Shown: one piece after another, positions 1 to 64,000 of the stretch
Layout of the letters: the number at the start of each line of letters is the position of its first letter
Position numbering within the stretch: position 1 is the stretch's first letter
Origin: Planctomycetota bacterium
Lineage (GTDB): Bacteria; Planctomycetota; UBA8108; UBA1146
DNA: 64,000 bases
Reading direction: 5' to 3'
NCBI GenBank assembly: GCA_018694835.1
Contig: JABHOG010000034.1
Coordinates: 1-64,000, forward strand
Position numbers and translations under genes: made by a program
The notes under the pieces: generated by a model
What the model saw: only the letters and a program-made list of their open reading frames with translations
Database searches by the model: none
Told to the model about the DNA's origin: nothing

Positions 1-156
1 ATCCAGCGCTATCCACGCTTCATCATGCAGCGATACCTTCCTCCACCATCGCATCGAAGTGGAGATTTCCTTCTTCACTGGTGAGCGTTTCAGAAGTCTC
101 TCAGCAACTGGGATCGGTGCCAGAAGGGTTCAAAAAACTCGGCGGGAATCGGGCTG
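1..156. other. Window edge, no supported gene
   Basis: All three plus-strand frames stay open for part of this stretch, and one runs to a stop near position 168. It could therefore be the tail of a plus-strand gene convergent with the beta-helix gene. No recognisable motif is visible in any frame, so no gene is called. Confidence 0.3.
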
Positions 157-1857
157 CTAGGGGCAAATGAGACCACAGGTGATGGCATCATCGGTCGGAT
201 CCTCACCGCAGACATCCGACGGAGCAGGAAGTGGAGTGTTAGAAACGAAAAGGTAGTCAAGAATCTTGATCGCATCGGTGATGTTGACCGATCCATCATC
301 GTTGGCATCCGCAGCATCCATGCAGTCGATCTGAGCACTCCCCGGAATGAAGAGCAGCGCCAGCACCTGAACCGCATCCGCCAGATTCGCAGTCGAACTG
401 GCATCGACATCTCCTCTACGGAAACTTCCAACTCCTTCGGGCCCAAGGGCTCCCATGTCCGGCGCAGAACCATCTGGATCGAAGGGAAGAGCGGGATTCC
501 CTCCGTCGATGCACGCAGATCCGAGTTCAAGCGCCAAATTTCCAGCACTCACATCGACAAATAGCGGATCTTCATCGATGCAATCAAAGGAGAAGATGGA
601 AGAGGTGGCGAGCCCTTCGATGCAACTGAAGAAAGCGTTGGTGGATCCAGGCAAGACCTGAACCGGCTGAGGACCCCCTCCGACGATGATGCAGGAATCG
701 ATGGTCAAGATGTTGGGAATGCTGTTATTGACCGTGATGTTGGCGACCGCCCCAGCGGCAGGGGGGCCAAAAGTGCACCGCTCGAGAAGGATCGATGCAA
801 CGTTGAGACTGACACCTAAATTGGCTCCACTGGCCGAGGCAGAATTACCATAGAAGACGCAGAACCTCAGTACTTGAGTTTCGGTTCCGTCTCCAGAATC
901 GATCAACACTCCGCCGCCATTGGCCCCCCCCACATTGTCATGGATGCGGCAATGATCGAGAGTGACTCGAGAATAATCGGACACCACCAATCCACCACCT
1001 GTGACGGCGGTGACATTCTGGGCGATTTCACAATCGAGGAAAGTCGCACCGGACTCCTGATACAACCAGACTCCTCCGGCAAGAAGATCAGTGTTGTTCT
1101 CGATCAATTGACACGATTGAAGTTGCAAGTTGCTACTCTCGCAGTAAATCGCTCCCGCAACGATGTCTGCGTGGTTTTGCAGGATCAAGCAATCGACCAG
1201 AGAGATTCCGGAGGTGGACCCGATGACTGCAATCCCACCGCCAGCATCGAGAGCTTGATTCTGAGAAACCTCGACCTGATCCAGTTCGATCGGAGTGACA
1301 TTTCCTCCATCGATGGCAATTCCTGCACCGATGGTCGCCTGGTTCTCCATCACGATACAATTGGAGATCCTGGGTGACGAATCGATGATGTAGATCCCGC
1401 CACCTTTCCTCACTCCGTTGATCAGCACTCCGCCACCACCGCGAATCGTGAACCCATCGAGATGTGCCAGTGCGCTCTCCCCTGAAGTAAATCGAACCAC
1501 TGGATTATCGAGGGTGCCTGAGATGGTGGTGACCTCGGGGCCCGCTCCTGACCGGATCACGATCTGCTTCCCTGCAAAATCGATCGCCTCGTTCCAGCTG
1601 CCCGGAGAGACCACGATCTCATCTCCATCGACCGCCATGGCGATGGCCGCATTGATGGTGGTGGCATCGAGGGGCACCTGGATTTCCGCTGCCTGTATCA
1701 TCGAGCCACCCAGCAACTCGCTGTGGAGACTCCGTGAATCGCTGTGGAGACACAGTGAATCGCTCCACACAGGAAAGATCCAAACGATGAAGATCAGCCA
1801 CAATTTTGGGATGTTGGTGGGGAGTAGAGTTCGCCTCTTCGGATCGATGCAGATCAC
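157..1857 (-). CDS. Secreted parallel beta-helix protein with C-terminal dockerin-like module
   Basis: Exported protein of about 566 residues. A GTG start preceded by GGAAGG leads into a signal-peptide-like stretch (KLWLIFIVWIFPV). Residues about 70-450 carry repeated right-handed beta-helix turns of the form CxxxxNxAxxGGGI, typical of extracellular or pectate-lyase-like solenoids. The last ~90 residues form a dockerin-like pair: RGDVDASSTANLADAVQ and DANDDGSVNITDAIKILDY, ending in a Cys-rich tail (CGLICP). The same tail occurs in three other proteins in the window. No catalytic site can be assigned, so adhesion or polysaccharide binding is as likely as lyase activity. Monocistronic as far as can be seen. 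Confidence 0.85.
   Translation of the reverse strand: MICIDPKRRTLLPTNIPKLWLIFIVWIFPVWSDSLCLHSDSRSLHSELLGGSMIQAAEIQVPLDATTINAAIAMAVDGDEIVVSPGSWNEAIDFAGKQIVIRSGAGPEVTTISGTLDNPVVRFTSGESALAHLDGFTIRGGGGVLINGVRKGGGIYIIDSSPRISNCIVMENQATIGAGIAIDGGNVTPIELDQVEVSQNQALDAGGGIAVIGSTSGISLVDCLILQNHADIVAGAIYCESSNLQLQSCQLIENNTDLLAGGVWLYQESGATFLDCEIAQNVTAVTGGGLVVSDYSRVTLDHCRIHDNVGGANGGGVLIDSGDGTETQVLRFCVFYGNSASASGANLGVSLNVASILLERCTFGPPAAGAVANITVNNSIPNILTIDSCIIVGGGPQPVQVLPGSTNAFFSCIEGLATSSIFSFDCIDEDPLFVDVSAGNLALELGSACIDGGNPALPFDPDGSAPDMGALGPEGVGSFRRGDVDASSTANLADAVQVLALLFIPGSAQIDCMDAADANDDGSVNITDAIKILDYLFVSNTPLPAPSDVCGEDPTDDAITCGLICP
1721..1762. repeat. Two 21-bp in-frame direct repeats
   Basis: Two adjacent 21-base units starting CTGTGGAGAC lie in the N-terminal part of the beta-helix gene. 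They encode a repeated SDSxxLH heptapeptide just after the signal sequence. They are imperfect, differing at about three positions. Confidence 0.7.
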
Positions 1858-1986
1858 TCCAGACTGCCTTCCACGTGATGGGTCAAATAATTCGGCGCCC
1901 TCAATGGTTCTGATAATCTCAATAGCCTCATACTACAGGTGAGGAACATGAGAATAAAGAGACAGGTTGTGCCTGGGCAGTTCATA

Positions 1987-2002
1987 TTTAGCGCAGGCTA
2001 AA
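1987..2002 (+). promoter_or_regulatory. Candidate DtxR/MntR-family operator
   Basis: The palindrome TTTAGC-GCAG-GCTAAA, with further matching A/T pairs outside it (1984-2005), lies 65 bases before the metal ABC operon. Its shape (TTTAG, four-base centre, CTAAA) resembles known DtxR/MntR/IdeR-type operators. A DtxR-family regulator gene converges on the end of the same operon, so metal-dependent repression is the natural reading. Inferred from pattern only. Confidence 0.6.
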
Positions 2003-2066
2003 CATATTTTTGCCCACTGTAAAGTTTTGGATGGCACAGGGAGCGGGACCGCTCCAGAGTTGACGC

Positions 2067-2993
2067 ATGAAGTCATTGTTACTCTGGTCATGGTTGCCGC
2101 TGTTGGTTGCGGGGTGCACCGGCTCCCCGTCGGCACCCAGCCCCTCAACCCTTCAAATTCTATGCACCACGGAGATGATTGCGGGGCCGATGCGAACCCT
2201 GGTCGGGTCCCATGCTGAGGTCTCCTCACTGATGGGTGCGGGTGTCGATCCTCATCTCTACAAGCCTTCCCCCACCGATGTTCAGCGTCTCCTCGATGCC
2301 GATCTCGTTCTCTTCCATGGTCATCATCTGGAGGGACGGATGGGCGACATTCTCCACAGCAGGAATTCGTCAGGTGTCGATCCAAACCTCCACCGTTTCA
2401 TCGCCATCTCGGAAAGGATTCCGCGAGAACGACTGATCTACTCGTCTGCGGATACGGTCGATCCTCACCTGTGGATGGATATCTCGCTGTGGATCGAAGT
2501 GATCCGGCAAATGAAAGAGGTGCTCACCTCCATCGATTCCGATCATCAGGTCGACTATGAACAATCTCTGGAGCAACTGGTCAAAGAACTGACCCTGCTG
2601 GATGCCCAGGTCTTTGATCTGATTGCAGAAATTCCAGAGGCGCTGAGGATCCTGGTGACCGCCCATGACGCATTTGGTTACTTCGGAAGGCGATACCAGA
2701 TGGAGGTGATGGGAATCCAGGGCATCAGCACAGAATCGGAAGCTTCCATCGACCGGGTCAACCGACTGGTCGAAACTCTCAGCAGTCGGAAAATCCCTGC
2801 AATCTTCGTGGAATCGACGGTTTCGGAACGTAATGTTCGGGCGCTGATCGAGGGCTGCGCATCTCTGGGTCATCACCTGCGGATCGGTGGAGTTCTATTC
2901 AGCGATGCTCCGGGCCCGCCCGGTTCGACTGCCGAACGATGGAGAGACATGGTTCTGCAGAATGCTCGCGTGATCTCGGAGGCCCTCCGTTGA
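2067..2993 (+). CDS. Metal ABC transporter substrate-binding lipoprotein (TroA/ZnuA/MntC family)
   Basis: Periplasmic binding protein that delivers Mn2+ or Zn2+ to the permeases encoded next. A lipoprotein signal ends in the lipobox LVAGC (Cys17). The TroA-type metal ligands line up as His63 (DPHLY), His134 (DPHLW), His200 (AHDAFGYF) and Asp280 (FSDAPG), the three-His plus Asp set of TroA/ZnuA. The long His-rich loop of many zinc-specific ZnuA proteins is absent, and the regulator nearby is DtxR/MntR-like. Manganese is therefore favoured, but the substrate is inferred. It is the first gene of a four-gene operon and overlaps the ATPase gene by 4 bases. Confidence 0.9.
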
Positions 2994-3778
2994 ATTCCCC
3001 CGCCATCGAAATCCACGACTTGACCGTCTCATATCGCGAGAAACCGGTGCTCTGGGATATCGATGCGACCATCCCCGAAGGATCGCTCTGTGCCATCGTA
3101 GGCCCCAATGGAGCCGGGAAGAGCACCCTTCTCTCCGCCATCCTCGGCACCATTCACCCCGCCAGCGGTTGGCTGAAAATCTTCGATCAAGAAGTGGGGA
3201 AGTCACAGGAACTGATCGGATTCGTTCCACAACGTGAGAGTGTCGACTGGGATTTCCCTGTCGACGTGCTCGATGTGGTGCTGATGGGCACTTATTCCAA
3301 GTTGGGATGGTTTCGAAGACCTGGAAAAGCACAACGAGACTGGGCGATGGAGTGCCTGGAACAGGTGGGAATGGCCGACCTCAAAAAGCGCCAGGTGGGC
3401 GAACTGTCTGGAGGCCAACAGCAACGCGTGTTCATTGCAAGATCACTGGCACAGGATGCTCGGTTGATCCTCATGGATGAGCCCTTTGCAGGAGTCGATG
3501 CTGCCACGGAAGAGGCGATTCGACTGGTCTTGTTAGATCTCAAGAAAAAGGGCCGAACCGTAGTTCTCGTACATCATGATCTGCAGACGATTGAAAACTT
3601 CTTCGACCATGTGTTGCTGCTCAACCTGAGGCTGGTCGCAGCCGGCCCCACAGCAGAGATCTTTACCGGAGAGAACCTGCTGCGAACCTATGGGGGTCGC
3701 CTCACTCTTCTCGATGAGGCAGCGGAAGCGGTCCGACGCATCCGAACCGGAAGGTCTCGAACCGGCAGGGATCAATGA
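2990..3778 (+). CDS. Metal ABC transporter ATP-binding protein
   Basis: ATPase of the same importer, 262 residues. It carries Walker [10 protein letters not shown] (about 38-46), the signature LSGGQQQR, Walker B LILMDEP and the H-loop VHHD. The TTG at 2990 is chosen because it overlaps the preceding stop as TTGA and begins directly before the usual family N-terminus ([10 protein letters not shown]). An earlier start at 2939 would add 17 residues that overlap the binding-protein gene. Its stop overlaps the first permease start by 4 bases. Confidence 0.92.
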
Positions 3779-4998
3779 TGATCTCTCCCAACACCCTGGT
3801 CATATTGCTCGGATCCACGGCTCTGGGAACCTGTTGTGGGCTTGTCGGAGCGCTGATGCTACTCAAACGACGGGCCCTGCTGGCGGATGCGATCGCCCAC
3901 TCGACGTTGCCTGGAATCTGCATCGCTTTCCTCCTCGGGGGTAGCCGATCTCTTGCTGTACTCGGAGTCGGAGCTCTTCTCAGCGCCCTTCTATCGGCAA
4001 CACTGGTGTCGTGGCTTCCGAGAATCACCCGTATACGTAAGGATGCGGCGACCGCCTGCGTTCTGGGGATCCTGTTCGGTGCCGGAATCGCTCTGGTCGG
4101 AATCATCCAGCGCTCGGGGCTGGGTGGTTCGGCGGCAGGTCTCGACGGACTATTGCTCGGTCGAACCGCAGGCATGCTCAGGTCAGAGGCGCTGCTCTTC
4201 GGAATCTCAGCAATGATGATGAGTCTGATCATCATCTCGCTACGCAAGGAATTACTGGTCAGTTGCTTTGATCCACGATTCGGCCTCTCCGCAAAGATAC
4301 CAGCAAGATCCATCGATTTTCTCCAGACTTCGCTGCTCGCAGCAACCATCGTGATCGCACTGCCGGCAGTAGGAGTGGTGTTGACCGCTGCACTGGTGGT
4401 CATCCCAGCAGCCGCTGGCCGATTCTGGACTGACCGCTTCGATGTGCTTCTCGCGATCTCGGCGCTGATCGGTGCTGCTTCTGGTCTGATCGGCACCCTC
4501 CTCTCATCCCTTCACTCGAATCTCCCAGCCGGCCCGGTCATCGTGCTGTCCGCCACCACCTTGTTCATCATCTCCTTGCTACTGGCCCCGGGCCGCGGCT
4601 GGATCTCTCGCCATATGCAGCAACGGTCCCGTCTTCAAGACCGACAGGTCCGCCAGTTCCTCGATGGGATCCTGAGCTCGGAACTGGAGGAATCATCCTT
4701 AGTCGTTCTGAAACGACAGCCGGTGACCACCGCCGCCATCGATCGCAGGAATTTGGTCGTCTCGAGTCGCAACGGTTGGATCGAGACCGATTCACAGCGG
4801 ATCCAACTGACCCCGGAAGGGCGAAGGAGAGCGGTTCGAGCACGAAAGGCACTGCAGATCTGGCGTGAATGGCTGACTTCTGAAGCCTCCATCGATCGTG
4901 ACCTGATCGATCTCGATGAACAGGATATCGAGAAGATCTTGCCGCCAGATCTGATCGATACCTTGCAAAGGTCGATCGATCATCGGGGGACTTCATGA
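3775..4998 (+). CDS. Metal ABC transporter permease with C-terminal DtxR-like winged-helix extension
   Basis: ABC-3 family inner-membrane permease. About 280 residues contain eight or more hydrophobic segments and the family motif [13 protein letters not shown] near the N-terminus. After residue ~285 comes a soluble tail of about 120 residues, including [20 protein letters not shown] followed by a helix and [18 protein letters not shown]. This resembles the wing and dimerisation region of DtxR/MntR regulators. The 407-residue length compares with about 280-300 for ordinary permeases. The start is fixed by the ATGA overlap with the ATPase gene. Whether the tail senses metal or binds DNA is unknown. 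Confidence 0.88.
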
Positions 4999-6230
4999 TC
5001 GATCTACAACTCACACCGGTGTCCTGGCAGATCATGATGGTGGCTGCTTGCGCTGCTGCAGCGTGCGGATTACTCGGAGTCCAGCTGGTACTACGAAGAA
5101 GAGCCATGCTAGGGGATGCGATCGCTCACGGAGTCCTTCCAGGACTGGTAATCGGATTCGTCGTGAGTGGATCGAGGGATCTATTTCCGATGCTTGTCGG
5201 AGCACTCATCGCTGCGATTTTCGTCTCGATCCTTGCGGAATGGCTGCGTGAACATGCTGGTGTCGACGGAGGAGCGGCTCTGGGTGTTGTCTTTACCAGT
5301 TTGTTTGCCCTGGGAATCATCCTGATCGAAATTTTTGCTCGTGATGTGGACCTGGATGCGGGATGTGTGTTGTACGGCATGGTCGAGTACGCACCGATTC
5401 ATCAGGTCGAGTGGTTCGGATACTCCGTGCCCCGTTCTTTGACTCCGGTTCTCGGTGCACTTCTACTCAACCTCGGTGCGACAGTGTTGTTCTGGAAGGA
5501 ATGGAAGTTGTGCGCCTTTGATCCCCAACTGGCACGCGCCTCACGATTACCTTTCCAAACCCTCGAACAGGGATTACTGGTCCTCGTTGCGATCACATCG
5601 GTAGCATGCTTCGAAGCGGTCGGTTCGGTACTGGTGATCGCGATGATCGCAGTTCCGGCAACCATCGGTCACGTCCTCTGCGATCGGATGAGTTCGATGG
5701 TCATCGTCTCGACATTGGCGGGAGTTGTCTCTGCAGTCCTTGGAACCGTGGGAGCGATTCAACTTGAAACCGGAGTACCAGGAATGATGGCGGTATCTTC
5801 TGGCGGATTGCTGGTAGGAGCAGTGCTGCTGGCCCCTGGTAGAGGATTGATTCCAGCAGCGACCCGTAACTTCTCCTGGACCATGAGGGTCGAGATGGAA
5901 GACATCCTTGCTGAATCCCACCTGCAATCGATGGATTCTCCACCAGACCACACCGATTCCGCTGGCGCGCCTTCCTCGAGGTTCTTCCGCATCCTCGCCA
6001 CATGGCTACTGTGGACGCTGGGCTACATCCGGAACGGAATCCCGGTCGGCCGTGGGGAACGGATGGCTCGCACACTGCTCAAAAAACGAAGTCTGTGGAA
6101 ACGGTTCGCTGCAGAACGTATGGGATTGGCCTCGGATCATCTCGATGAACCCGCACACCGGATAGAGCATCATCTCGATGATGACCTGACAAGGCGGCTC
6201 GAATCGGGTTTCGAATCCGAAGAGGACTAG
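4995..6230 (+). CDS. Metal ABC transporter permease 2 with shorter DtxR-like tail
   Basis: Second ABC-3 permease of the importer, 411 residues, with the motif MLGDAIAHGVLPGL and eight or more membrane segments in the first ~290 residues. The soluble tail ends in a stretch (GLASDHLDEPAHRIEHHL) like the DtxR helix that carries metal ligands and the dimer interface. It lacks an obvious recognition helix. It starts in a 4-base overlap with permease 1. Its stop shares the tetranucleotide CTAG (6227-6230) with the stop of the convergent regulator gene. Confidence 0.88.
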   Translation: MIDLQLTPVSWQIMMVAACAAAACGLLGVQLVLRRRAMLGDAIAHGVLPGLVIGFVVSGSRDLFPMLVGALIAAIFVSILAEWLREHAGVDGGAALGVVFTSLFALGIILIEIFARDVDLDAGCVLYGMVEYAPIHQVEWFGYSVPRSLTPVLGALLLNLGATVLFWKEWKLCAFDPQLARASRLPFQTLEQGLLVLVAITSVACFEAVGSVLVIAMIAVPATIGHVLCDRMSSMVIVSTLAGVVSAVLGTVGAIQLETGVPGMMAVSSGGLLVGAVLLAPGRGLIPAATRNFSWTMRVEMEDILAESHLQSMDSPPDHTDSAGAPSSRFFRILATWLLWTLGYIRNGIPVGRGERMARTLLKKRSLWKRFAAERMGLASDHLDEPAHRIEHHLDDDLTRRLESGFESEED

Positions 6231-6910
6231 AGGTCGATCGATCTCACCAGGATGCTGCTGGCCAGTGCGCCGCCGAGGGCAATCGGTCGATCGATCTCTT
6301 TCGAGTTCAATAACAACGGCCCCCCCCCTGGCTCCCTCGCCTCGATGCTGATGATGGAGCCTGGTGTGACTCCACGCTCACCCAGCCATTGAAGTACCTC
6401 GGGGCCCGAGTCGATGACCCTCACGACCTCCAGATCTTCTGTGATGGGTGCTTCGGTAAGAATGATCTCTTCCGCAGTGGTCGGCAAACAGCCATCACGA
6501 TCGGGGATCGGTGAACCATGAGGATCCCGCGCAGGAAAACCAAGCGCTTCCTCCATCCTGCAGATCAGATCATCACTGACTGCATGCTCAAGACGCTCCA
6601 CTTCAGCATCCACCTGATCCCAGGGAACTCCGAGGATCTTCGATATATAGGTTTCAAGGATTCGATGGCGGCGCACCATCTGCAGTGCCAATTCCCTACC
6701 GTCAGGTGTCAAGCGCACCCCTCGATACGGTTCGTGCTCTACCCAGCCTTGCTCACCGAGGCGACCGGCCATGCGGGTCGCGGAAGGATGCGAGACCCCC
6801 ACCCGATCCGCCAGTTTGCCGGTGGGAACCCACTGCTCCGGTTCTCCTGAGACTTTCCAGAGTGCTCTCAGGTAGTTCTCCTCCGATTCACTCGGCAAGT
6901 CACCTCCCAT
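6227..6910 (-). CDS. DtxR/MntR-family metal-dependent transcriptional regulator
   Basis: Probable repressor of the metal importer, 227 residues. The N-terminal winged helix (PSESEENYLRALW; VGVSHPSATRMAGRL) is followed by the wing (GVRLTPDGRELAL) and the dimerisation helix with His/Glu ligands (VERLEHAVSDDL). The C-terminus is an SH3/FeoA-like domain (LQWLGERGVTPGSIISI). The ATG at 6910 is chosen because the family N-terminus begins there; an upstream start would add 54 unrelated residues. It converges on the operon it probably controls, and the candidate operator lies at 1987-2002. Confidence 0.88.
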   Translation of the reverse strand: MGGDLPSESEENYLRALWKVSGEPEQWVPTGKLADRVGVSHPSATRMAGRLGEQGWVEHEPYRGVRLTPDGRELALQMVRRHRILETYISKILGVPWDQVDAEVERLEHAVSDDLICRMEEALGFPARDPHGSPIPDRDGCLPTTAEEIILTEAPITEDLEVVRVIDSGPEVLQWLGERGVTPGSIISIEAREPGGGPLLLNSKEIDRPIALGGALASSILVRSIDL

Positions 6911-7072
6911 GGTCAGTATTGGTCCTGCCACGATCCTACACCATCCACAGCGGTCGGGGTTGACGGCTGGCAAAGAAGCGGCGACAACCGACCTAGACAA
7001 CGATTCTTCCGGTTCCTCGGCCCCGAACAGCAACCGGTGGGAACCACTTTCTGTCTCGACCCTGGAGGACAA

Positions 7073-7546
7073 TTGAACTCATCTGACCACGAAGAAAAAT
7101 GCAGATCTTCGCACGATGACACCTTTCACTTCACCACCGAGGTCAAGGTACGCCTCCCCGAAACGGATGCGATGGGAATCGTTTTTCACGGGAATTACTT
7201 CACTTTCCTGGAAGTCGGCAGGGTCGATTATCTACACAACCTGGACCTTGCCGAGGGACACCGACCGATTCGAGATTTTGAAAATGTAGTGGTCTCCGCA
7301 CAATTGGATTTCAAATCTCCCGCTCGACTCCATGACCTGTTACGCATCGATGTCTGCACCAGAGAAATCGGTCGCAGTTCATTTACATTTGGTTTCAAAA
7401 TTCGCCACAAGCAAGAAAATCGAGTGGTTGCTCTTGGTTCCACCACTCACTGTGCCATCGATGGTGAGTTCCAATCGATCGGCGTCCCGGAGAGTTTCCG
7501 AGAAACGATCTCCCGTTACGAAGGTTGGAAGGACAACTCTGGATGA
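7073..7546 (+). CDS. YbgC/4HBT-family acyl-CoA thioesterase
   Basis: Hotdog-fold thioesterase that hydrolyses acyl-CoA thioesters. The family signature ETDAMGIVFHGNYFTFLEVG holds the likely catalytic Asp32. The TTG at 7073 is preceded by GGAGG (7064-7068); a GTG at 7037 is possible but has a poorer site. The 157-residue length is close to the family norm of 130-150. It overlaps the HIT gene by 4 bases, so the two are co-translated. The substrate is unknown. Confidence 0.82.
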   Translation: MNSSDHEEKCRSSHDDTFHFTTEVKVRLPETDAMGIVFHGNYFTFLEVGRVDYLHNLDLAEGHRPIRDFENVVVSAQLDFKSPARLHDLLRIDVCTREIGRSSFTFGFKIRHKQENRVVALGSTTHCAIDGEFQSIGVPESFRETISRYEGWKDNSG

Positions 7547-7932
7547 GTAGCATCTTCAGTTCGATCATCTCCGGAGAAATTCCATGCCACCGGGTTTGGG
7601 AAGATGACGATCACCTTGCGTTCCTCGACATCCGACCGGTCAGGCCCGGCCATTGCCTGGTCATTCCCAAGCGAGAAGTCAGTTACATCTTCGACATGGA
7701 TCCGCATGAATATGCTGCTCTATGGGCAGCCGTCCGAGTGGTAGAGACAAAGATCCGCAACGCCACAAAGTGTTCGCGAGTCGTGGTGTCAGTGATTGGC
7801 TGGGAGGTTCCCCACGTCCATGTGCACCTGATCCCCACATCTGACATCTCCGACTTTCAGTTTCCTGGCCCCTGCGACCTCGAAGCGCCCCCACTCGAGG
7901 AACTGGCCTCAAGAATTCAACAGGCACAGTAG
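7543..7932 (+). CDS. HIT family nucleotide hydrolase
   Basis: Small histidine-triad protein of 129 residues. The catalytic triad HVHVHL lies near residue 94, with the usual upstream elements AFLDIRPVRPGHCLVIPK. HIT proteins hydrolyse nucleoside phosphoramidates or dinucleoside polyphosphates in the cytoplasm. The ATG at 7543 overlaps the thioesterase stop (ATGA). The next gene starts on the last base of this stop codon. Confidence 0.88.
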   Translation: MSSIFSSIISGEIPCHRVWEDDDHLAFLDIRPVRPGHCLVIPKREVSYIFDMDPHEYAALWAAVRVVETKIRNATKCSRVVVSVIGWEVPHVHVHLIPTSDISDFQFPGPCDLEAPPLEELASRIQQAQ

Positions 7933-9224
7933 TGAAGACCACCTGCAGTTCCGATATCGACATCGCGATCGTCGGAGCCGGCGCTGCCGGTCTCGCTGCG
8001 GCTATATTCGCAGCGGAATCCGCTCTCGAAGCTGATCTGAAAATCGTCTTGCTGGAAGGTGCCCGAAAACCAGGAGCGAAGATCCTCATCGCTGGAGGTG
8101 GTCGCTGTAATGTCACCCACCATCGCGTCGAACCTGCGGACTTTCACGGCAAGAAAAATGTGGTCCGTAACATCTTGAGGGCTTTTGATGAGAAACAAAC
8201 CATCGAGTGGTTTCGATCGATCGGGGTAGAACTCAAGCGAGAAGAAACTGGGAAGATGTTTCCCGTCACTGATAAGGCCAGAACGGTTCTGGATGCACTG
8301 CTTCGACGCTGCGATCAGTTGGGTGTCGAGTTGCTTTCTCAATGGAGAGTGGAATCGATCCGCCCTTCAGAAACGGGCTGGAGTCTGACCGGACCGGACG
8401 GCGAGATTCAAGCTCGAAAATTGATCGTATCGACCGGGGGAAAGTCTCTTCCGAAGAGTGGCAGCGATGGTCAGGGCTGGAAGATGATGGAAACGCTCGG
8501 CCACTCGGTGACCGACACCTGGCCAGCCTTGGTTCCCTTGCTACTTCAAGATGGTCATGGACACGAGAACTTGTCGGGGATCTCTCATCCTGCACAGCTC
8601 ACCGTCAACAGCGATGGAAAGAACATCGAATCCACCACTGGCGAGATGCTGTGGACCCATCTTGGGATCAGCGGTCCGGCTCCGATGGATATCAGTCGAA
8701 CCTGGATCCGTCAGGCCCAACTGGGGCATTCCCCGCAACTGCTACTCTCCTTCCTTCCCGATGAAGATCCCGGTTCGGTCGATCGCTGGTTGATCGATCA
8801 GGGTCAACGATCTCCACAGCGCTCGGTTCTTCACATCCTCAGTTCCCGTGTACCCCGACGGGTCGCAGAGTTCATCGGCTCGCACGCTGCGGTGGACCTC
8901 TCCGCTCCATTGGCGCAATTCCCCCGTGAATCCAGGCGACGCCTCTCACGTGAGTTGACTTGCCATTCGCTGGTGGTGACTGGAGATCGAGGCTGGAAAC
9001 TGGCAGAGGTCACCGCTGGCGGGATCCCTCTCGATGAAATCGCCTATCAGACGATGCAATCGAGGAGATGCGAAGGCCTCTACCTCGCCGGAGAAATCCT
9101 CGACTGCGAGGGTCGAATTGGAGGATTCAACTTCCAGTGGGCCTGGGCCACCGGTTCCATTGCCGGTTGTTCCAGTGCGCGATCTCTGCTCGAAAACCGC
9201 TCACAACCCGGTTCAAGGGAGTAG
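7932..9224 (+). CDS. BaiN/HI0933-family NAD(P)/FAD-dependent oxidoreductase
   Basis: Flavoprotein of about 430 residues. The N-terminal dinucleotide-binding fold is IAIVGAGAAGLAAAIFA. The family-typical ILIAGGGRCNVTH follows around residue 58, and the C-terminal FAD motif is LYLAGEILDCEGRIGGFNFQWA. The substrate is unknown; characterised relatives reduce C=C bonds in bile-acid derivatives, but most are uncharacterised. The GTG start shares a base with the preceding stop (TAGTG), making this the third gene of the thioesterase-HIT operon. It converges with the metalloprotease gene after a 22-base gap. Confidence 0.85.
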   Translation: MKTTCSSDIDIAIVGAGAAGLAAAIFAAESALEADLKIVLLEGARKPGAKILIAGGGRCNVTHHRVEPADFHGKKNVVRNILRAFDEKQTIEWFRSIGVELKREETGKMFPVTDKARTVLDALLRRCDQLGVELLSQWRVESIRPSETGWSLTGPDGEIQARKLIVSTGGKSLPKSGSDGQGWKMMETLGHSVTDTWPALVPLLLQDGHGHENLSGISHPAQLTVNSDGKNIESTTGEMLWTHLGISGPAPMDISRTWIRQAQLGHSPQLLLSFLPDEDPGSVDRWLIDQGQRSPQRSVLHILSSRVPRRVAEFIGSHAAVDLSAPLAQFPRESRRRLSRELTCHSLVVTGDRGWKLAEVTAGGIPLDEIAYQTMQSRRCEGLYLAGEILDCEGRIGGFNFQWAWATGSIAGCSSARSLLENRSQPGSRE

Positions 9225-9246
9225 CGAAACCGCTTCGGGATCCCGA

Positions 9247-12138
9247 TCAGGGACAGTTCCCACCGTCGAGGCAATCGCCTAACAGATCCAAGGAAGTATC
9301 CCATCCACAGGAGGGGAAGGGGTCGGCAGGTGGATTGCCACTTCCAAACAGGTACATGACCAGCGCCATCGTGTCTGCGATGTTCACCTCTCCCGTGTCA
9401 TAAATATCCGCCGTATCGAGACACTGAAGAGTGCTTCCATCAAACAGGTACTGAAGGATTGCCACGGCATCGGAGACATCGGTGGCTCCATCACCATTGG
9501 GGTCTCCACGGCGAAACGATGGGCCAGTCTGACAGAAGCGAGTAACGACACGGAAATCATCGATCCCTGCTTCGACGATGGAACCCTCATTCTGATCCGC
9601 TGCAATGAATCGCAGTTGCACCGTACTGGTCAGAGGGATCAATGGTGCTGGATCGAAAGAGTGCAAGATCCAGCCCCCGTTGGTGTCGGGACCATTCTGC
9701 GGGCCCACCTGTTCAACAGTGACCCAGTTGACCAGATCACCCGAGATCTCGATTAGCCAGGGATCGGTGTAGGGAGTAGCTCCGGTGCCATTGACATACC
9801 AGCGCCAGTACTCGATGAGGACAGTGTCGCTTCCAAGAGCGCCCAGATCCATCACCGGAGAGAAGAGAGTGGTAGCCCCGCCATCGACATCATTTTCGCC
9901 CTGGCCGCCGCCATTACTACCCTGCCCTGTCACCCAGCACTGAGAGCCGACTTCACTGTGGTCATCCCCGGGAGCGGCCACCGTTCCAATGGGCGCCACT
10001 CGCGTCCAGATTCCGGTAGTGGCGGTATCCGAGGGGGCACCCACCGTCCAACCCCGATCCTGTTCCATCGAATTCTCGAAGGTCGTCTCCTGCATAAGAT
10101 ACACCGGAGCAAGGAAGGGATCAGACGCTCCGGAGGAAGGAGAGGTGTGGATTCCGCCGGTGAGATCCTCGAAACTGATGTAGTACTCGACCGGATCGCC
10201 ACACGAATGGCCGGGGATCGTCGCCAGGTACTCTCCGGTAACCATCTCCTCGATCGGGAATGTGCTGAAAGTAGCCGTCCCCTGCCGCACATGGATCAAT
10301 CCGGAATCGGGGTCTGGGGTGGCAGCCCCCGCTGTGACCTCCATGCGAATCTGCCGCTCTTCCAGCGGCACAAGAAACTCTGGTAACCCAAGTGGGTAAG
10401 AGATCAAGATCTCGTCCACCACAGGACAAACGATCGAGTGTTGTCCGAAAGCATCGCAGATCTCTGAGTAATTTGGAGTTCCGTTATCCAGCGAAGAATC
10501 ATCATCATCGAGGGTGAGTAGTTCGATGGCGGTCTGCGGATGAGCACTCGAAGATCCAGCGCCACCGGTGGTGATCAGACTCCAGTCAACAAACAACTGT
10601 TGCACCTGGGAGAGCCCCTCGGCGGATCCGTACACCGCTCCAAAATTCTCCCGCACTCTCCAGAATGCCGCCCCCAGGATCTGGCCGCAGTTGTGGACAG
10701 AAGTGGACTGGCAAGGGTACTGGATGTTCGCCGCCAGAGGATTTCTGACCTGTGTTCCTGGCCCTTGAAAGTCATGGCCGATGATGGGGTCGTCGTAGAT
10801 CAACATACTCATCAGATCCCCATACCCTTCGCCAAAACCACCCTGAGAAAGACCCAGTCGGTTGACCACGAAGTGCCCATACTCGTGAGAGATCACACTT
10901 GCGTAGGCGGTGCTCACACAGCCTCCGCCCGCCTGGTAGAAATTGATGCTTTGCTCCCCCGGGCTGAAAAACGCATTACAGGTATCGAGGATGTTGACAT
11001 TGCAGAGGATCGAGATATCGATGCCGGGATTACCCGCAGCGGTCCGATCTCTGAAAAAGTCATGGGTGATGTTGGTGTAGTGGAATGCATTGACCTCTGA
11101 TTGCACCAGGGCATCGGCCGCAGGATTCAATGAAACCGTGGCCGGTCCCGGTGGAGTCGCAGGAGTGTTGACCAGGAGATTCGCAGCGACATTGTTTTCG
11201 ACCCTGACCCAGTCTCCGATCAACTGTGAAACCATGCTCACCGGGGCCGTGCCTCCATGGGGACAGGTGAAGGACCCATCCAGCGCAGAGGTGGTCGACC
11301 CGCTGCCAGAAATCGATACAGGAACTGCTCCAACCCCCTGCTCCACTGCCGGATTCGTGGCGCTGTCTGGGCGGTTATTCTGATTGACCCGACCCCGGAC
11401 TTCTCCAACCACATCTTCATGAACCAGATCGTTGCGCACACCGAGAACTTCCCCGGTTTCCGGATCGATGAAGATGCTCCAGTCCTCAATTCTGTGTGAA
11501 CTGGGAGTAGTCGCCTTGACCCGGTAAATGAGACGAGAATCACTACGCAATGATGCACTGGCCTGAATCAACAGTTCTCCCTCGGACCAGCGCTCGATTT
11601 CGATTCCAGGAAGTTCCCGGCTCGCTATTCGAGTCGCCTGTTGCGGGGTCAACAAGATCGGCGAGTAACCTGACAGAGGTTGTTGAGCTAGGTGACCCGC
11701 TGCATACACCACTGCAGGATCTCCTGTTTGCAGATCTGGTCGAACCAGGATTCGCAATGCGGAAGACTCCACGGGTACGCCATCGATGACTTGCCGGTAG
11801 GCGTACACCGAGGCCTCTCTGGTCGGTAAATCGGTCTGGTAGATCATCTCCAGGTCTTCCTTGAAGACTCCAAAGATCTCTGCATATTGCTCAAAGAAAT
11901 TCAGAACCGCGTCGTCCTCACTGGTTCCCCGGCTGATGACGCCACCGTAGATATGAGTTCTTCCCAGACCATCGCGATCCACCCGGATCGAAGAATCACG
12001 GACAGTCAAAGCTTCGATGGAAACCTCGATCTCTTGCTCAAATGGACGTTCAGTCCACTCCTGGGCAAGTGAGGTACTGGAGGCCACCGACAGCAGGCAC
12101 ATCATCCCGAAGACCACCTGAACTGGAAATTGCGGCAT
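9247..12138 (-). CDS. Secreted zinc metalloprotease with dockerin-like C-terminus
   Basis: Exported protease of 963 residues. The signal peptide ends near SVASSTSLAQ. It is followed by a fungalysin/thermolysin-type propeptide-like region (about 40-240, including AYRQVIDGVPVESSALRI) and a catalytic domain with HEYGH at 418-422 and a likely third ligand Glu437 in FGEGYGD. Later beta-sandwich domains and a dockerin-like pair (GDPNGDGATDVSDAVAILQY) end in GDCLDGGNCP. Start supported by AAGGAG six bases upstream. It is a tandem paralog of the next gene, with about 200 bases between them. Family placement near M36 is by motif order only. Confidence 0.85.
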   Translation of the reverse strand: MPQFPVQVVFGMMCLLSVASSTSLAQEWTERPFEQEIEVSIEALTVRDSSIRVDRDGLGRTHIYGGVISRGTSEDDAVLNFFEQYAEIFGVFKEDLEMIYQTDLPTREASVYAYRQVIDGVPVESSALRILVRPDLQTGDPAVVYAAGHLAQQPLSGYSPILLTPQQATRIASRELPGIEIERWSEGELLIQASASLRSDSRLIYRVKATTPSSHRIEDWSIFIDPETGEVLGVRNDLVHEDVVGEVRGRVNQNNRPDSATNPAVEQGVGAVPVSISGSGSTTSALDGSFTCPHGGTAPVSMVSQLIGDWVRVENNVAANLLVNTPATPPGPATVSLNPAADALVQSEVNAFHYTNITHDFFRDRTAAGNPGIDISILCNVNILDTCNAFFSPGEQSINFYQAGGGCVSTAYASVISHEYGHFVVNRLGLSQGGFGEGYGDLMSMLIYDDPIIGHDFQGPGTQVRNPLAANIQYPCQSTSVHNCGQILGAAFWRVRENFGAVYGSAEGLSQVQQLFVDWSLITTGGAGSSSAHPQTAIELLTLDDDDSSLDNGTPNYSEICDAFGQHSIVCPVVDEILISYPLGLPEFLVPLEERQIRMEVTAGAATPDPDSGLIHVRQGTATFSTFPIEEMVTGEYLATIPGHSCGDPVEYYISFEDLTGGIHTSPSSGASDPFLAPVYLMQETTFENSMEQDRGWTVGAPSDTATTGIWTRVAPIGTVAAPGDDHSEVGSQCWVTGQGSNGGGQGENDVDGGATTLFSPVMDLGALGSDTVLIEYWRWYVNGTGATPYTDPWLIEISGDLVNWVTVEQVGPQNGPDTNGGWILHSFDPAPLIPLTSTVQLRFIAADQNEGSIVEAGIDDFRVVTRFCQTGPSFRRGDPNGDGATDVSDAVAILQYLFDGSTLQCLDTADIYDTGEVNIADTMALVMYLFGSGNPPADPFPSCGWDTSLDLLGDCLDGGNCP

Positions 12139-12335
12139 GGAAGACTCCTTGATGGGCCACTGAATGAAGTTTCATCGAATCAAAAGCCGGGACTCACCGG
12201 GGCAGAACCAATGCCATCATAATCCCTACCACCACACACGGCGAGTGGCGGGGACCGAAGAGGCTGAGGGTCGAGGGGGGGGAGAGAGAAGATATGCCAC
12301 CAGGCCTGTCGAGTCGGAAAGGCCCCGCTCTCGAC

Positions 12336-15161
12336 TCAGGGGCAGATCAGACCATTCAGGCAACCGATGGAATCGGACGTGACATCCGCACCGCAGTTGA
12401 TGGGACCACCAGGAAATCCGAGGAAGAGCTCATTGAGAATCTGGATCACATCGCCCAGATTTACCTGCCCTCCGTCATCCATATCGCAGGCGTCCTCACA
12501 CTGGAACGAACCGGCGTTGCCAAACATGACCTCGAGCATCTGAATCGCGTCGCTCAAATCCCTGTTTCCATCGATATTGCAATCACCCCGGATGAAGTCG
12601 TTCTCGACTGGCGGGGGTGGAGTTGTGCTGCAGGAGAGATTAAAAATCTCGATCAGATCCACGCCCGCCTCGACCACGTTGCCGAATCCGGTATCCCCGA
12701 CATGGAACCGCAACATCACTGTCCCTGAAGGCGAGGTGCCTTCCGCAATCCAGAAGGAGTTCTTGTACCAACCTCCCAACGCTTCAGGATCACCTCTACC
12801 TACTTCCTCGACCTCCACCCAGGTGAGTCCCTCATCCAGGCTCTTGTAGACGAACAGGGAGTCATCGGGAGTGGTGATGGATGTCGCATTGGAAAACCAC
12901 CGCCAGTAGGAAACTCGGTGAAGGCCCGTATTGGAGAGTGGATAAGCCACGCTGGTCAAGGTGGTATCCCCACCATCGACATCGTGCGCTCCTTGAGTTT
13001 GTCCGATACCGCCGAGACCCGTGACATAACAGGTCAAATCCCCACCGGTGAAGGGAACACCTCCGCTGGCTTGCGCTGCCGAAGCGTACGGATCTCCCCA
13101 CTCCCATCTTCCCGCAGTAGCCGTATCCGACGGCTCAGCGATACTCCAACCAGGATCTGCACTGAAAGGCTCCTCCACTACCGTGATCAGGTCAGTGGCC
13201 ACGACCGTCGAGTAGTAGACTCCAAGATCCGCATCGGGTGGAAGTGTAGTCGTTTGATTGGCGTCATCCTGAACGCTGACAAACCATTCGAGGGAATCGA
13301 GACAGTCCAACGCAGGAAAGTTACCTTCATAGACTCCCGGAGAAGTTTCGGTGAGCAAGAAGGCCTGGAATGGAGCCCCCTCGAATCGATAAATCACCAT
13401 CGAGCCATTTGGAAGTGGAGTGGCAAGAATCTCCTCGACCAGTACCCGGATCGGTGTCGAAGCCGCAGGGGGCACCGTCGCTCCTGGACCCAAGTCCAGC
13501 CCCAAGAGGATAGTGAGTAGTTCTGGACTCACGACACCGTGGTCTGATGCAGCCGCACAAATCTCGTCAAATTGAGGTGTTCCATTGCCCACATCGAAGT
13601 CGTCATCATTGACGGTGAGTACCTCGATCAGCATGTCATAGTGAAAAGGTTGAGATGCGCTAGCCCCGATGGTCAGGCTACTCCAGTCGACGAATAGATC
13701 CCTGATGAATTCAGAACCTGCGGCTTCCCCCAGTTGGGTGACCATCGTCTGCCGCAGGTCAAACCAGAATCCAGCCAACGCCTGGCCGCAGTAATGAATC
13801 CCTGAAGAACAGGGAATCTGTACATTTGCAGCGACGATGTCTCGGACAAAGGTCCCCGGGCCGGAAAAATCCCTACCCACGATCCCCTCACCCAGATAGA
13901 CCACCGCCAGTGAGTCGCCATACCCTTCCCCGAATGACTGCTGTGCCAGCCCAAGGGAATTGACGATGTGATGGCCGAACTCGTGAAGTACGACCGACGA
14001 ATAAGCACTATCTACGCATCCTGCTCCGGATTGCAGGAAGCGTAGCATCGTCAATGCGGGATCATAATAAGCGTTGCAGCTCCCTGCCATTCCAGTGGTC
14101 GCTGTCACCGGGGTCGCCATCGCTGGGAATCCTCCGGGAGCATCCACAAAGAATCGGAACGCTTCTTCCATGTAATGGAACGCGTTGCCCTGTGCCGTCT
14201 CGGCAATGACTTGCCCACTGTTGATGACCAGATCCACTCCTGCTGGATCTGCAGTAGCAGAGGCGGTCGCATCGGGGGAACTATCACTGGAGACGGAACC
14301 CCACTGGCCCTGCAGGCCAGCGAGCACCGTGAAGTTGGAGCCCGTGGCATTCGACAGCAAGAAGGATCCGTCAGCAGCGGTGAAGGTGCTAACACCTCCG
14401 CCAGAGACCTGCGCTCCTGACAGAGGAAAGCTGATGGTGGTTCCCGGTGATTGCGGAGCGGTACCTTCAGTTCTGAAGACGCTGGCGGTTCCTGGTACAT
14501 CGATCTCACAGATCTGTTCCTCGACTGCGAGGACTTGACCCGACTGAGCATCGACATCGACACGAAGATTACTGTGATGCCCCGGTATGGTAGAAACTCC
14601 AGAGTTGACCCAGCATAGGGTCGGCTCTCCGTCTTTACCCGGTGCCAGTTGCAACGTCGGCTGCAACCAGTCACGAGAAGGGTGCCCCATCCTGGCGACT
14701 TGCAACGCTGAGTCTTTGTTGAGAACTGGTGCTGGAATCTCCTCAGGAGTCGAGTAGCGAAATGCCCTATAGGTAACGGTCCAGAGTCCCGTGACTCGAT
14801 CGCGTATCGCAAGGCTCCGGCCCATCGCCCCTCGAACTGAATACCCGTTCATCTGTTGAGTCCAGCCGGCAAAAACTTGGTCCTCAGATTTTTCCCGAAT
14901 CCAGGACAGGGTCATGGTGGAGCAGGTGTCGGGCCCCAGTGTTCTCTCTAGATCCAGCGTCAGGGCAATATGCACATCGGTGGAGGCGGGACCCAGACGG
15001 GTACCGTTTCTCAATTCTGCCCCCAGCATCGATTCGGAATTGAGGAGTACCGCCGACAACACGATCAGCACCGTGGCGAAGTTGCAAGTCCCCCACGCAT
15101 GGATGGATTGCTGAGCTCCGGATGTACTAGATCCTCGTCGAGGATTCATTTTCAGATGCAT
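12336..15161 (-). CDS. Secreted zinc metalloprotease, tandem paralog
   Basis: Same architecture as its downstream neighbour. An N-terminal hydrophobic export segment (FATVLIVLSAVLL) and a propeptide-like region precede HEFGH at about 393-397 and a third-ligand candidate Glu in FGEGYGD. Repeated jelly-roll-like domains follow, then a dockerin-like end (GDCNIDGNRDLSDAIQMLEV) and GCLNGLICP. The ATG at 15161 is used; ATG 15149 or a start at 15218 are alternatives, and none has a clear ribosome site. Cys pairs are frequent, consistent with an oxidising extracytoplasmic location. Confidence 0.83.
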   Translation of the reverse strand: MHLKMNPRRGSSTSGAQQSIHAWGTCNFATVLIVLSAVLLNSESMLGAELRNGTRLGPASTDVHIALTLDLERTLGPDTCSTMTLSWIREKSEDQVFAGWTQQMNGYSVRGAMGRSLAIRDRVTGLWTVTYRAFRYSTPEEIPAPVLNKDSALQVARMGHPSRDWLQPTLQLAPGKDGEPTLCWVNSGVSTIPGHHSNLRVDVDAQSGQVLAVEEQICEIDVPGTASVFRTEGTAPQSPGTTISFPLSGAQVSGGGVSTFTAADGSFLLSNATGSNFTVLAGLQGQWGSVSSDSSPDATASATADPAGVDLVINSGQVIAETAQGNAFHYMEEAFRFFVDAPGGFPAMATPVTATTGMAGSCNAYYDPALTMLRFLQSGAGCVDSAYSSVVLHEFGHHIVNSLGLAQQSFGEGYGDSLAVVYLGEGIVGRDFSGPGTFVRDIVAANVQIPCSSGIHYCGQALAGFWFDLRQTMVTQLGEAAGSEFIRDLFVDWSSLTIGASASQPFHYDMLIEVLTVNDDDFDVGNGTPQFDEICAAASDHGVVSPELLTILLGLDLGPGATVPPAASTPIRVLVEEILATPLPNGSMVIYRFEGAPFQAFLLTETSPGVYEGNFPALDCLDSLEWFVSVQDDANQTTTLPPDADLGVYYSTVVATDLITVVEEPFSADPGWSIAEPSDTATAGRWEWGDPYASAAQASGGVPFTGGDLTCYVTGLGGIGQTQGAHDVDGGDTTLTSVAYPLSNTGLHRVSYWRWFSNATSITTPDDSLFVYKSLDEGLTWVEVEEVGRGDPEALGGWYKNSFWIAEGTSPSGTVMLRFHVGDTGFGNVVEAGVDLIEIFNLSCSTTPPPPVENDFIRGDCNIDGNRDLSDAIQMLEVMFGNAGSFQCEDACDMDDGGQVNLGDVIQILNELFLGFPGGPINCGADVTSDSIGCLNGLICP

Positions 15162-15416
15162 ATTCACAGATATGATCCAACCGCAAAATATACAGGTCCT
15201 TACCACTTGGAAACACAAGTATAGGTCCTATAACGAGCATGGCCGCTCACTGACCGATAATAATGAAATCTTGCCGTCTGCAATCGCAAAGCCTGGAATA
15301 GTCAGGTTTCCTTTTATATGTGCAGAACAACTAGCCCAATAAATAGTACCCCCTTGTATCGAGGATAGTACAGGATCGTCCTGAACATGTCAAACCATTC
15401 ATTATGCGAATTGAAG

Positions 15417-15784
15417 TCACTGTTGCAGCTGTGCCACTCCATTGTTAATCGGCCTCCGATCCAACCCTAGCCAGCACCAAGAGAGCAATAGCCCCGATCC
15501 ACCCAGCGGTGTCAGCCACCCCAACAGGGAAGAGCCTCCTCTTGCGAGGAGCAGGGAACCACAATAAATAATGTAGGCAATAGCATCAATCGTCCCTGTC
15601 CGACCCGTCCGGTGGCACCACAGATCCATATTCCACTGGCGTGCCAGAACAGGAATCGGCAACCGATCTCCCACTGTCCCAGCGAAGCAGTCTCCTGCAG
15701 TCGATGAGTTCCCCAAGCACTACACCCAACAGCAATCGCCGCCAGAAAATATGCAACTCTGATCCATCCAGATGAACTCAGCAC
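15417..15784 (-). pseudogene. DUF423-family small membrane protein, frameshifted
   Basis: Two overlapping frames together make one DUF423-like protein. The first half, from a GTG at 15784, reads VAYFLAAIAVGCSAWGTHRL and shows the family N-terminus. The second half, in another frame, reads IIYCGSLLLARGGSSLLGWL and TPLGGSGLLLSWCWLGL, the typical C-terminal membrane segments. The reading frame changes around 15590-15615. Either the gene is broken or there is a sequencing indel; the intact conserved second half argues for a recent event. It is last in the methyltransferase operon, overlapping it by 7 bases. Confidence 0.7.
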
Positions 15785-16950
15785 AGCCCCCCCTGCTCTC
15801 GTTCGATGGCAAAGAGCCATTCATGCACTTCATCTTCTGTGCGCCCTTCTGCTGGCCGAAACTGCCTGCTGGCTCCTCCTCGGTCACTCCTGAATCTCCG
15901 ATATGGAATCTCGTGCAACATCTGATCCCTGTCACCTGCGGGTGACCAGGACTGGAGCATCTGAAGAATTTCCGTTCTCGAGAGGATCCCTTCTTCACTG
16001 TATGAAAGAACGATTCCCCTCGCCTGGGCTCGTTGAATGATGCTTTGCATCGCATCTCTACAGTCCGTTCCTCGACGGCTACAAAGTGGAGAAGACACAT
16101 CTTTCCAGGGTAACAATCCAGTTTTTCCATACAGTTGGAGCTCAAGGGAATCGTCAGAATCCTCCATCGGCAACCGTGAAATCACTTCTGGAAGATGGTA
16201 GTTGGCTCCATATTGTCGGTGATTATAAGGCGGATCGAGATACAGGAGATCGCAATCCACCTGCTCGATCCACTCCCCGGCCTCACAACGATTGGCCTGT
16301 CCGATGGGCCCCTCGACGGTAGCAGGAATTCGAAGTTTCAGATCATTCAGCGAGTTCTGCTGCCAGCTCTTGAGATAAGCACCGTAGGTTCCAGAGATGT
16401 TGGCCACTCGGTCTGCGGCATCGATGACACTCACAATCAACAGCCACATCTCATTCTCCTGCAAACGATCATCGATTCGCCACTGTCGGATCTGGTCGAT
16501 GATGGCATCTAGACGAGCCGCGTTGACCGGAGTCAGATAACCCCTCTCGGCCGACCCTGCGGGAGAAAACTGCCGCACCAGAATCCCCTCTCTGGCAGGC
16601 AACTCCTGCTCCAGATACCGAATCAATTTCAGAAATGGCAGCCATGCTTCGGGATCAGCGGGACTCGCATCGTGGACCCTCTTGGCTTCCATCGGTTCCA
16701 TCGATTCCCAATGATCCTGAACTCCACTGAATGACGGCGGGCCAGGGCATTCCAGATAGACCTTCTGGAACGCCAAAGAACAGTGCATCAGATCGGTGGA
16801 AACTACACGGTAGCCGCTTGCCCGGAAAAAACGGCCGACAGACCCGCTACCTGCAAACAGATCGCAGACGGTGCCACCTCGAAAACCGGCCCGCTTGGCT
16901 GCGAGCAGGATCTCATCGAGCAATGGGGTCTTGTTTCCAAGCCAGCGCAA
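15778..16950 (-). CDS. D12-class DNA adenine methyltransferase (first of an adjacent pair)
   Basis: SAM-dependent N6-adenine methyltransferase of 390 residues. It shows the D12-class order RWLGNKTPLLDEI, SAM motif CDLFAGSGSVGRFF (about 29-42), a long variable region, catalytic motif YLDPPYNHRQYGANYH and the late motif IVLSYSEEGIL. The TTG start is preceded by GAGGAG; it begins one base after the stop of the other methyltransferase. No restriction endonuclease gene is nearby, so its role may be orphan methylation or the remains of a restriction system. The target sequence cannot be read from the sequence. Confidence 0.83.
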   Translation of the reverse strand: MRWLGNKTPLLDEILLAAKRAGFRGGTVCDLFAGSGSVGRFFRASGYRVVSTDLMHCSLAFQKVYLECPGPPSFSGVQDHWESMEPMEAKRVHDASPADPEAWLPFLKLIRYLEQELPAREGILVRQFSPAGSAERGYLTPVNAARLDAIIDQIRQWRIDDRLQENEMWLLIVSVIDAADRVANISGTYGAYLKSWQQNSLNDLKLRIPATVEGPIGQANRCEAGEWIEQVDCDLLYLDPPYNHRQYGANYHLPEVISRLPMEDSDDSLELQLYGKTGLLPWKDVSSPLCSRRGTDCRDAMQSIIQRAQARGIVLSYSEEGILSRTEILQMLQSWSPAGDRDQMLHEIPYRRFRSDRGGASRQFRPAEGRTEDEVHEWLFAIEREQGGLC

Positions 16951-16951
16951 T

Positions 16952-18352
16952 CTACTCCTCGCAAAGCAGAAGCAATTCTCGAACCGATCGGTTGGAATCC
17001 CCCTGCCCCGAGTGCATCAGTAGTTTCTCGCGAATCTCAACTTGCCCGAAGTACTCCAGCAGTAACTGTCGAAACCTCCGTGCTGGGTTCTGTTCCCCCT
17101 GCTTTGCCCAGCGACCGGTCAGAAGTCCGGTATCGGTGGAGTACGAGATCAGAAGCCTTGAACTCCGATCCTTGCACGCTTGAGCCACTCCTCGAAACGC
17201 CTCCTCAACCCGAACGCTGCTGCAGAAATCGGAGCGGTACCTGACCTCCTGCTTTGGATATCGACCCTTGGTCAGAGATCCTCCCCGGCTCTCCAGTTCT
17301 GGATAGTCGTAGGCAACCAGGGTTTCCAGAACATGGTAAAAGCGCGAGTAGTTGTCTGCGGTATAGGGCGGATCGAGATAGACCAGATTCACTTCCTCGT
17401 TATCGAGTGGACTTCCTGGAGCGAGCAATTGCTGAACATCGCTACAGAAGACCCGGTTTCCGTCGAGTCTTGGATGGTGGGACCACTCTCTCAGGATCGC
17501 TTCGAGCGCCAGTTCGAATTGCTGATCGATGTCAATTTTCCGGCGCTTGACCACCGCTACAAGTTCAGGATCTCGGGCGATCGATCGAGGCTGAGCAAAG
17601 TGACTGGTCCCTGAGGTACTCACCGAAACCGCATGTAGCAGAGCTGCGAGGTATATTGCCCGCTTCCTCTCCCGATAAGGATCCGAGGAGGGGATCGCCT
17701 CGATGGCATGGCGGATCGAATCGATCCGAATCGACTGCCTCAGTCCAAAGTAGACATGAGACCAGTACGCGGTGCAGAGCATCGCCGGAGAGCCCCCTGA
17801 GGATTTCCGTCTCTGGTAGAGCAAGTCATCCAGACGACTCGCAAGAGGCTGATGCACTCCTGCATCACCTTCATCGGATGAGGTTCCGCCAGCGCCATGA
17901 GGAATCGGAGCCTGGGCCACGAAGGAACGATAGCGCTCCATGGCACCGCTATCGCTCGCATTTCCCGAACCCTCTTTCAGCACCTGGTCGAGCAATGAAT
18001 CTTCCAGGTCCAGGGCTCTCGGTGCCAGGTTGGTGAGCCACTGAGCATTCTCCTCTGTCGCACTACCCAGATCCTGGAGATGGTCCAACTGGTCCAGGGA
18101 GTTTCGCCACGACTCATCCCCCTCGAGGTGAGCGCTCGCCACGATGGAGGAGAAGTGTTGAACATCATTGCTCAGGATCCGATAGGTCGGGGCGAACCAG
18201 CGAGACACGGCAGCGGTTCCAGCACACGCATCGAGAAGAGTTTGACCTGGATCCAGCAGATCACGTACTGCACCGTCGAGGAATTCTTCGCACAGCCTGG
18301 TCTTGGCTCCCATGTACCAGAGGGTTCGTAATTCTGCCAGATCTCTGCTCAT
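16952..18352 (-). CDS. D12-class DNA adenine methyltransferase (second of the pair)
   Basis: Methyltransferase of 466 residues, with the same motif order: LWYMGAKTRLCEEF, SAM motif LLDACAGTAAVSRWF, catalytic YLDPPYTADNYSRFYHVLET and the late motif LLISYSTDTGLL. The region between the SAM and catalytic motifs is about 270 residues, much longer than in Dam, and presumably holds target recognition. The SAM motif reads AGTAAV rather than AGSGSV, a mild departure. It overlaps the SRPBCC gene by 4 bases, and the partner methyltransferase starts one base after its stop. The two proteins are divergent, not a recent duplication. Confidence 0.8.
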   Translation of the reverse strand: MSRDLAELRTLWYMGAKTRLCEEFLDGAVRDLLDPGQTLLDACAGTAAVSRWFAPTYRILSNDVQHFSSIVASAHLEGDESWRNSLDQLDHLQDLGSATEENAQWLTNLAPRALDLEDSLLDQVLKEGSGNASDSGAMERYRSFVAQAPIPHGAGGTSSDEGDAGVHQPLASRLDDLLYQRRKSSGGSPAMLCTAYWSHVYFGLRQSIRIDSIRHAIEAIPSSDPYRERKRAIYLAALLHAVSVSTSGTSHFAQPRSIARDPELVAVVKRRKIDIDQQFELALEAILREWSHHPRLDGNRVFCSDVQQLLAPGSPLDNEEVNLVYLDPPYTADNYSRFYHVLETLVAYDYPELESRGGSLTKGRYPKQEVRYRSDFCSSVRVEEAFRGVAQACKDRSSRLLISYSTDTGLLTGRWAKQGEQNPARRFRQLLLEYFGQVEIREKLLMHSGQGDSNRSVRELLLLCEE

Positions 18353-18876
18353 CCGTGACTACCCACCCGTTCGAGAATTTCGCGAAGACTGGCGAGCCAA
18401 TCCCTCTGCAGATCTGCACAGCGCACAGCACGCCGTCCGATGATGAGAGAAGCCCAACCCTTCCATGATGACACGAATTCGACCAGAGAGCCGCCGCCGT
18501 CCGCCATGATCATCAGGCGCACCTGACTTCTGAAAGGCCCTCTTCCAGCATCCCAGGAGATGCCCCTCAGCGGGGGTGCGTTCGAGTCCTGTGAACCTGG
18601 AATCGATACAACCTGGTCTTGCATGATCACACCGCCGGAGAGGGGTGCCCCCCCCCAGGGTTGCCAGATCAGTTCAAATCGTGATCCCGGCTTCCACGCC
18701 TCTCCCTGGGTCCACCGAGCAGATTCCAGGCCCTGGCACCACCGAGGCCACTCCTCCAGCTTGGAAATCGACTCCCAAGTCTCCTTGGGCTCGATGTTGA
18801 ACCAGGTGGTTTCACGAACCGAGAGAATACGCAAGGTTTCCGGAACCCCTCCCTGGGCCAGTCGGACCAACTCCAT
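18349..18876 (-). CDS. SRPBCC/polyketide-cyclase-like protein
   Basis: Cytoplasmic protein of 175 residues. It has the START-like layout of the SRPBCC superfamily: a first strand ETTWFNIEPKETWESISKLE, then WPRWCQGLESARW, and a C-terminal helix (DLQRDWLASLREILERV). The family binds hydrophobic ligands in a helix-grip cavity; no ligand can be predicted. It is the first gene of the operon with the two DNA methyltransferases, coupled to the second by an ATGA overlap. Functional connection to methylation is not obvious. Confidence 0.7.
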   Translation of the reverse strand: MELVRLAQGGVPETLRILSVRETTWFNIEPKETWESISKLEEWPRWCQGLESARWTQGEAWKPGSRFELIWQPWGGAPLSGGVIMQDQVVSIPGSQDSNAPPLRGISWDAGRGPFRSQVRLMIMADGGGSLVEFVSSWKGWASLIIGRRAVRCADLQRDWLASLREILERVGSHG

Positions 18877-19094
18877 GCTCGGAGAGCCAGCGGTGAGGCC
18901 CCAGCGTCCGGCATTCTGTGTCTCCTGCTGAATCGGGTCAAGTCCAGCGACTCAGATCAGATGACAAGTTGCATATACCCTGTAATAATATCGATAGACT
19001 CAGGAATTGATGGGCAGGCCCTCACGATCCCCATCGAGCCCTGATCTCTGAAGAGAAAATTACATTGGATCCGTTTGAAGGGCATATTTCTTTC

Positions 19095-19547
19095 ATGGCT
19101 CGACCTCTTCTGCCATTGGTGCAGGCCATCATCCTTTGCGACAGAGTTTACAAGGATGACGAGACACGCAAATGCGTGCTGGCTGGCACTTTCAACCAGA
19201 TCCCCCTGGCAGAGTTCCCTTGTGAATATCAGCCAGCATCACTGTACCTGAATCTGAGTGATTTCTCGGGTCAACACACCGTTTCATTCCGTTTCAAGCG
19301 TCTCGCAGATGACTCCATTCTCGAAGAGAGTCCCGAGTTTCCCCTCGAGCATTCAGATCGCAGAGAACACCATGAATGCATCTTTGAACTGCCACCGATG
19401 GAATTCCCAGAACCGGGACGCTACACCTGGGAAGTGGTCTTCAACGGGACCGAGGTGATCGGTACCGCCGATGTGGAAGCGGTGTTGCTGGAACTCAGCA
19501 GTCATGAAGAAGAGTTGAACGAGGGTCCGCAGGAGGAACAGAACTGA
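19095..19547 (+). CDS. Small conserved protein, DUF6941-like
   Basis: Cytoplasmic protein of about 150 residues with no signal sequence. The N-terminus PLVQAIILCDRVYKDDETRK followed by CVLAGTFNQI resembles the DUF6941 family, whose function is unknown. The rest looks like alternating beta strands with an acidic tail (ELSSHEEELNEGPQEEQN). The ATG at 19095 is chosen over a TTG at 19065 because the family-like sequence starts there. It is monocistronic and followed by a short tandem repeat. Confidence 0.65.
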   Translation: MARPLLPLVQAIILCDRVYKDDETRKCVLAGTFNQIPLAEFPCEYQPASLYLNLSDFSGQHTVSFRFKRLADDSILEESPEFPLEHSDRREHHECIFELPPMEFPEPGRYTWEVVFNGTEVIGTADVEAVLLELSSHEEELNEGPQEEQN

Positions 19548-19559
19548 TCGGCATCTCTG

Positions 19560-19610
19560 CAGTACCTCACTTCAGCACCTCACTGCAGCACCTCACTGCA
19601 GCACCTCTCC
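19560..19610. repeat. 13-bp tandem repeat, about 4 copies
   Basis: Units of CAGCACCTCACTG lie 12 bases after the stop of the DUF6941-like gene. The first and last copies are degenerate. No hairpin is evident. Confidence 0.8.
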
Positions 19611-19646
19611 TCGACCACTCCCATCGAGGGATCATGCCCGGGCCGA

Positions 19647-19985
19647 TTAGCCCGTCACCCCGTCACCCTCCGATTCCGCCTTGGATGCCGATTCCGCCTT
19701 GGATACCGATTCCGCTCCTACAATCTTGTTGAAGTGTCCACGTAGGATCTGAATCTTCCCCGGCTTGAGATTCACCAGTTGTTCCTCGAATAGCTGACGA
19801 AGTCGATGACGAGCCAGCAGGGCTGTAACCCTCGCAGCGACTCTCGGACTCGGATCCCTCAGCGTGGGAGCCATGACTCTGGCCTCATCCACTCCAGGAC
19901 CGAGAGCGAGGATCTCCTTCAACAGCGCCTTTCGCTCCCGCCCTCGCGATCCGAGATATTTCTCCATCAAACCTTCGGGAATCAT
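19647..19985 (-). CDS. Small HEAT-like repeat protein of unknown function
   Basis: Protein of 112 residues starting MIPEGLMEKYLGSRG. The ATG at 19985 overlaps the stop of the MuiA-like gene by 4 bases. It contains helical text with a HEAT-like segment (APTLRDPSPRVAARVTALLA) and a low-complexity tail in which AESxSK is repeated. No enzyme motif is visible. It is last in a four-gene operon whose other members are YceH and two MuiA-like exported proteins. No signal sequence is present, so it is probably cytoplasmic. Confidence 0.6.
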   Translation of the reverse strand: MIPEGLMEKYLGSRGRERKALLKEILALGPGVDEARVMAPTLRDPSPRVAARVTALLARHRLRQLFEEQLVNLKPGKIQILRGHFNKIVGAESVSKAESASKAESEGDGVTG

Positions 19986-21646
19986 CTCAATCGCTCCAGA
20001 AGATGTGCCTGATCCTTCCTTGCAGTGGCAATCCATTGCAAGATGAACTGGTTGGTTTCACCGGGTTCAAGCGAAACGACCCAGCGCACGATTCCATCCT
20101 CATTCAGTACCGGCTCTGGTGCTGTATCCGATCCCAGTTCGACATCGATTTCATTCAAGGTACTGAGAGGAATCCGATCCACCAGTTCGAAGGGAACACC
20201 AGCAGGAAACACCGAATCCACCGTGATCCTGAATGCTTTCTTCAGTTCGAGCTTCTTGCTGAAGGAACCAGCAGCGCCGGAGTGATCCTCGATCTCTACC
20301 TTTCGAACCAGAATGCGGCCCTCTGAGCCGAAATGGCGCGAGAATTCCTGCCCCGCTGCGACTCGTTCCACCCGTCCATCTCCAACATATGAATCTTCGC
20401 GAAAGCAGCTGACCTGGCCAGCCAAGAGGGGTGCGCCGCTTCCGTTGGTCAACTTCGCACGACGAAACACATGAGGACTCAGCAATGGAATCGACTGGTA
20501 ATCCAGCTGCGCATCCATCTGCTGCTCGGAAATCGTCACCAAATGGACACTACCGTCGGAAGGAATGCTTGCGGTGGCCCTCACATCAAATCGAATCGGC
20601 CCCGATCCAGCAACGACCTCTGCTCCAACCAGACTGCTGGCAGGTTTTTTTGCTGGAGGTGCCGCTGTAGCCATCGGCCTCCCTCTGGTGGATTCTCCAT
20701 CTCTACTGACTAATGACACATCGGCGACGGGCTCTTCTCTGCGAACCACCGCATCGACTCGTACGGGTATCAATGACGGAGGAGCCAACCCGAGCGAAGA
20801 TCGAGCAGTCGAAAGGGTCAACTTCACATCATTCCAGTCTTCTCCACTCTGCTGAATCACCTGGCCTCGGGAGATCCAGTTGACCTTCGAGGTCTCCTCG
20901 TCGAGTCTGGCTTCATGAACAGGAACCCAACGTGCACCGGGAACATCGTGGGCCAACTCAACCGTACCGGTCCCCTCTTCCTGAGCTTGAATCAAGACGA
21001 TCGCTGTCCATGTGGTTCGAGTGCTACCTTGCATCAGTGGAATCAAGTCCCCTTGGATGTCATCCCGCTTGATCTGGAATTCTGACATCTGGATCTCCAG
21101 TTGATCTCGTTGGAGCGAATGCTCGAGTTGTCGATCTGCGATCCACTGCTGCGCTTCTACGATTTGAGCGGCGCTGGTGTGGCCGAGGATCCCACCTTTC
21201 CCCACCTTTGAAACAGCATCTGCAAGGATCTTTGCGAGGCGCTGGGTGAGCAGTTTGAGCCGCTCAATCTCCTCAATCCTGGATTCCACTCCTTGCAGTT
21301 GGTCCGATACCAGAACCAGTTGGTGATTCAGGTCCTTCACCTCTTTCTGGAAATCTTCCTGGTGCACCTCCCGCTCCATGCGAACACCGAGTACCAGTCC
21401 AGGGAGATCCAGCAGTCGAGCCCTGACACTGGAAGGGTCGAGGCGATGAGGAAGTCCCTTGAGGATCACTTCCTTCGATCCGATCGACATCTCCACTGGA
21501 ATGCTGCGATGGACTCGCGCGCGATCCTCAAAAACTGTCACGGCAGATGGGGCCACCACCACGCCATCGGAAACCGCGGCTCCATTGGTCATCAGTGGAA
21601 GATGCAAGATCACGGTCAATGTAGTGATCAGGATGGACTTTCTCAT
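19982..21646 (-). CDS. MuiA-family (DUF4139) exported protein, copy 1
   Basis: Exported protein of 554 residues, named after the mucoidy inhibitor A family. It has a signal peptide (ILITTLTVILHLPLMTNGAA), an N-terminal DUF4140-like beta domain (VTVFEDRARVHRSIPVEM), a coiled coil (about 95-150), and a large C-terminal DUF4139 beta domain with WTAIVLIQAQ, ARWVPVHEARLDEE and GRILVRKVEIEDHSG. The biochemical role of the family is unknown. It overlaps both neighbours by 4 bases. The second copy lies immediately upstream and is divergent. Confidence 0.8.
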   Translation of the reverse strand: MRKSILITTLTVILHLPLMTNGAAVSDGVVVAPSAVTVFEDRARVHRSIPVEMSIGSKEVILKGLPHRLDPSSVRARLLDLPGLVLGVRMEREVHQEDFQKEVKDLNHQLVLVSDQLQGVESRIEEIERLKLLTQRLAKILADAVSKVGKGGILGHTSAAQIVEAQQWIADRQLEHSLQRDQLEIQMSEFQIKRDDIQGDLIPLMQGSTRTTWTAIVLIQAQEEGTGTVELAHDVPGARWVPVHEARLDEETSKVNWISRGQVIQQSGEDWNDVKLTLSTARSSLGLAPPSLIPVRVDAVVRREEPVADVSLVSRDGESTRGRPMATAAPPAKKPASSLVGAEVVAGSGPIRFDVRATASIPSDGSVHLVTISEQQMDAQLDYQSIPLLSPHVFRRAKLTNGSGAPLLAGQVSCFREDSYVGDGRVERVAAGQEFSRHFGSEGRILVRKVEIEDHSGAAGSFSKKLELKKAFRITVDSVFPAGVPFELVDRIPLSTLNEIDVELGSDTAPEPVLNEDGIVRWVVSLEPGETNQFILQWIATARKDQAHLLERLR

Positions 21647-23535
21647 CGTCCCTCCTCCTCTCCACGTTCAGGTGCTTCTCGTCTCATCAGTTCAACATCT
21701 AGTGGCGCCTCAATCGACCATATGAACTCGATCGATTCAGTGATTCCAGCGGCCAGGTCAACTTCCCAGGAGAGCAGTCCGGACTTTGAATCGAGGCCCG
21801 TCGGAAGTGGATCAGACTTCGTCCGATCCACCCTGATCTTCAGAGACTCCGATTCCGTGAAAGGGATCCGCTCCCGGATCAACACCTGCACCATCTCATC
21901 GTGAAAATTGGTGACCTTCAATTGCAGGTCCGTCTGATAAATCTTGGCCTTCGAGAAGAGACCCACTTCATCTTCTGAATCTCTCTGGATTCTCTCGACT
22001 ACTACCTGCCCATCGACACCCAGATTCAGTTCCAGATCCTCCCCTGGTGCGGTGGTTTCTATCCAGGCCTGCCCCAGGTAATCCGCGTCGAGGAACACGG
22101 ACACCGATCCACTCAGCAACGGATCGGATCCGGACAGGGAAGCGATGACGCGCCTGAACACGGCTGTACTCAGTTCAGGAGCACACGTCCTTTCCTCATC
22201 AAACTCGAGATTCTTGACCGAGTAGAGCAGTCTGTGCTGCTGGCCATCGGATGGAATAGCCTCTGGCTTGACCGACGAAAAAATCCTCAAGAATCCGCGG
22301 TTGGAATTGGAAGGCAATTGCCCGCGGTATCTTTGAGATTTGTACAGGTTCCCGTCTGACTTCAACCGACCGCTCCGCAGGCCCTTCTTTTCCGATGCCA
22401 GGGAAGCACCCTCTGAGATGGTTCCAGTTTCGGAATCCCGATCCGAGTACCATGCCAGTTGGTTTCTTTTGAACTCATACACTTCGCCGAGCTTGCCTGC
22501 TGTCTCCTGTGGATCGAGCGACAGCCTGACTCCCAGGTCCATTTCTCGGCCAGGGATATCCCCCAAACTGTACCCTGCGAAATCCTTATTGAAGGCATCT
22601 TGATCCAGATAACGCTCTCGGCCGATCACCAGCGACGCCAGTTCAGGGATCCCCGATCCCCGCTCCGGAGTGGATGTCGAAAATCGTACCGGGACTTCTG
22701 GCCAATCCTCGCCGGTAGCCTGCCCAACCACTGCAAAGGCTCGAATCTGTAGCGACCCTGCACTGGAATTCACATCGATCTCGTAGTGCGGTTGCCAGCT
22801 CGCTTGTGGTATCAAATAGCGCACTCGAATCGCTCCACCTTTTCCGCTCAGATCCTGGAGCCCGACATGAATCATCGCCCTCTCCCGGTTCCCGATCTGC
22901 TCCAGATTCGCCAGTTCCTCACGAGCCTGCTGATGAAGATTCTTGGCTTCTCGGATGCGAGGTGCCAGCGTTGCACTGGAGCTTGCGGCATCAGCCATTC
23001 CTTGTTGCACCAGATCCAGCAACCCTGCCCAGTGGGTCAAATCCATCAAATTCGCTCCGTCATGCTCGTCACCGAGTTCTGGAAGTAGTTCGGCGAAACG
23101 GGAACGCATCCGTTTCAGGGCGGCGTCTTCACGTTGCAAGACGAGAAGCTGATCCTTTCGCTCCTTGAGCAGAATCCTCTTTGCCTGGGTCTGCTCCGAT
23201 TCCACAGGTTCACCGCGATTGCGTTGAACCTGAACCGAAGCCGCCGAGAGATTAGGGGAGCCACTGACCTCGATAGACGCGTCGATGATCGATGCGGGAA
23301 GTGGACCGATCCGAATCGACCTCAGTCCGATCTCTCCCTCTGTGACACCAATGGTTCTCTCGACTCTTGCATGACTCGAGTAAATGATCACGGCGGTCAC
23401 TTCACCCGCCACCCCATTTGTGGTGTCCTCCACTCCATTCGAGGCATGCAACAGAGTGGGAACTCCTGCACAGATGGTCAGGAGGATGACCAGCCATGGT
23501 CGATGGCAGTCGCGGGCAGAAGTACAGGGGACCAT
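21643..23535 (-). CDS. MuiA-family (DUF4139) exported protein, copy 2
   Basis: Exported protein of about 630 residues with the same order as copy 1: signal peptide (WLVILLTICAGVPTLLHASN), beta domain with VIIYSSHARVERTIGV, a coiled coil of about 120 residues (KRILLKERKDQLLVLQRED), and the DUF4139 domain (IRVRYLIPQASWQPHYEIDV). It carries a longer central insert than copy 1. The ATG at 23535 has AAAGG and GGAG upstream and gives a proper signal peptide. A GTG at 23580, which overlaps the YceH stop, is the alternative. It is translationally coupled to copy 1 (ATGA). Confidence 0.8.
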   Translation of the reverse strand: MVPCTSARDCHRPWLVILLTICAGVPTLLHASNGVEDTTNGVAGEVTAVIIYSSHARVERTIGVTEGEIGLRSIRIGPLPASIIDASIEVSGSPNLSAASVQVQRNRGEPVESEQTQAKRILLKERKDQLLVLQREDAALKRMRSRFAELLPELGDEHDGANLMDLTHWAGLLDLVQQGMADAASSSATLAPRIREAKNLHQQAREELANLEQIGNRERAMIHVGLQDLSGKGGAIRVRYLIPQASWQPHYEIDVNSSAGSLQIRAFAVVGQATGEDWPEVPVRFSTSTPERGSGIPELASLVIGRERYLDQDAFNKDFAGYSLGDIPGREMDLGVRLSLDPQETAGKLGEVYEFKRNQLAWYSDRDSETGTISEGASLASEKKGLRSGRLKSDGNLYKSQRYRGQLPSNSNRGFLRIFSSVKPEAIPSDGQQHRLLYSVKNLEFDEERTCAPELSTAVFRRVIASLSGSDPLLSGSVSVFLDADYLGQAWIETTAPGEDLELNLGVDGQVVVERIQRDSEDEVGLFSKAKIYQTDLQLKVTNFHDEMVQVLIRERIPFTESESLKIRVDRTKSDPLPTGLDSKSGLLSWEVDLAAGITESIEFIWSIEAPLDVELMRREAPERGEEEGR

Positions 23536-23576
23536 TTCTCCACCTTTCTGGTGACTATTCGACATGAATCTACTCA

Positions 23577-24281
23577 TCACTGATCAATTTGTTCCAGCTG
23601 CTCCACTCTGTACCGCAACTCCTGTACCAGTTTCTCAAGTCGCTCGAGCCTGTCCGGCTCGTCAGGCGGTGTGTTCCGTGGCTGTGTTTCCGTTGACTGC
23701 AGGCTGCTTTCATTGCGAGGTCGAGTCTCGGTGGTCGTGATCCCCGTCTCTTCAGCGACTCGCTGACGTTGAATCGCGGACTCCGATTGGAGCATGTGAC
23801 CCCAACGCACTCCCCGCCTGACTCCTTCTGGACTGAAACGACTGGCCAGAGGAGGAGAGTGCTCTGCCAGATCCACGAGTACATCCTCGAGGGCTGAAAG
23901 GTCCGGCACATCTTTCATCCGAGAAGCACGGGTTCTCAACTCCCCGAGGGTTTGAGGACCACGCAGAAGCATCTCGGCCAGAACCGCCATCGCCTGACCA
24001 GTCAGAGACAGTCGCCCCGTCAATTCCTGGCGCCATTTTCCGACACGGGATCCCGCACCATGAACCTGTGTGGCAAACCCTGCTCGACCCAGTCCCGTAA
24101 GAACCTCATCGACTTCATCTTCCATCCAGGAGACCACCGGATCACGACTCGATTTTTGATTACAACCGACGACGACCTGGTTGAGGGTCAACGGATAGGA
24201 ATGTGGAGTCGTCAGCGATTTCTCGATGAGGACTCCCAGGACTCTTTGCTGACGCTCATCAAAGATGATTGGTTCTGCCAT
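23577..24281 (-). CDS. YceH family protein (DUF480)
   Basis: Soluble protein of about 234 residues with tandem winged-helix character. The first domain reads RQQRVLGVLIEKSLTTPHSY followed by PLTLNQVVVGCNQKSSRDPV, the YceH signature. The second contains QAMAVLAEMLLRGPQTLGEL. A C-terminal coiled coil (LERLEKLVQELRYRVEQLEQ) follows. The function of YceH is not established; a DNA- or RNA-binding role fits the fold. The ATG at 24281 is preferred to a GTG at 24296. It is first in the operon with the MuiA pair. Confidence 0.85.
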   Translation of the reverse strand: MAEPIIFDERQQRVLGVLIEKSLTTPHSYPLTLNQVVVGCNQKSSRDPVVSWMEDEVDEVLTGLGRAGFATQVHGAGSRVGKWRQELTGRLSLTGQAMAVLAEMLLRGPQTLGELRTRASRMKDVPDLSALEDVLVDLAEHSPPLASRFSPEGVRRGVRWGHMLQSESAIQRQRVAEETGITTTETRPRNESSLQSTETQPRNTPPDEPDRLERLEKLVQELRYRVEQLEQIDQ

Positions 24282-24494
24282 GAGATTCTTTTCCACTGAG
24301 ATTGTCTGCTGACCGGGAATTGACCGGATTCTGGTAAGTAAGACAGGGTAAGGCGAGAAACGAGGCGGATCGAGGGTGCATTCATTTCATCCTCACCTCC
24401 ACCCCCATCGCTCGATTCTCCAGAGGTTCTGATTCGCTTCCACCCCTGTATCGGGCTAACCTTTCCTGATCTAACTCCAGAGCAGAGGGAAGAG

Positions 24495-25094
24495 ATGTCT
24501 CGTAAGCGAAGAATCGATCAGCACAGGGCAGACGCCGACCAGCGGGAGCACAGAACGCGACCCGAGTTGTACTTGATTCTCGACAACATCCGAAGCCTGA
24601 CCAATGTCGGCTCCATCTTTCGAGCAGCCGACGGATTCGGAACGCGCAAGATTTTCTTGTGCGGCATCACCCCCACCCCACCTCGACCGGAAATTGCCAA
24701 GATCTCGCTCGGAGCCGAAGAAACCACCGCATGGGAGCACATGGAGGATCCGGCCAAGGCGGTGAGAGTGCTACAAAACCAAGGGGTCACTGTTCTTGCG
24801 CTGGAGCAAACAGATTCTTCGACTCCCCTCTACGATGCCGTGCTACCTCATCCGCTGGCCATCGTAGTGGGCCACGAGGTAGTTGGAGTCGATGAGCAGG
24901 TTCTTCACCTGTGTGACGGGTCCATCGAGATTCCGATGTTTGGATCCAAGCATTCCCACAATGTCGCCACAGCAACCGGCGTGATCCTTTCCGAGGTTCG
25001 AAGAAATTGGCTATCGATGGAGAATCCCACACCATGGGAACTTCATGGTGACTCCAATTCGATAAGTCCTCATATCGAAAAGGACATCCGATGA
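24495..25094 (+). CDS. SpoU/TrmH-family RNA 2'-O-methyltransferase
   Basis: Protein of 199 residues in the SPOUT superfamily. It shows motif 1 LDNIRSLTNVGSIFRAADGF, motif 2 IVVGHEVVGVDEQVL and motif 3 IEIPMFGSKHSHNVATATGV, which together form the trefoil knot that binds SAM. The target could be tRNA or rRNA; a lone catalytic domain of this size fits TrmH-like tRNA or 23S enzymes. A good ribosome site (AGAGGGAAG) precedes the ATG. It overlaps the RNase HII-like gene by 4 bases, which suggests an RNA-metabolism pair. Confidence 0.88.
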   Translation: MSRKRRIDQHRADADQREHRTRPELYLILDNIRSLTNVGSIFRAADGFGTRKIFLCGITPTPPRPEIAKISLGAEETTAWEHMEDPAKAVRVLQNQGVTVLALEQTDSSTPLYDAVLPHPLAIVVGHEVVGVDEQVLHLCDGSIEIPMFGSKHSHNVATATGVILSEVRRNWLSMENPTPWELHGDSNSISPHIEKDIR

Positions 25095-26068
25095 CTCAAT
25101 GGCTCGCAGGAATCGATGAAGCGGGATATGGACCTCGACTCGGTCCGATGGTCGTTGCCATGGCGACATTGAAATGTGAAGAGGAAATCACAGCACTCGA
25201 TCCATGGAAGCAACTGGCTCCCTTGGTCGGTGAGGCCGGACGAAAAAAATCAGACGTCATCTCGATTGCCGATTCGAAAAAGTTACACCGCTCGGGCACA
25301 GGAGATCTTTCACGACTCGAAGAAGGCGTCCTCGCTTTCGTCGCTGTAGAGAAGGGCTCATTGCCTCGCTCCTTTCGAGAGTTGATCGATCATTGCACCC
25401 AGGGCAGGTCCGATTATCTCGATCAGTATCCCTGGTACCGCGGATTCGATCTTGAATTACCCCATTCCTGCTCTGCCATGAACCTGAACGGCAAGGTCCG
25501 AAGACTGGAACGGCAACTTGATCGTGCCTCGATTCAAGCCGGAGAAGTAAGAGCGATTCCACTCGAGGTCAGGGAATTCAATTCAGAAGTCATCGCACAT
25601 GGCAGCAAAGGAAAAGTAGATGCCTGGGCTATGGGACGATTCTTGAAGTGGCTATGGCATCAGAAGGATCGGCAGCAGATCGAAGCATGGGCCGATCGTC
25701 TGGGAGGAACCGAGAGATATGGACCTCTGCTGATTCCTCTGTTTGATGATTCCCATTTCAAGATTCTCGAACAGAACCGAGATCGGCAATCTTACCGAGC
25801 CACATCCTCGGATGGAGATCGTGTCCTCAGGGTTCACTTTCGCAAGGATTGTGAACAATTCAGTTTTTGTACCGCACTGGCTTCCATGACCGCCAAGTAT
25901 CTCAGGGAACTCCACATGGTGCTGCTCAACCGCTGGTGGTCGACTCACGTCACGAATCTGAAGCCCACGGCTGGCTATCCCCAGGATGCGGGTCGATTCA
26001 TCGGTGAGGTGGAAGCAGCGCGCAAGGAACTGGGGATTGAATCGTCATTACTGGTGAGAAGTCGATAG
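25091..26068 (+). CDS. RNase HII-like protein with long inserts
   Basis: Cytoplasmic protein of 325 residues, against about 200 for ordinary RNase HII. It begins with WLAGIDEAGYGPRLGPMVVA, which matches the RNase HII active-site start (DEAGxGP). It continues with ADSKKL, then a ~170-residue insert, and returns to SMTAKYLRELHM and PTAGYPQDAGRF, counterparts of the family SxIAK and KGYGT elements. The four acidic catalytic positions cannot all be assigned by eye. RNA-DNA hybrid cleavage is likely but a divergent substrate is possible. The start overlaps the SpoU gene by 4 bases. Confidence 0.68.
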   Translation: MTQWLAGIDEAGYGPRLGPMVVAMATLKCEEEITALDPWKQLAPLVGEAGRKKSDVISIADSKKLHRSGTGDLSRLEEGVLAFVAVEKGSLPRSFRELIDHCTQGRSDYLDQYPWYRGFDLELPHSCSAMNLNGKVRRLERQLDRASIQAGEVRAIPLEVREFNSEVIAHGSKGKVDAWAMGRFLKWLWHQKDRQQIEAWADRLGGTERYGPLLIPLFDDSHFKILEQNRDRQSYRATSSDGDRVLRVHFRKDCEQFSFCTALASMTAKYLRELHMVLLNRWWSTHVTNLKPTAGYPQDAGRFIGEVEAARKELGIESSLLVRSR

Positions 26069-26198
26069 GCGCCGTGTGAACTCTACTGGAGCGGTTTCGT
26101 TGCCAATTGGGTGGCTCTAGGCTACCGTTTCATCCGTCCCAGAACGCCTCGTTCTCGCTCCATGCGAAATCCAGGCGAAATCCTCGAAGGAGTTTCCC

Positions 26199-27911
26199 TT
26201 GGCCCAGCCGAAACCGACTTCAGACCTCGCCATCGCAAGAGCAGCAACATTGCTCGATATTCGAAAAGTTGCCGCCCGATATGACCTCGATGAAGACCAC
26301 TTGATTCTCCATGGGAATCACATGGCAAAGGTCAACCTGTCGATTCTCGACCAGATCAGCGACCGCCCACAAGGCAAGTACATCGACGTGACCGCCATCA
26401 ATCCCACACCACTGGGAGAAGGAAAAACGGTCACCACTATCGGGTTGGGCCAGGGTCTCAATCACATCGGGAAGAAAGCAGTCTCGACCATTCGCCAGCC
26501 CTCGATGGGACCAGTGTTTGGCATCAAGGGTGGAGCAGCGGGCGGCGGCCAGAGCCAGGTGATCCCGATGGAGGACTTCAACCTACATCTCACCGGGGAT
26601 ACCCATGCCGTTGGCCTGGCTAACAACCTGCTGGCTGCATGGGTCGACACATCGACACTGATGGGGAACCCACATCGAATTGATCCTCAAAGTGTCAGTT
26701 GGAGAAGGTGCCTCGATGTCAATGATCGGACGCTTCGGCAGATGATCGTTGGGCTCGGGGGGCCCAAGAACGGCATCCCCAGGGAGACCGGTTTTGATAT
26801 CACCAGTGCCAGTGAGGTGATGGCGATCCTCGGCCTCAGTTCGGATGCAAAAGATCTGCGAACTCGCCTCGGTCGCATTGTGGTCGGTCTCAACCAAGAT
26901 GGTGACCCTGTCACGGCGGAACAGCTCGGCGCAGCAGGTGCGATGGCTGTGGTGCTGAAGGAAGCGATCCATCCGACCTTCATGCAAACTCTGGAGGGCA
27001 CCGGCTGCTTTGTTCACACCGGTCCATTTGCCAACATCGCTCACGGGAATTCCTCCATCGTGGCCGACCGAATCGCCCTGAAACTGTGCGACTATGTCGT
27101 CACGGAAAGCGGATTTGGCGCAGACATGGGAGCCGAGAAGTTCTTCAACATCAAATGCCGGATCAGCGGAATGAAACCAGATGCGGCGGTGGTCGTGGCC
27201 ACCATTCGAGCGTTGAAGGTTCACAGCGGCCGATACAAGGTCACTCCTGGCAAACCTCTCCCCGAAGAAATCTTGCGGGAAGACATTTCCGCCATCGAAG
27301 ATGGGATAGGTAACCTCCAGCGGCACATCGAGAATGTTGGGAAGTTCGGAGTTCCAGTGGTGGTCGCCCTCAACCGATTCCCGACCGACACGGATGGCGA
27401 AGTGGAAGCGGTGCTGGACCTCGCAAAATCGGCGGGCGCCTTCGATGCCGTGATCTCGGATGTTCATACCAATGGAGGTGCCGGAGGCGCTGCACTTGCA
27501 GATGCCGTGGTCAGAGCATGCTCGGAGGTCACCGCAGAGTTCAAGACTCTTTATCCAGATGAGATGTCTATCAAGAACAAGATCGGAACCATCTGTCAGG
27601 AAATCTATCGTGCTGACGGAGTTGACTTCAAACCCGCCGCTCGAAAAGCGATCAAGCGCTTCGAGAAGATGGGGTTGGATCACTTACCAATTTGCATGGC
27701 AAAGACTCAGTACTCCTTCTCGGATGATCCGAAGAAGGTCGGTGCGCCCGAGAACTTCCGGATGACGGTGCGAGACATACGGCTCTCTGCTGGTGCTGGG
27801 TATCTTTATGCCCTGACCGGAGACATCATGACAATGCCGGGACTCGGATCAAAGCCTGCCCTGCTCAATATTGATCTCGATGAAGAGGGCATGCCGCTGG
27901 GACTCTTCTAG
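26199..27911 (+). CDS. fhs: Formate--tetrahydrofolate ligase
   Basis: One-carbon enzyme that makes 10-formyl-THF from formate, THF and ATP in the cytoplasm. The 570-residue length is typical (about 556). It shows the ATP-binding loop TPLGEGKTVTTIGLGQGL, then IRQPSMGPVFGIKGGAAGGG, and the C-terminal motif VHTNGGAGGAALADAVV with later GDIMTMPGLGSKPA. A TTG start is preceded by AAGGAG at a good distance. It appears to be alone; no other Wood-Ljungdahl genes are in view, so biosynthetic one-carbon supply is the default role. Confidence 0.95.
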   Translation: MAQPKPTSDLAIARAATLLDIRKVAARYDLDEDHLILHGNHMAKVNLSILDQISDRPQGKYIDVTAINPTPLGEGKTVTTIGLGQGLNHIGKKAVSTIRQPSMGPVFGIKGGAAGGGQSQVIPMEDFNLHLTGDTHAVGLANNLLAAWVDTSTLMGNPHRIDPQSVSWRRCLDVNDRTLRQMIVGLGGPKNGIPRETGFDITSASEVMAILGLSSDAKDLRTRLGRIVVGLNQDGDPVTAEQLGAAGAMAVVLKEAIHPTFMQTLEGTGCFVHTGPFANIAHGNSSIVADRIALKLCDYVVTESGFGADMGAEKFFNIKCRISGMKPDAAVVVATIRALKVHSGRYKVTPGKPLPEEILREDISAIEDGIGNLQRHIENVGKFGVPVVVALNRFPTDTDGEVEAVLDLAKSAGAFDAVISDVHTNGGAGGAALADAVVRACSEVTAEFKTLYPDEMSIKNKIGTICQEIYRADGVDFKPAARKAIKRFEKMGLDHLPICMAKTQYSFSDDPKKVGAPENFRMTVRDIRLSAGAGYLYALTGDIMTMPGLGSKPALLNIDLDEEGMPLGLF

Positions 27912-27931
27912 AAGTGTGAATTGAAGAGAAG

Positions 27932-28639
27932 ATGATCATTATACTCATCACATGGATGGCAATCGCAGCACCAACAACTACTGATGATGTGGTAGCCAAG
28001 CCCTTTGTCGTCTCCGGTTCGATCAAGTCCCTCGGAACAAAAGAAGCACCGGACAAGACCCTGGTCGTTCGCGACAGGAAGGGCAATATCCAGGTCAAAC
28101 TGCTACCGAGTACCATCATCGAGGTTCACAAGATCACCACGATCGGAGATCTCGATGGAGGCTCGACGATTCATGTTCTCGCTCGTAAGCAGGCAGAACA
28201 ACTCGGAGCCGGTGGCGCTCGCTATCCACCGATGTTGATCCAGATCCAGTGCATCGTCACGGGCTCCTTCAAACCTCCGAAGGTGCCAGCCAAACTGGCC
28301 GCCCAGGGTCTGGTGTGGACCTCAGGAACCCTCAAGTCGGTCGAGAATGGTCGAGAGCGAGAGGTGGGCGAATACCGCCTGGGGACTGCACTCGGAAGCG
28401 ATGTCCTGCAGATTGAGCGGAAGAAAATCAAGGTGCTGAAGAAGCGGCAGAAGGTATTTCTTGCGGGGTACCTCGATGATTCCGATCGCAAGAATAGGTC
28501 TCTCGAAGCGATCGAGATCCTGATACTGGATCCACGCTGGAAAAAGTATCCCTCGACTCACGATCTTCAATCTCGCAAGCCGCCACTGCGAAAGAAAAAG
28601 GGAGAGGATCCTCCCGAAGAGGACGATTTACCCTTCTAG
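27932..28639 (+). CDS. Secreted hypothetical protein
   Basis: Protein of 235 residues with a short hydrophobic N-terminus (MIIILITWMAIAAP), probably exported. Two similar beta-rich halves follow (VSGSIKSLGTKEAPDKTLVV; WTSGTLKSVENGREREVGEY), each perhaps an OB- or SH3-like barrel. The C-terminus is charged and Pro-rich (PPLRKKKGEDPPEEDDLPF). I do not recognise the family. It lies 20 bases after fhs and may share its transcript. Its stop and that of the convergent SprT-like gene share CTAG at 28636-28639. Confidence 0.65.
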   Translation: MIIILITWMAIAAPTTTDDVVAKPFVVSGSIKSLGTKEAPDKTLVVRDRKGNIQVKLLPSTIIEVHKITTIGDLDGGSTIHVLARKQAEQLGAGGARYPPMLIQIQCIVTGSFKPPKVPAKLAAQGLVWTSGTLKSVENGREREVGEYRLGTALGSDVLQIERKKIKVLKKRQKVFLAGYLDDSDRKNRSLEAIEILILDPRWKKYPSTHDLQSRKPPLRKKKGEDPPEEDDLPF

Positions 28640-29223
28640 CCGCGGTCCCGATCGCTAAACAATACCGCCTGATACAGTTTTCTTCCCCAGTGGCTCCACC
28701 ATCCTTCGTCAACATCCGATAGCTCAGTTCCCGGAACAGTGATGGTGCCTCGGCAACCCGGATGATAGTAGTCCTTGCTACCCTTGCTCAGTCGATTCCA
28801 GATGCGCGTTCCCACCATCACGTCCTGCTGACAACGCTGGCATCTCGCCACATGAGAATGGTGCTGTCCTCTCGCTCGTAACTGATGGCAACGCTCACCG
28901 TTACCCCCTAGTTGGAGGAATATGTTTCGCCAGACTTTTCCGTGTGGACGCGCATCGGGACCTGCGATGACATGAGCGATTTCATGGAGCACGGTATTGC
29001 GGAACTGAGAGACATTCTCATCGAGGCTGAAGATCGGTTCACTGATGCCAATCGTGCGAGTCTTCGGACAAGCATTCCCGGCACTGCGGGTCAGCCTCCG
29101 GCTGATATTGATGGTGGTCCCTTCGAGTTCCCCACGGAACTGGGGGAAGCTCTCCCGGACCTCGCCCAGGATCAATTTGGATTGCTCCTGTAACCAGCTT
29201 TCCTTGCTGGAGGCTTCGCTCAT
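28636..29223 (-). CDS. SprT-like zinc metalloprotease domain protein
   Basis: Protein of 195 residues. The metal site HEIAHVIAGPDARPHGKVW fits the SprT pattern HExxH followed by a third His near W. A C-terminal zinc-ribbon-like set (CQRCQQ, then HPGC) also matches the family. Bacterial SprT proteins are little studied; the eukaryotic relative Spartan degrades DNA-protein crosslinks. It sits last in a run with a membrane coiled-coil protein and a dehydrogenase, with only 2 bases before it. Confidence 0.82.
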   Translation of the reverse strand: MSEASSKESWLQEQSKLILGEVRESFPQFRGELEGTTINISRRLTRSAGNACPKTRTIGISEPIFSLDENVSQFRNTVLHEIAHVIAGPDARPHGKVWRNIFLQLGGNGERCHQLRARGQHHSHVARCQRCQQDVMVGTRIWNRLSKGSKDYYHPGCRGTITVPGTELSDVDEGWWSHWGRKLYQAVLFSDRDRG

Positions 29224-29225
29224 CC

Positions 29226-29714
29226 TTATTCTCTCCTCAGTTGATCCAGATCTCGACGTAGGTGGGTGATTTCCTGTCGTAGTCGCTGGTTCTCTTCCTT
29301 GAGCGCACTCAGATCACCCTCTCTATTCATCACTTCAGGAGATTCCCCGGAACTGGCCACAGACTCGGCATCCGAGGAGGAGTCCTCGGCCAATTCTGAG
29401 TGGGAGAAGTAGGTACCTGCCAGCATCCCGGTCTTGACCGTAGATGAGATTCGCCGCCCAGATGGCTCGACCCAGACGACCTGATATAGCCTCTCGTTCT
29501 TTGACCCCAACCAACCCATCGCAAACGGTGTCCACCGTATCGAAACCAGTTGATTGCCTTTCTCTTGAACGGTTTTCTCGATCCGTACCTTGTCGAGGAT
29601 TCCCGCAATGATCCGAACGCCCACCACCATGGCGACGATCAGCAGGATCGTCACCGTGATATCCCCAGTATCGGGAATCAAATCCTTCAGTTGATCCATC
29701 TCACGATCGATCAT
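29226..29714 (-). CDS. Single-pass membrane protein with C-terminal coiled coil
   Basis: Protein of 162 residues. One transmembrane segment lies at about 18-38 (ITVTILLIVAMVVGVRIIAG). A soluble beta-like middle (YQVVWVEPSGRRISSTVKTG) and a Ser/Glu-rich linker precede a coiled coil (KEENQRLRQEITHLRRDLDQ). The family is not recognised. It overlaps the dehydrogenase gene by 4 bases and is followed after 2 bases by the SprT-like gene. Topology suggests a small scaffold on the membrane, but this is a guess. Confidence 0.65.
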   Translation of the reverse strand: MIDREMDQLKDLIPDTGDITVTILLIVAMVVGVRIIAGILDKVRIEKTVQEKGNQLVSIRWTPFAMGWLGSKNERLYQVVWVEPSGRRISSTVKTGMLAGTYFSHSELAEDSSSDAESVASSGESPEVMNREGDLSALKEENQRLRQEITHLRRDLDQLRRE

Positions 29715-30610
29715 GATGCCCTCCCAACCCTGGCAAGTTTCTCGATGGCGCCATGCAGAGCCTGAGTGCCGAGCCTCGCCCCTCCAGATTGAACCACTTC
29801 CTGGTAGAGTTGACGGGCGAGCCCCAGACCTCGTAGTTCGATGCCCATCCGATCACATTCAGCCAGAGCGATTTCCAGATCCTTGACGAAATGCTCGACA
29901 TAAAAACCGGGGTCGAAGTCACCTTCAAGAATTCTTGGTGCCAGGTGGGTCAGCGACCATGAGCCCGCTGCACCGCCAGAGACACTCTCGAGGACTCGAC
30001 TCGGATCCAGTCCAGATTGGCGAGCGTAGACCAGTCCTTCGCAAATTCCGATCATGGTGCTGGCGATGATGGTTTGATTGACCATCTTGGTGTGCTGGCC
30101 TGCTCCATGACCTCCCTGAAGGATCGCTGGCTTCCCCAGGACCTGGAAGATGGGACTCACTCGATCCAATGCAACCTGATCACCCCCGACCATGATGCTG
30201 AGGGTTCCTTCTCGAGCGCCAACATCTCCGCCGGACACTGGAGCATCCAGGACTTCAATTCCAAGCCCTGCTGCAGCATCCGCCAGTTGAACAGCGAGTG
30301 AAGGCGTGCTGGTGGTCATGTCGATCGCAGTGTGGCACCGAAGTGCATCTGGGGATGTGGAGAAAACACCCTTCTCCCCCAGGTAAACCATCTCCACATC
30401 TGCAGGATAACCAACCATCGAGATGATGATTTCATGCTCCATCGCAAGTGCCATCGGACTGGAAAACCAACCGGCTCCGAGATCGATCAACGACTGAGCT
30501 GCCGACCTGGTCCTGGAGTAAAGTCCTACTGAATACCCACCTCTGAGTAGGTTCTTCACCATCGACTTGCCCATCACTCCGCACCCGATCCAACCAACAG
30601 TGGGTGGCAT
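29711..30610 (-). CDS. 3-hydroxyisobutyrate dehydrogenase family NAD(P)-dependent oxidoreductase
   Basis: Beta-hydroxyacid dehydrogenase of 299 residues. The Rossmann motif is GWIGCGVMGKSMVKNL. The substrate loop is LDAPVSGGDVGAREGTLSIM. The catalytic Lys region is GAGQHTKMVNQ, all family hallmarks. Substrates in the family include 3-hydroxyisobutyrate, tartronate semialdehyde and succinic semialdehyde; which one applies here cannot be told. It heads a minus-strand run with the coiled-coil membrane protein and SprT-like gene. Confidence 0.88.
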   Translation of the reverse strand: MPPTVGWIGCGVMGKSMVKNLLRGGYSVGLYSRTRSAAQSLIDLGAGWFSSPMALAMEHEIIISMVGYPADVEMVYLGEKGVFSTSPDALRCHTAIDMTTSTPSLAVQLADAAAGLGIEVLDAPVSGGDVGAREGTLSIMVGGDQVALDRVSPIFQVLGKPAILQGGHGAGQHTKMVNQTIIASTMIGICEGLVYARQSGLDPSRVLESVSGGAAGSWSLTHLAPRILEGDFDPGFYVEHFVKDLEIALAECDRMGIELRGLGLARQLYQEVVQSGGARLGTQALHGAIEKLARVGRAS

Positions 30611-30651
30611 CGTCTCTCCTTCGTAAATTCCTGTTGCCTACCTGATGCGCT

Positions 30652-30675
30652 AGCATGCTGCTTCCTGCATGCTAA
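30652..30675. promoter_or_regulatory. Inverted repeat between divergent genes
   Basis: TAGCATGC and GCATGCTA form an 8-base perfect inverted repeat with an 8-base spacer. It lies between the dehydrogenase gene (leftward) and the methyltransferase gene (rightward). It could be a regulator site or a small hairpin in a leader. No family can be assigned. Confidence 0.35.
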
Positions 30676-30808
30676 ACGAGACAATTCTTCACAGGTATCT
30701 ACTGGAGTTTTCTTGAAATTCGAGCGCGTCAATGGCACCCTCTGGACTCTCTTTCCAGTGCGTAGATCGTAATTATTCCGGTGCTCGGATGGATAAGGCC
30801 GCCACTCG

Positions 30809-31387
30809 ATGGGTGCAAAGATCAACTTCCTCAGGGAATACATCTCCAATCCAGGATCGATAGGAGCGGTGGCTCCCAGCGGTCGAATACTCGCTTCCAG
30901 GATGCTCGACGGCATCTCGCTGGAGAACGCCACCACGGTGGTCGAACTGGGTCCGGGCACGGGCGCCTTCACCACCGAGATCCTGCAGCGCATCTCCTCC
31001 GATGCGCAGTTCATCTTGATCGAGAAGAACCCGGCATTTCTCGTAGGATTGCGCCAACGGTTTGAAAACCTCGAGATCATAGAGGGCGATGCTGAAAACC
31101 TGGTTCACTTGCTGCGCCCCCGAGGTCTCGATGCTGTCGATGTCGTTGTCTCTGGGCTGCCCTGGGCTGCTTTTCCAGAAGCGGTCCAGCAGAGCATCCT
31201 GTCCGAGGTTCATGACATTCTGGCTCCGGATGGAAGATTCGTGACCTTTGCATACGGTGGCATGCACCTGTTGCCAAGGGCCCGCGCATTTCGACATCTT
31301 CTCGAAACCTTCTTTGGTCAAGTCAAACGAACTCCGCTCGCCTGGCGCAACCTTCCCCCGGCATTTGCATACCACTGCAAGAGATGA
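30809..31387 (+). CDS. PmtA/KsgA-like SAM-dependent methyltransferase
   Basis: Protein of 192 residues. It has the order seen in bacterial phospholipid N-methyltransferases: NPGSIGAVAPSGRILASRM, SAM motif VVELGPGTGAFTTEIL, acidic VLIEKN-like strand (FILIEKNPAFL) and DVVVSGLPWAAFP. This suggests methylation of phosphatidylethanolamine or a similar lipid. KsgA-like rRNA methylation is less likely at this length. The ATG at 30809 is used; it lies 6 bases before a membrane-anchored hypothetical gene. Confidence 0.78.
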   Translation: MGAKINFLREYISNPGSIGAVAPSGRILASRMLDGISLENATTVVELGPGTGAFTTEILQRISSDAQFILIEKNPAFLVGLRQRFENLEIIEGDAENLVHLLRPRGLDAVDVVVSGLPWAAFPEAVQQSILSEVHDILAPDGRFVTFAYGGMHLLPRARAFRHLLETFFGQVKRTPLAWRNLPPAFAYHCKR

Positions 31388-31393
31388 TCTCCG

Positions 31394-32065
31394 ATGGATA
31401 AAGTTGGAAATATTTATTATATCTCGCTATTTCTCATCGCAGCCAGTTTGCTGGTGTGGAGACTGCGCAGGCGACAGAAGAATACAGTGGAGTTACGCTC
31501 TGCTAAAATTGGCCTCGAGGCAACGCGTCTCGGACTGTCGTTTCAGGGGGAATCCGACGTATCCACCGGCGAGTTGCTGACACCACACGATCTGGGAAAT
31601 AAAGGCCCTGCCAAGGGAGCCCGAAACGTCGCCCGAGGATCATACAAGGGCCACCCGCTGGTCGCCTTCGAGTTCAGTTATGTCATCAGTACCGGCGAAT
31701 CTTCTCACACCGTGCGTCAGACCGTGGTGATCCTCGAAAACAGCAAGCGCCATCCCGATCTGGAGCTTTGTGCAGAGGGTATGTTCGATCGATTCAAGGA
31801 GTATTTCGGTGCTCAGGACTTTGACTTCAGTGCGCATCCGGCCTTCAGCAAGAAGTACCGTCTCAGGGGAACCGATGAAAATTCAATCCGGGATCTGTTT
31901 CGCCCAGAGGTGAGGGAATACTTCGAGAACAACGACATGGTCCACCTCGACATCAATGAGCAGCAGATTCTGATCTACCAGCCCGGACGCTACGCCAAGC
32001 AGCAGGGCCAGTTCGAGGAGTTCCTGCGGAGCGCCGTGGAGATCCTGGAACTCCTCAGCAAATAG
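31394..32065 (+). CDS. Membrane-anchored hypothetical protein
   Basis: Protein of 223 residues with one N-terminal membrane segment (IYYISLFLIAASLLVWRLRR), so the C-terminal 190 residues are probably cytoplasmic. That part shows alternating strands and helices (KGHPLVAFEFSYVISTGES; TVRQTVVILE), and it ends in EEFLRSAVEILELLSK. The family is not recognised; a superficial similarity to DUF3137-type proteins is too weak to call. It lies 6 bases after the PmtA-like gene, and its stop is 3 bases from the convergent sialidase stop. Confidence 0.65.
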   Translation: MDKVGNIYYISLFLIAASLLVWRLRRRQKNTVELRSAKIGLEATRLGLSFQGESDVSTGELLTPHDLGNKGPAKGARNVARGSYKGHPLVAFEFSYVISTGESSHTVRQTVVILENSKRHPDLELCAEGMFDRFKEYFGAQDFDFSAHPAFSKKYRLRGTDENSIRDLFRPEVREYFENNDMVHLDINEQQILIYQPGRYAKQQGQFEEFLRSAVEILELLSK

Positions 32066-32068
32066 TCG

Positions 32069-33238
32069 TCATTCCTTGGCCGCGGCCAACCTGCCATCGA
32101 GTTGCTCCATGGTGAAGCGCCGACAGGCGATCCAGGACGATTCTCCCGGCGTCCAGTGACCGTATGTAATGGCGATGATGGTGCCATCCTTTTGCTGCAA
32201 CACGGCGGGATAGGCGCAATCACCCCTGACATGGTTGTCCATCAATCGAACCCGATACTGGCCCTCTTTTCCATCCACGATGTCTTGCCACTGGCCGACC
32301 CAACCGACCCAATCTCCCTTGGTTTCACTCTCTCTCGTCGTATCCCGGAAAGAGATGAAGAGACGCCCATCGCTGGTGTATGTGGCCGTGTGACGATCGC
32401 CTGTGAGAGCAGCGGGAAGTTCCCTCGGTTCAGACCAACTACTTCCTTCATCATCACTGAAGATGACAAAAGAGTTCCGGGTTCGACTGTTCTCTCGCAT
32501 CAACAGAGCGATGGTCTTTCCATCGGGTGATCGAATGAAGCCCGGTTCACAGAGGTGAACATCTGGACGATGAGCGATGGAAGTCGGTTCTGACCAGTTC
32601 AATCCACCATCATCAGAGATGGTCTGATATACATCGAAACGGGCTGTCCCTTTCTTCGATCGAAAGAATCTTCCATCGTCATGAAACCAGGATGCGTAAC
32701 GGCCATCCGAGAGTCTTGCAAGCGACCCCATCACCACAATGCCACCCCACTGACCCGCTTCCTTCAACGGGCTCCAGGAACTTCCATCATCTTCGCTGAC
32801 TGCAAGGCGTGCCGGGTACAGTCCTGACCACAGGATCAATCGCTTCTTGCCATCTCCATCGATGACTCGATGTATCGTCGGGACTTCCTTGGAGGTGGCC
32901 CAGTTCTCTGGTGTCGGAAGACGCTCGCTCCAGCTTTTGCCACCATCAGTGCTCTTCTTGTAGACGATGGCACCTCGTCCATGCCCCTTCGGATAGACGC
33001 ACAGGATGGTCTTGTCATCCTCGAGTAACACTGCAGTGGGGTGCCCCAGATACTGCCCTGACTCACGATCGACTGTGGTCAAACCTGCTTCGTCATCCGT
33101 CAGGTCGACGATGGGAATCGAATAACCCGCAGGCAATGGTTTCTGCTTCTCCGCAGGCGCCTGACCGAAGCAGAGCGACAGAGACCCAGCCGAAACGATG
33201 GTGAAGATCCATGACAATGCATGCAATTTGAAAGTCAT
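32069..33238 (-). CDS. Exported sialidase / BNR-repeat protein
   Basis: Secreted six-blade propeller-type protein of 389 residues. The signal peptide is WIFTIVSAGSLSLCFGQA. At least four Asp boxes are visible: STDGGKSWS, SEDDGSSWS, SDDGGLNWS and SDDEGSSWS. Exo-alpha-sialidase-like proteins of this kind are common among marine polysaccharide degraders, and some act on other sugars. The ATG at 33238 overlaps the YedE stop as ATGA. An open frame continues far upstream of this ATG but overlaps the YedE gene and lacks the signal peptide at its start. Confidence 0.82.
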   Translation of the reverse strand: MTFKLHALSWIFTIVSAGSLSLCFGQAPAEKQKPLPAGYSIPIVDLTDDEAGLTTVDRESGQYLGHPTAVLLEDDKTILCVYPKGHGRGAIVYKKSTDGGKSWSERLPTPENWATSKEVPTIHRVIDGDGKKRLILWSGLYPARLAVSEDDGSSWSPLKEAGQWGGIVVMGSLARLSDGRYASWFHDDGRFFRSKKGTARFDVYQTISDDGGLNWSEPTSIAHRPDVHLCEPGFIRSPDGKTIALLMRENSRTRNSFVIFSDDEGSSWSEPRELPAALTGDRHTATYTSDGRLFISFRDTTRESETKGDWVGWVGQWQDIVDGKEGQYRVRLMDNHVRGDCAYPAVLQQKDGTIIAITYGHWTPGESSWIACRRFTMEQLDGRLAAAKE

Positions 33239-34338
33239 CCGCTGCTCTTTCCCGTGAGTAGAACCGATCGTGACGCTCCGTAGATTACGGCCAGCACGAT
33301 TCCCATGATAATGGCTGTTTGACCTGCTGGAGTGGTTCCAGCACTCGTGGAAACAAGTCCAAATCCATGACTCAATGCGCCGCCCAGGAGGATCCCTGCC
33401 ACCGTCATCGCTGCATCTCCATTGCCCTCGCCAGTCATCACCAGTTGCCGTACAGGACAGCCGCCAGCCAGGCATCCACAAAGCCCCACAAGAGCCATAG
33501 CCAGGATCGACCAGAGATGATCTGTATGAGCAGCGGGCTGCCCTTCGAGTCCCGGAATCGACTTCTGGGTCGTGATTACTACCACGCCATAACCAATGAT
33601 CATCGCCAATGCCGCCAGCAGCATTCGACGATCTTTGATAAAGACCTGACGCCCGGCAGTGACCGCACAGAAGCGAGTCGCAGAGAGGATCATTCCCGCA
33701 AGCAGGGCGATTCCCAGTGAGTACATCCAGGGTGCATGAGCGGGCGCTGCTGTGGCGCTCTCGGGACCGGGGCCCTGCAACACCCCTCCCTGAAACCAGA
33801 GCGCTCCTGCCAGCAGGAGCAATCCTGGGCCCAGCAAACCCACCGGAGCCGGCGCCGGCTCTGTCTTTCCAACATTGTAGCCACGCTTCTCGAACCATGA
33901 CCCGACTCCGACCCCAGCAATGAAACCAGGAACCGCAATCCATGCGGTCAAGTCGAGCCCCCCGAGCCGTTGGAGCATCCGAAAAGGACAGCCTAGAAAT
34001 ACTAGACTGCCGATTCCCATCCAGATTCCGAAGAAGAAACGGGTCGCGGCATGGCTTCCCGATCTCGCTTGCCAGCGACGGCGGACCATCATCCAGAGCA
34101 TGGCACCGAACACCACACCCAGTAGTTCAGGTCTCCAATAGCTGAGTGGATTGGAATCTTCGAGTAGTTGAAGAGCTCCCGCTCCATCCCGCAGGAAACA
34201 AGCTCCACAGATTCCCATGTTTCCTGGATTCCCGAGGTAGACCAGGGTTCCACACCCGAGTCCCACCAGCAGCATTCCGAGGATTCCCATCCGGGTGTTT
34301 CTTCCTCCGAGGTCGTCTTTCGGATCCGTTCTTAACAT
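33235..34338 (-). CDS. yedE: YedE family putative selenium transporter
   Basis: Integral membrane protein of 367 residues in the YeeE/YedE family, with about ten hydrophobic segments. The selenium-associated subgroup is suggested by TLVYLGNPGNMGICGACFLR with GAGALQLLEDSNPLSYWRPE near the N-terminus and by GCPFRMLQRLGG and AGGCPVRQLVMTGEGN. In other genomes YedE co-occurs with selenocysteine or selenouridine genes. The rest of the Sec machinery is in this window at 61-64 kb. Start ATG with GAGG upstream. Coupled to the sialidase gene by a 4-base overlap, an odd partner. Confidence 0.82.
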   Translation of the reverse strand: MLRTDPKDDLGGRNTRMGILGMLLVGLGCGTLVYLGNPGNMGICGACFLRDGAGALQLLEDSNPLSYWRPELLGVVFGAMLWMMVRRRWQARSGSHAATRFFFGIWMGIGSLVFLGCPFRMLQRLGGLDLTAWIAVPGFIAGVGVGSWFEKRGYNVGKTEPAPAPVGLLGPGLLLLAGALWFQGGVLQGPGPESATAAPAHAPWMYSLGIALLAGMILSATRFCAVTAGRQVFIKDRRMLLAALAMIIGYGVVVITTQKSIPGLEGQPAAHTDHLWSILAMALVGLCGCLAGGCPVRQLVMTGEGNGDAAMTVAGILLGGALSHGFGLVSTSAGTTPAGQTAIIMGIVLAVIYGASRSVLLTGKSSG

Positions 34339-34429
34339 ACAGCCTCTCTCTCAGGAGTCAGAGAATACGGAGTCGAGAGTATCCTCGCAATATGCAAGAC
34401 AACGTGGGGCACCGGGAAGGCCCGTTCGA

Positions 34430-35503
34430 TCACCGACCAAAGATCACCTCGGTCACAAGAAGTAAGGTCACATCGCTGCCCTCGAATGATTTTTCTGGCC
34501 AGAACACTCTTGGAGCCAACTCCCCGAAAAGCCAGTCCTTGTACAATCTCCGGCGGATTCCGATACCGACTCCCACTCCTGTTCTGGCCGGTTCATTACC
34601 GAGAATTCCTGTCATATCGCCGTTAAATCTCAGGACGGTTCTCTCATCGATGGGGACAAAGTAACTGGTGGTCAAGATCGCTTCGAATGGCTGCGCCTCG
34701 AACCAAATGCCCTCCAATCCGAATCGAAACATCTGATCCTCGATCGCCCGCTCGAATCGCAATTGAGAGCGTTCTCCAAAGCCACTTTCTTCTCGGTGCT
34801 CCAGACTCTGGATGACGCGAACGCTCCACAGATTGTCCAGATCATGATCCTCTTGCCAGCGTAACCGAACTCGAGTTTTGGTATCTTTCGAGAGCTTCAC
34901 TCCACCATCAAGCGATAGTCTTCCTCGTTGATTGGAGAAGAGAGCGGCCCGAAGACCCGAGACATCTTCGGCTGTGATCAATCCATCAGTATTCTCAGCC
35001 GGATTTCCCAGCAAATCTTCGAAGTCAGTGAGCACATCCTCCCGGACAGACTCGAGGAAAAAACCCAGTCGCTGACGAGTCCTTGGAAAGACCGCGTGAC
35101 CTCGTACCTTGACGCCGAAGTTGAGACCTCCACCTTCTTCGAGAAGAAACTCGGAGCGAACTCTGTAGCGTGTGAGCCCCGCTTCTGATTCGAGCCTGGG
35201 ATCACCGAAGAAATCATCGAGACGATCGCTCAGGTCGAGAATCCTATCCCCGAAATCACGATGCATCTTCTCGAGACGCCTCGGCATCTGAAGAGGTTCT
35301 TCTGCCAATTCATCTTCATCTTGGACCTCGGCCTGGAGCGGGTTCCGCGATCTGGGCAATGGTAGATCTTCAGCGGATGAGGCCTGAATCGAAGGATACG
35401 AACGGGCCAGGATGGGGCTGCTCATCGGCCCCGCTGGCAGGCACACTGGCAGGAATAGGTTCAGTAGCAGGAGCCACCACAGGATTCGAAATTGACTGAG
35501 CAA
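34430..35503 (-). CDS. Outer-membrane-like beta-rich exported protein
   Basis: Exported protein of about 357 residues. The TTG at 35503 follows AGGAGGGG at 7 bases, and starts a signal peptide (MLSQFRILWWLLLLNLFLPV). A Pro/Glu-rich region and a short helix precede a C-terminal half of alternating strands (RGRLSLDGGVKL; TRVRLRWQE; ILTTSYFVPI) ending in VTLLLVTEVIFGR, as in outer-membrane barrels. No family is recognised. An upstream in-frame start at 35581 would place the signal sequence internally. Confidence 0.7.
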   Translation of the reverse strand: MLSQFRILWWLLLLNLFLPVCLPAGPMSSPILARSYPSIQASSAEDLPLPRSRNPLQAEVQDEDELAEEPLQMPRRLEKMHRDFGDRILDLSDRLDDFFGDPRLESEAGLTRYRVRSEFLLEEGGGLNFGVKVRGHAVFPRTRQRLGFFLESVREDVLTDFEDLLGNPAENTDGLITAEDVSGLRAALFSNQRGRLSLDGGVKLSKDTKTRVRLRWQEDHDLDNLWSVRVIQSLEHREESGFGERSQLRFERAIEDQMFRFGLEGIWFEAQPFEAILTTSYFVPIDERTVLRFNGDMTGILGNEPARTGVGVGIGIRRRLYKDWLFGELAPRVFWPEKSFEGSDVTLLLVTEVIFGR

Positions 35504-35623
35504 TAACAGTCCCCTCCTATCGGCAAATCCCTCGCCGATTTCTGCCCCCGGAATGGTAATCCAATGGCCACATCCCTCCAACCCCTGGCAAGGTGTATCC
35601 TGATATTCGATGAAAGGTAGACC

Positions 35624-37012
35624 ATGATCACTAAACTCTCCTGGCTGCTCATCGGCTCGATCTCGATCAACACCATCCTCATTTCGTCTTCACTCTTCTC
35701 GCAAGAAATCGAAAGCAGCAAGAAAGCAGCCAGTACTCCCTCGAACAAACATGAGGGCGGGTACCTTTTGATGGCACCACTGGGTAGCACCGATGTTCAC
35801 CTGCTCGATCGTGACGGCGATTCGATTCACCACTGGAATGGGAAACATCGACCGGGGCAATCGGTCTACCTGCTCGATGATGGCTCCCTTTTACGAACAG
35901 GTTCTCTCGGTCGCCGAGGAGCATTCGGATTCCAGGGTGGTGGTCTCGGAGGGGTCGTCGAAAAGGTCTCATGGTCTGGCGAAGTCACCTGGAGTTTGGA
36001 CTGGGCTTCTGAAAAACACGTCTCTCACCATGACATCGAACCTCTTCCCAACGGCAATTTCCTGATGCTCGCATGGGAGAAGAAGAACAAGGAAGAATGC
36101 CTCGCCGTCGGTCGCCATCCAGCATTGCTTCCGCGCGATGAGTTGTGGGTCGACGCCATCCTGGAGATCCACCCGACCGGAAAATCTGGTGGCGAAGTGG
36201 TCTGGCGCTGGAGCCCCTGGGATCATCTGATCCAGGACATCGATCCAGAAAAACCAGATCACGGCAGTGCTTCTGACCACCCCGAAAAGATCGACATCAA
36301 TTATGTCTCGTTTCAGAGCCGTGAACTGGGACAACCGGACTGGATGCACACCAACTCGGTCGACTACAACCCGCACCTCGATCAGATCATTCTCAGCGTT
36401 CACGGTTTTGATGAGGTGTGGATCATCGATCACTCGACGAGCGGGTCGGAAAACCCAGGACTACTGTGGCGCTGGGGAAACCCACAAACTCACGGTAGAG
36501 GGAGTGACGCCGAACGAGAACTCTTCAAACAACATGATGCGCATTGGATCGTAGCTGGCCTGCCAGGCGAAGGTCACATCATGATCTTCAATAACGGCCA
36601 AGGTCGTCGAGGGAATTATTCAACCGTGCTGGAACTGGCCACTCCCATCTCCGATGGAGGCCAGTACTTGCGCGAGAATAAAAATCGCTTCTCCGCTCCT
36701 GAGCCGATCTGGAAGTATGAAGACCCTGGCAACTTTTTCTCTTCTAACATCTCAGGCGCAGAAAGATTACCTGGCGGAAACACGCTGATTTGCAGCGGAG
36801 CCAACGGTCGAATTTTCGAAGTGACCAGTGATGGATCCATCGTCTGGGAGCACATCAATGAGGGCGGTTTTGGTGAGCAAGGCGCAGGTGTTCGTGGCGG
36901 TGGTGCGCGTGGCGGGGCGGTCTTCCGGGTTCCCTGGATCTCCCCTGATCATCTCGGATTGCGCCCGATCGAACCATCCAAGAAGAAGTCAGCGCGCGGC
37001 ACCGCACTTTGA
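35624..37012 (+). CDS. Arylsulfotransferase-like exported protein
   Basis: Secreted protein of 462 residues with a signal peptide (LLIGSISINTILISSSLFSQ). The beta-propeller repeats and the elements SHHDIEPLPNGNFLMLAW, WMHTNSVDYNP and GHIMIFNNGQGRRG match the arylsulfotransferase (ASST) family, which moves sulfate between phenolic esters. The His residues in these elements fit the catalytic region. C-terminal Gly-rich sequence (GAGVRGGGARGG) is low complexity. Monocistronic; the substrate is unknown. Confidence 0.8.
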   Translation: MITKLSWLLIGSISINTILISSSLFSQEIESSKKAASTPSNKHEGGYLLMAPLGSTDVHLLDRDGDSIHHWNGKHRPGQSVYLLDDGSLLRTGSLGRRGAFGFQGGGLGGVVEKVSWSGEVTWSLDWASEKHVSHHDIEPLPNGNFLMLAWEKKNKEECLAVGRHPALLPRDELWVDAILEIHPTGKSGGEVVWRWSPWDHLIQDIDPEKPDHGSASDHPEKIDINYVSFQSRELGQPDWMHTNSVDYNPHLDQIILSVHGFDEVWIIDHSTSGSENPGLLWRWGNPQTHGRGSDAERELFKQHDAHWIVAGLPGEGHIMIFNNGQGRRGNYSTVLELATPISDGGQYLRENKNRFSAPEPIWKYEDPGNFFSSNISGAERLPGGNTLICSGANGRIFEVTSDGSIVWEHINEGGFGEQGAGVRGGGARGGAVFRVPWISPDHLGLRPIEPSKKKSARGTAL

Positions 37013-37047
37013 CGGATCTCGGGTGGTAGTCACCTGGCTGACGGCTA

Positions 37048-37545
37048 CTACTCGAGATGGAACACCATGATGTGCTCGCTGGCAGCATGCTCACCATCGA
37101 CGATGGCGCGGGCGACGATTCCGCAACTGACGAATCCCAGCGATTGGTACAAACCGATCGCCTCCTTGGATCCTGAAGTAACACCCAGATGGATAGATTC
37201 ACAACTCCACGATCGCGCTTGATCGACAACTGCCTCCATCAACTGACGACCCACTCCATGGCCCCGCTCGGAGGCCCTCAGATAAGCACCCCACACATCG
37301 CAGCGGTGGCTCAACTTTCTCTGGGGCTGCACGAAGGCGCCCACCATTCCCACGATGTTCTCGCCATGGACTGCACAGAAAATGACCTGCCTATCCTCTG
37401 ATATGATTTTCTGTAGATACTCCAGGTCGAGGCGATCGTCATCGGGAGAAGAGGAAAATGCGAGAGGATGTTGCTGCAGTGCCTCTAGGCGCAGTGCAAG
37501 CAACTGCTGGATGTCCCGTGCCCTCGCTTCACGAATTTCCGGCAA
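37048..37545 (-). CDS. GNAT family N-acetyltransferase
   Basis: Cytoplasmic acetyltransferase of 165 residues. The N-terminus IREARARDIQQLLALRLEAL and the acetyl-CoA loop RASERGHGVGRQLMEAVVDQ are diagnostic. The late strand IHLGVTSGSKEAIGLYQSLG follows. TTG start with GAGG six bases before. The substrate is not predictable. It lies 14 bases downstream of the FG-GAP gene end on the same strand and may share its transcript. Confidence 0.85.
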   Translation of the reverse strand: MPEIREARARDIQQLLALRLEALQQHPLAFSSSPDDDRLDLEYLQKIISEDRQVIFCAVHGENIVGMVGAFVQPQRKLSHRCDVWGAYLRASERGHGVGRQLMEAVVDQARSWSCESIHLGVTSGSKEAIGLYQSLGFVSCGIVARAIVDGEHAASEHIMVFHLE

Positions 37546-37559
37546 TCGAGACCTCTATC

Positions 37560-39323
37560 TCAAAGACATGGTGGCTGAAACAAGCAATCGAGAGTATCCA
37601 GCGTCGGGTCCGCTCCGCAGGAGGGATAGGGTACCGGCGGTACCACTCCATTACTGAACAGGTACATCAACAGGTAGATCGGATCGGAGATGTCATTGTT
37701 TCCATCATCATTGGAGTCCAGCACATCCGGACAGGAACAGGCTGCCGTACAACCGAACAGAACACCTAATTGCATGACCACATCTCCGATGTCGACGATC
37801 CCATCCCAGTTCGCATCGCCGCGGATGAATTCCGGAGCTGGCGACCCCTCCTGCTGGTAGATGATGACCACATCGGCGAGTTCGTCGATGAGAGTCAGGT
37901 CCAGAACCTGATCGTTGTCTACATCCATCATGACGGCGCAACTGGCGGCTATTGGAGCAAGGATCTCCTGGAAAAATGTGAAGTTCCCATCGCCGTCATT
38001 GAGATAGATGAACCAGTCACCCAGGTAACTGGAGATCACCCAGTCGAGGTCGCCATCTCCATCGAGATCGCCCACATCGGTGGAGAGGGGAAAGTTATCT
38101 GCCGGATAAGCGATGGCGGGAGTGATGGTCCCGTCTCCGTTACCGAAGTTGGTGGTGCCATTGTCCTGGCTGGCATTGACGCTGGTCACATCGAGGTGTC
38201 CATCGCCATTGAGATCTCCGAGGGCCAGCATCCAGGTGCCGCCCGCTGCAGGTCGGCTACCCGATTCGGTGAAAGTACCGTCACCATTGTTGAGGTTCAC
38301 GACGATCTCACCACTGTTGATCATGCCGATCACCAGATCGAGCAATCCATCACCATTCATGTCCCCGGTGGCCAACGACCTTTCTCCCGATCCTCCCCCC
38401 TCGAAGTAAGTGGGTGCGCCGAAGACTCCGGTGCCATTGTTGAGCAGGATCGATAAGTTACCGGTGCCGTAATTGGTGTTGACCACGTCCTGGTCGCCAT
38501 CTCCATCGACATCGAGCACTGCGACTCCCCGAGGAGCAATCCCAACATTGATCTGCTGCTGTGGAGCGAAGGTTCCATCTCCATTTCCGAGCAGTACGGA
38601 AACGGTATCGGCAGCGATGTTGCAAACCACGATGTCTATGAATCCGTCTCGGTTGAAATCTGCAGGCTCGTTGGGGCTCGCCTGTAGGTTGACTGAACTC
38701 GGAGGGTTGACCATGGAACCGAACTGGCCGCTGTCATTTCCCAGATTGAGGTAGCACCTGACGTCTGCGGTATCTTCGTTGATGACGGAGATATCCAGGT
38801 GCCCATCGTTGTTCAGGTCCGATCCGAGTCCTCCGTAACTACGAGTGGACTGCGCTGGATTGGTCCTGGTGGACCAGTTGTGTGTCTGGGTCAGTTGCAA
38901 TGTGGCCGGAGCAGATTGTGTCCAGAACAGAAAACTGTATCCCCCCTGCTGGATCGATGCTCCGCTGACCGCGGTGATCTGTTCGGAGAGGATCACCATC
39001 ACCTGCTCACCGGCAGAAAATGGATTGTCAGGAGTGAGCCGAATCGAGGATCCCCCGACCACCTCCAGCAACCCCTCCGCAGGACCACTCCAGCGACCGA
39101 TGGCCCAGCATGAACCATTTGTGACCGAAGCGGGGTCGATCGGTTCCTGGAAATTTATCCAGATGGTGGTGGCCACCGACGCCGTCAACTCGTTACTCGT
39201 TGGAATAGTGCTCAAGACCGGGAGTGCCCCCTGCTGCCCCTCGACCCTGTCGAGGGTCGGAGTCACGAAGGAAAACAGCGTAACTACCAGCAAATATAGT
39301 GGCCGAACACTGAACCTGAACAT
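37560..39323 (-). CDS. Secreted FG-GAP repeat protein with dockerin-like C-terminus
   Basis: Exported protein of 587 residues. The ATG at 39323 follows GGAG at 5 bases and a signal peptide (PLYLLVVTLFSFVTPT). An Ig-like domain (WINFQEPIDPASVTNGSCWA) is followed by at least six FG-GAP units of the form DLNGDGHLDV, which bind Ca2+ and form a propeller. The C-terminus is dockerin-like (GDANWDGIVDIGDVVMQLGV; DSNDDGNNDISDPIYLLMYL), ending in DCLFQPPCL. It resembles integrin-like surface adhesins. It shares the tail with three other proteins in the window. Confidence 0.85.
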   Translation of the reverse strand: MFRFSVRPLYLLVVTLFSFVTPTLDRVEGQQGALPVLSTIPTSNELTASVATTIWINFQEPIDPASVTNGSCWAIGRWSGPAEGLLEVVGGSSIRLTPDNPFSAGEQVMVILSEQITAVSGASIQQGGYSFLFWTQSAPATLQLTQTHNWSTRTNPAQSTRSYGGLGSDLNNDGHLDISVINEDTADVRCYLNLGNDSGQFGSMVNPPSSVNLQASPNEPADFNRDGFIDIVVCNIAADTVSVLLGNGDGTFAPQQQINVGIAPRGVAVLDVDGDGDQDVVNTNYGTGNLSILLNNGTGVFGAPTYFEGGGSGERSLATGDMNGDGLLDLVIGMINSGEIVVNLNNGDGTFTESGSRPAAGGTWMLALGDLNGDGHLDVTSVNASQDNGTTNFGNGDGTITPAIAYPADNFPLSTDVGDLDGDGDLDWVISSYLGDWFIYLNDGDGNFTFFQEILAPIAASCAVMMDVDNDQVLDLTLIDELADVVIIYQQEGSPAPEFIRGDANWDGIVDIGDVVMQLGVLFGCTAACSCPDVLDSNDDGNNDISDPIYLLMYLFSNGVVPPVPYPSCGADPTLDTLDCLFQPPCL

Positions 39324-39486
39324 CATAGCTCCTTCAATTTGTCGATGCTGAGTCACCCTCCATCATAACAGGTAACTAATGCGATCTCTAATCCCCCATC
39401 GTGGCCCGAGAGGCTCTATTCGAGACGCTCACCGACAATGGTTGACTTTCGGGGACCACCCCGGCTGCCTGGAAAGAAATGAGGCG

Positions 39487-39636
39487 TTATTGATCCAGGT
39501 GTTATTGATCCAGGTGTTGTTGATCCAGGTGTTGTTGATCCAGGTGTTGTTGATCCAGGTGTTGTTGATCCAGGTGTTGTTGATCCAGGCGTTGTTGATC
39601 CAGGCGTTGTTGATCCAGGTGTTATTGATCCAGGTG
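39487..39636. repeat. 15-bp minisatellite, 10 copies
   Basis: Ten perfect-phase units of TTGTTGATCCAGGTG (plus strand) run from 39487 to 39636. Units 1, 2 and 10 read TTATTG and units 7 and 8 end GGCG; the rest are identical. Unit 10 contains the stop codon of the UbiD gene (TAA on the minus strand). No spacers or inverted symmetry are present. Confidence 0.95.
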
Positions 39637-41421
39637 CCCTGCATCGCTATCCCCCATCTCGACAGTTGTACCGGGGAAGTACTCCCTCCAGCGATTGTCG
39701 ACCACCGTGGCGGTCTCAGGATCGCAGAACAACTCGTCGGGATAACCCGACTTCATCCTCGCATCGATGGCGATCGGTGGATGATGTGCGACGTGATTCC
39801 TCACCACCTCGCTCTGTCGTGAATAGATGTCTGCCGCCGGCTCGAAACGAGTGAAGGTGTTCCACAGGAATCGTGTCACCGATCGAGTCGCAGCCACTGC
39901 ATCATCGACCAGGATGACCAGCGGCCAGTTCTCGAGCGCATCCGCTGCGAGACAGCGGTTTGCCGCGTCCGGTTGTTTTGCGTGAGATGGACCCTCGACC
40001 ACCAGACACCCGGCACAGAAGACCTCTGCACGGGTGAATCCATCCGGCAGAGGCCCATCAAACACGCGGGGCAGATCTCGAATGGGATCCCCCAGACCGA
40101 GCAAGAATCCCTTGGAACCTTCATTCACCGATGGACCTGCATAGTCGAGGGTATCCATGCTAGTGCATGCGATGACGTGAAGATCCGTTCTAAAATCAGC
40201 GCGCGCCAGGATGTGCTCCAGCGTTGCTCGGAAATCTTTCAGGTCAACTCCGCCATCGGTCAACAGCAAGAATTTTGTCAGCGACAATTGTCCTTCTCCG
40301 AGGATTCGGAATGCCGAAACCATCGCTTCCCGCGGATAACGATCGGTCACGATGGCCGCACCCAGCGAGTGATACCCGGTCTCGCCATAAGACCAGAGAT
40401 CGCGCACCGTGGGCATCACCAGTGGAAACAATGGGGAGAGAAGGTCCTGGAGGAAATCTCCGAGGAAGAAGTCTTCCTGCCGTGGCTTTCCCACCACTGT
40501 TGCCGGGTAGATGGCCCCCTGACGATGGGTGATCCCTTTGACCTTCATCACCGGGTAATCATGCTTCAAGGAGTAGTATCCGTAATGATCTCCAAAGGGA
40601 CCTTCAGGCCATCGCTGTCCAGGTATTGAAGTCCCATGGATGGCAAACTCGCACTCGGAGATGAAGGGAAGTGGCTGCCCCGGGACTTCCGAAAGGCGAA
40701 TGGGTCCACCCTGAAGCAACGAAGCCAGCAACAGTTCGCCAATATTTTCCGGCAAAGGAGCCACAGCACTGGCGATCAAGGCCGGCGGTCCACCGAGGAA
40801 GCAGGTCACCGGCAACGGCTTTTGCAGTCGCTCCGCTTCCATCAGGTGATATCCAGAACCCTTGTGAATCTGGAAGTGGAGCCCCAGGTGACTCGAATCG
40901 TGACGTTGCATCCTGTACATGCCGAGATTGTGCCGTCCATCGACAGGATGTTCGGTGTAGACAAGAGGCAAGGTGATGAAGGGGCCACCATCCTCGGACC
41001 AACTGGTGATGATGGGTAAGTCCTTCAGATCCAGCTGCGGATCCTGGTGCTCCAGCACCGCACCGCCCGATCTTCTCTTCATCCCGACCTTGAGCAAGGT
41101 GCTTGCGACATCTCGGGCTCCCCAGAGTTTGTCGAGTGTTGGGGGCATCATCGTCTCTGCCAGATGTACCAGACGGCGAAGAAATTTCTGGCCGTGATCT
41201 CCGAAAGCCATCTCGACTCTACGCTGGGTTCCGAACAGATTGGTAACCAACGGGAATTGGGATCCGATCGGATTCCGAAACAAGATGGCGGGACCGCCAC
41301 CGGCAATCACTCTCCGATGGATTTCCGCAACCTCGAGCCGAGGATCGACCGGAGCATCCACTTCCACCAGATCTCCTGATCGGCGAAGTTGGTCGAGAAA
41401 ACTACCCAGATTGCGATGCAT
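39622..41421 (-). CDS. UbiD family decarboxylase
   Basis: Prenyl-FMN-dependent decarboxylase of 599 residues, the longer type seen in menaquinone biosynthesis. It shows RHDSSHLGLHFQIHKGSGYH, WPEGPFGDHYGYYSLKHDYP and a conserved VVEGPS-like C-terminal part. The ATG follows GGGAGG by 5 bases. The last four codons plus stop (HLDQ-stop) make up the first unit of the 15-bp minisatellite, so the C-terminus may have been created or changed by repeat expansion. Its usual UbiX partner is not in the window. The substrate (demethylmenaquinone-type or aromatic acid) is not decidable. Confidence 0.85.
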   Translation of the reverse strand: MHRNLGSFLDQLRRSGDLVEVDAPVDPRLEVAEIHRRVIAGGGPAILFRNPIGSQFPLVTNLFGTQRRVEMAFGDHGQKFLRRLVHLAETMMPPTLDKLWGARDVASTLLKVGMKRRSGGAVLEHQDPQLDLKDLPIITSWSEDGGPFITLPLVYTEHPVDGRHNLGMYRMQRHDSSHLGLHFQIHKGSGYHLMEAERLQKPLPVTCFLGGPPALIASAVAPLPENIGELLLASLLQGGPIRLSEVPGQPLPFISECEFAIHGTSIPGQRWPEGPFGDHYGYYSLKHDYPVMKVKGITHRQGAIYPATVVGKPRQEDFFLGDFLQDLLSPLFPLVMPTVRDLWSYGETGYHSLGAAIVTDRYPREAMVSAFRILGEGQLSLTKFLLLTDGGVDLKDFRATLEHILARADFRTDLHVIACTSMDTLDYAGPSVNEGSKGFLLGLGDPIRDLPRVFDGPLPDGFTRAEVFCAGCLVVEGPSHAKQPDAANRCLAADALENWPLVILVDDAVAATRSVTRFLWNTFTRFEPAADIYSRQSEVVRNHVAHHPPIAIDARMKSGYPDELFCDPETATVVDNRWREYFPGTTVEMGDSDAGHLDQ

Positions 41422-41489
41422 CGAATCCTCCCGGCCTCATCTCGGCCTGGGGTTGATGCTGCGTTCTACTCGGTCCCGTGTCCAGTGCT

Positions 41490-41747
41490 TCAGATCGCAT
41501 CCCGAGCCTGAAAGGGGACCCCCTCGATACTCTTCAGCTGGACCTGGTTGCCTTCGACTACCTCGATCTCGACCTTGCACTTCTCGAGCAAGTCACCTTG
41601 AAAGCGCTCTTCCATCGCCGAAGCGATCGCTTCCGGATCGATAGCACTGTCGGTCCCGATCCGCATCTCGATACACGTGATGCGGATCAGGCCCCCTAGC
41701 AATGCCTGGATGCGGGCGGATTCGAGAATGCGGGCGAGCAGCGGCAC
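41490..41747 (-). CDS. HypA-like small protein without zinc domain
   Basis: Protein of about 85 residues. It resembles the N- and C-terminal parts of the nickel metallochaperone HypA: an initial helix (LLARILESARIQALLG), then IRITCIEMRIGTDSAIDPEA, KVEIEVVEG and VQLKSIEGV. HypA is normally about 115 residues with Met-His-Glu at the N-terminus and a CxxC zinc domain. Both are missing, so nickel binding is unlikely. It may be a shortened relative used for another purpose or a relic. No hydrogenase or urease genes are near. GTG start; AAGGA lies about 10 bases upstream. Confidence 0.45.
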   Translation of the reverse strand: MPLLARILESARIQALLGGLIRITCIEMRIGTDSAIDPEAIASAMEERFQGDLLEKCKVEIEVVEGNQVQLKSIEGVPFQARDAI

Positions 41748-41949
41748 CGATCAGGTTCCTTCCAGTTCGAGCTTCCGTTCCCGGCTTGTCGAAGATGCCA
41801 GGCTCAGATAACTCTCTTCGGAATGAACCCCCCGATGAGTGAAGGTCTTTTTTAGATCGCCCCATTGGTACCGGGTAGCACCCCAATCCTGGACAGCCGT
41901 CGCAGGATCCAGATTCCAGCTCTGCCACCTCCGGGGGTAGCAAATGGAT

Positions 41950-44724
<2,775 letters not shown>

Positions 44725-44725
<1 letters not shown>

Positions 44726-46587
44726 TGATCTGGCCCCTGTTAGCGATGGTCTGGCTCGTTCCTCTGACTGTAGAGGACGCTGCTGCCAGTTACACCATCT
44801 CGCTCGACGCCGCCGCACAACACCGGGTCACGATCGAAGCGGTTTATCCCGCTCCAGATTCATCTTCTCTGGAACTCTGGATGCCGGTCTGGACCCCGGG
44901 TTCCTACAAGATCCGCGATTACTCGCGACACATCGAAGAATTGCAGGCATTCGATGCCACCGGCGAGCCACTGACGATTCAGCGACCGGGCAAGAATCGC
45001 TGGATCGTGGAGACCCGAGGCCGTGGAGATGTCACGGTTCGCTACCGTCTCTATTGCAAGATCCTCTCGGTCAGAACCAACTTCATCGAAGCGGGATCTG
45101 GTTTCCTCAATGGGGCGGCGACCTTTTTACTTCCGCGTAGCCAGAACGGTCCCTTCGACATCACCATCGAACTCCCCCCTGAGATGAGCCAGGTCGTGAC
45201 CTGCCTGACCGAAACCGCTCCCGCACGATGGCGCGCGCGGAATGTCGATCACCTGTGCGATTCCCCCATCTTGCTGGGAAACCCAGAAATTCGAGATTTC
45301 GAAGTGGAATCGGTGCCCCACTCTCTGGTCAATCTCGGTGCCGATGATCTCTGGGACACCGATGCATGCGCCGAGGATGTGCAGAAGATCTGCGAGGAAC
45401 TGGTTCGCTTCTGGGGGGAGATCCCCTATTCCAGCTACCGCTACCTCAATGTCATCGCCGAGGGCGGAGGTGGTCTCGAGCACAAGGATTGCGCCCTGAT
45501 GCTATCTGGGCGCTGGAGCTGGGGAGACGAGGATCGGCGCAAGGGCTGGTATGGCCTGATCAGTCACGAACAATTCCACGCCTGGAATGGTAAACGACTC
45601 CGCCCTGAAGCTCTGGGGCCGTTCAATTACGAGCAGGAAGTTTTGACACCCGATCTCTGGTTTGTCGAGGGTTTCACCAGTTACTACGATGACCTACTCA
45701 TCGCTCGGGCGGGGCTGATCGATCAGAAGAAGTACCTCGAGGGTCTCGGCAAGCAGATCAAGGATATCCAGAAGACTCCCGGAAGGCTGGTGCTCCCGCT
45801 GTCACGCGCCAGCACCGATGCCTGGATCCGTTACTACCAGCGCGATGAGAACTCGGTCAATAGCCAGATCTCCTACTACACCAAGGGTGCGATGGTCGCC
45901 TGGCTGCTCGATGCCCGGATCCGAACTGCAACCGACCACCAGCGCACCCTCGATGACGGTATGCGGCTCGCCTTTCAGCGATACTCCGGCGAGAAGGGTT
46001 ACACCCACGATCAGCTGAGGGGCGTCTTTGAAGAGGTGGCGGGCGCCGATCTCTCCGACTGGTTCCTCCGCTTCATCGACGGCACCGATGAACTGGAGTA
46101 TGAAGAGGCACTGAAAACCTTCGGGCTTCGTTTCGAACCTGAGAAGGAAGAGGAGCAAAAGAAGCCTGCGAAGGGTTGGCTCGGGATCGAAGCGGGAGGA
46201 AGCGGTGGGCGCTGGTCGGTCACCCGAGTCCGCAGCGGGACTCCCGCATATCTGGCCGGACTCAACCCCGGAGACGAATTGATCGGGCTCGATCAATTCC
46301 GTTTGAATGCCTCCACCTGGGAACAGATTCGTCGCCAGTATCCTCCCACCAGCGAGGCGACATTGCTCGTGTCTCGCCGTGGTGCGTTGGTCTCGCTGAA
46401 GGTGCTGTTCGGTGAAGAACCGCGGAATCGCTGGAAACTACAGACCCATCCGGAAGCCACCGAGGAGCAGGTCGAGCGGCGCGTCCAGTGGCTCGGAAAG
46501 GCGGGCGCCCAGGCTCAGGAGGCTCAGGCCGAAAAGTCGCCTGAGGGCGCTCCAGAAGCCACAGATGAGGCTTCTGGCCAACGGTGA
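44725..46587 (+). CDS. M61 family glycyl aminopeptidase with PDZ domain
   Basis: Protein of about 620 residues. A short hydrophobic N-terminus (LLAMVWLVPLTV) suggests export. The M61 signature is ISHEQFHAWNGKRLRPEAL, with the downstream Glu in VEGFTSYYDDL; the zinc ligands are the two His and a later Glu. A PDZ domain (GWLGIEAGGSGGRWSVTRVR and YLAGLNPGDELIGLDQ) lies near 480-560, and an Ala/Glu-rich tail follows. Starts on the A of the proS stop (TGATG) and so is translationally coupled. Confidence 0.88.
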
Positions 46588-46603
46588 CCGTGGTGGGCCA
46601 CGG
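46588..46603. terminator. Small hairpin after the M61 gene
   Basis: CCGTGG and CCACGG pair across a TGGG loop right after the M61 stop. It is short and has no T run, so a terminator role is uncertain. Confidence 0.35.
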
Positions 46604-46702
46604 CGCATGGGTGGGCAATCCTGGAATCACATCCTATCCTCAAGATGGAAGGGAACCGGAACCCGTTTCGCCGTTCCCCCATCCAGTTTCCAGGAGGCTA
46701 CA

Positions 46703-47107
46703 TTGACCATATCCATCGAGAGTTATTCCCAACGTCGTGAGTTCGTGAAACTCCCGACCGAGATTCCGGTCCGTTACAAGTTCCTCTCCAAAGAGGTCGA
46801 GATCTCCGAAGAAGCTGTCTTCGAGGGATCGACCTCGCAGATCGGTGGAGGAGGCTTGATGCTTCACGGCAAGATCCCCAGTTACAACTGGATCCCCGCC
46901 CTCCTCATGGGCAAGATTCACCTGGGGGTAAATCTGTTGCTGCCTTCGCTCGATCATGCGATCAAGGGGTTGTGCCAGGTAGCCTGGATCGAAGAGATCC
47001 CCGAAAACCGTGACCGCTGCACCTTGGGCCTCCGGTTCATCGACATCGAAAAGGAAGATCAAGACCAGGTGATGAAGTACCTGATCCGCTCACAAGTACG
47101 CCGCTGA
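46703..47107 (+). CDS. PilZ domain protein
   Basis: Small cytoplasmic protein of 134 residues. It carries the PilZ N-terminal motif SQRREFVKLPTEIPVRY (RxxxR-like) and the DxSxxG-like turn replaced by STSQIGGGGLMLHGKI, then a C-terminal strand CTLGLRFIDIEKEDQDQVMK. PilZ proteins bind cyclic di-GMP; the variant second motif makes binding uncertain. TTG start at 46703 with AGGAGG upstream. A hairpin follows at 47115-47144. Confidence 0.78.
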   Translation: MTISIESYSQRREFVKLPTEIPVRYKFLSKEVEISEEAVFEGSTSQIGGGGLMLHGKIPSYNWIPALLMGKIHLGVNLLLPSLDHAIKGLCQVAWIEEIPENRDRCTLGLRFIDIEKEDQDQVMKYLIRSQVRR

Positions 47108-47114
47108 CCTGAGA

Positions 47115-47144
47115 GGTGCGGCGATCCCAGAAGGGTGCCGCACC
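47115..47144 (+). terminator. Hairpin between PilZ and M48 genes
   Basis: GGTGCGGC and GCCGCACC form an 8-base-pair stem, with an inner CCC/GGG pairing, 7 bases after the PilZ stop. No clear T run follows. It lies in the 55-base gap before the M48 gene, so it could terminate or attenuate read-through. Confidence 0.5.
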
Positions 47145-47162
47145 ATTCAGTCGACCCCGACC

Positions 47163-48746
47163 ATGATCATCGCACTTCTTCTATGGCTCGCCGCTGAAGT
47201 GTTCACTCCCGCTCCTCCCGATTGGGCAGTGGGCTGGTTTCCACCGGGTCACCTTCTTGGCCCCCTGCTGATCCTGGTCCTGGCTCCTGCGCTGGTGCTG
47301 CTGGCCTATCTGCTGCTGCTGAAACTGGTGCAGTCGGTCCGTGGCCAGCAGGACTTCACCGGTTCACACTATCGATACTACCTTCTCATCCAATCCCCAG
47401 TTCTGCTCCTGACATGGGCCACAATGCTGTGGCTTGCCCACTGGTATGACCGAGCAGAATTCCTGCTTCCGGTGAGTGGGATCGCTGCGGCCGCAGCCCT
47501 CACCATTCTCCCACTACTGGTGGCCAGCGGGCTCTGCGCAGCACTACGTTTCTGGTTCTTTGCCGCTCGCTCGCCGAGGCTGTTGCTGGGTGCGTTTCTT
47601 GGAGAGATCCGCAGCCACCTGATCCTGGTGATTCCACTGGTTGTAGCCCACGCGATGGGTGACTGGACACGAGTCAATCCCGATCATGGTGTGTGGCTGG
47701 AGCAGCAGATCCCTGTACCGATCGAGGTGCTGATGATGCTCATCATCCTCCTGCTAGCACCCGCACTCCTGACCTGGACCCTCAATGCCCATCCGATGCC
47801 CGAGGGAGCGATGCGAGACCGATGGATGAACCTGGCCAGGAAGTCTGGTGTGGTCCTTCGCCAACCCTACATCTGGAGGACCGGTTGGCAGCCGGTCGCC
47901 ACGGCGATGGTGGCCGGATTGTTCTCCTTTCACCGAAGGTTCTTCATCACCGACTATTTCCTTCAGAGGTTGGGAGATGATGAGGCGGATTCTGCTTTTG
48001 CCCATGAACTCGCCCATGCACGTCTCCACCACGTCATGTACCTGCTTGGAGTCGCCTGCAGTTTCTATTACATGCTGGTTTCCTCACTGGACACCATCAA
48101 CATCTTGGCGCCCACTGCTTTTTTCATCCTGATCACCATGACCTTCTGGATCTTCTTTGGTCGGATCAGCAGACACCTGGAGCACCAGGCCGACATCTTC
48201 AGCGACGAGTTGACTGAAAACCCCGGGGGAATCGGTCAAACACTCACCAGGCTGATCGAAATTCACTCGATGAACCCCAAGCGTCGTGGTTGGAGACACC
48301 CCGCTCCTCATCACCGGATCGAAGTGGTGAAACGATATCAACAGGATCCACAGTTCAAGAAAGCATTTGATCGTCATCACACACGGCTGATGGTTCTGAT
48401 CGGACTTCTCTGCGCCCTGATGACGGGGGTGTTTCTCTCGCAACAGTTCTCGTCTCCCCCCGGCGAGGAATGGAAAGCACACCTCGCAAAAGGCCACTCA
48501 CACCTGGCTGCTGCACAGCTCCGACTCCAGCAAACCCCATCTTCGAGTCTTCGACGTCACGATGAGCTCTTGAACGGGGCGGAACGCTGGTTGAAGCAAG
48601 GAATCCAGCAGCTGCTGGTGAAAGACCCCCATCATCCGGGCCTCTCACACGCCTACCACGCCCTGGCGTCGATCTGCCAGCAGCAAGGCCGAGTCGAGGA
48701 GGCGGATTCCTACAGCGCCCTGGCAGAGGCCAACAGCGCCTGGTGA
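47163..48746 (+). CDS. M48 family membrane metalloprotease with C-terminal TPR-like region
   Basis: Membrane protein of 527 residues. At least six hydrophobic segments cover the first ~200 residues. The catalytic motif is SAFAHELAHARLHHVMYL, and the third ligand sits in HLEHQADIFSDEL, as in HtpX/Ste24-like M48 enzymes. Two more hydrophobic segments lie between these. The last ~100 residues form helices (ERWLKQGIQQLLVKD; AYHALASICQQQGRVEEADS) resembling TPR repeats. A 13-bp repeat begins exactly at its stop codon. Confidence 0.83.
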   Translation: MIIALLLWLAAEVFTPAPPDWAVGWFPPGHLLGPLLILVLAPALVLLAYLLLLKLVQSVRGQQDFTGSHYRYYLLIQSPVLLLTWATMLWLAHWYDRAEFLLPVSGIAAAAALTILPLLVASGLCAALRFWFFAARSPRLLLGAFLGEIRSHLILVIPLVVAHAMGDWTRVNPDHGVWLEQQIPVPIEVLMMLIILLLAPALLTWTLNAHPMPEGAMRDRWMNLARKSGVVLRQPYIWRTGWQPVATAMVAGLFSFHRRFFITDYFLQRLGDDEADSAFAHELAHARLHHVMYLLGVACSFYYMLVSSLDTINILAPTAFFILITMTFWIFFGRISRHLEHQADIFSDELTENPGGIGQTLTRLIEIHSMNPKRRGWRHPAPHHRIEVVKRYQQDPQFKKAFDRHHTRLMVLIGLLCALMTGVFLSQQFSSPPGEEWKAHLAKGHSHLAAAQLRLQQTPSSSLRRHDELLNGAERWLKQGIQQLLVKDPHHPGLSHAYHALASICQQQGRVEEADSYSALAEANSAW

Positions 48747-48782
48747 CATCTCCCTGTGGCATCTCCCTGTGACATCTCGATC
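48744..48782. repeat. 13-bp tandem repeat, 3 copies, starting at the M48 stop codon
   Basis: TGACATCTCCCTG, TGGCATCTCCCTG and TGACATCTCGATC are adjacent. The first unit begins with the TGA stop of the M48 gene. Confidence 0.75.
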
Positions 48783-48869
48783 CACCGGGGCGATCACACT
48801 GGAGAAGAAGGGTGGGAGTAGATCTAATCATCGACCCGACAGTTGCACAGCCGTGGAATTCACGCTGCA

Positions 48870-48981
48870 GAATTAGAACTGCAGATTTAGAACTGCAGAA
48901 TTGAAACTGCGGAATTGAAAGTGCGGAATTGAAACTGCGGAATTGAAACTGCGGAATTGAAACTGCGGAATTGAAACTGCG
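48870..48981. repeat. 14-bp tandem repeat, 8 copies
   Basis: Eight adjacent units of GAATTGAAACTGCG; the two leftmost read GAATTAGAACTGCA and GATTTAGAACTGCA. The right end merges into the left arm of the hairpin at 48976. A degenerate copy also appears near 49037. It has no spacers. Confidence 0.92.
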
Positions 48982-49017
48982 GGCTGAGAAGGGTTCATCC
49001 CCTTCTCAGCCCGCAGT
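48976..49017 (-). terminator. Perfect 18-bp hairpin downstream of vWA gene 1
   Basis: ACTGCGGGCTGAGAAGGG pairs perfectly with the sequence ending GCCCGCAGT, loop TTCATC. It lies 33 bases after the stop of the minus-strand vWA gene, the expected place for a terminator. The bases after the stem on the minus strand are TTCAATT, not a long T run. Confidence 0.75.
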
Positions 49018-49050
49018 GGTAATCCAGTCCGGCTGCAATAGAACTGCAGA

Positions 49051-49875
49051 TCAGTTATCGCAGATGTGAAAGCTACCCTGGTTCATCGTCGCCAGCGTCT
49101 GCATGAAGGCGATCCCCGCAGAATCCGAGCCGATGAAGATGGTGTGAATCGGAACCTGTTGCCAGTTCGCCTGGGAGATCTCCGACAGAGCCTGAGACGA
49201 GGTATCCACATTATTACAGAAGGGGGCTCCATCACTGAGAATGATGACCTGGCGCGAACTGTGACTCGATTGATTACAGATGGAGAGGATCTGAATCGCT
49301 GCAGGAGCAAGACAGGTCCACCCCTCTGCGTACAGAGAGTTGACCCACGACAGGGCCGCAGTCTTTTCTGCCAAACGAGCGGCCTGCGGCGAAGGAGACC
49401 AGACCAGGGTGTTGGAACTGAAGGCGACGAGACTGAACTCTGCGGCAGGACTCAGCGATAGAATCGCCGAATTGACCTCCTGCTTGAGATCATCGATGGC
49501 TCCATCCCAGTCCATCGAACCGGACTTGTCGAGACACCAGAAGAAGGCATCTCCCTCGTAGTCCATGCCGTAGAAGACGATCGTTTCCGGGGCGTCTTCC
49601 TGGGTATCACCGGCCCCACCACCTCCGGATGGCATGTCCAGGGGCCGTAGATGGGGGCCCTGGTGGTCTGCGGCCAGCAACCAGATGCCACTCACCCATA
49701 ACAATGGAATCAGCAACATCGACAGCTGGAACAGCCTGGGTCGATCGCCAGGCCTCTTTCCCTGCAGACTGCCCGACTCCTTCGAGATCTCGCCCAAACG
49801 TTGTGGGGAGGGCTGTGGGGAGAGTTGTGCGGAAGGCTCCGCGAAGGGCTTCTGCTTCTCTTCTTCAAAGGACAC
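49051..49875 (-). CDS. Membrane-anchored von Willebrand A protein, copy 1
   Basis: Protein of 274 residues. A cytoplasmic N-terminus is followed by one membrane segment (LFQLSMLLIPLLWVSGIWLL) and an acidic linker (MPSGGGGAGDTQEDAPE). The vWA domain has a complete MIDAS start DKSGSM in AFFWCLDKSGSMDWDG, then LSLVAF-like and VIILSDGAP strands. The GTG start follows AAGGAG. It is the paralog of the gene at 51446; the two share the linker and flank a PfkB kinase. The role is unknown; the domain suggests metal-dependent protein contact in the periplasm. Confidence 0.82.
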   Translation of the reverse strand: MSFEEEKQKPFAEPSAQLSPQPSPQRLGEISKESGSLQGKRPGDRPRLFQLSMLLIPLLWVSGIWLLAADHQGPHLRPLDMPSGGGGAGDTQEDAPETIVFYGMDYEGDAFFWCLDKSGSMDWDGAIDDLKQEVNSAILSLSPAAEFSLVAFSSNTLVWSPSPQAARLAEKTAALSWVNSLYAEGWTCLAPAAIQILSICNQSSHSSRQVIILSDGAPFCNNVDTSSQALSEISQANWQQVPIHTIFIGSDSAGIAFMQTLATMNQGSFHICDN

Positions 49876-50266
49876 GATCGTTCTCCTTCAATGACACCTC
49901 TCAGTTTCCACTTGTGAATCCACGGGTGAATTCACTGGTGACTTCGCTCCTGCGAAGAGTGGCTACTCTCGAGCGGCTGTTTCGTCTGCCATGCCGACAA
50001 TTCAAGTCGACAATCCATCTCCCCATTACCACGAGATTTCCATCTCTTCGGGAGGATCGATACATCTGGCGACTGACTTCCAGTCCGAGAGCACTGGCCG
50101 GGGTGTCAACTCCGGCGATAGAAGAATCCCCTATTCTGGAGATTCAGTCTCCCCTCGGAGGGCCTGAATCGACTGATTCCGGGCACACGAATTGCGGGCA
50201 CTCCGAAAGGTGCTCCATCGCAGAATTGAGAGAAATGACGATCGGTAGGAATTGCCGGATCGCCGC
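49876..50266. other. 391-base intergenic region
   Basis: No convincing gene is seen. Its open frames are short or overlap the kinase gene, and there is no recognisable RNA. It contains short GTGAATTCACTGGTG-type repeats near 49910-49940. Confidence 0.5.
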
Positions 50267-51220
50267 TCAGGAGATGATCGAGGTTGGATTCCAGGTGGAA
50301 TGGAGTGCATCGAAGGCTGCCCGAGAAGGAAGGCCATCGATGGCTCCCGCGGCAGTCGCCGCGGCGGCACCCATGACCGAGCCGCGAACCAGTTTTTCCA
50401 GTGGGTCACAGCCCTTCAGATGGGCGTCGATGTAACCGGCGGAGAATGCATCGCCACACCCTGTAGCATCGATCGATGGCACAACCATGGCATCCAGCGA
50501 TCCACGACCTTCGATCGAATCCCACACCAGGCCTCGATCTCCACAGGTCACCACTACCCACCGGGCTCCCAGATCACGCAGTTTTGCTGCGGCCTCCACT
50601 GGATCCTTCAGACCGGTCAATCGCTCCGCTTCATCTTGATTGGGGAAAAACCCATCGACCAGCGGCAGTAGTTGCTTCAACTGTGGCAGCAAGTCCTCGC
50701 CCGGAATCACGATCACATCGAGCAAGGTCAGAGCACCAGCGTCCCGTCCGGCCTGAAAGATGCGACAAGCGTCCTCGACATCGGGCCTCCTGGCCAGGCC
50801 AAAAGCGTGCAGGGAAACCACCTCTGCTGCCACCAGCGACTCGCCATCGATCTTCATCGGCCACGGCGCATCATTGGCTCCCATGGCGGAGATGAATCGT
50901 CGATCTTCACCCTCTACATTGATGACAAAGGTGACTCCAGTGGGCACTCCAGCATGAGTCGATAGGTGCTTCAGATCGACTCCCTCTCGCTCCAGTCCGG
51001 TGCGAAGGAAGTGCCCCAGGTGATCGTCTCCGACTGCTCCACAGAGGTGCACCGGGTACTCCAGTCTGGCCAGTGCGGTGGCGGCATTGGCGGCACAGCC
51101 GCCGATGGAGGACTGGATGGAGGGAGATCGTACGGAATCTCCTGCACCAGGAAGCCGTTCCACCGGATGGGCGATGAGATCGACGACCACCGCTCCAAAG
51201 CAGAAGATTCTGGGGCTCAA
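50267..51220 (-). CDS. PfkB family carbohydrate kinase
   Basis: Ribokinase-like enzyme of 317 residues. The N-terminal signature is GDSVRSPSIQSSIGGCAANA (GGxxxN-type), the ATP site includes VVTCGDRGLV, and the C-terminal PfkB signature is IDATGCGDAFSAGYI with the catalytic Asp in GCGDAF. The substrate is a sugar or nucleoside; adenosine kinase or fructokinase type cannot be separated by eye. TTG start follows AAGGGAG. It lies between two vWA paralogs, probably separate from them because of hairpins on both sides. Confidence 0.85.
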   Translation of the reverse strand: MSPRIFCFGAVVVDLIAHPVERLPGAGDSVRSPSIQSSIGGCAANAATALARLEYPVHLCGAVGDDHLGHFLRTGLEREGVDLKHLSTHAGVPTGVTFVINVEGEDRRFISAMGANDAPWPMKIDGESLVAAEVVSLHAFGLARRPDVEDACRIFQAGRDAGALTLLDVIVIPGEDLLPQLKQLLPLVDGFFPNQDEAERLTGLKDPVEAAAKLRDLGARWVVVTCGDRGLVWDSIEGRGSLDAMVVPSIDATGCGDAFSAGYIDAHLKGCDPLEKLVRGSVMGAAAATAAGAIDGLPSRAAFDALHSTWNPTSIIS

Positions 51221-51265
51221 CTCGACTCCCTTCTCATCTCACTGATCCACAGTTTCTCTGAGCTT

Positions 51266-51297
51266 TTGATGACCTGAGTTATTGATGACCTGAGTTT
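51266..51297. repeat. 16-bp direct repeat, 2 copies
   Basis: Two adjacent copies of TTGATGACCTGAGTTA (second ends TT), upstream of the PfkB gene start. Confidence 0.7.
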
Positions 51298-51337
51298 AGA
51301 ATGATCTGCCCCGCCATGAAATCCACTCCAGTGAATT

Positions 51338-51377
51338 GAATAGCGGGTCGGCTCCTTGAAGAGCCGACCCGCTATTC
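51338..51377 (-). terminator. Perfect 17-bp hairpin downstream of vWA gene 2
   Basis: GAATAGCGGGTCGGCTC pairs perfectly with GAGCCGACCCGCTATTC across the loop CTTGAA. It lies 68 bases after the stop of the second vWA gene. Together with the similar structure at 48976 it frames the kinase. No T run follows. Confidence 0.75.
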
Positions 51378-51445
51378 TTGCATGCCTTTGCCGCAAGGGC
51401 GAGATCCACCGTCTCGGCCGCTCGCTGAAGCGCTAGCCAGTAACC

Positions 51446-52126
51446 CTACTGTGGCTGGAAGAAGGTACCGTTATTCTGAGACGCCAACTGCTGCATGAAG
51501 GTGATCCCACCGTTGTCGGAGGAGATGTAAATGGTATTGACGGGAATCTGTTGCCAGTTCGCAGCGGTGATGTCTGCCAAACTCTGGGTCGCAGTGTTGG
51601 CACCGTTGCAATACGGCTCACCATCGGAGAGCACGAGCACCTGCTTCATCTGCTTCGAGCACTGATTGGCAATGTTAAGAGTCTCGACTCCTGCAGGACC
51701 CAAACAGGTCCAGCCGGCAGCATTGAGAGCCAACACCCATGCAGTGGCCGATCCCTTGTTCGCAGGGTTGGCTCGCTGAGGAGAGGGATTCCAGGAAACA
51801 TGACCCTCTGAGAAAGCCACCACGCCAAACTCCGCCTGGGAAGAAAGTGAGTTCAGAGTCTGGGTGAACTCCTGCTTGAGATCCTCGATCTCACCGTTCC
51901 AACTCATCGAGCATGATTTGTCGAGACACCAGAAGAAGGCATCTCCTTCATACTCACCACCCCAGAAGTTGATGGTCTCGGGGGCATCTTCCTCATCATC
52001 GCCATCTCCGGCGCCACCCGAAGGGAGGTCCAGGGGTCTGCGAGCTCCTTCATCGGACTGTCCGACAATCCAGCCGGTAGTACTCACGATAAAGGAAAGA
52101 ACCAGTAGTAAGCCAAGAGTGCGCAT
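51446..52126 (-). CDS. Exported von Willebrand A protein, copy 2
   Basis: Protein of 226 residues. An N-terminal hydrophobic segment (LGLLLVLSFIVSTTGWIVGQ) may be a signal peptide or anchor. An acidic linker (LPSGGAGDGDDEEDAPET) and a vWA domain follow, with MIDAS DKSCSM in AFFWCLDKSCSMSWNG and a later VLSDGEPYCNG. It is shorter than copy 1 because it lacks the cytoplasmic N-terminus. The ATG follows GAGGGAGA. The similarity over the whole linker and domain indicates a gene duplication. Confidence 0.82.
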   Translation of the reverse strand: MRTLGLLLVLSFIVSTTGWIVGQSDEGARRPLDLPSGGAGDGDDEEDAPETINFWGGEYEGDAFFWCLDKSCSMSWNGEIEDLKQEFTQTLNSLSSQAEFGVVAFSEGHVSWNPSPQRANPANKGSATAWVLALNAAGWTCLGPAGVETLNIANQCSKQMKQVLVLSDGEPYCNGANTATQSLADITAANWQQIPVNTIYISSDNGGITFMQQLASQNNGTFFQPQ

Positions 52127-52376
52127 GCCATTCTCCCTCTCGAAATCACCTCGTGTGGGTCCAGACCAAAAGGTCCAGGCACCCAGATTCCCAACAGGGA
52201 ATGATTACGAGGTCTTTTCCCGAAGTTGTCACTAGGATGACGGCACTGAGGGGGAAAATCCTCTGGAAAAGTCTGCTTTTTTTAAATCTGACCCAATTCA
52301 GCCTCTCTGGGCAGCCCTCACTGAACCCCCTTTCTCGTTACAGCACATTGATTTACGATCAATTTCCGGAGGAATC

Positions 52377-52922
52377 ATGAGCCGTGACAAAATTGCCCCC
52401 ATCGGAGTCCTGACCATCTCGGATCGCGTCTCTCGAGGTGAATATGAGGATCGAGGCGGTCCAGCGGTTCAGCAGTGGCTCCAGTCCCGTTTCCAGGGCC
52501 CACGCCGCTTCGAACTGCGATCGGTCCCCGATGAGATCGAACGGGTCATCGAGAACCTTCAGCAGATGGCGAGAATCTGCTCGCTGGTCGTGACCACCGG
52601 CGGCACGGGAATCGGTCCGCGAGATATCACTCCCGAGGCGATGAAAGAGGCCTGCCACACTTTTCTTCCCGGGTTCGGTGAAAAGATGAGGGCCAGTAGC
52701 TGGCAGACGGTGCCGACCGCCATCCTGTCGCGGGCCACCGCTGGATTGATCGATCGATGCCTGGTCATCAATCTTCCAGGTCATCCACGAGCGATCAGCG
52801 AGTGCATGGATGCGATCTGGCCCGCCATTCCACATGCCATCGAGATCATCGGGGGATCACTCGGAGAAACCCTCGACGCCGCACCCGATCCTCACTCATC
52901 CGAGGATAACAACCTGCGGTAG
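52377..52922 (+). CDS. mog: Molybdopterin adenylyltransferase (MogA/MoaB family)
   Basis: Molybdenum cofactor enzyme of 181 residues. Key motifs are GVLTISDRVSRGEYEDRGGP, VVTTGGTGIGPRDITPEA (MPT binding) and INLPGHPRAISECMDAI, the full MogA set. It adenylates molybdopterin before metal insertion. Good ribosome site GGAGGAATC before ATG. The last 31 bases overlap the convergent bshA gene end. Other Mo-cofactor genes are absent from the window. Confidence 0.9.
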   Translation: MSRDKIAPIGVLTISDRVSRGEYEDRGGPAVQQWLQSRFQGPRRFELRSVPDEIERVIENLQQMARICSLVVTTGGTGIGPRDITPEAMKEACHTFLPGFGEKMRASSWQTVPTAILSRATAGLIDRCLVINLPGHPRAISECMDAIWPAIPHAIEIIGGSLGETLDAAPDPHSSEDNNLR

Positions 52923-54022
52923 GCGGTTTCATAGCAGTGCAAAACCGATTCCCAGCCGAACCTCTCGGTCGCCACCTTCCTGGCAGCGCTCGACATCTTG
53001 CGGCGTAGCGCATCATCGGTGAGCAATCGATGACAGTGGGCAGCCAGCGACTCGACATCCCCCACCTCGGAGAGGAGACCGGTCTGCCCTTCCAACACCA
53101 CCTCGGGGATGCCGCCGGATCTGGTCGAAACCACCGGCAAGCCCGATGCCATCGCCTCCAGCGCAGCCAGGCCAAAGGACTCGCTCTCACTGGGCAACAG
53201 GAAAAGATCTGACGACGCCAGCAGTACGGTGACGTCATCGATGAGACCAAGCCAGGAGATTCGATCGAAGACACCAAGTTCTCGTGCCCGCTCCTGGGCC
53301 AGCCCCAGTTCAGGTCCCTGACCGATCATCAGCAGTCGTGCGGGCAAGTCCTTCGCTCCAATGGCAAACGCTGAGATCACATCACAGACCTTCTTGACCG
53401 GTCGAAAGTTACTGACATGAGCCACCAACAACTCTTGTGGAGTCGCAAATCTACTGCGCAGTTGCGCATCGAAGTGCTGCGGCGAAAAGACCGAAGAATC
53501 GACGGCATTGGGGATCGTCTCGATCTCCACAGCCGGTGCCAGTTCATCGATGGTGGCCTTGGCAAGCCAGTCGCTGACCACCGTCACTCGATCGCTTTGC
53601 TCGATCGCATAGCGAGTGATCCCCGCATAAGAGGGATCGGATCCCACCAGGGTGATATCGGTTCCGTGCAAGGTCGTGAAAACCTTGACATCCCCACCGA
53701 TGTTCATGTTTCGCGCGAGGATCGCCGCCAATGAGTGCGGGATGGCATAGTGTGCGTGGATGATCTCGATCCCCTCGCGCTGAACTACTTGCAGTAACTC
53801 ATTGGCCAGTGCCAGAGCGTAGGGTGGGTAGCGAAACAACGGATAAGAGGAGACCTGAACCTCGTGAAAGTGGATCCCTTCCTTCAGCGGATCGAGTCGG
53901 AAGGGCCTCTCGTAGGAGACGAAATGCACCTCGTTGCCTCGAGCAGCGAGCCTCATGCCCAGTTCTGCAGCGACCACTCCACTACCACCATGAGTCGGAT
54001 GACAGGCGATGGCGATCTTCAA
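52892..54022 (-). CDS. bshA: N-acetylglucosaminyl-L-malate synthase BshA
   Basis: First enzyme of bacillithiol synthesis, a GT4 glycosyltransferase of 376 residues that joins UDP-GlcNAc to L-malate. Key elements are IACHPTHGGSGVVAAELG, HAHYAIPHS, TTLHGTDITLVGSDPSY and the donor-site ESFGLAALEAMASGLPVV. The BshA-type HPTHGGSG start separates it from other GT4 enzymes. It is last in the minus-strand operon MTase-bshC-bshB1-bshA and overlaps bshB1 by 4 bases. Confidence 0.92.
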   Translation of the reverse strand: MKIAIACHPTHGGSGVVAAELGMRLAARGNEVHFVSYERPFRLDPLKEGIHFHEVQVSSYPLFRYPPYALALANELLQVVQREGIEIIHAHYAIPHSLAAILARNMNIGGDVKVFTTLHGTDITLVGSDPSYAGITRYAIEQSDRVTVVSDWLAKATIDELAPAVEIETIPNAVDSSVFSPQHFDAQLRSRFATPQELLVAHVSNFRPVKKVCDVISAFAIGAKDLPARLLMIGQGPELGLAQERARELGVFDRISWLGLIDDVTVLLASSDLFLLPSESESFGLAALEAMASGLPVVSTRSGGIPEVVLEGQTGLLSEVGDVESLAAHCHRLLTDDALRRKMSSAARKVATERFGWESVLHCYETAYRRLLSSDE

Positions 54023-54798
54023 CTGAGGTCCTCACTCTTTTGAACATCCGGGATCGAAGTGAGCCCGGCGCCGACCACCATGTCGACAGGATTGGCCACC
54101 GCAGGAGGATCTTGCCAGATGATGGCCTCTCCCAGTTCGACACCGGCTCTGGATCCGAGGGAGCGGGCGCGCCCCTCGACGGATGCCATGAACCCTGGAC
54201 GCGAGATCTTGGTCGGAGCACCCGATTGCTCGGGGTCATGGAACTGGGAGCGGTAGCAATTCACCACTTCCAGTTTTCGATTCCAGTGCTCGGTGACATC
54301 GACCACGACACTGGGCTCGAAGGGTGTGTGGCACATGTAGTACCCCAGAGCCGCCGCCCGATGCTGTACATCTCCTGAACATCCCGCAGGGTAGAGGCGT
54401 ACACCTCCCAGATAGAGACTGCGATGTGCCAGTAGGCCGGCACCGGCATGGTCTGGATGAAGATCATCTTTCCATGGGGCCAGCACCACCTTCGGGCGTG
54501 TTTGGCGCATCACCTCGACCAGTGCTGCCCTCGACTCGTCATCGTCGCGCACCGAGCCATCGGCGATGTCGAGACAAGTTCGCCAGTGAACTCCCATCCG
54601 TTCGGTCGCTCTTGCGGTTTCTTCGGCTCGCAGTTGCGGAGTTCCTCGGCTCGAGAGTTCACCACGAGTCAGATCGACGATCCCGACCCGGGCACCGCTG
54701 GCGATGGTCGCCAGGATGGTTCCTCCCATGGCAATTTCTGCATCATCGGGGTGCGCTGCAATCACCAGTAGATCCAGTTTCTGATCAGCCGCTGGCAT
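54019..54798 (-). CDS. bshB1: Bacillithiol biosynthesis deacetylase BshB1
   Basis: Zinc deacetylase of 259 residues in the LmbE/PIG-L family that removes the acetyl group from GlcNAc-malate. The motifs are VIAAHPDDAEIAMGG (zinc ligands His, Asp, Asp), DLTRGELSSRGT, WKDDLHPDH and a later YPAG/YYMCH stretch typical of BshB1. The start overlaps bshC by 14 bases and the stop overlaps bshA by 4, so all three are co-translated. Confidence 0.92.
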   Translation of the reverse strand: MPAADQKLDLLVIAAHPDDAEIAMGGTILATIASGARVGIVDLTRGELSSRGTPQLRAEETARATERMGVHWRTCLDIADGSVRDDDESRAALVEVMRQTRPKVVLAPWKDDLHPDHAGAGLLAHRSLYLGGVRLYPAGCSGDVQHRAAALGYYMCHTPFEPSVVVDVTEHWNRKLEVVNCYRSQFHDPEQSGAPTKISRPGFMASVEGRARSLGSRAGVELGEAIIWQDPPAVANPVDMVVGAGLTSIPDVQKSEDLS

Positions 54799-56359
54799 CT
54801 TGATTCTCCTGTTTCATCTGGGGGTTCTCTTCAAACACCAGGATTCCACCATCCCACGGTTCCTCGACAGATTCCATCGTATGCCTCATCCGGTCGACCA
54901 CTGCCAGCCCATGGTGCGCCACCAGGTCGAGGATGTTCCTGCTTCTCTCCGGCTCTTGCCCTGCTGGAAATGCTTCCTCGAGCAGCGCCCTGACCCGCTG
55001 ACGATTCGCCTCGACACCCAGTTCCAGACCACCTTCAATAGATGATTCCAGTTGTACCAGTTGCTGGCGCCATTTCTTGACCAGACGAGCGCAACGGCGT
55101 CGCAACGCCGGAGTCGCATCGGGGCTGGAGCCGACCTTCTCGATCTCATCGATCAGAGTGGTACCTTGCTCGGAGATCTCCTGAGCCTTGCGAGCGGCCA
55201 GTGGTGAAGGAATCAGTTCCACCGCATCTGCAGCGGGATGGACCTCTTGCAGATTCACTCCCTGCGCCTCCAACCGATCGAGGATTGTCGAAGAGATCGG
55301 TCTCAATCGTGGCCTCGGCAGCCACGCGGGCATCGAATATCCCCGACACCTGCGAACCTCGCGCGTCTCGATGGCGTAGCACAACTCGGTCGGGCCGAGG
55401 ATCACTGCGGCAGGGTCCAGCAACTGATCCTGCACGATGGTTCTCATCAAGGCATCGGGTGAGATACGCTGGGGATCGAGGGCGAGCACGTCCGCTACCG
55501 AGAGGTCCAGTTCTTCTGGTCGCCGCCGTTGCCCCTCTTCATCGATGACAAACAGAGGCATTCCTCGCGGCGCGGGAACCGGAGCGGGAATCCCCAGTTG
55601 CACCTGGTGATCGATGGCATTCTGGATCTGCTCTCGATATCGATCGACATCTGCCAGCAGTTGCGACACCAGGGGTTGCTGCAAGGTCCTCAACCAGCGC
55701 GGCAAGATCGGCAACAATGGAGCTTCCGGCAGCAACTGCCCGAGGAAGGAGACGAACTCCGCAGCCGGAGAACTCTCCTGCGAGTTCGCTGCCAGACGAA
55801 GCGCTGGCGCTGCGTGAGGAGCATCTCCGAGTGCCTGCTGAAGAGATGCCAGACGATCCTGGGGAGATTGAAGATGATTCAGATCAAAGATGGGCCGACG
55901 CCCGGCGGGAAATCGTTGCCCCGCTTCCTCGCCGCTGTGAAAGTGGCCGCTATCCAGTTCGGATTGATCGTGATCATCGTCTGCGATCCAGAAGATGGGT
56001 ACGGTCGGTATCCCAGCGGCCTCCATCTGACTGGCCAGGGTCAACAGAGCCAGGACCTTGGACAGGATCATCACAGGCCCACCCCAGAGTGCCGGTTGTT
56101 GACCAGCCATCACGATGCGGGTGCGTGGGTCCTGCAGTCGACGAGCGGCCTGGCGTGCGGAATGCGACAATTCCAGTTGCTGCCACTGAGGCTCCAGCAC
56201 CTCTAACAATGATTCGCGTCGTTGTGGATCCGGATCCCGTGGCGCCATCTGCTCGAACAGTTTGGCGGAACTGGTGTCGACCATTCCAAGGGAACTCAAG
56301 GAATCGAAATCTGCACTGCGGAGCAGCGACAGCAGAGGGTGTGAATCGTATCCCTTCAT
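54785..56359 (-). CDS. bshC: Bacillithiol biosynthesis cysteine ligase BshC
   Basis: Putative cysteine-adding enzyme of 524 residues (B. subtilis BshC about 540). It shows IVMAGQQPALWGGPVMILSK at about 80-100, IPTVPIFWIADDDHDQSE, and a coiled coil near 380-450 ahead of a conserved C-terminal end (HHGLAVVDRMRHTMESVEEP). The GQQ and WIADDDHD elements fit the family. The start overlaps the methyltransferase stop by 4 bases. Confidence 0.9.
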   Translation of the reverse strand: MKGYDSHPLLSLLRSADFDSLSSLGMVDTSSAKLFEQMAPRDPDPQRRESLLEVLEPQWQQLELSHSARQAARRLQDPRTRIVMAGQQPALWGGPVMILSKVLALLTLASQMEAAGIPTVPIFWIADDDHDQSELDSGHFHSGEEAGQRFPAGRRPIFDLNHLQSPQDRLASLQQALGDAPHAAPALRLAANSQESSPAAEFVSFLGQLLPEAPLLPILPRWLRTLQQPLVSQLLADVDRYREQIQNAIDHQVQLGIPAPVPAPRGMPLFVIDEEGQRRRPEELDLSVADVLALDPQRISPDALMRTIVQDQLLDPAAVILGPTELCYAIETREVRRCRGYSMPAWLPRPRLRPISSTILDRLEAQGVNLQEVHPAADAVELIPSPLAARKAQEISEQGTTLIDEIEKVGSSPDATPALRRRCARLVKKWRQQLVQLESSIEGGLELGVEANRQRVRALLEEAFPAGQEPERSRNILDLVAHHGLAVVDRMRHTMESVEEPWDGGILVFEENPQMKQENQDASG

Positions 56360-57123
56360 CGAAGCACTTCTCGGCGCTTCGCCAGCAAGATCATCCGTGG
56401 AGTGCTTCCCGACTGGTAACGAGTCCCTTGCCAGTCTCCTCGCTCAGCAGTGAGGTCCCAGCCGGACGAGTTCAGCATCGACTCGATCTCGTCTCGAGAA
56501 TAAAGGCGCACCGATTCGGTGTAATTGCGCTGCTGACCACTTCTACTCAGCACCACTTTTTTTTCCACCCGATCACCGGTCGCAGAGAGGGAACGAAATT
56601 CTTCGATCGAGAGATCTCCTTCTGTTCGACGAGAGGTCGCGATCAGTTGCTGGATCGTCGAGTCGCGGTCAGGAAGATCGAGCAACAACCCTCCCCCGGG
56701 ACGGACCACACCCGCCACCTGTTCCAGTACCGCACCATTCTCCGCATCCGTGGCGAGATATCCGAACGAAGTGAAGAACATCATGACATGATCAAAACAG
56801 TTCTCGACGAAGGGGAGTGCCCTGATATCGGCCCGCACCAGCGACGCTGAGGAGCCCATATGGCTCCTCGCAGAAGCGAGCAGGCTGGGCGACAGATCGA
56901 CGGAAACCAGTTGAGCTTCACTCCTCTTCAACCAGTGGCTGTGGCGCCCTGCCCCACAACAAAGGTCGAGAATTCGATCTTGCGGCCCGATCCCGAGCCA
57001 AGAGAGTGCGGCGACCGCCTCTTCTTCTGCGGAGGCGAGATCACGCCACGGATAGACCTCGAGGTAATCCGCCTCGAAGGCAGACTGAAACCACTCCGTT
57101 TTCTGGGTACTCCCAGGGTTCAT
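56356..57123 (-). CDS. SAM-dependent methyltransferase heading the bacillithiol operon
   Basis: Class I methyltransferase of about 255 residues. The SAM motif is ILDLCCGAGRHSHWL, followed by VSVDLSPSLLASARSHMG, ADIRALPFVENCFDHVMM and VRPGGGLLLDLPDRD. A C-terminal beta extension (YTESVRLYSRDEIESMLNSS) is present. The ATG at 57123 has GGAG seven bases upstream; earlier in-frame starts overlap the divergent priA region. The 4-base coupling to bshC makes bacillithiol or an intermediate a plausible substrate, as N-methyl-bacillithiol is known in green sulfur bacteria. The function is inferred from context only. Confidence 0.72.
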   Translation of the reverse strand: MNPGSTQKTEWFQSAFEADYLEVYPWRDLASAEEEAVAALSWLGIGPQDRILDLCCGAGRHSHWLKRSEAQLVSVDLSPSLLASARSHMGSSASLVRADIRALPFVENCFDHVMMFFTSFGYLATDAENGAVLEQVAGVVRPGGGLLLDLPDRDSTIQQLIATSRRTEGDLSIEEFRSLSATGDRVEKKVVLSRSGQQRNYTESVRLYSRDEIESMLNSSGWDLTAERGDWQGTRYQSGSTPRMILLAKRREVLR

Positions 57124-57322
57124 CTGGTGTCTCCACGGCTTCTGCTGCCATTGTTCCCCCGATCCCGATCGGGAGGGTCGATTCCATCCTAGATCATCCC
57201 GTGTCATGACTTTGTTCACAAGGAAACCCTGCCCCCTTGCTGCAAGTAGCCATTGACGGTAACGATACGACTGAAAATTGGCCGTAATTCGCGTCTCAAG
57301 TGACTCAGGGGGGGAGAAATCA

Positions 57323-59539
57323 ATGACCAGCATAGCCCGTGTAGCACTCCCGATACCCCTCCGGGAGCCCTTCGATTACCGGATTCCTTCCTCGCTGGTG
57401 GACCAGGTGCGCCCCGGAGTCCAGGTGAGGGTGCCCTTCGGGCCTTCCAAACGCATCGGCTGGGTCGTCGAAATCACCGATCACTCTCCCCATCCCAAGT
57501 TGCGCGACCTCGATAGCGTCATTCCAGATTCGGCGGCGATCGAACCCGATCTCCTGGAACTGTTGAACTGGACCGCGGATTACTACCTCTGTGGAATTGG
57601 TGAGGTGATCGAGTGCGCGGTGCCGAAATCGGTTCGGAACCGCAAGGTACGAACAGTTCGGTGGGTTCGCCTCACCACGGAAGATGTCGCAGAAAAGCCC
57701 GCTGGAGCCACCGGCGAGCCACAACAAAAAGTACTCGATCATCTGCGCCAGCAGGATCACCCGATTCCTCTCAGAAGACTGGTCGAGAGCTGCGACATCA
57801 GCGATAGCCCGGTCAAAACCCTGGCTCGTCGGGGTGTGATCGAAATCTTCGACGCTTTGCCACCAGAGTTTGGCATTCCAGGTAGTGCCGGAAAGCCCCT
57901 CGAGTCCACCTTGATCACTCCACCCTTCGAACCCAACCCGCAACAGTGTGATGCGATCGCAGCCATCTCCGCCACGCTAGAGAATCCGAAATATCGTACC
58001 TTTCTGCTCCACGGAGTCACCGGTAGTGGCAAGACAGAAGTCTATATACGAACCGTTCAGCAGGCACTCGATCAAGGGCGCGGAGCACTGGTTCTACTTC
58101 CTGAAATCGCCCTCACTCCGCAAGCAGTCGAACGATTCACCGAACGCCTCGGTCCTGTCGCAGTTCTTCACTCGATGCTTCCCGATTCAGAACGGGCTGT
58201 CCATTATGAACGACTACGGCGTGGCGAGGTTCGCATCGCACTGGGCGCACGAAGTGCAGTGTTTGCTCCTGTTCCAGACCTGGGAATCATCATCGTCGAT
58301 GAGTCTCATGAATCGACATACAAGCAGGAGAATTCCCCTCGTTACCACGCCCGCGATGTGGCCGTGATGCGTGCCCACCAGTTGGGTGTCCCTTGTGTCC
58401 TCGGGTCCGCGACTCCATCGCTGGAGTCGCTCGAAAATGCGCGGACAGGACGCTATCAGAAACTCCTTCTATCGGAACGTACCAACGGTCGGCCACTGGC
58501 AACCGTCGAGGTGGTCGATCGCAGGATAGAAAAGAAATCTGTAGGAGGTGGCGGGCTGCTATCGCAAAGGCTCATCGAACGGATTCGAACCACCCTCGAT
58601 CGTAAAGAACAAGTACTGCTCTTTCTCAATCGCAGAGGTTTTGCTCGAAATCTACATTGCCCCAGCTGCGGACATGACCTGCGATGCCATCAATGCGATA
58701 TCCCTCTCACCTATCACAAGAGCAAGGCTCGGTCCCAGTGCAACTACTGCGGTGAGCACAAGCCGATCCCGGGTCGGTGCCCCGAGTGCCAGTTCCACGG
58801 CATGCAACAGCGCTCTCCTGGCACTGAAAGGATCGAGGATTCTCTGCTGAAGCTGTTCCCGGGCGTCGAAATCGACAGGCTCGATCGCGACACCGTGACC
58901 AGCGCAAAACGGATGGCTTCGATCCTCCAGCGCTTCAAGGAGGGAAAGACCCAGATCCTGGTAGGAACCCAGATGGTGGCGAAGGGACATGACATTCCTG
59001 GCGTCACGCTGGTCGGCGTTCTCGACGCAGATATCGCCCTGGGGCTCCCCGATTTCCGCTCCGCAGAAAGAACCGCTCAGTTGCTTTGCCAGGTCGCAGG
59101 AAGAGCGGGCAGAGGAGATCGACCTGGGCGAGTCATTCTTCAGACGAGGCAGCCAGAACACTATGCCTTGAGTTGTGCCACTCGCCAGGATCTCGGTCAG
59201 TTACTCGAGGAGGAGAACTCGATTCGCAAGTTACTGAGATATCCTCCTCACGGTCATCTCGCAAGAATTCTATGTGAAGATGAAGAGGAGCAGAAGGCCT
59301 ACGAAAGTGCCAAGGTTCTGGTCGAAGCGATGAAGGAGTGCGGACTCGATTCGGTTCAAATACTCGGTCCCGCTCCGGCACCGATCGAACGCCTGAGGGG
59401 ACGATTTCGTCAACACCTGCTGCTCAAAAGTTTGCACAGGGGGCCACTCAGAGAAGTGGCCAGTACTGCACTGAACACAAAACCCCGATGGGCATCGACG
59501 CGTATCACGCTCGATATTGATCCCCAAAATCTCTTGTGA
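57323..59539 (+). CDS. priA: Primosomal helicase PriA
   Basis: Replication-restart helicase of 738 residues. The N-terminal DNA-binding part has VALPIPLREPFDYRIP. The helicase domain has Walker A LLHGVTGSGKTEVYIRT, DEAH-like IIIVDESHESTYKQ and motif VI LLCQVAGRAGRGDRPGRV. Zinc Cys pairs are in LHCPSCGHDLRCHQCDIPLT and YCGEHKPIPGRCPECQ. The ATG at 57323 with GGGGGAGA upstream matches the family start. It is divergent from the methyltransferase/bsh operon. Confidence 0.95.
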   Translation: MTSIARVALPIPLREPFDYRIPSSLVDQVRPGVQVRVPFGPSKRIGWVVEITDHSPHPKLRDLDSVIPDSAAIEPDLLELLNWTADYYLCGIGEVIECAVPKSVRNRKVRTVRWVRLTTEDVAEKPAGATGEPQQKVLDHLRQQDHPIPLRRLVESCDISDSPVKTLARRGVIEIFDALPPEFGIPGSAGKPLESTLITPPFEPNPQQCDAIAAISATLENPKYRTFLLHGVTGSGKTEVYIRTVQQALDQGRGALVLLPEIALTPQAVERFTERLGPVAVLHSMLPDSERAVHYERLRRGEVRIALGARSAVFAPVPDLGIIIVDESHESTYKQENSPRYHARDVAVMRAHQLGVPCVLGSATPSLESLENARTGRYQKLLLSERTNGRPLATVEVVDRRIEKKSVGGGGLLSQRLIERIRTTLDRKEQVLLFLNRRGFARNLHCPSCGHDLRCHQCDIPLTYHKSKARSQCNYCGEHKPIPGRCPECQFHGMQQRSPGTERIEDSLLKLFPGVEIDRLDRDTVTSAKRMASILQRFKEGKTQILVGTQMVAKGHDIPGVTLVGVLDADIALGLPDFRSAERTAQLLCQVAGRAGRGDRPGRVILQTRQPEHYALSCATRQDLGQLLEEENSIRKLLRYPPHGHLARILCEDEEEQKAYESAKVLVEAMKECGLDSVQILGPAPAPIERLRGRFRQHLLLKSLHRGPLREVASTALNTKPRWASTRITLDIDPQNLL

Positions 59540-59587
59540 GGATGCGTCTATCATCGCCACGATGATGACTGCGATCACCTATGAAAA

Positions 59588-59622
59588 TGCGGGTGCGACT
59601 CGTATACCGAGACGCACCCGCA
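59588..59622. terminator. Bidirectional hairpin between priA and HU genes
   Basis: TGCGGGTGCG pairs with CGCACCCGCA, then an A-A mismatch and CTCG/CGAG, loop TATAC. It lies between convergent stops at 59539 (priA) and 59648 (HU), so it could stop both transcripts. Confidence 0.7.
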
Positions 59623-59647
59623 ATCATTCAAATCTCACTCGAGCCGA

Positions 59648-59917
59648 CTAGACCATATCCTTGAAAGTCTTCGAGGGCTTGAAGGCAACGCTGCGCGAGG
59701 CCTTGATCTTGATGGTCTCACCAGTCTGAGGGTTACGGCCCTGGCGAGCAGCACGCTTCCGCACGCTGAAAGTTCCGAAACCAACAACTTGAACCGCTTT
59801 GTCCTTCTTGACGCCCTTCTTGATCGCATCGATCACGGCATTCACCGCACGCTCAGCTCCGGCTTTGGAATCATCGAGACTTTTTTGAACGGCTCCAACG
59901 AGTTCGGCCTTGTTCAT
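59648..59917 (-). CDS. hup: HU family DNA-binding protein
   Basis: Nucleoid protein of 89 residues with the full HU/IHF layout: MNKAELVGAVQKSLDDSKAG, a middle VVGFGTFSVRKRAARQGRNP and DNA-arm region QTGETIKIKASRSVAFKP, end TFKDMV. Start preceded by AAAGGGG. Arm Arg/Pro residues are intact. HU and IHF subunits cannot be separated by eye, but the single-gene homodimer type HU is likely. Confidence 0.93.
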   Translation of the reverse strand: MNKAELVGAVQKSLDDSKAGAERAVNAVIDAIKKGVKKDKAVQVVGFGTFSVRKRAARQGRNPQTGETIKIKASRSVAFKPSKTFKDMV

Positions 59918-60293
59918 GTGTACCCCTTTCTGCGAGTGTACTTCGACTGCGCACCTGAAATGATAGGGGCAAAAAGCCTGCCGACATGGAGCGAGTCATC
60001 CCTCGCTCCACGTCGGATCTTAAAACCCCGACAATTCATGCAGAATCCTCTGGATCCTGCACCACCCTGCGGAAAAACGGTTCTCCGAGGGAGGGCCAGT
60101 ATGGGAGTTCAGGGAGGATCTTGGAAGCGATCAATGGCAGAATTCCAATCGGGTGATTCAGGATAGTCAGGCGGGAACCCAGATATGGGTTTCTAGCGTT
60201 GGCAGAATCGTGACCTCGGTATAACATCGGAATCAGGGATCACTGGTGATTTCGGGGGGACTGCAGTCCCACGGCACTAGAAATGGGGTGGGA
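59918..60293. other. 376-base gap between HU and DUF3108 genes
   Basis: I see no gene. It presumably holds the divergent promoters for the HU gene and the selA operon; no clear -35/-10 pair can be called. The open frame across it lacks a ribosome site and family similarity. Confidence 0.45.
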
Positions 60294-61367
60294 ATGCTAT
60301 CTGGGGCCTTTTTCCTGATTTTATTGGGCTCAGTCCTGAGCCCCCTCCAGGTACCAGAACCTGCCCCTTCACCCGGAGACCCCCCCATCGAGCGAGACGA
60401 TCAGGGAAAATCTCCAGCTCCCCATCCGGTCACCGCTACTGCCATCGACGATCTGGCTCGTATCGTTCCCTCGTCATTTCCGCTGGGAGAGCGATTGATG
60501 TTCAAGGCCACCGTCGAATGGAAGGGCGCCAGTGTGCTGGTGGGATACCTCGAACTGGCCACCTGGGAAGATGACGATTCGAGGAAAGTGCTCCACGCAA
60601 GGGGCCGAGGGCAGCGCTTTGGCTATTCGATCGATCAGCGAATCGTCAGCACGATGAACCTTGAGGGAGAGCGGCCGATCTCCTTCATGAACACCCAGCG
60701 AGGAACCGAGCAGCACACCAAGAAACTGATGTTCGAAGATGGCAAGATCAGTTTCTCCAGGAGAAAACACTGTCTTGAGGAGGACTGCTCCGATCCCACT
60801 CATCTCGTCGCCAAGGTCGCCTGGAAAGGCCCGATACCCTGGGGTACCAAGGAAAAGCACTGCGACGACCGACACTGCGGGAACTCCGCTCACGAGGTGT
60901 GGATCCACATCAAAGATCACGAGGTGGAAGAGCCGTATGTCGACCTCCTTACCGCCATATACGTCGCCAGAACCGCAGCCACCCCTTCCCGGGAGCAGCC
61001 CCTCATCATCCCCGTGGTCAATGATGACTCGAGGTGGTATGTCGAGGTCTCACCGCAAAACACCGAGACGATTCAGGTCGAGGAAGGTGAATACGAGGCG
61101 ATCGAGATGGCTCTCAATCCCATCGCTTCCGACGGGAATGAGAAGAAGCGATTCGAGGGGTTGTTCGGGATTCACGGGACTCTCCGCGTCTGGTTCGATT
61201 CCATCAGCGGACGCCCAGTACTGATCGAGGGGACCCTTCCCTTTGCGTACTTGCAACTCAAAGCGCGTATCGAGTTGATCTCCGTCAGTGACGCTTCCGT
61301 GGTCAAATCCAGGCATGCTCAGCAGATCGATCCAGAATCATCCAGTTCCAAGAAGGGATCTAGATGA
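60294..61367 (+). CDS. DUF3108-type exported protein
   Basis: Exported protein of about 357 residues with a signal peptide (MLSGAFFLILLGSVLSPLQV). A Pro-rich segment precedes the DUF3108-like domain: FPLGERLMFKATVEWKGASV, then SIDQRIVSTMNLEGERPISF and a closing LFGIHGTLRVWFDSISGRPV. The family is periplasmic with unknown function. A Cys-rich insert (HCLEEDC; HCDDRHCG) is unusual. It starts at an ATG after GGGTGGGA. It overlaps selA by 4 bases, so it is likely co-transcribed with the selenium genes. Confidence 0.75.
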   Translation: MLSGAFFLILLGSVLSPLQVPEPAPSPGDPPIERDDQGKSPAPHPVTATAIDDLARIVPSSFPLGERLMFKATVEWKGASVLVGYLELATWEDDDSRKVLHARGRGQRFGYSIDQRIVSTMNLEGERPISFMNTQRGTEQHTKKLMFEDGKISFSRRKHCLEEDCSDPTHLVAKVAWKGPIPWGTKEKHCDDRHCGNSAHEVWIHIKDHEVEEPYVDLLTAIYVARTAATPSREQPLIIPVVNDDSRWYVEVSPQNTETIQVEEGEYEAIEMALNPIASDGNEKKRFEGLFGIHGTLRVWFDSISGRPVLIEGTLPFAYLQLKARIELISVSDASVVKSRHAQQIDPESSSSKKGSR

Positions 61368-62773
61368 ACCAGCCGGACACCGGCGAGTTACTGCGGCGAC
61401 TTCCCCAGGTCGATCGCTTGCTCCAACGAGAGGACGTTTGCGAACTCTCCGCTCGCTACTCCCGAGCTCTGGTCCTCTCAGAATGTCGATCTCTGTTCGA
61501 CGGATTTCGTGCTCGCGCTCTCATTGGTGAACTCCAGCCAGAGGAAGTGGTCGAAGATCAGGTCGTCGAGACGCTGACCACTCGTCTAGAACAACGAGAT
61601 CAACCCTTCTACCGCCGAGTGATCAATGCCACCGGGATCGTGCTCCACACGGGTCTCGGGCGCGCCCCGATTCCACCCGATGTCGCCAATGCTCTGGTAG
61701 AGACCCTTCGTCACCCGGTCAGGGTCGAGATCGATCTCGAGAGTGGAGAGCGTGGAGGGCGTGACGAAGGAGCCGCAATACTGCTGAGGCAACTGACGGG
61801 TGCCGAGGACGCCACCATCGTCAACAACAATGCAGGAGCGACCCTGTTGCTCCTGTCGGCGCTGGCGAAGGACAAGGAAGTGCTCGTCTCCCACGGCGAA
61901 CTGGTCGAGATTGGCGGCTCCTTCCGTATCCCCGACATCATGGAGCAGGGGGGGGCTCGACTTCGAGCGGTGGGCACCACCAACAGGACTCGTGCGAAGG
62001 ATTATGATCAGGCATGCACTCCCGAGTCAGGGATGATTCTCAAGGTACACACCTCCAATTATCGCGTCGTCGGCTTCACCGAAGAAACCAAGATCGAGGA
62101 ACTATGCCAGATCGGAGAGAAGCACCAGGTCCCGGTGGTCCATGACATCGGCTCTGGCTGCATGGTCGATCTGGCGGCGCGAGGTAAGATGGGCGAATCG
62201 TACGTCCGAGAGAGCATCGCCCACGGCTGTGACCTGGTCTGCTTCAGCGGTGACAAGTTACTGGGTGGACCTCAGGCGGGAATCATCGTCGGCAGCCACG
62301 AACTGATCGAGAAGTGTCGAAAGCACCCGCTCTACCGTGCACTTCGTCCGGGACGAATGACCTACATCGCACTCGAGGAAACCCTGCGAATCTATCTTCG
62401 GGGGGAGGAGCAGGCGATCGAGAGGATTCCGTCACTGAACCGAGTTCTGACTCCTCCTGAACAACTGGACGGCCGACTGGAACAGTTGATCACAGGCATC
62501 TCACAGATTCCCGGAGTCGATGCCAGCGCACTCTCGCACGATGGATTTGCTGGCAGTGGATCGCTACCGGCTCGACCCATCGAATCTCGTGCGGCCCGGG
62601 TGACCATCTCCCACTGCTCGGCACAGGAACTGGCCCGAAATCTTCGCACCGGAGAGCCCTCCGTATTGCCCACCGTCCAGAATGACGCCGTATTCCTGGA
62701 CGTTCGGACCATCTCCGACGACGAAGTGGACCTGATCACCGCAAGAATTGCAGAAATCGCCTCGGGCGCCTGA
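61364..62773 (+). CDS. selA: L-seryl-tRNA(Sec) selenium transferase
   Basis: PLP enzyme of 469 residues that converts Ser-tRNA(Sec) to Sec-tRNA(Sec) using selenophosphate. It shows RRVINATGIVLHTGLGRAPI, a Gly-rich VNNNAGATLLL stretch, and PLP-binding SGDKLLGGPQAG with Lys298 (E. coli SelA uses Lys295). Length matches E. coli SelA (463). The start overlaps the DUF3108 stop (ATGA). selD follows 56 bases later, and tRNA-Sec after that. Confidence 0.95.
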   Translation: MNQPDTGELLRRLPQVDRLLQREDVCELSARYSRALVLSECRSLFDGFRARALIGELQPEEVVEDQVVETLTTRLEQRDQPFYRRVINATGIVLHTGLGRAPIPPDVANALVETLRHPVRVEIDLESGERGGRDEGAAILLRQLTGAEDATIVNNNAGATLLLLSALAKDKEVLVSHGELVEIGGSFRIPDIMEQGGARLRAVGTTNRTRAKDYDQACTPESGMILKVHTSNYRVVGFTEETKIEELCQIGEKHQVPVVHDIGSGCMVDLAARGKMGESYVRESIAHGCDLVCFSGDKLLGGPQAGIIVGSHELIEKCRKHPLYRALRPGRMTYIALEETLRIYLRGEEQAIERIPSLNRVLTPPEQLDGRLEQLITGISQIPGVDASALSHDGFAGSGSLPARPIESRAARVTISHCSAQELARNLRTGEPSVLPTVQNDAVFLDVRTISDDEVDLITARIAEIASGA

Positions 62774-62829
62774 CTTGACTGGCTTCCTCCCTTGCTAGAT
62801 CCTCCCTGAACCAGGAAGGAGTTTTACAG

Positions 62830-63882
62830 ATGTCCACTACACCCATTCGCCTGACAGATTATGCATCCTGCGCAGGCTGAGCGGCCAAGTTACCCCCTGG
62901 GGACCTGGTCGAGGTCCTCTCCAACTTGCAACTCCCGACTCGTGAAGAAGTCCTCCACGGACCCGGAACCCTCGACGATGCCGGAGTGATCAGGATTCCC
63001 GGATCCGATCACTGCATCGTCCAGACTGTCGATTTCTTTCCACCGATCGTCGATGACCCGGCAGACTTTGGCAGGATCGCTGCAGCCAATAGTCTTTCGG
63101 ACATCTATGCGATGGGCGGGACTCCATTGAGTGCGCTCAACATCGTCGGGTTTCCGGCAGAACTTCCGACATCGATCCTCAGTGAGATCCTCGCCGGAGG
63201 CGCAGAGAAGATGGTAGAGGCGAACTGTGCTCTGCTCGGCGGACACAGCGTCAGGGATTCAGAGGTGAAGTACGGACTCGCGGTGACCGGAACCATCGAC
63301 GCCGACCGGATCATGACCAATGGCGCAGCTGAAGCAGGAGATCTGCTGGTTCTGACCAAGGGCCTCGGAACCGGAAGCGTCAGTACCGCACTCAACAAGC
63401 AGCAGGCGGATGCGGATGTGCTGGCCGCGGCCACCGCATCGATGGCGACCCTCAATGCCGCTGCAGCAAGAGTGGCGATCGCACTCGATGCTCACGCGGT
63501 GACCGATGTCACCGGTTTTGGCCTTTGTGGGCATGGGGCCGAGATGGCGACAGCCAGCAACATGACGCTGGAGATCATCGCCTCACAATTGCCCATCATC
63601 GCCGGCGCCGAAGATCTCGCCCGCAGGGAATTGACCTCGGGGGGAGCAAAGCGAAACAGGGAGCACCTGGCAGATCGTCTCGATCTGGTAGGGAATGTTC
63701 CAGCTCACCTGGCTGGATTGGCGCTCGATTCCGAAACCTCCGGGGGCCTGTTGATGGCGATTTCCCCCGATCGAATCGCAGATCTCGAGGAGTCGATGAG
63801 TCGAGAGCAGATCCTCCATTTCTCCATCATCGGGGAGGTGAAGCCTCCTCAAGGTTCTTTCCGCATCCGAATCCTTGGCTGA
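62830..63882 (+). CDS. selD: Selenide, water dikinase; a selenoprotein with in-frame TGA (Sec17)
   Basis: Makes selenophosphate from selenide and ATP. The true start is the ATG at 62830, with AGGAAGGAG near 62814. The N-terminus reads IRLTDYASCAG-Sec-AAKLPP. The in-frame TGA (62878-62880) falls at codon 17, exactly where E. coli SelD has its catalytic Cys17, with Lys20 also aligned. The remainder is a normal SelD: LGGHSVRDSEVKYGLAVTG, TKGLGTGSVSTALNKQ and DVTGFGLCGHGAEMA. The total is 350 residues (E. coli 347). A caller ignoring Sec would start at 62926 and lose the active site. Confidence 0.93.
62899..62919 (+). promoter_or_regulatory. SECIS-like hairpin in selD mRNA
   Basis: GGGGACCU pairs with AGGUCCUC (8 pairs, one G-U) across the loop GGUCG. 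The loop begins 27 bases after the TGA. Bacterial SECIS elements sit at a similar distance and have GG-U in the apical loop; E. coli fdhF has AGGUCU. It would recruit SelB to decode the UGA. Confidence 0.75.
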
Positions 63883-63948
63883 GGTTCTGGAAAGATCCGC
63901 AACCAACTTGATCCCGACGGCCCAAATTGGGACACTCTTCAGTTCGTC

Positions 63949-64000
63949 GGGGGTGAATGGGTACCTGGTGGGCCTCCTGGGCTTCAAACCCATGGTGCGG
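63949..64000 (+). tRNA. selC: tRNA-Sec (5' part, cut by window end)
   Basis: Begins with the acceptor arm GGGGGTGA. A D-arm containing CCTGGTGG is followed by the anticodon loop CTTCAAA (63982-63988) with anticodon TCA at 63984-63986. The flanking bases TGGG/CCCA pair. The spacing from 5' end to anticodon (35 bases) matches E. coli selC within one base. The variable arm starts and the sequence ends. Position directly after selD supports the call. Confidence 0.78.

Follow-up and report, generated by a model that had tools for sequence, protein, structure and literature searches.

Two D12-Class Adenine Methyltransferase Genes Without a Detected Partner Nuclease Are Conserved in a Class of Planctomycetota: A Probable Orphan Pair of LlaI/LlaJI-Like Kind

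Results

Gene Pair and Genomic Neighborhood

The window, i.e., the whole stretch of 64,000 nucleotides analyzed here, was taken from the 3.13-Mb draft genome of a Planctomycetota bacterium (GCA_018694835.1, contig JABHOG010000034.1, positions 1 to 64,000). Two intact genes for D12-class adenine DNA methyltransferases lie head to tail on its minus strand: M1 (16952–18352, 466 amino acids, ATG start) and, following it, M2 of another subfamily (15778–16950, 390 amino acids, TTG start). The M1 stop codon TAG (16952–16954) and the M2 start codon (from 16950) are separated by the single base 16951, and the sequence GAGGAG at 16955–16960 is a possible ribosome site for M2. This layout of the junction (16951–16960, minus strand) suggests translational coupling of both genes. 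An initial annotation, made from the nucleotide sequence, had described two abutting, unlike D12 methyltransferase genes one base apart, and its coordinates proved exact. It had also called them divergent, which holds for the protein sequences and not for the orientation, as M1 and M2 form a tandem on one strand.

The flanks were likewise as annotated, an SRPBCC gene and a broken DUF423 gene, with both Pfam matches (PF10604 and DUF423) under the cut-off. The SRPBCC/polyketide-cyclase-like gene (18349–18876, minus strand) overlaps the M1 start by 4 bases and probably opens the operon in the family to which this genome belongs; in the sister families no such gene was seen beside M1. The end of M2 is overlapped by the DUF423-like gene (15512–15820, minus strand). 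The DUF423 region (window 15417–15820) is frameshifted here, while the closely related genomes G006 and G005 have a single open frame of 143 amino acids; the frameshift is either a real loss or a draft error. A syntenic block of two DUF4139 proteins, DUF6941, SRPBCC, M1, M2, DUF423 and two large secreted proteins was found in genera g1, g4 and g5; individual genes are absent or were not called in places. The two large secreted proteins of the window (9247–15218, in tandem, 963 and 960 amino acids) fall into one cluster, and the first carries a PepSY domain and a dockerin-like stretch.

Enzyme Family and Structural Models

Using the Pfam model MethyltransfD12 with its cut-off of 22 bits, M1 scored 45.5 and M2 79.7 bits. 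The motif X lysine, the motif I glycine and a DPPY motif IV, which served as the test for D12 enzymes, were found in M1 (WYMGAK, LDACAGT and YLDPPYT for motifs X, I and IV) and in M2 (RWLGNK, DLFAGS and YLDPPYN). In alignments that take in relatives from restriction systems, K17, D41, G45 and D327–Y330 of M1 (32 rows) and K7, D30, G34 and D239–Y242 of M2 (20 rows) are invariant. The stretches TSHF.QPR and HSGQGD of M1 are invariant over 16 aligned Planctomycetota rows. The similarity between M1 and M2 is confined to short motif stretches (38–39% over about 75 residues), and they formed separate clades in an unrooted tree, M2 grouping with the N-terminal half of a FokI-type fused methylase and M1 standing apart. 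M2 matched the N-terminal half of a fused methylase that adjoins a FokI-type nuclease, and from this relative we would guess at a GATG-like core as the M2 target.

Good AlphaFold models were obtained, with a mean pLDDT of 87.6 for M1 and 87.8 for M2. For both, E. coli Dam (4rtj) was the best Foldseek match, with E-values of 3.2e-4 (M1) and 3.4e-5 (M2), TM-scores of 0.28 and 0.35 by query length and an rmsd of about 10. The low TM-scores probably reflect the small Dam core as compared to the long helical insertions between motifs I and IV. A sequence search of solved structures yielded chance matches alone. An rRNA methyltransferase was also considered: the NCBIfam RsmD/Dam matches were sub-threshold, and this assignment was rejected because motif IV reads DPPY and the Pfam D12 model was passed.

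Distribution in Family, Class and Phylum

The pair was found present and adjacent in all 16 family genomes, which represent 5 genera; the M2 match of G002 contains one in-frame TGA. The order has one further genome, in which M1 is broken between two contigs and its second part is followed by M2. All genomes of the class are drafts. M1 was found in 26 of 29 of them and an M2 match at E 1e-10 in 27; the G027 match (E 4.7e-12) among them comes from a more distantly related D12 gene. Both genes were present in 25 of the 29; G024 has M1 alone, G017 has M2 alone, and two f6 genomes have neither.

In a phylum sample of 392 genomes, M1 was detected in 39, M2-type genes in 44 and both in 36 genomes (Fisher p ~1e-39, with relatedness ignored). 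The M2-type threshold for this count was set to 1e-30 in order to keep out a block of M3-like matches. M2-type genes without M1 occurred in 8 or 9 genomes (8 of the 44 M2-bearing ones). Three genomes had M1 only, and in one of them (G155) the contig ends on that side of M1 where M2 would be expected. The third D12 methylase, M3, is a solitary gene (G000:C98:16842-17924, equal to L104:8843-9925) found in 13 of the 16 family genomes. It has a synteny of its own near a POT transporter (L104, L105, L107 and L140), and M3-like matches are common elsewhere in the phylum, too.

Descent and Selection

Pairwise distances over 17 class genomes correlated with those of RpoB at r=0.956 for M1 and r=0.971 for M2, and with each other at r=0.963; none of 1000 permutations gave such correlations. 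The rpoB search comprised 30 genomes, of which 19 were used. Dropped were G002, G007 and G021 with a cut-off M1 or M2 and G108 with two rpoB copies, and the remaining genomes were left out because one of the three sets contained no row for them. The M1, M2 and RpoB trees agree in the main, with G004 placed with another genus in the M1 tree (94/93) but not in those of M2 and RpoB. In comparison to G006, G005 and G004, dN/dS values of 0.167, 0.127 and 0.116 were calculated for M1 and of 0.059, 0.072 and 0.041 for M2, with dS saturated in the G004 comparison; four neighboring genes gave 0.08–0.28. As judged from these sequence comparisons, M1 and M2 are vertically inherited and under purifying selection.

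Separation of M1 and M2 in Sister Families

In families f3, f4 and f5, M1 and M2 were located on different contigs in all 8 genomes having both, and unlinked is used here in this sense for draft genomes. About 8 kb on each side of M1 were available in L109, L112, L113 and L115 and did not contain M2, and HMM searches revealed no second D12 gene in the M1 stretches of these families. Neighbors were judged by Pfam-typed proteins or HMM matches, because the gene caller is misled by shadow frames on the opposite strand of GC-rich loci. In the representative L109, M1 is flanked by biotin-synthesis genes on one side and prephenate dehydrogenase on the other. The biotin-synthesis Pfams (aminotransferase class III, AAA_26, aminotransferase class I/II and BATS/radical SAM) can be read as bioA, bioD, bioF and bioB. 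By Pfam typing of the representative L120, the surroundings of M2 include genes for a Cpn60 chaperonin, a sigma-54 activator and a MurD-like ligase. Of the 9 M1 stretches, 7 contained the prephenate-dehydrogenase cluster; of the 9 M2 stretches, 5 contained the MurD-like cluster. The initial annotation had taken a frequent occurrence of the pair in housekeeping loci as an argument against its interpretation. Such sites are indeed used in the sister families, but we read them the other way round, since housekeeping siting argues for a maintained mark.

Adjacency of M1 and M2 recurs in families f23, f28, f56 and f63; in f23, Pfam typed none of the neighbors. From this recurrence we conclude that M1 and M2 were probably linked ancestrally and came apart secondarily in f3–f5.

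Search for a Partner Nuclease

The search for a partner nuclease covered known partner families in draft genomes. RE_LlaJI was found in none of the 29 class genomes, with a positive control in B. subtilis matched. The LlaJI-type AAA model matched in one of the 29 (G028, which has no pair) and in none of the pair-bearing class genomes, and the McrC-like PF10117 in two (G010 and G015), on contigs other than those of the pair. The initial annotation had seen no restriction enzyme in the window, and searches of all window frames agreed with it for LlaJI-type nuclease, LlaJI-type AAA and PLD nuclease. PADLOC gave no match among ten neighboring proteins. HMMs for AAA, LlaJI nuclease and PLD nuclease detected nothing in 99 partly overlapping planctomycete stretches (1.25 Mb), and a beta-class methyltransferase model gave one weak match there.

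Relatives Outside the Phylum

An M1 profile scan was performed with one genome per species, and the best 80 of 95 loci were kept. Among these 80, 36 showed 36–96% identity and, after a gap, 44 showed at most 31% and were spread over many phyla. A second methyltransferase gene lies next door in all 44 outside relatives (9 M2-type, 35 beta-class), and in 43 of them a nuclease or its AAA partner is found beside M1. The initial annotation had proposed to look for the two-gene block next to nucleases in other genomes, and this search was successful: 9 of the 44 loci are M1–M2 tandems, all with an AAA protein and 7 with a LlaJI-type nuclease. A PLD nuclease adjoins M1 in 34 of the 44 and a beta-class methyltransferase in 35. 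One locus (L187) has a weak PDDEXK_7 match alongside; another (L189) starts near a contig end, and the beta-class gene alone is visible. Among the best 80 of 95 loci, the nuclease-free form was found in Planctomycetota alone and restriction cassettes in many phyla and on plasmids. For viral contigs, a single-protein scan with M1 gave nothing, and a profile scan gave one contig, which carries AAA and a LlaJI-type nuclease.

A few loci deserve mention in their own right. The E. coli conjugative plasmid pTE_T100_3 (L232, NZ_MW574942.1) encodes an M1-like and, one base further on, an M2-like protein, together with an AAA ATPase and a nuclease of the LlaJI family, i.e., an adenine-methylating LlaJI-like system. 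In 34 of the 44 outside loci (within L186–L229), over many phyla, an M1-like D12 gene is accompanied by genes for a beta-class methyltransferase and for an NgoFVII-like PLD nuclease, apparently a widespread restriction type. One gene order is common to two distant hosts, a planctomycete (G148, L138:1620-8681) and the Bradyrhizobium japonicum plasmid pUSDA123-1 (L268:1360-10292): an M2-like D12 methylase, a HAD hydrolase, a GGDEF protein, a methyltransferase-domain protein and an M1-like D12 methylase, with extra genes and a transposase in between in the plasmid copy. PADLOC had no match for the tested HAD, GGDEF and methyltransferase-domain proteins, and the arrangement is possibly an undescribed modification or defense cassette.

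Discussion

A Two-Enzyme Chromosomal Mark and Its Alternatives

We consider it rather probable that M1 and M2 are an active pair for an asymmetric site, of the LlaI/LlaJI-like kind, which is inherited vertically as an orphan and now serves as a chromosomal mark. We infer that both are enzymatically active and, by analogy to described systems, share one asymmetric site; the cellular role and the evolutionary direction proposed here are to be understood as deductions in the same way. M1 would methylate the adenine of one strand and M2 that of the other strand of this site, so that both strands would become methylated. The initial annotation had suggested such a division, and the second methyltransferase beside M1 in all 44 outside relatives strengthens it. 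The first use of the pair was probably protection from a cognate nuclease. In the planctomycete class it would have been an operon at first and, in some families, later two separate genes. What selection keeps in this class would be the mark itself; rather than restricting DNA, the pair most likely now marks the chromosome, for gene regulation, for the timing of replication or as a sign of strand age. The proposed direction from restriction system to orphan rests on an unrooted tree; the restriction cassettes in many phyla and on plasmids, as against a nuclease-free form in Planctomycetota alone among the 80 loci kept, speak for it.

The three possibilities left by the initial annotation fared differently. 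A maintained epigenetic pair agrees with its presence in 16/16 family genomes, vertical descent, purifying selection, the housekeeping sites in the sister families and the failure to find a partner nuclease. A degraded restriction system is acceptable as ancestry, as the outside relatives stand in LlaJI-type or PLD-nuclease cassettes, but not as decay, for neither enzyme is decaying. That we might be looking at a leftover of a lost restriction system in the process of decay is therefore highly improbable: the DUF423 gene after M2 carries a frameshift here and G002 has its in-frame TGA, but motifs are intact, frames are open, dN/dS is low and both genes are kept in 25/29 class genomes. For a new defense arrangement no support was obtained.

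More weight has to be given to two independent orphan adenine methyltransferases with own targets, possibly palindromic or one-strand, and own roles, which merely share one operon here. Unrelated sites would explain the unlinked genes of f3–f5 just as well, the 8 of 44 M2-bearing phylum genomes without M1 indicate that M2 can be kept alone, and the solitary M3 in 13/16 family genomes shows solitary D12 enzymes to be normal here. On the other hand, 36 of the 39 M1-bearing phylum genomes also have an M2-type gene, the nine outside M1–M2 tandems are single cassettes, and in the other outside loci a beta-class methyltransferase takes the place of M2, as the modification of both strands of an asymmetric site needs (PMC12707154). 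Independence of the two enzymes thus appears possible, yet unlikely. A working or recent restriction-modification system, its nuclease encoded elsewhere or belonging to an unknown family, is still less probable. The nuclease or AAA partner adjoining M1 in 43 of 44 outside relatives speaks for it, and so does the use of draft genomes and known partner families in our search. Against it stand the absence of RE_LlaJI from the 29 class genomes and of LlaJI-type AAA from every pair-bearing one, the 99 stretches (partly overlapping) without AAA, LlaJI or PLD nuclease, and the housekeeping neighbors at both unlinked sites. Furthermore, restriction systems are described as typically patchy in a survey of Halobacteria (PMC6471742), and the M1–M2 pair is not.

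Possible Significance of an Asymmetric Mark

Returning to the two-enzyme chromosomal mark, each strand would be marked by a separately encoded enzyme, and the two strands of one site could therefore carry different methylation levels. Tentatively, and with a good deal of doubt, we suggest that a whole class of Planctomycetota keeps an asymmetric two-enzyme adenine mark without restriction, by which the cell could read strand, replication age or gene orientation. If true, this strand-wise reading would be beyond the reach of Dam or any other lone methylase with a palindromic site. Enzyme pairs with one member for each strand are known from restriction systems, where they form the protective half, and the orphan methylases of the literature cited here are single enzymes. 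A nuclease-free pair kept across a class, even when separated, would show the modification half of a restriction system domesticated as a whole. It would also offer a natural case for the inheritance of an asymmetric mark through replication, which a 2025 review describes as mostly obscure (PMC12707154). No description of a nuclease-free orphan pair was found in the full-text literature, a search that most subscription papers fall outside.

Comparison With Known Systems

Systems of the LlaJI, LlaI and BsuMI type combine two methylating activities with a McrB-like AAA protein and a McrC-like nuclease. The methylase of LlaI is one fused FokI-like protein. The planctomycete pair has the M1–M2 tandem family in common with nine outside cassettes and with pTE_T100_3, but the McrB-like AAA protein and McrC/LlaJI nuclease that stand beside the methyltransferases in this type were not found next to it. 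A defining part of the LlaJI system was sought in the 29 draft class genomes and not found with the pair, and M1–M2 is hence not counted among its members; the pair probably modifies DNA in the way the modification half of a LlaJI-type system does. LlaJI methylates the asymmetric site GACGC/GCGTC by two enzymes (PMC1459862). These are 5-methylcytosine methyltransferases, whereas M1 and M2 are D12 adenine enzymes. Two N6-adenine activities for the two strands are described for GATGC/GCATC of the SfaNI-like Cal02329 (PMC9799307) and for GATG/CATC of MhoVII (PMC12898733), and asymmetric-site modification in these reports relies on two enzymes or two domains (PMC1459862, PMC9799307, PMC12898733). 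In contrast to the FokI, SfaNI and MhoVII Type IIS systems, M1 and M2 are two separate D12 genes for which a partner nuclease was not found.

With the lineage-conserved orphans the pair has in common its near-universal presence (16/16 in the family, 25/29 in the class), the lack of a detected partner nuclease and vertical inheritance. Dam and CcrM are lineage-conserved orphan methyltransferases. CamA is another one (PMC8187626), and conserved orphans are described for Halobacteria (PMC6471742). Like all of these, M1 and M2 are core genes passed on vertically with no nuclease found; unlike Dam, CcrM, CamA and the halobacterial orphans, which are single enzymes, they are two distinct enzymes kept together, even where unlinked. 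Lineage-conserved orphan methyltransferases as such were known already; new here is a D12 pair that is orphan, core and related to LlaI/LlaJI at the same time.

Follow-up and report, generated by a model that had tools for sequence, protein, structure and literature searches.

A predicted selenocysteine-containing selenophosphate synthetase encoded between selA and selC in a Planctomycetota genome

Sec machinery genes at the locus

We analyzed a stretch of 64,000 nucleotides (the window) from a contig of a Planctomycetota bacterium (GenBank assembly GCA_018694835.1, contig JABHOG010000034.1), at the end of which three genes of the selenocysteine (Sec) system follow one another on the forward strand. 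The first is selA, encoding L-seryl-tRNA(Sec) selenium transferase (61364..62773, 469 aa), which matches TIGR00474 with 527 bits (cut-off 267.9) and whose own stop codon is TGA. Directly downstream lies selD, encoding selenide water dikinase (62830..63882), with an in-frame TGA at codon 17 (62878..62880). The third gene, directly downstream of selD, is selC, a tRNA-Sec with anticodon tca (63949..64000 in the window, spanning approximately 63949-64046 on the contig), identified by RF01852 (67.5 bits, gathering score 47) and reported as tRNA-SeC by ARAGORN. Since this gene is cut by the window end, Rfam at gathering thresholds returned no match within the window itself. A second RF01852 match over threshold in the genome (C79:81390) was considered as another tRNA-Sec and discarded, being a tRNA-Ser with anticodon tga.

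The neighbourhood is conserved in relatives: selA lies directly upstream of selD in all 14 genomes of the same family or order that we examined (L018-L031), and ARAGORN placed a tRNA-Sec near selD in 13 of the 14. The remaining factor, selB, was found away from the window on contig C45 (392 bits, cut-off 242). The genome therefore has selA, selB and selC, the machinery criterion for a bacterial selenoprotein gene. Planctomycetes with the full Sec machinery and other selenoproteins have already been described (PMC4807772).

The selD reading frame

The selD frame starts at ATG 62830, preceded by a Shine-Dalgarno-like AAGGAG, continues for 15 further codons to the TGA, and then stays open until the stop codon TGA at 63880-63882, which makes 350 residues with codon 17 read as Sec. 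The product has two AIRS domains and scores 348.4 bits against TIGR00476 over residues 7-314 (cut-off 125), and phmmer aligned it to Escherichia coli SelD (PDB 3u0o) from residue 1, with no gaps over the first 37 residues. Because the score is far over the cut-off and the N-terminal alignment is gapless, we do not consider the frame spanning TGA17 to be a product of chance. In this alignment TGA17 stands opposite Cys17 and Lys20 is retained, and U17-A-A-K20 forms the UxxK motif (catalytic Cys or Sec with Lys at +3); the predicted protein belongs to TIGR00476 both by its score over the whole protein and by this motif. A sequence-only reading of this DNA had proposed that selD opens at the upstream ATG, which agrees with the AAGGAG and with the conservation of residues 1-16, and that Sec17 replaces the catalytic Cys17 while Lys20 is kept, as the E. 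coli alignment likewise supports.

The same reading had expected standard gene calling to yield a shortened enzyme, and the ORF list made with genetic code table 11 indeed gives selD as an N-terminally shortened ORF of 318 aa starting at TTG 62926. It had put the later start 32 codons downstream, which is the right distance, but had taken the codon there for ATG; the first in-frame ATG 3' of TGA17 is codon 95, at 63112. The listed ORF is what would be expected if TGA17 were a true stop and SelD translation began at TTG 62926 or further downstream, so that residue 17 was missing. We consider this very improbable: such a product would have neither Lys20 nor the catalytic residue, conservation across the family and the phylum includes both residues 1-16 and the TGA, and, while AAGGAG precedes ATG 62830, there is no Shine-Dalgarno-like sequence at the usual distance 5' of TTG 62926.

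Conservation of the TGA codon in relatives

We searched for SelD in 98 related genomes, ranging from the same genus to the same phylum. Wherever SelD was found in a member of the genus or family, the match contains a TGA; two genomes of the same family (G005 and G009) gave no SelD match in this search, which may be due to Sec loss or to incomplete assemblies. All 30 of the same-phylum homologues that were inspected (the best 30 loci) have a TGA at the Sec17 position. Counting by eye the same-phylum SelD-like matches above 150 bits, 62 of 82 contain one TGA and 20 contain none; among the latter, nine are weak and lie in frames of 751-792 aa, probably representing fused SelD-like proteins, and one is a match that leaves out residue 17. 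An independent set comprised 80 loci from named genomes: TGA was found in 72 and Cys in 5, and the motif scan did not resolve the other 3. The closest homologues of the window SelD among named genomes are also from Planctomycetota, with 52% identity.

Two observations had been named beforehand as counting against the Sec reading, namely close relatives lacking the upstream conservation and a stop in place of the TGA with no reading continuity. We looked for both; close relatives keep residues 1-16 together with the TGA, and the frame continues beyond it. A sequencing error at the TGA, or decay of selD, might be considered for a draft genome of 149 contigs, and yet the same TGA occurs in about 100 independent homologues and the frame is intact on both sides, which leaves this explanation with a probability close to nil. 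A single in-frame TGA within a conserved gene would also be expected if TGA were an ordinary sense codon in this organism, for example for Trp. However, selA and selD both terminate at TGA, so that the codon is not reassigned in this genome; moreover, the homologues have Cys or TGA at the site rather than Trp, and a tRNA-Sec (tca) is present together with SelA and SelB. Reassignment is thus extremely improbable.

A predicted bacterial SECIS downstream of UGA17

Downstream of UGA17 we identified a candidate bacterial SECIS (bSECIS) hairpin at 62899..62919 on the forward strand, 26 nt after the UGA, with a stem of 8 bp (62899-62906 paired with 62912-62919) and the loop GGUCG (62907-62911). Published bSECIS criteria call for a loop of 3-9 nt, a stem of 4-16 bp, a G in the first two loop positions, a distance of 16-37 nt from the UGA and a minimum free energy of -7.5 kcal/mol or lower; the selD hairpin passes all of them, with a loop of 5 nt, a stem of 8 bp, a spacing of 26 nt and -12.7 kcal/mol.

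The stem shows covariation across 19 same-phylum sequences, 15 of them distinct: 95.8% of cells are paired, and in three pairs both partners have changed, over five cells in total. Of the eight stem pairs, two are invariant across this set and hence uninformative. In a shuffle test, 3 of 500 replicates matched the number of pairs and none of 500 matched the number of cells, and sliding the partner strand by one column lowered the pairing to approximately 66%. The 66-nt region around the hairpin is no more stable than shuffled sequence (z = -0.25), so it is covariation and position, rather than overall stability, that support the bSECIS. With a scripted test, hairpins of the bSECIS type were found after 68 of 102 Sec-SelD TGA codons, versus 71 of 1020 controls, which were positions drawn from downstream parts of these loci.

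In the selD genes of some distant planctomycetes (L036, L041, L051), the hairpin apparently occurs in another register, with the loop GUG or GUU at 33 nt from the UGA, compared to 26 nt in the family of the window.

Interpretation of the Sec-containing SelD

The reading frame, the position of the TGA, its conservation, the hairpin and the machinery genes are all directly visible in the DNA, and we conclude that selD almost certainly encodes a full-length selenophosphate synthetase with selenocysteine as its predicted catalytic residue. From what is known of the family, SelB, bound to the hairpin 3' of UGA17, would bring Sec-tRNA(Sec) to this codon, the charged tRNA being made by SelA on the product of the adjacent selC; Sec17, together with Lys20, would then use ATP to convert selenide to selenophosphate, and this selenophosphate would in turn supply SelA for the charging of tRNA-Sec.

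SelD is needed to make Sec and selD itself has a Sec codon, so the gene needs its own product for full translation. Beside its role as a Sec codon, UGA17 could therefore serve as a switch that depends on selenium: when selenium is scarce, translation would end at codon 16 and SelD would fall, while with selenium the protein would be completed, in a self-reinforcing loop. This would follow from the presence of a Sec codon in a gene required for making Sec, and the selA-selD-selC layout is compatible with it; against it, we saw no Cys-containing SelD in the genome (which has one SelD match) from which such a loop could start from zero. We regard the switch as possible but rather unlikely.

The Sec-containing SelD/SPS2 family of selenoproteins has long been known and is widespread, with members in bacteria, in archaea (Methanococcales, Methanopyri) and in eukaryotes (PMC13188914, PMC4561486); PMC4561486 deals with selenoprotein forms of SelD across many species. 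Among the selenoprotein families of prokaryotes, Sec-SelD has been described as the second most widespread. The window SelD does not differ from these proteins (UxxK, TIGR00476) in any essential respect, sharing the predicted Sec at the Cys17 position, U-x-x-K, the full domain architecture and a bSECIS after the UGA. It also has the same length and family as E. coli SelD, as well as Lys20 and a nucleophile at position 17, which is Cys there and would be Sec here.

The two proteins differ in their second Cys, located at -3 (CxxU) in the window SelD and at +2 in E. coli. Among 102 Sec-SelD sites, 52 have the Cys at -3 (CxxU), 9 have it at +2, and none has both. The -3 and +2 cysteines (62869-62886 in the window) are possibly alternative resolving cysteines, or may reflect lineage history only.

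The window SelD is thus among the most common selenoproteins known in bacteria, ordinary apart from its risk of misannotation, and leaves little room for novelty beyond the feedback switch. In a test on 20 genomes, only 195 of 298 selenoprotein genes were annotated correctly (PMC12013277), indicating that the truncation of selenoproteins is a general and known problem. Accordingly, the value of the finding lies mainly in annotation, since a standard ORF caller yields in this lineage a shortened enzyme without the catalytic residue. It further identifies the genome as one that decodes Sec, and this made the second, less expected selenoprotein candidate described below findable.

Other candidate selenoprotein genes in the genome

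We sampled the selenoproteome by searching the genome with a covariance model built on the selD hairpin. One match led to a gene for a SCO1/SenC copper protein (PF02630, 8e-17) with an in-frame TGA, on the forward strand outside the window (G000:C4:7108-7797, loci L131 and L163). The TGA replaces the second Cys of the CxxxC motif (FFYTTCSGI-U-PGVT) and is followed by the hairpin AACCU-GGUCA-AGGUU. A same-phylum SCO homologue and other SCO proteins have CxxxC, and Cys occupies the position aligned with the TGA in the SCO structures 4hde and 3me7; a conserved EHAG His is found downstream. Counting the genome studied here, the TGA is kept in 14 genomes of the family, with 69-100% identity and a hairpin in each, and in all 14 a multicopper oxidase frame lies immediately upstream. 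No NCBIfam model matches the TGA-containing protein, SCO is not among the 119 selenoprotein families of a 2026 review, and we found no report of a SCO selenoprotein in the literature searched.

These data make it quite likely that the genome uses the Sec system for SCO1/SenC, encoded beside a multicopper oxidase, and that Sec stands in for the second of the two Cys in the copper-binding CxxxC. By analogy with the known copper site of the family, this Sec would occupy a copper ligand position. If true, SCO1/SenC would add a selenoprotein family to those listed in 2026, with a Sec residue at a copper site; in our view, it is a more interesting outcome of following this lead than the Sec-containing SelD.

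Other matches of the SECIS model (on C118, C84, C32 and others) had no convincing in-frame TGA, or had TGA-bearing frames that look like chance. Also outside the window is a formate dehydrogenase alpha gene with NuoG-like N-terminal Fe-S domains (G000:C78:26151-28157, forward strand, locus L156). Its in-frame TGA (NCSRG-U-HSP), accompanied by a hairpin with a GGUCU loop, sits at the known Sec site, as in an expected selenoprotein, and we count this second Sec gene in the same genome in favor of the Sec reading of TGA17.
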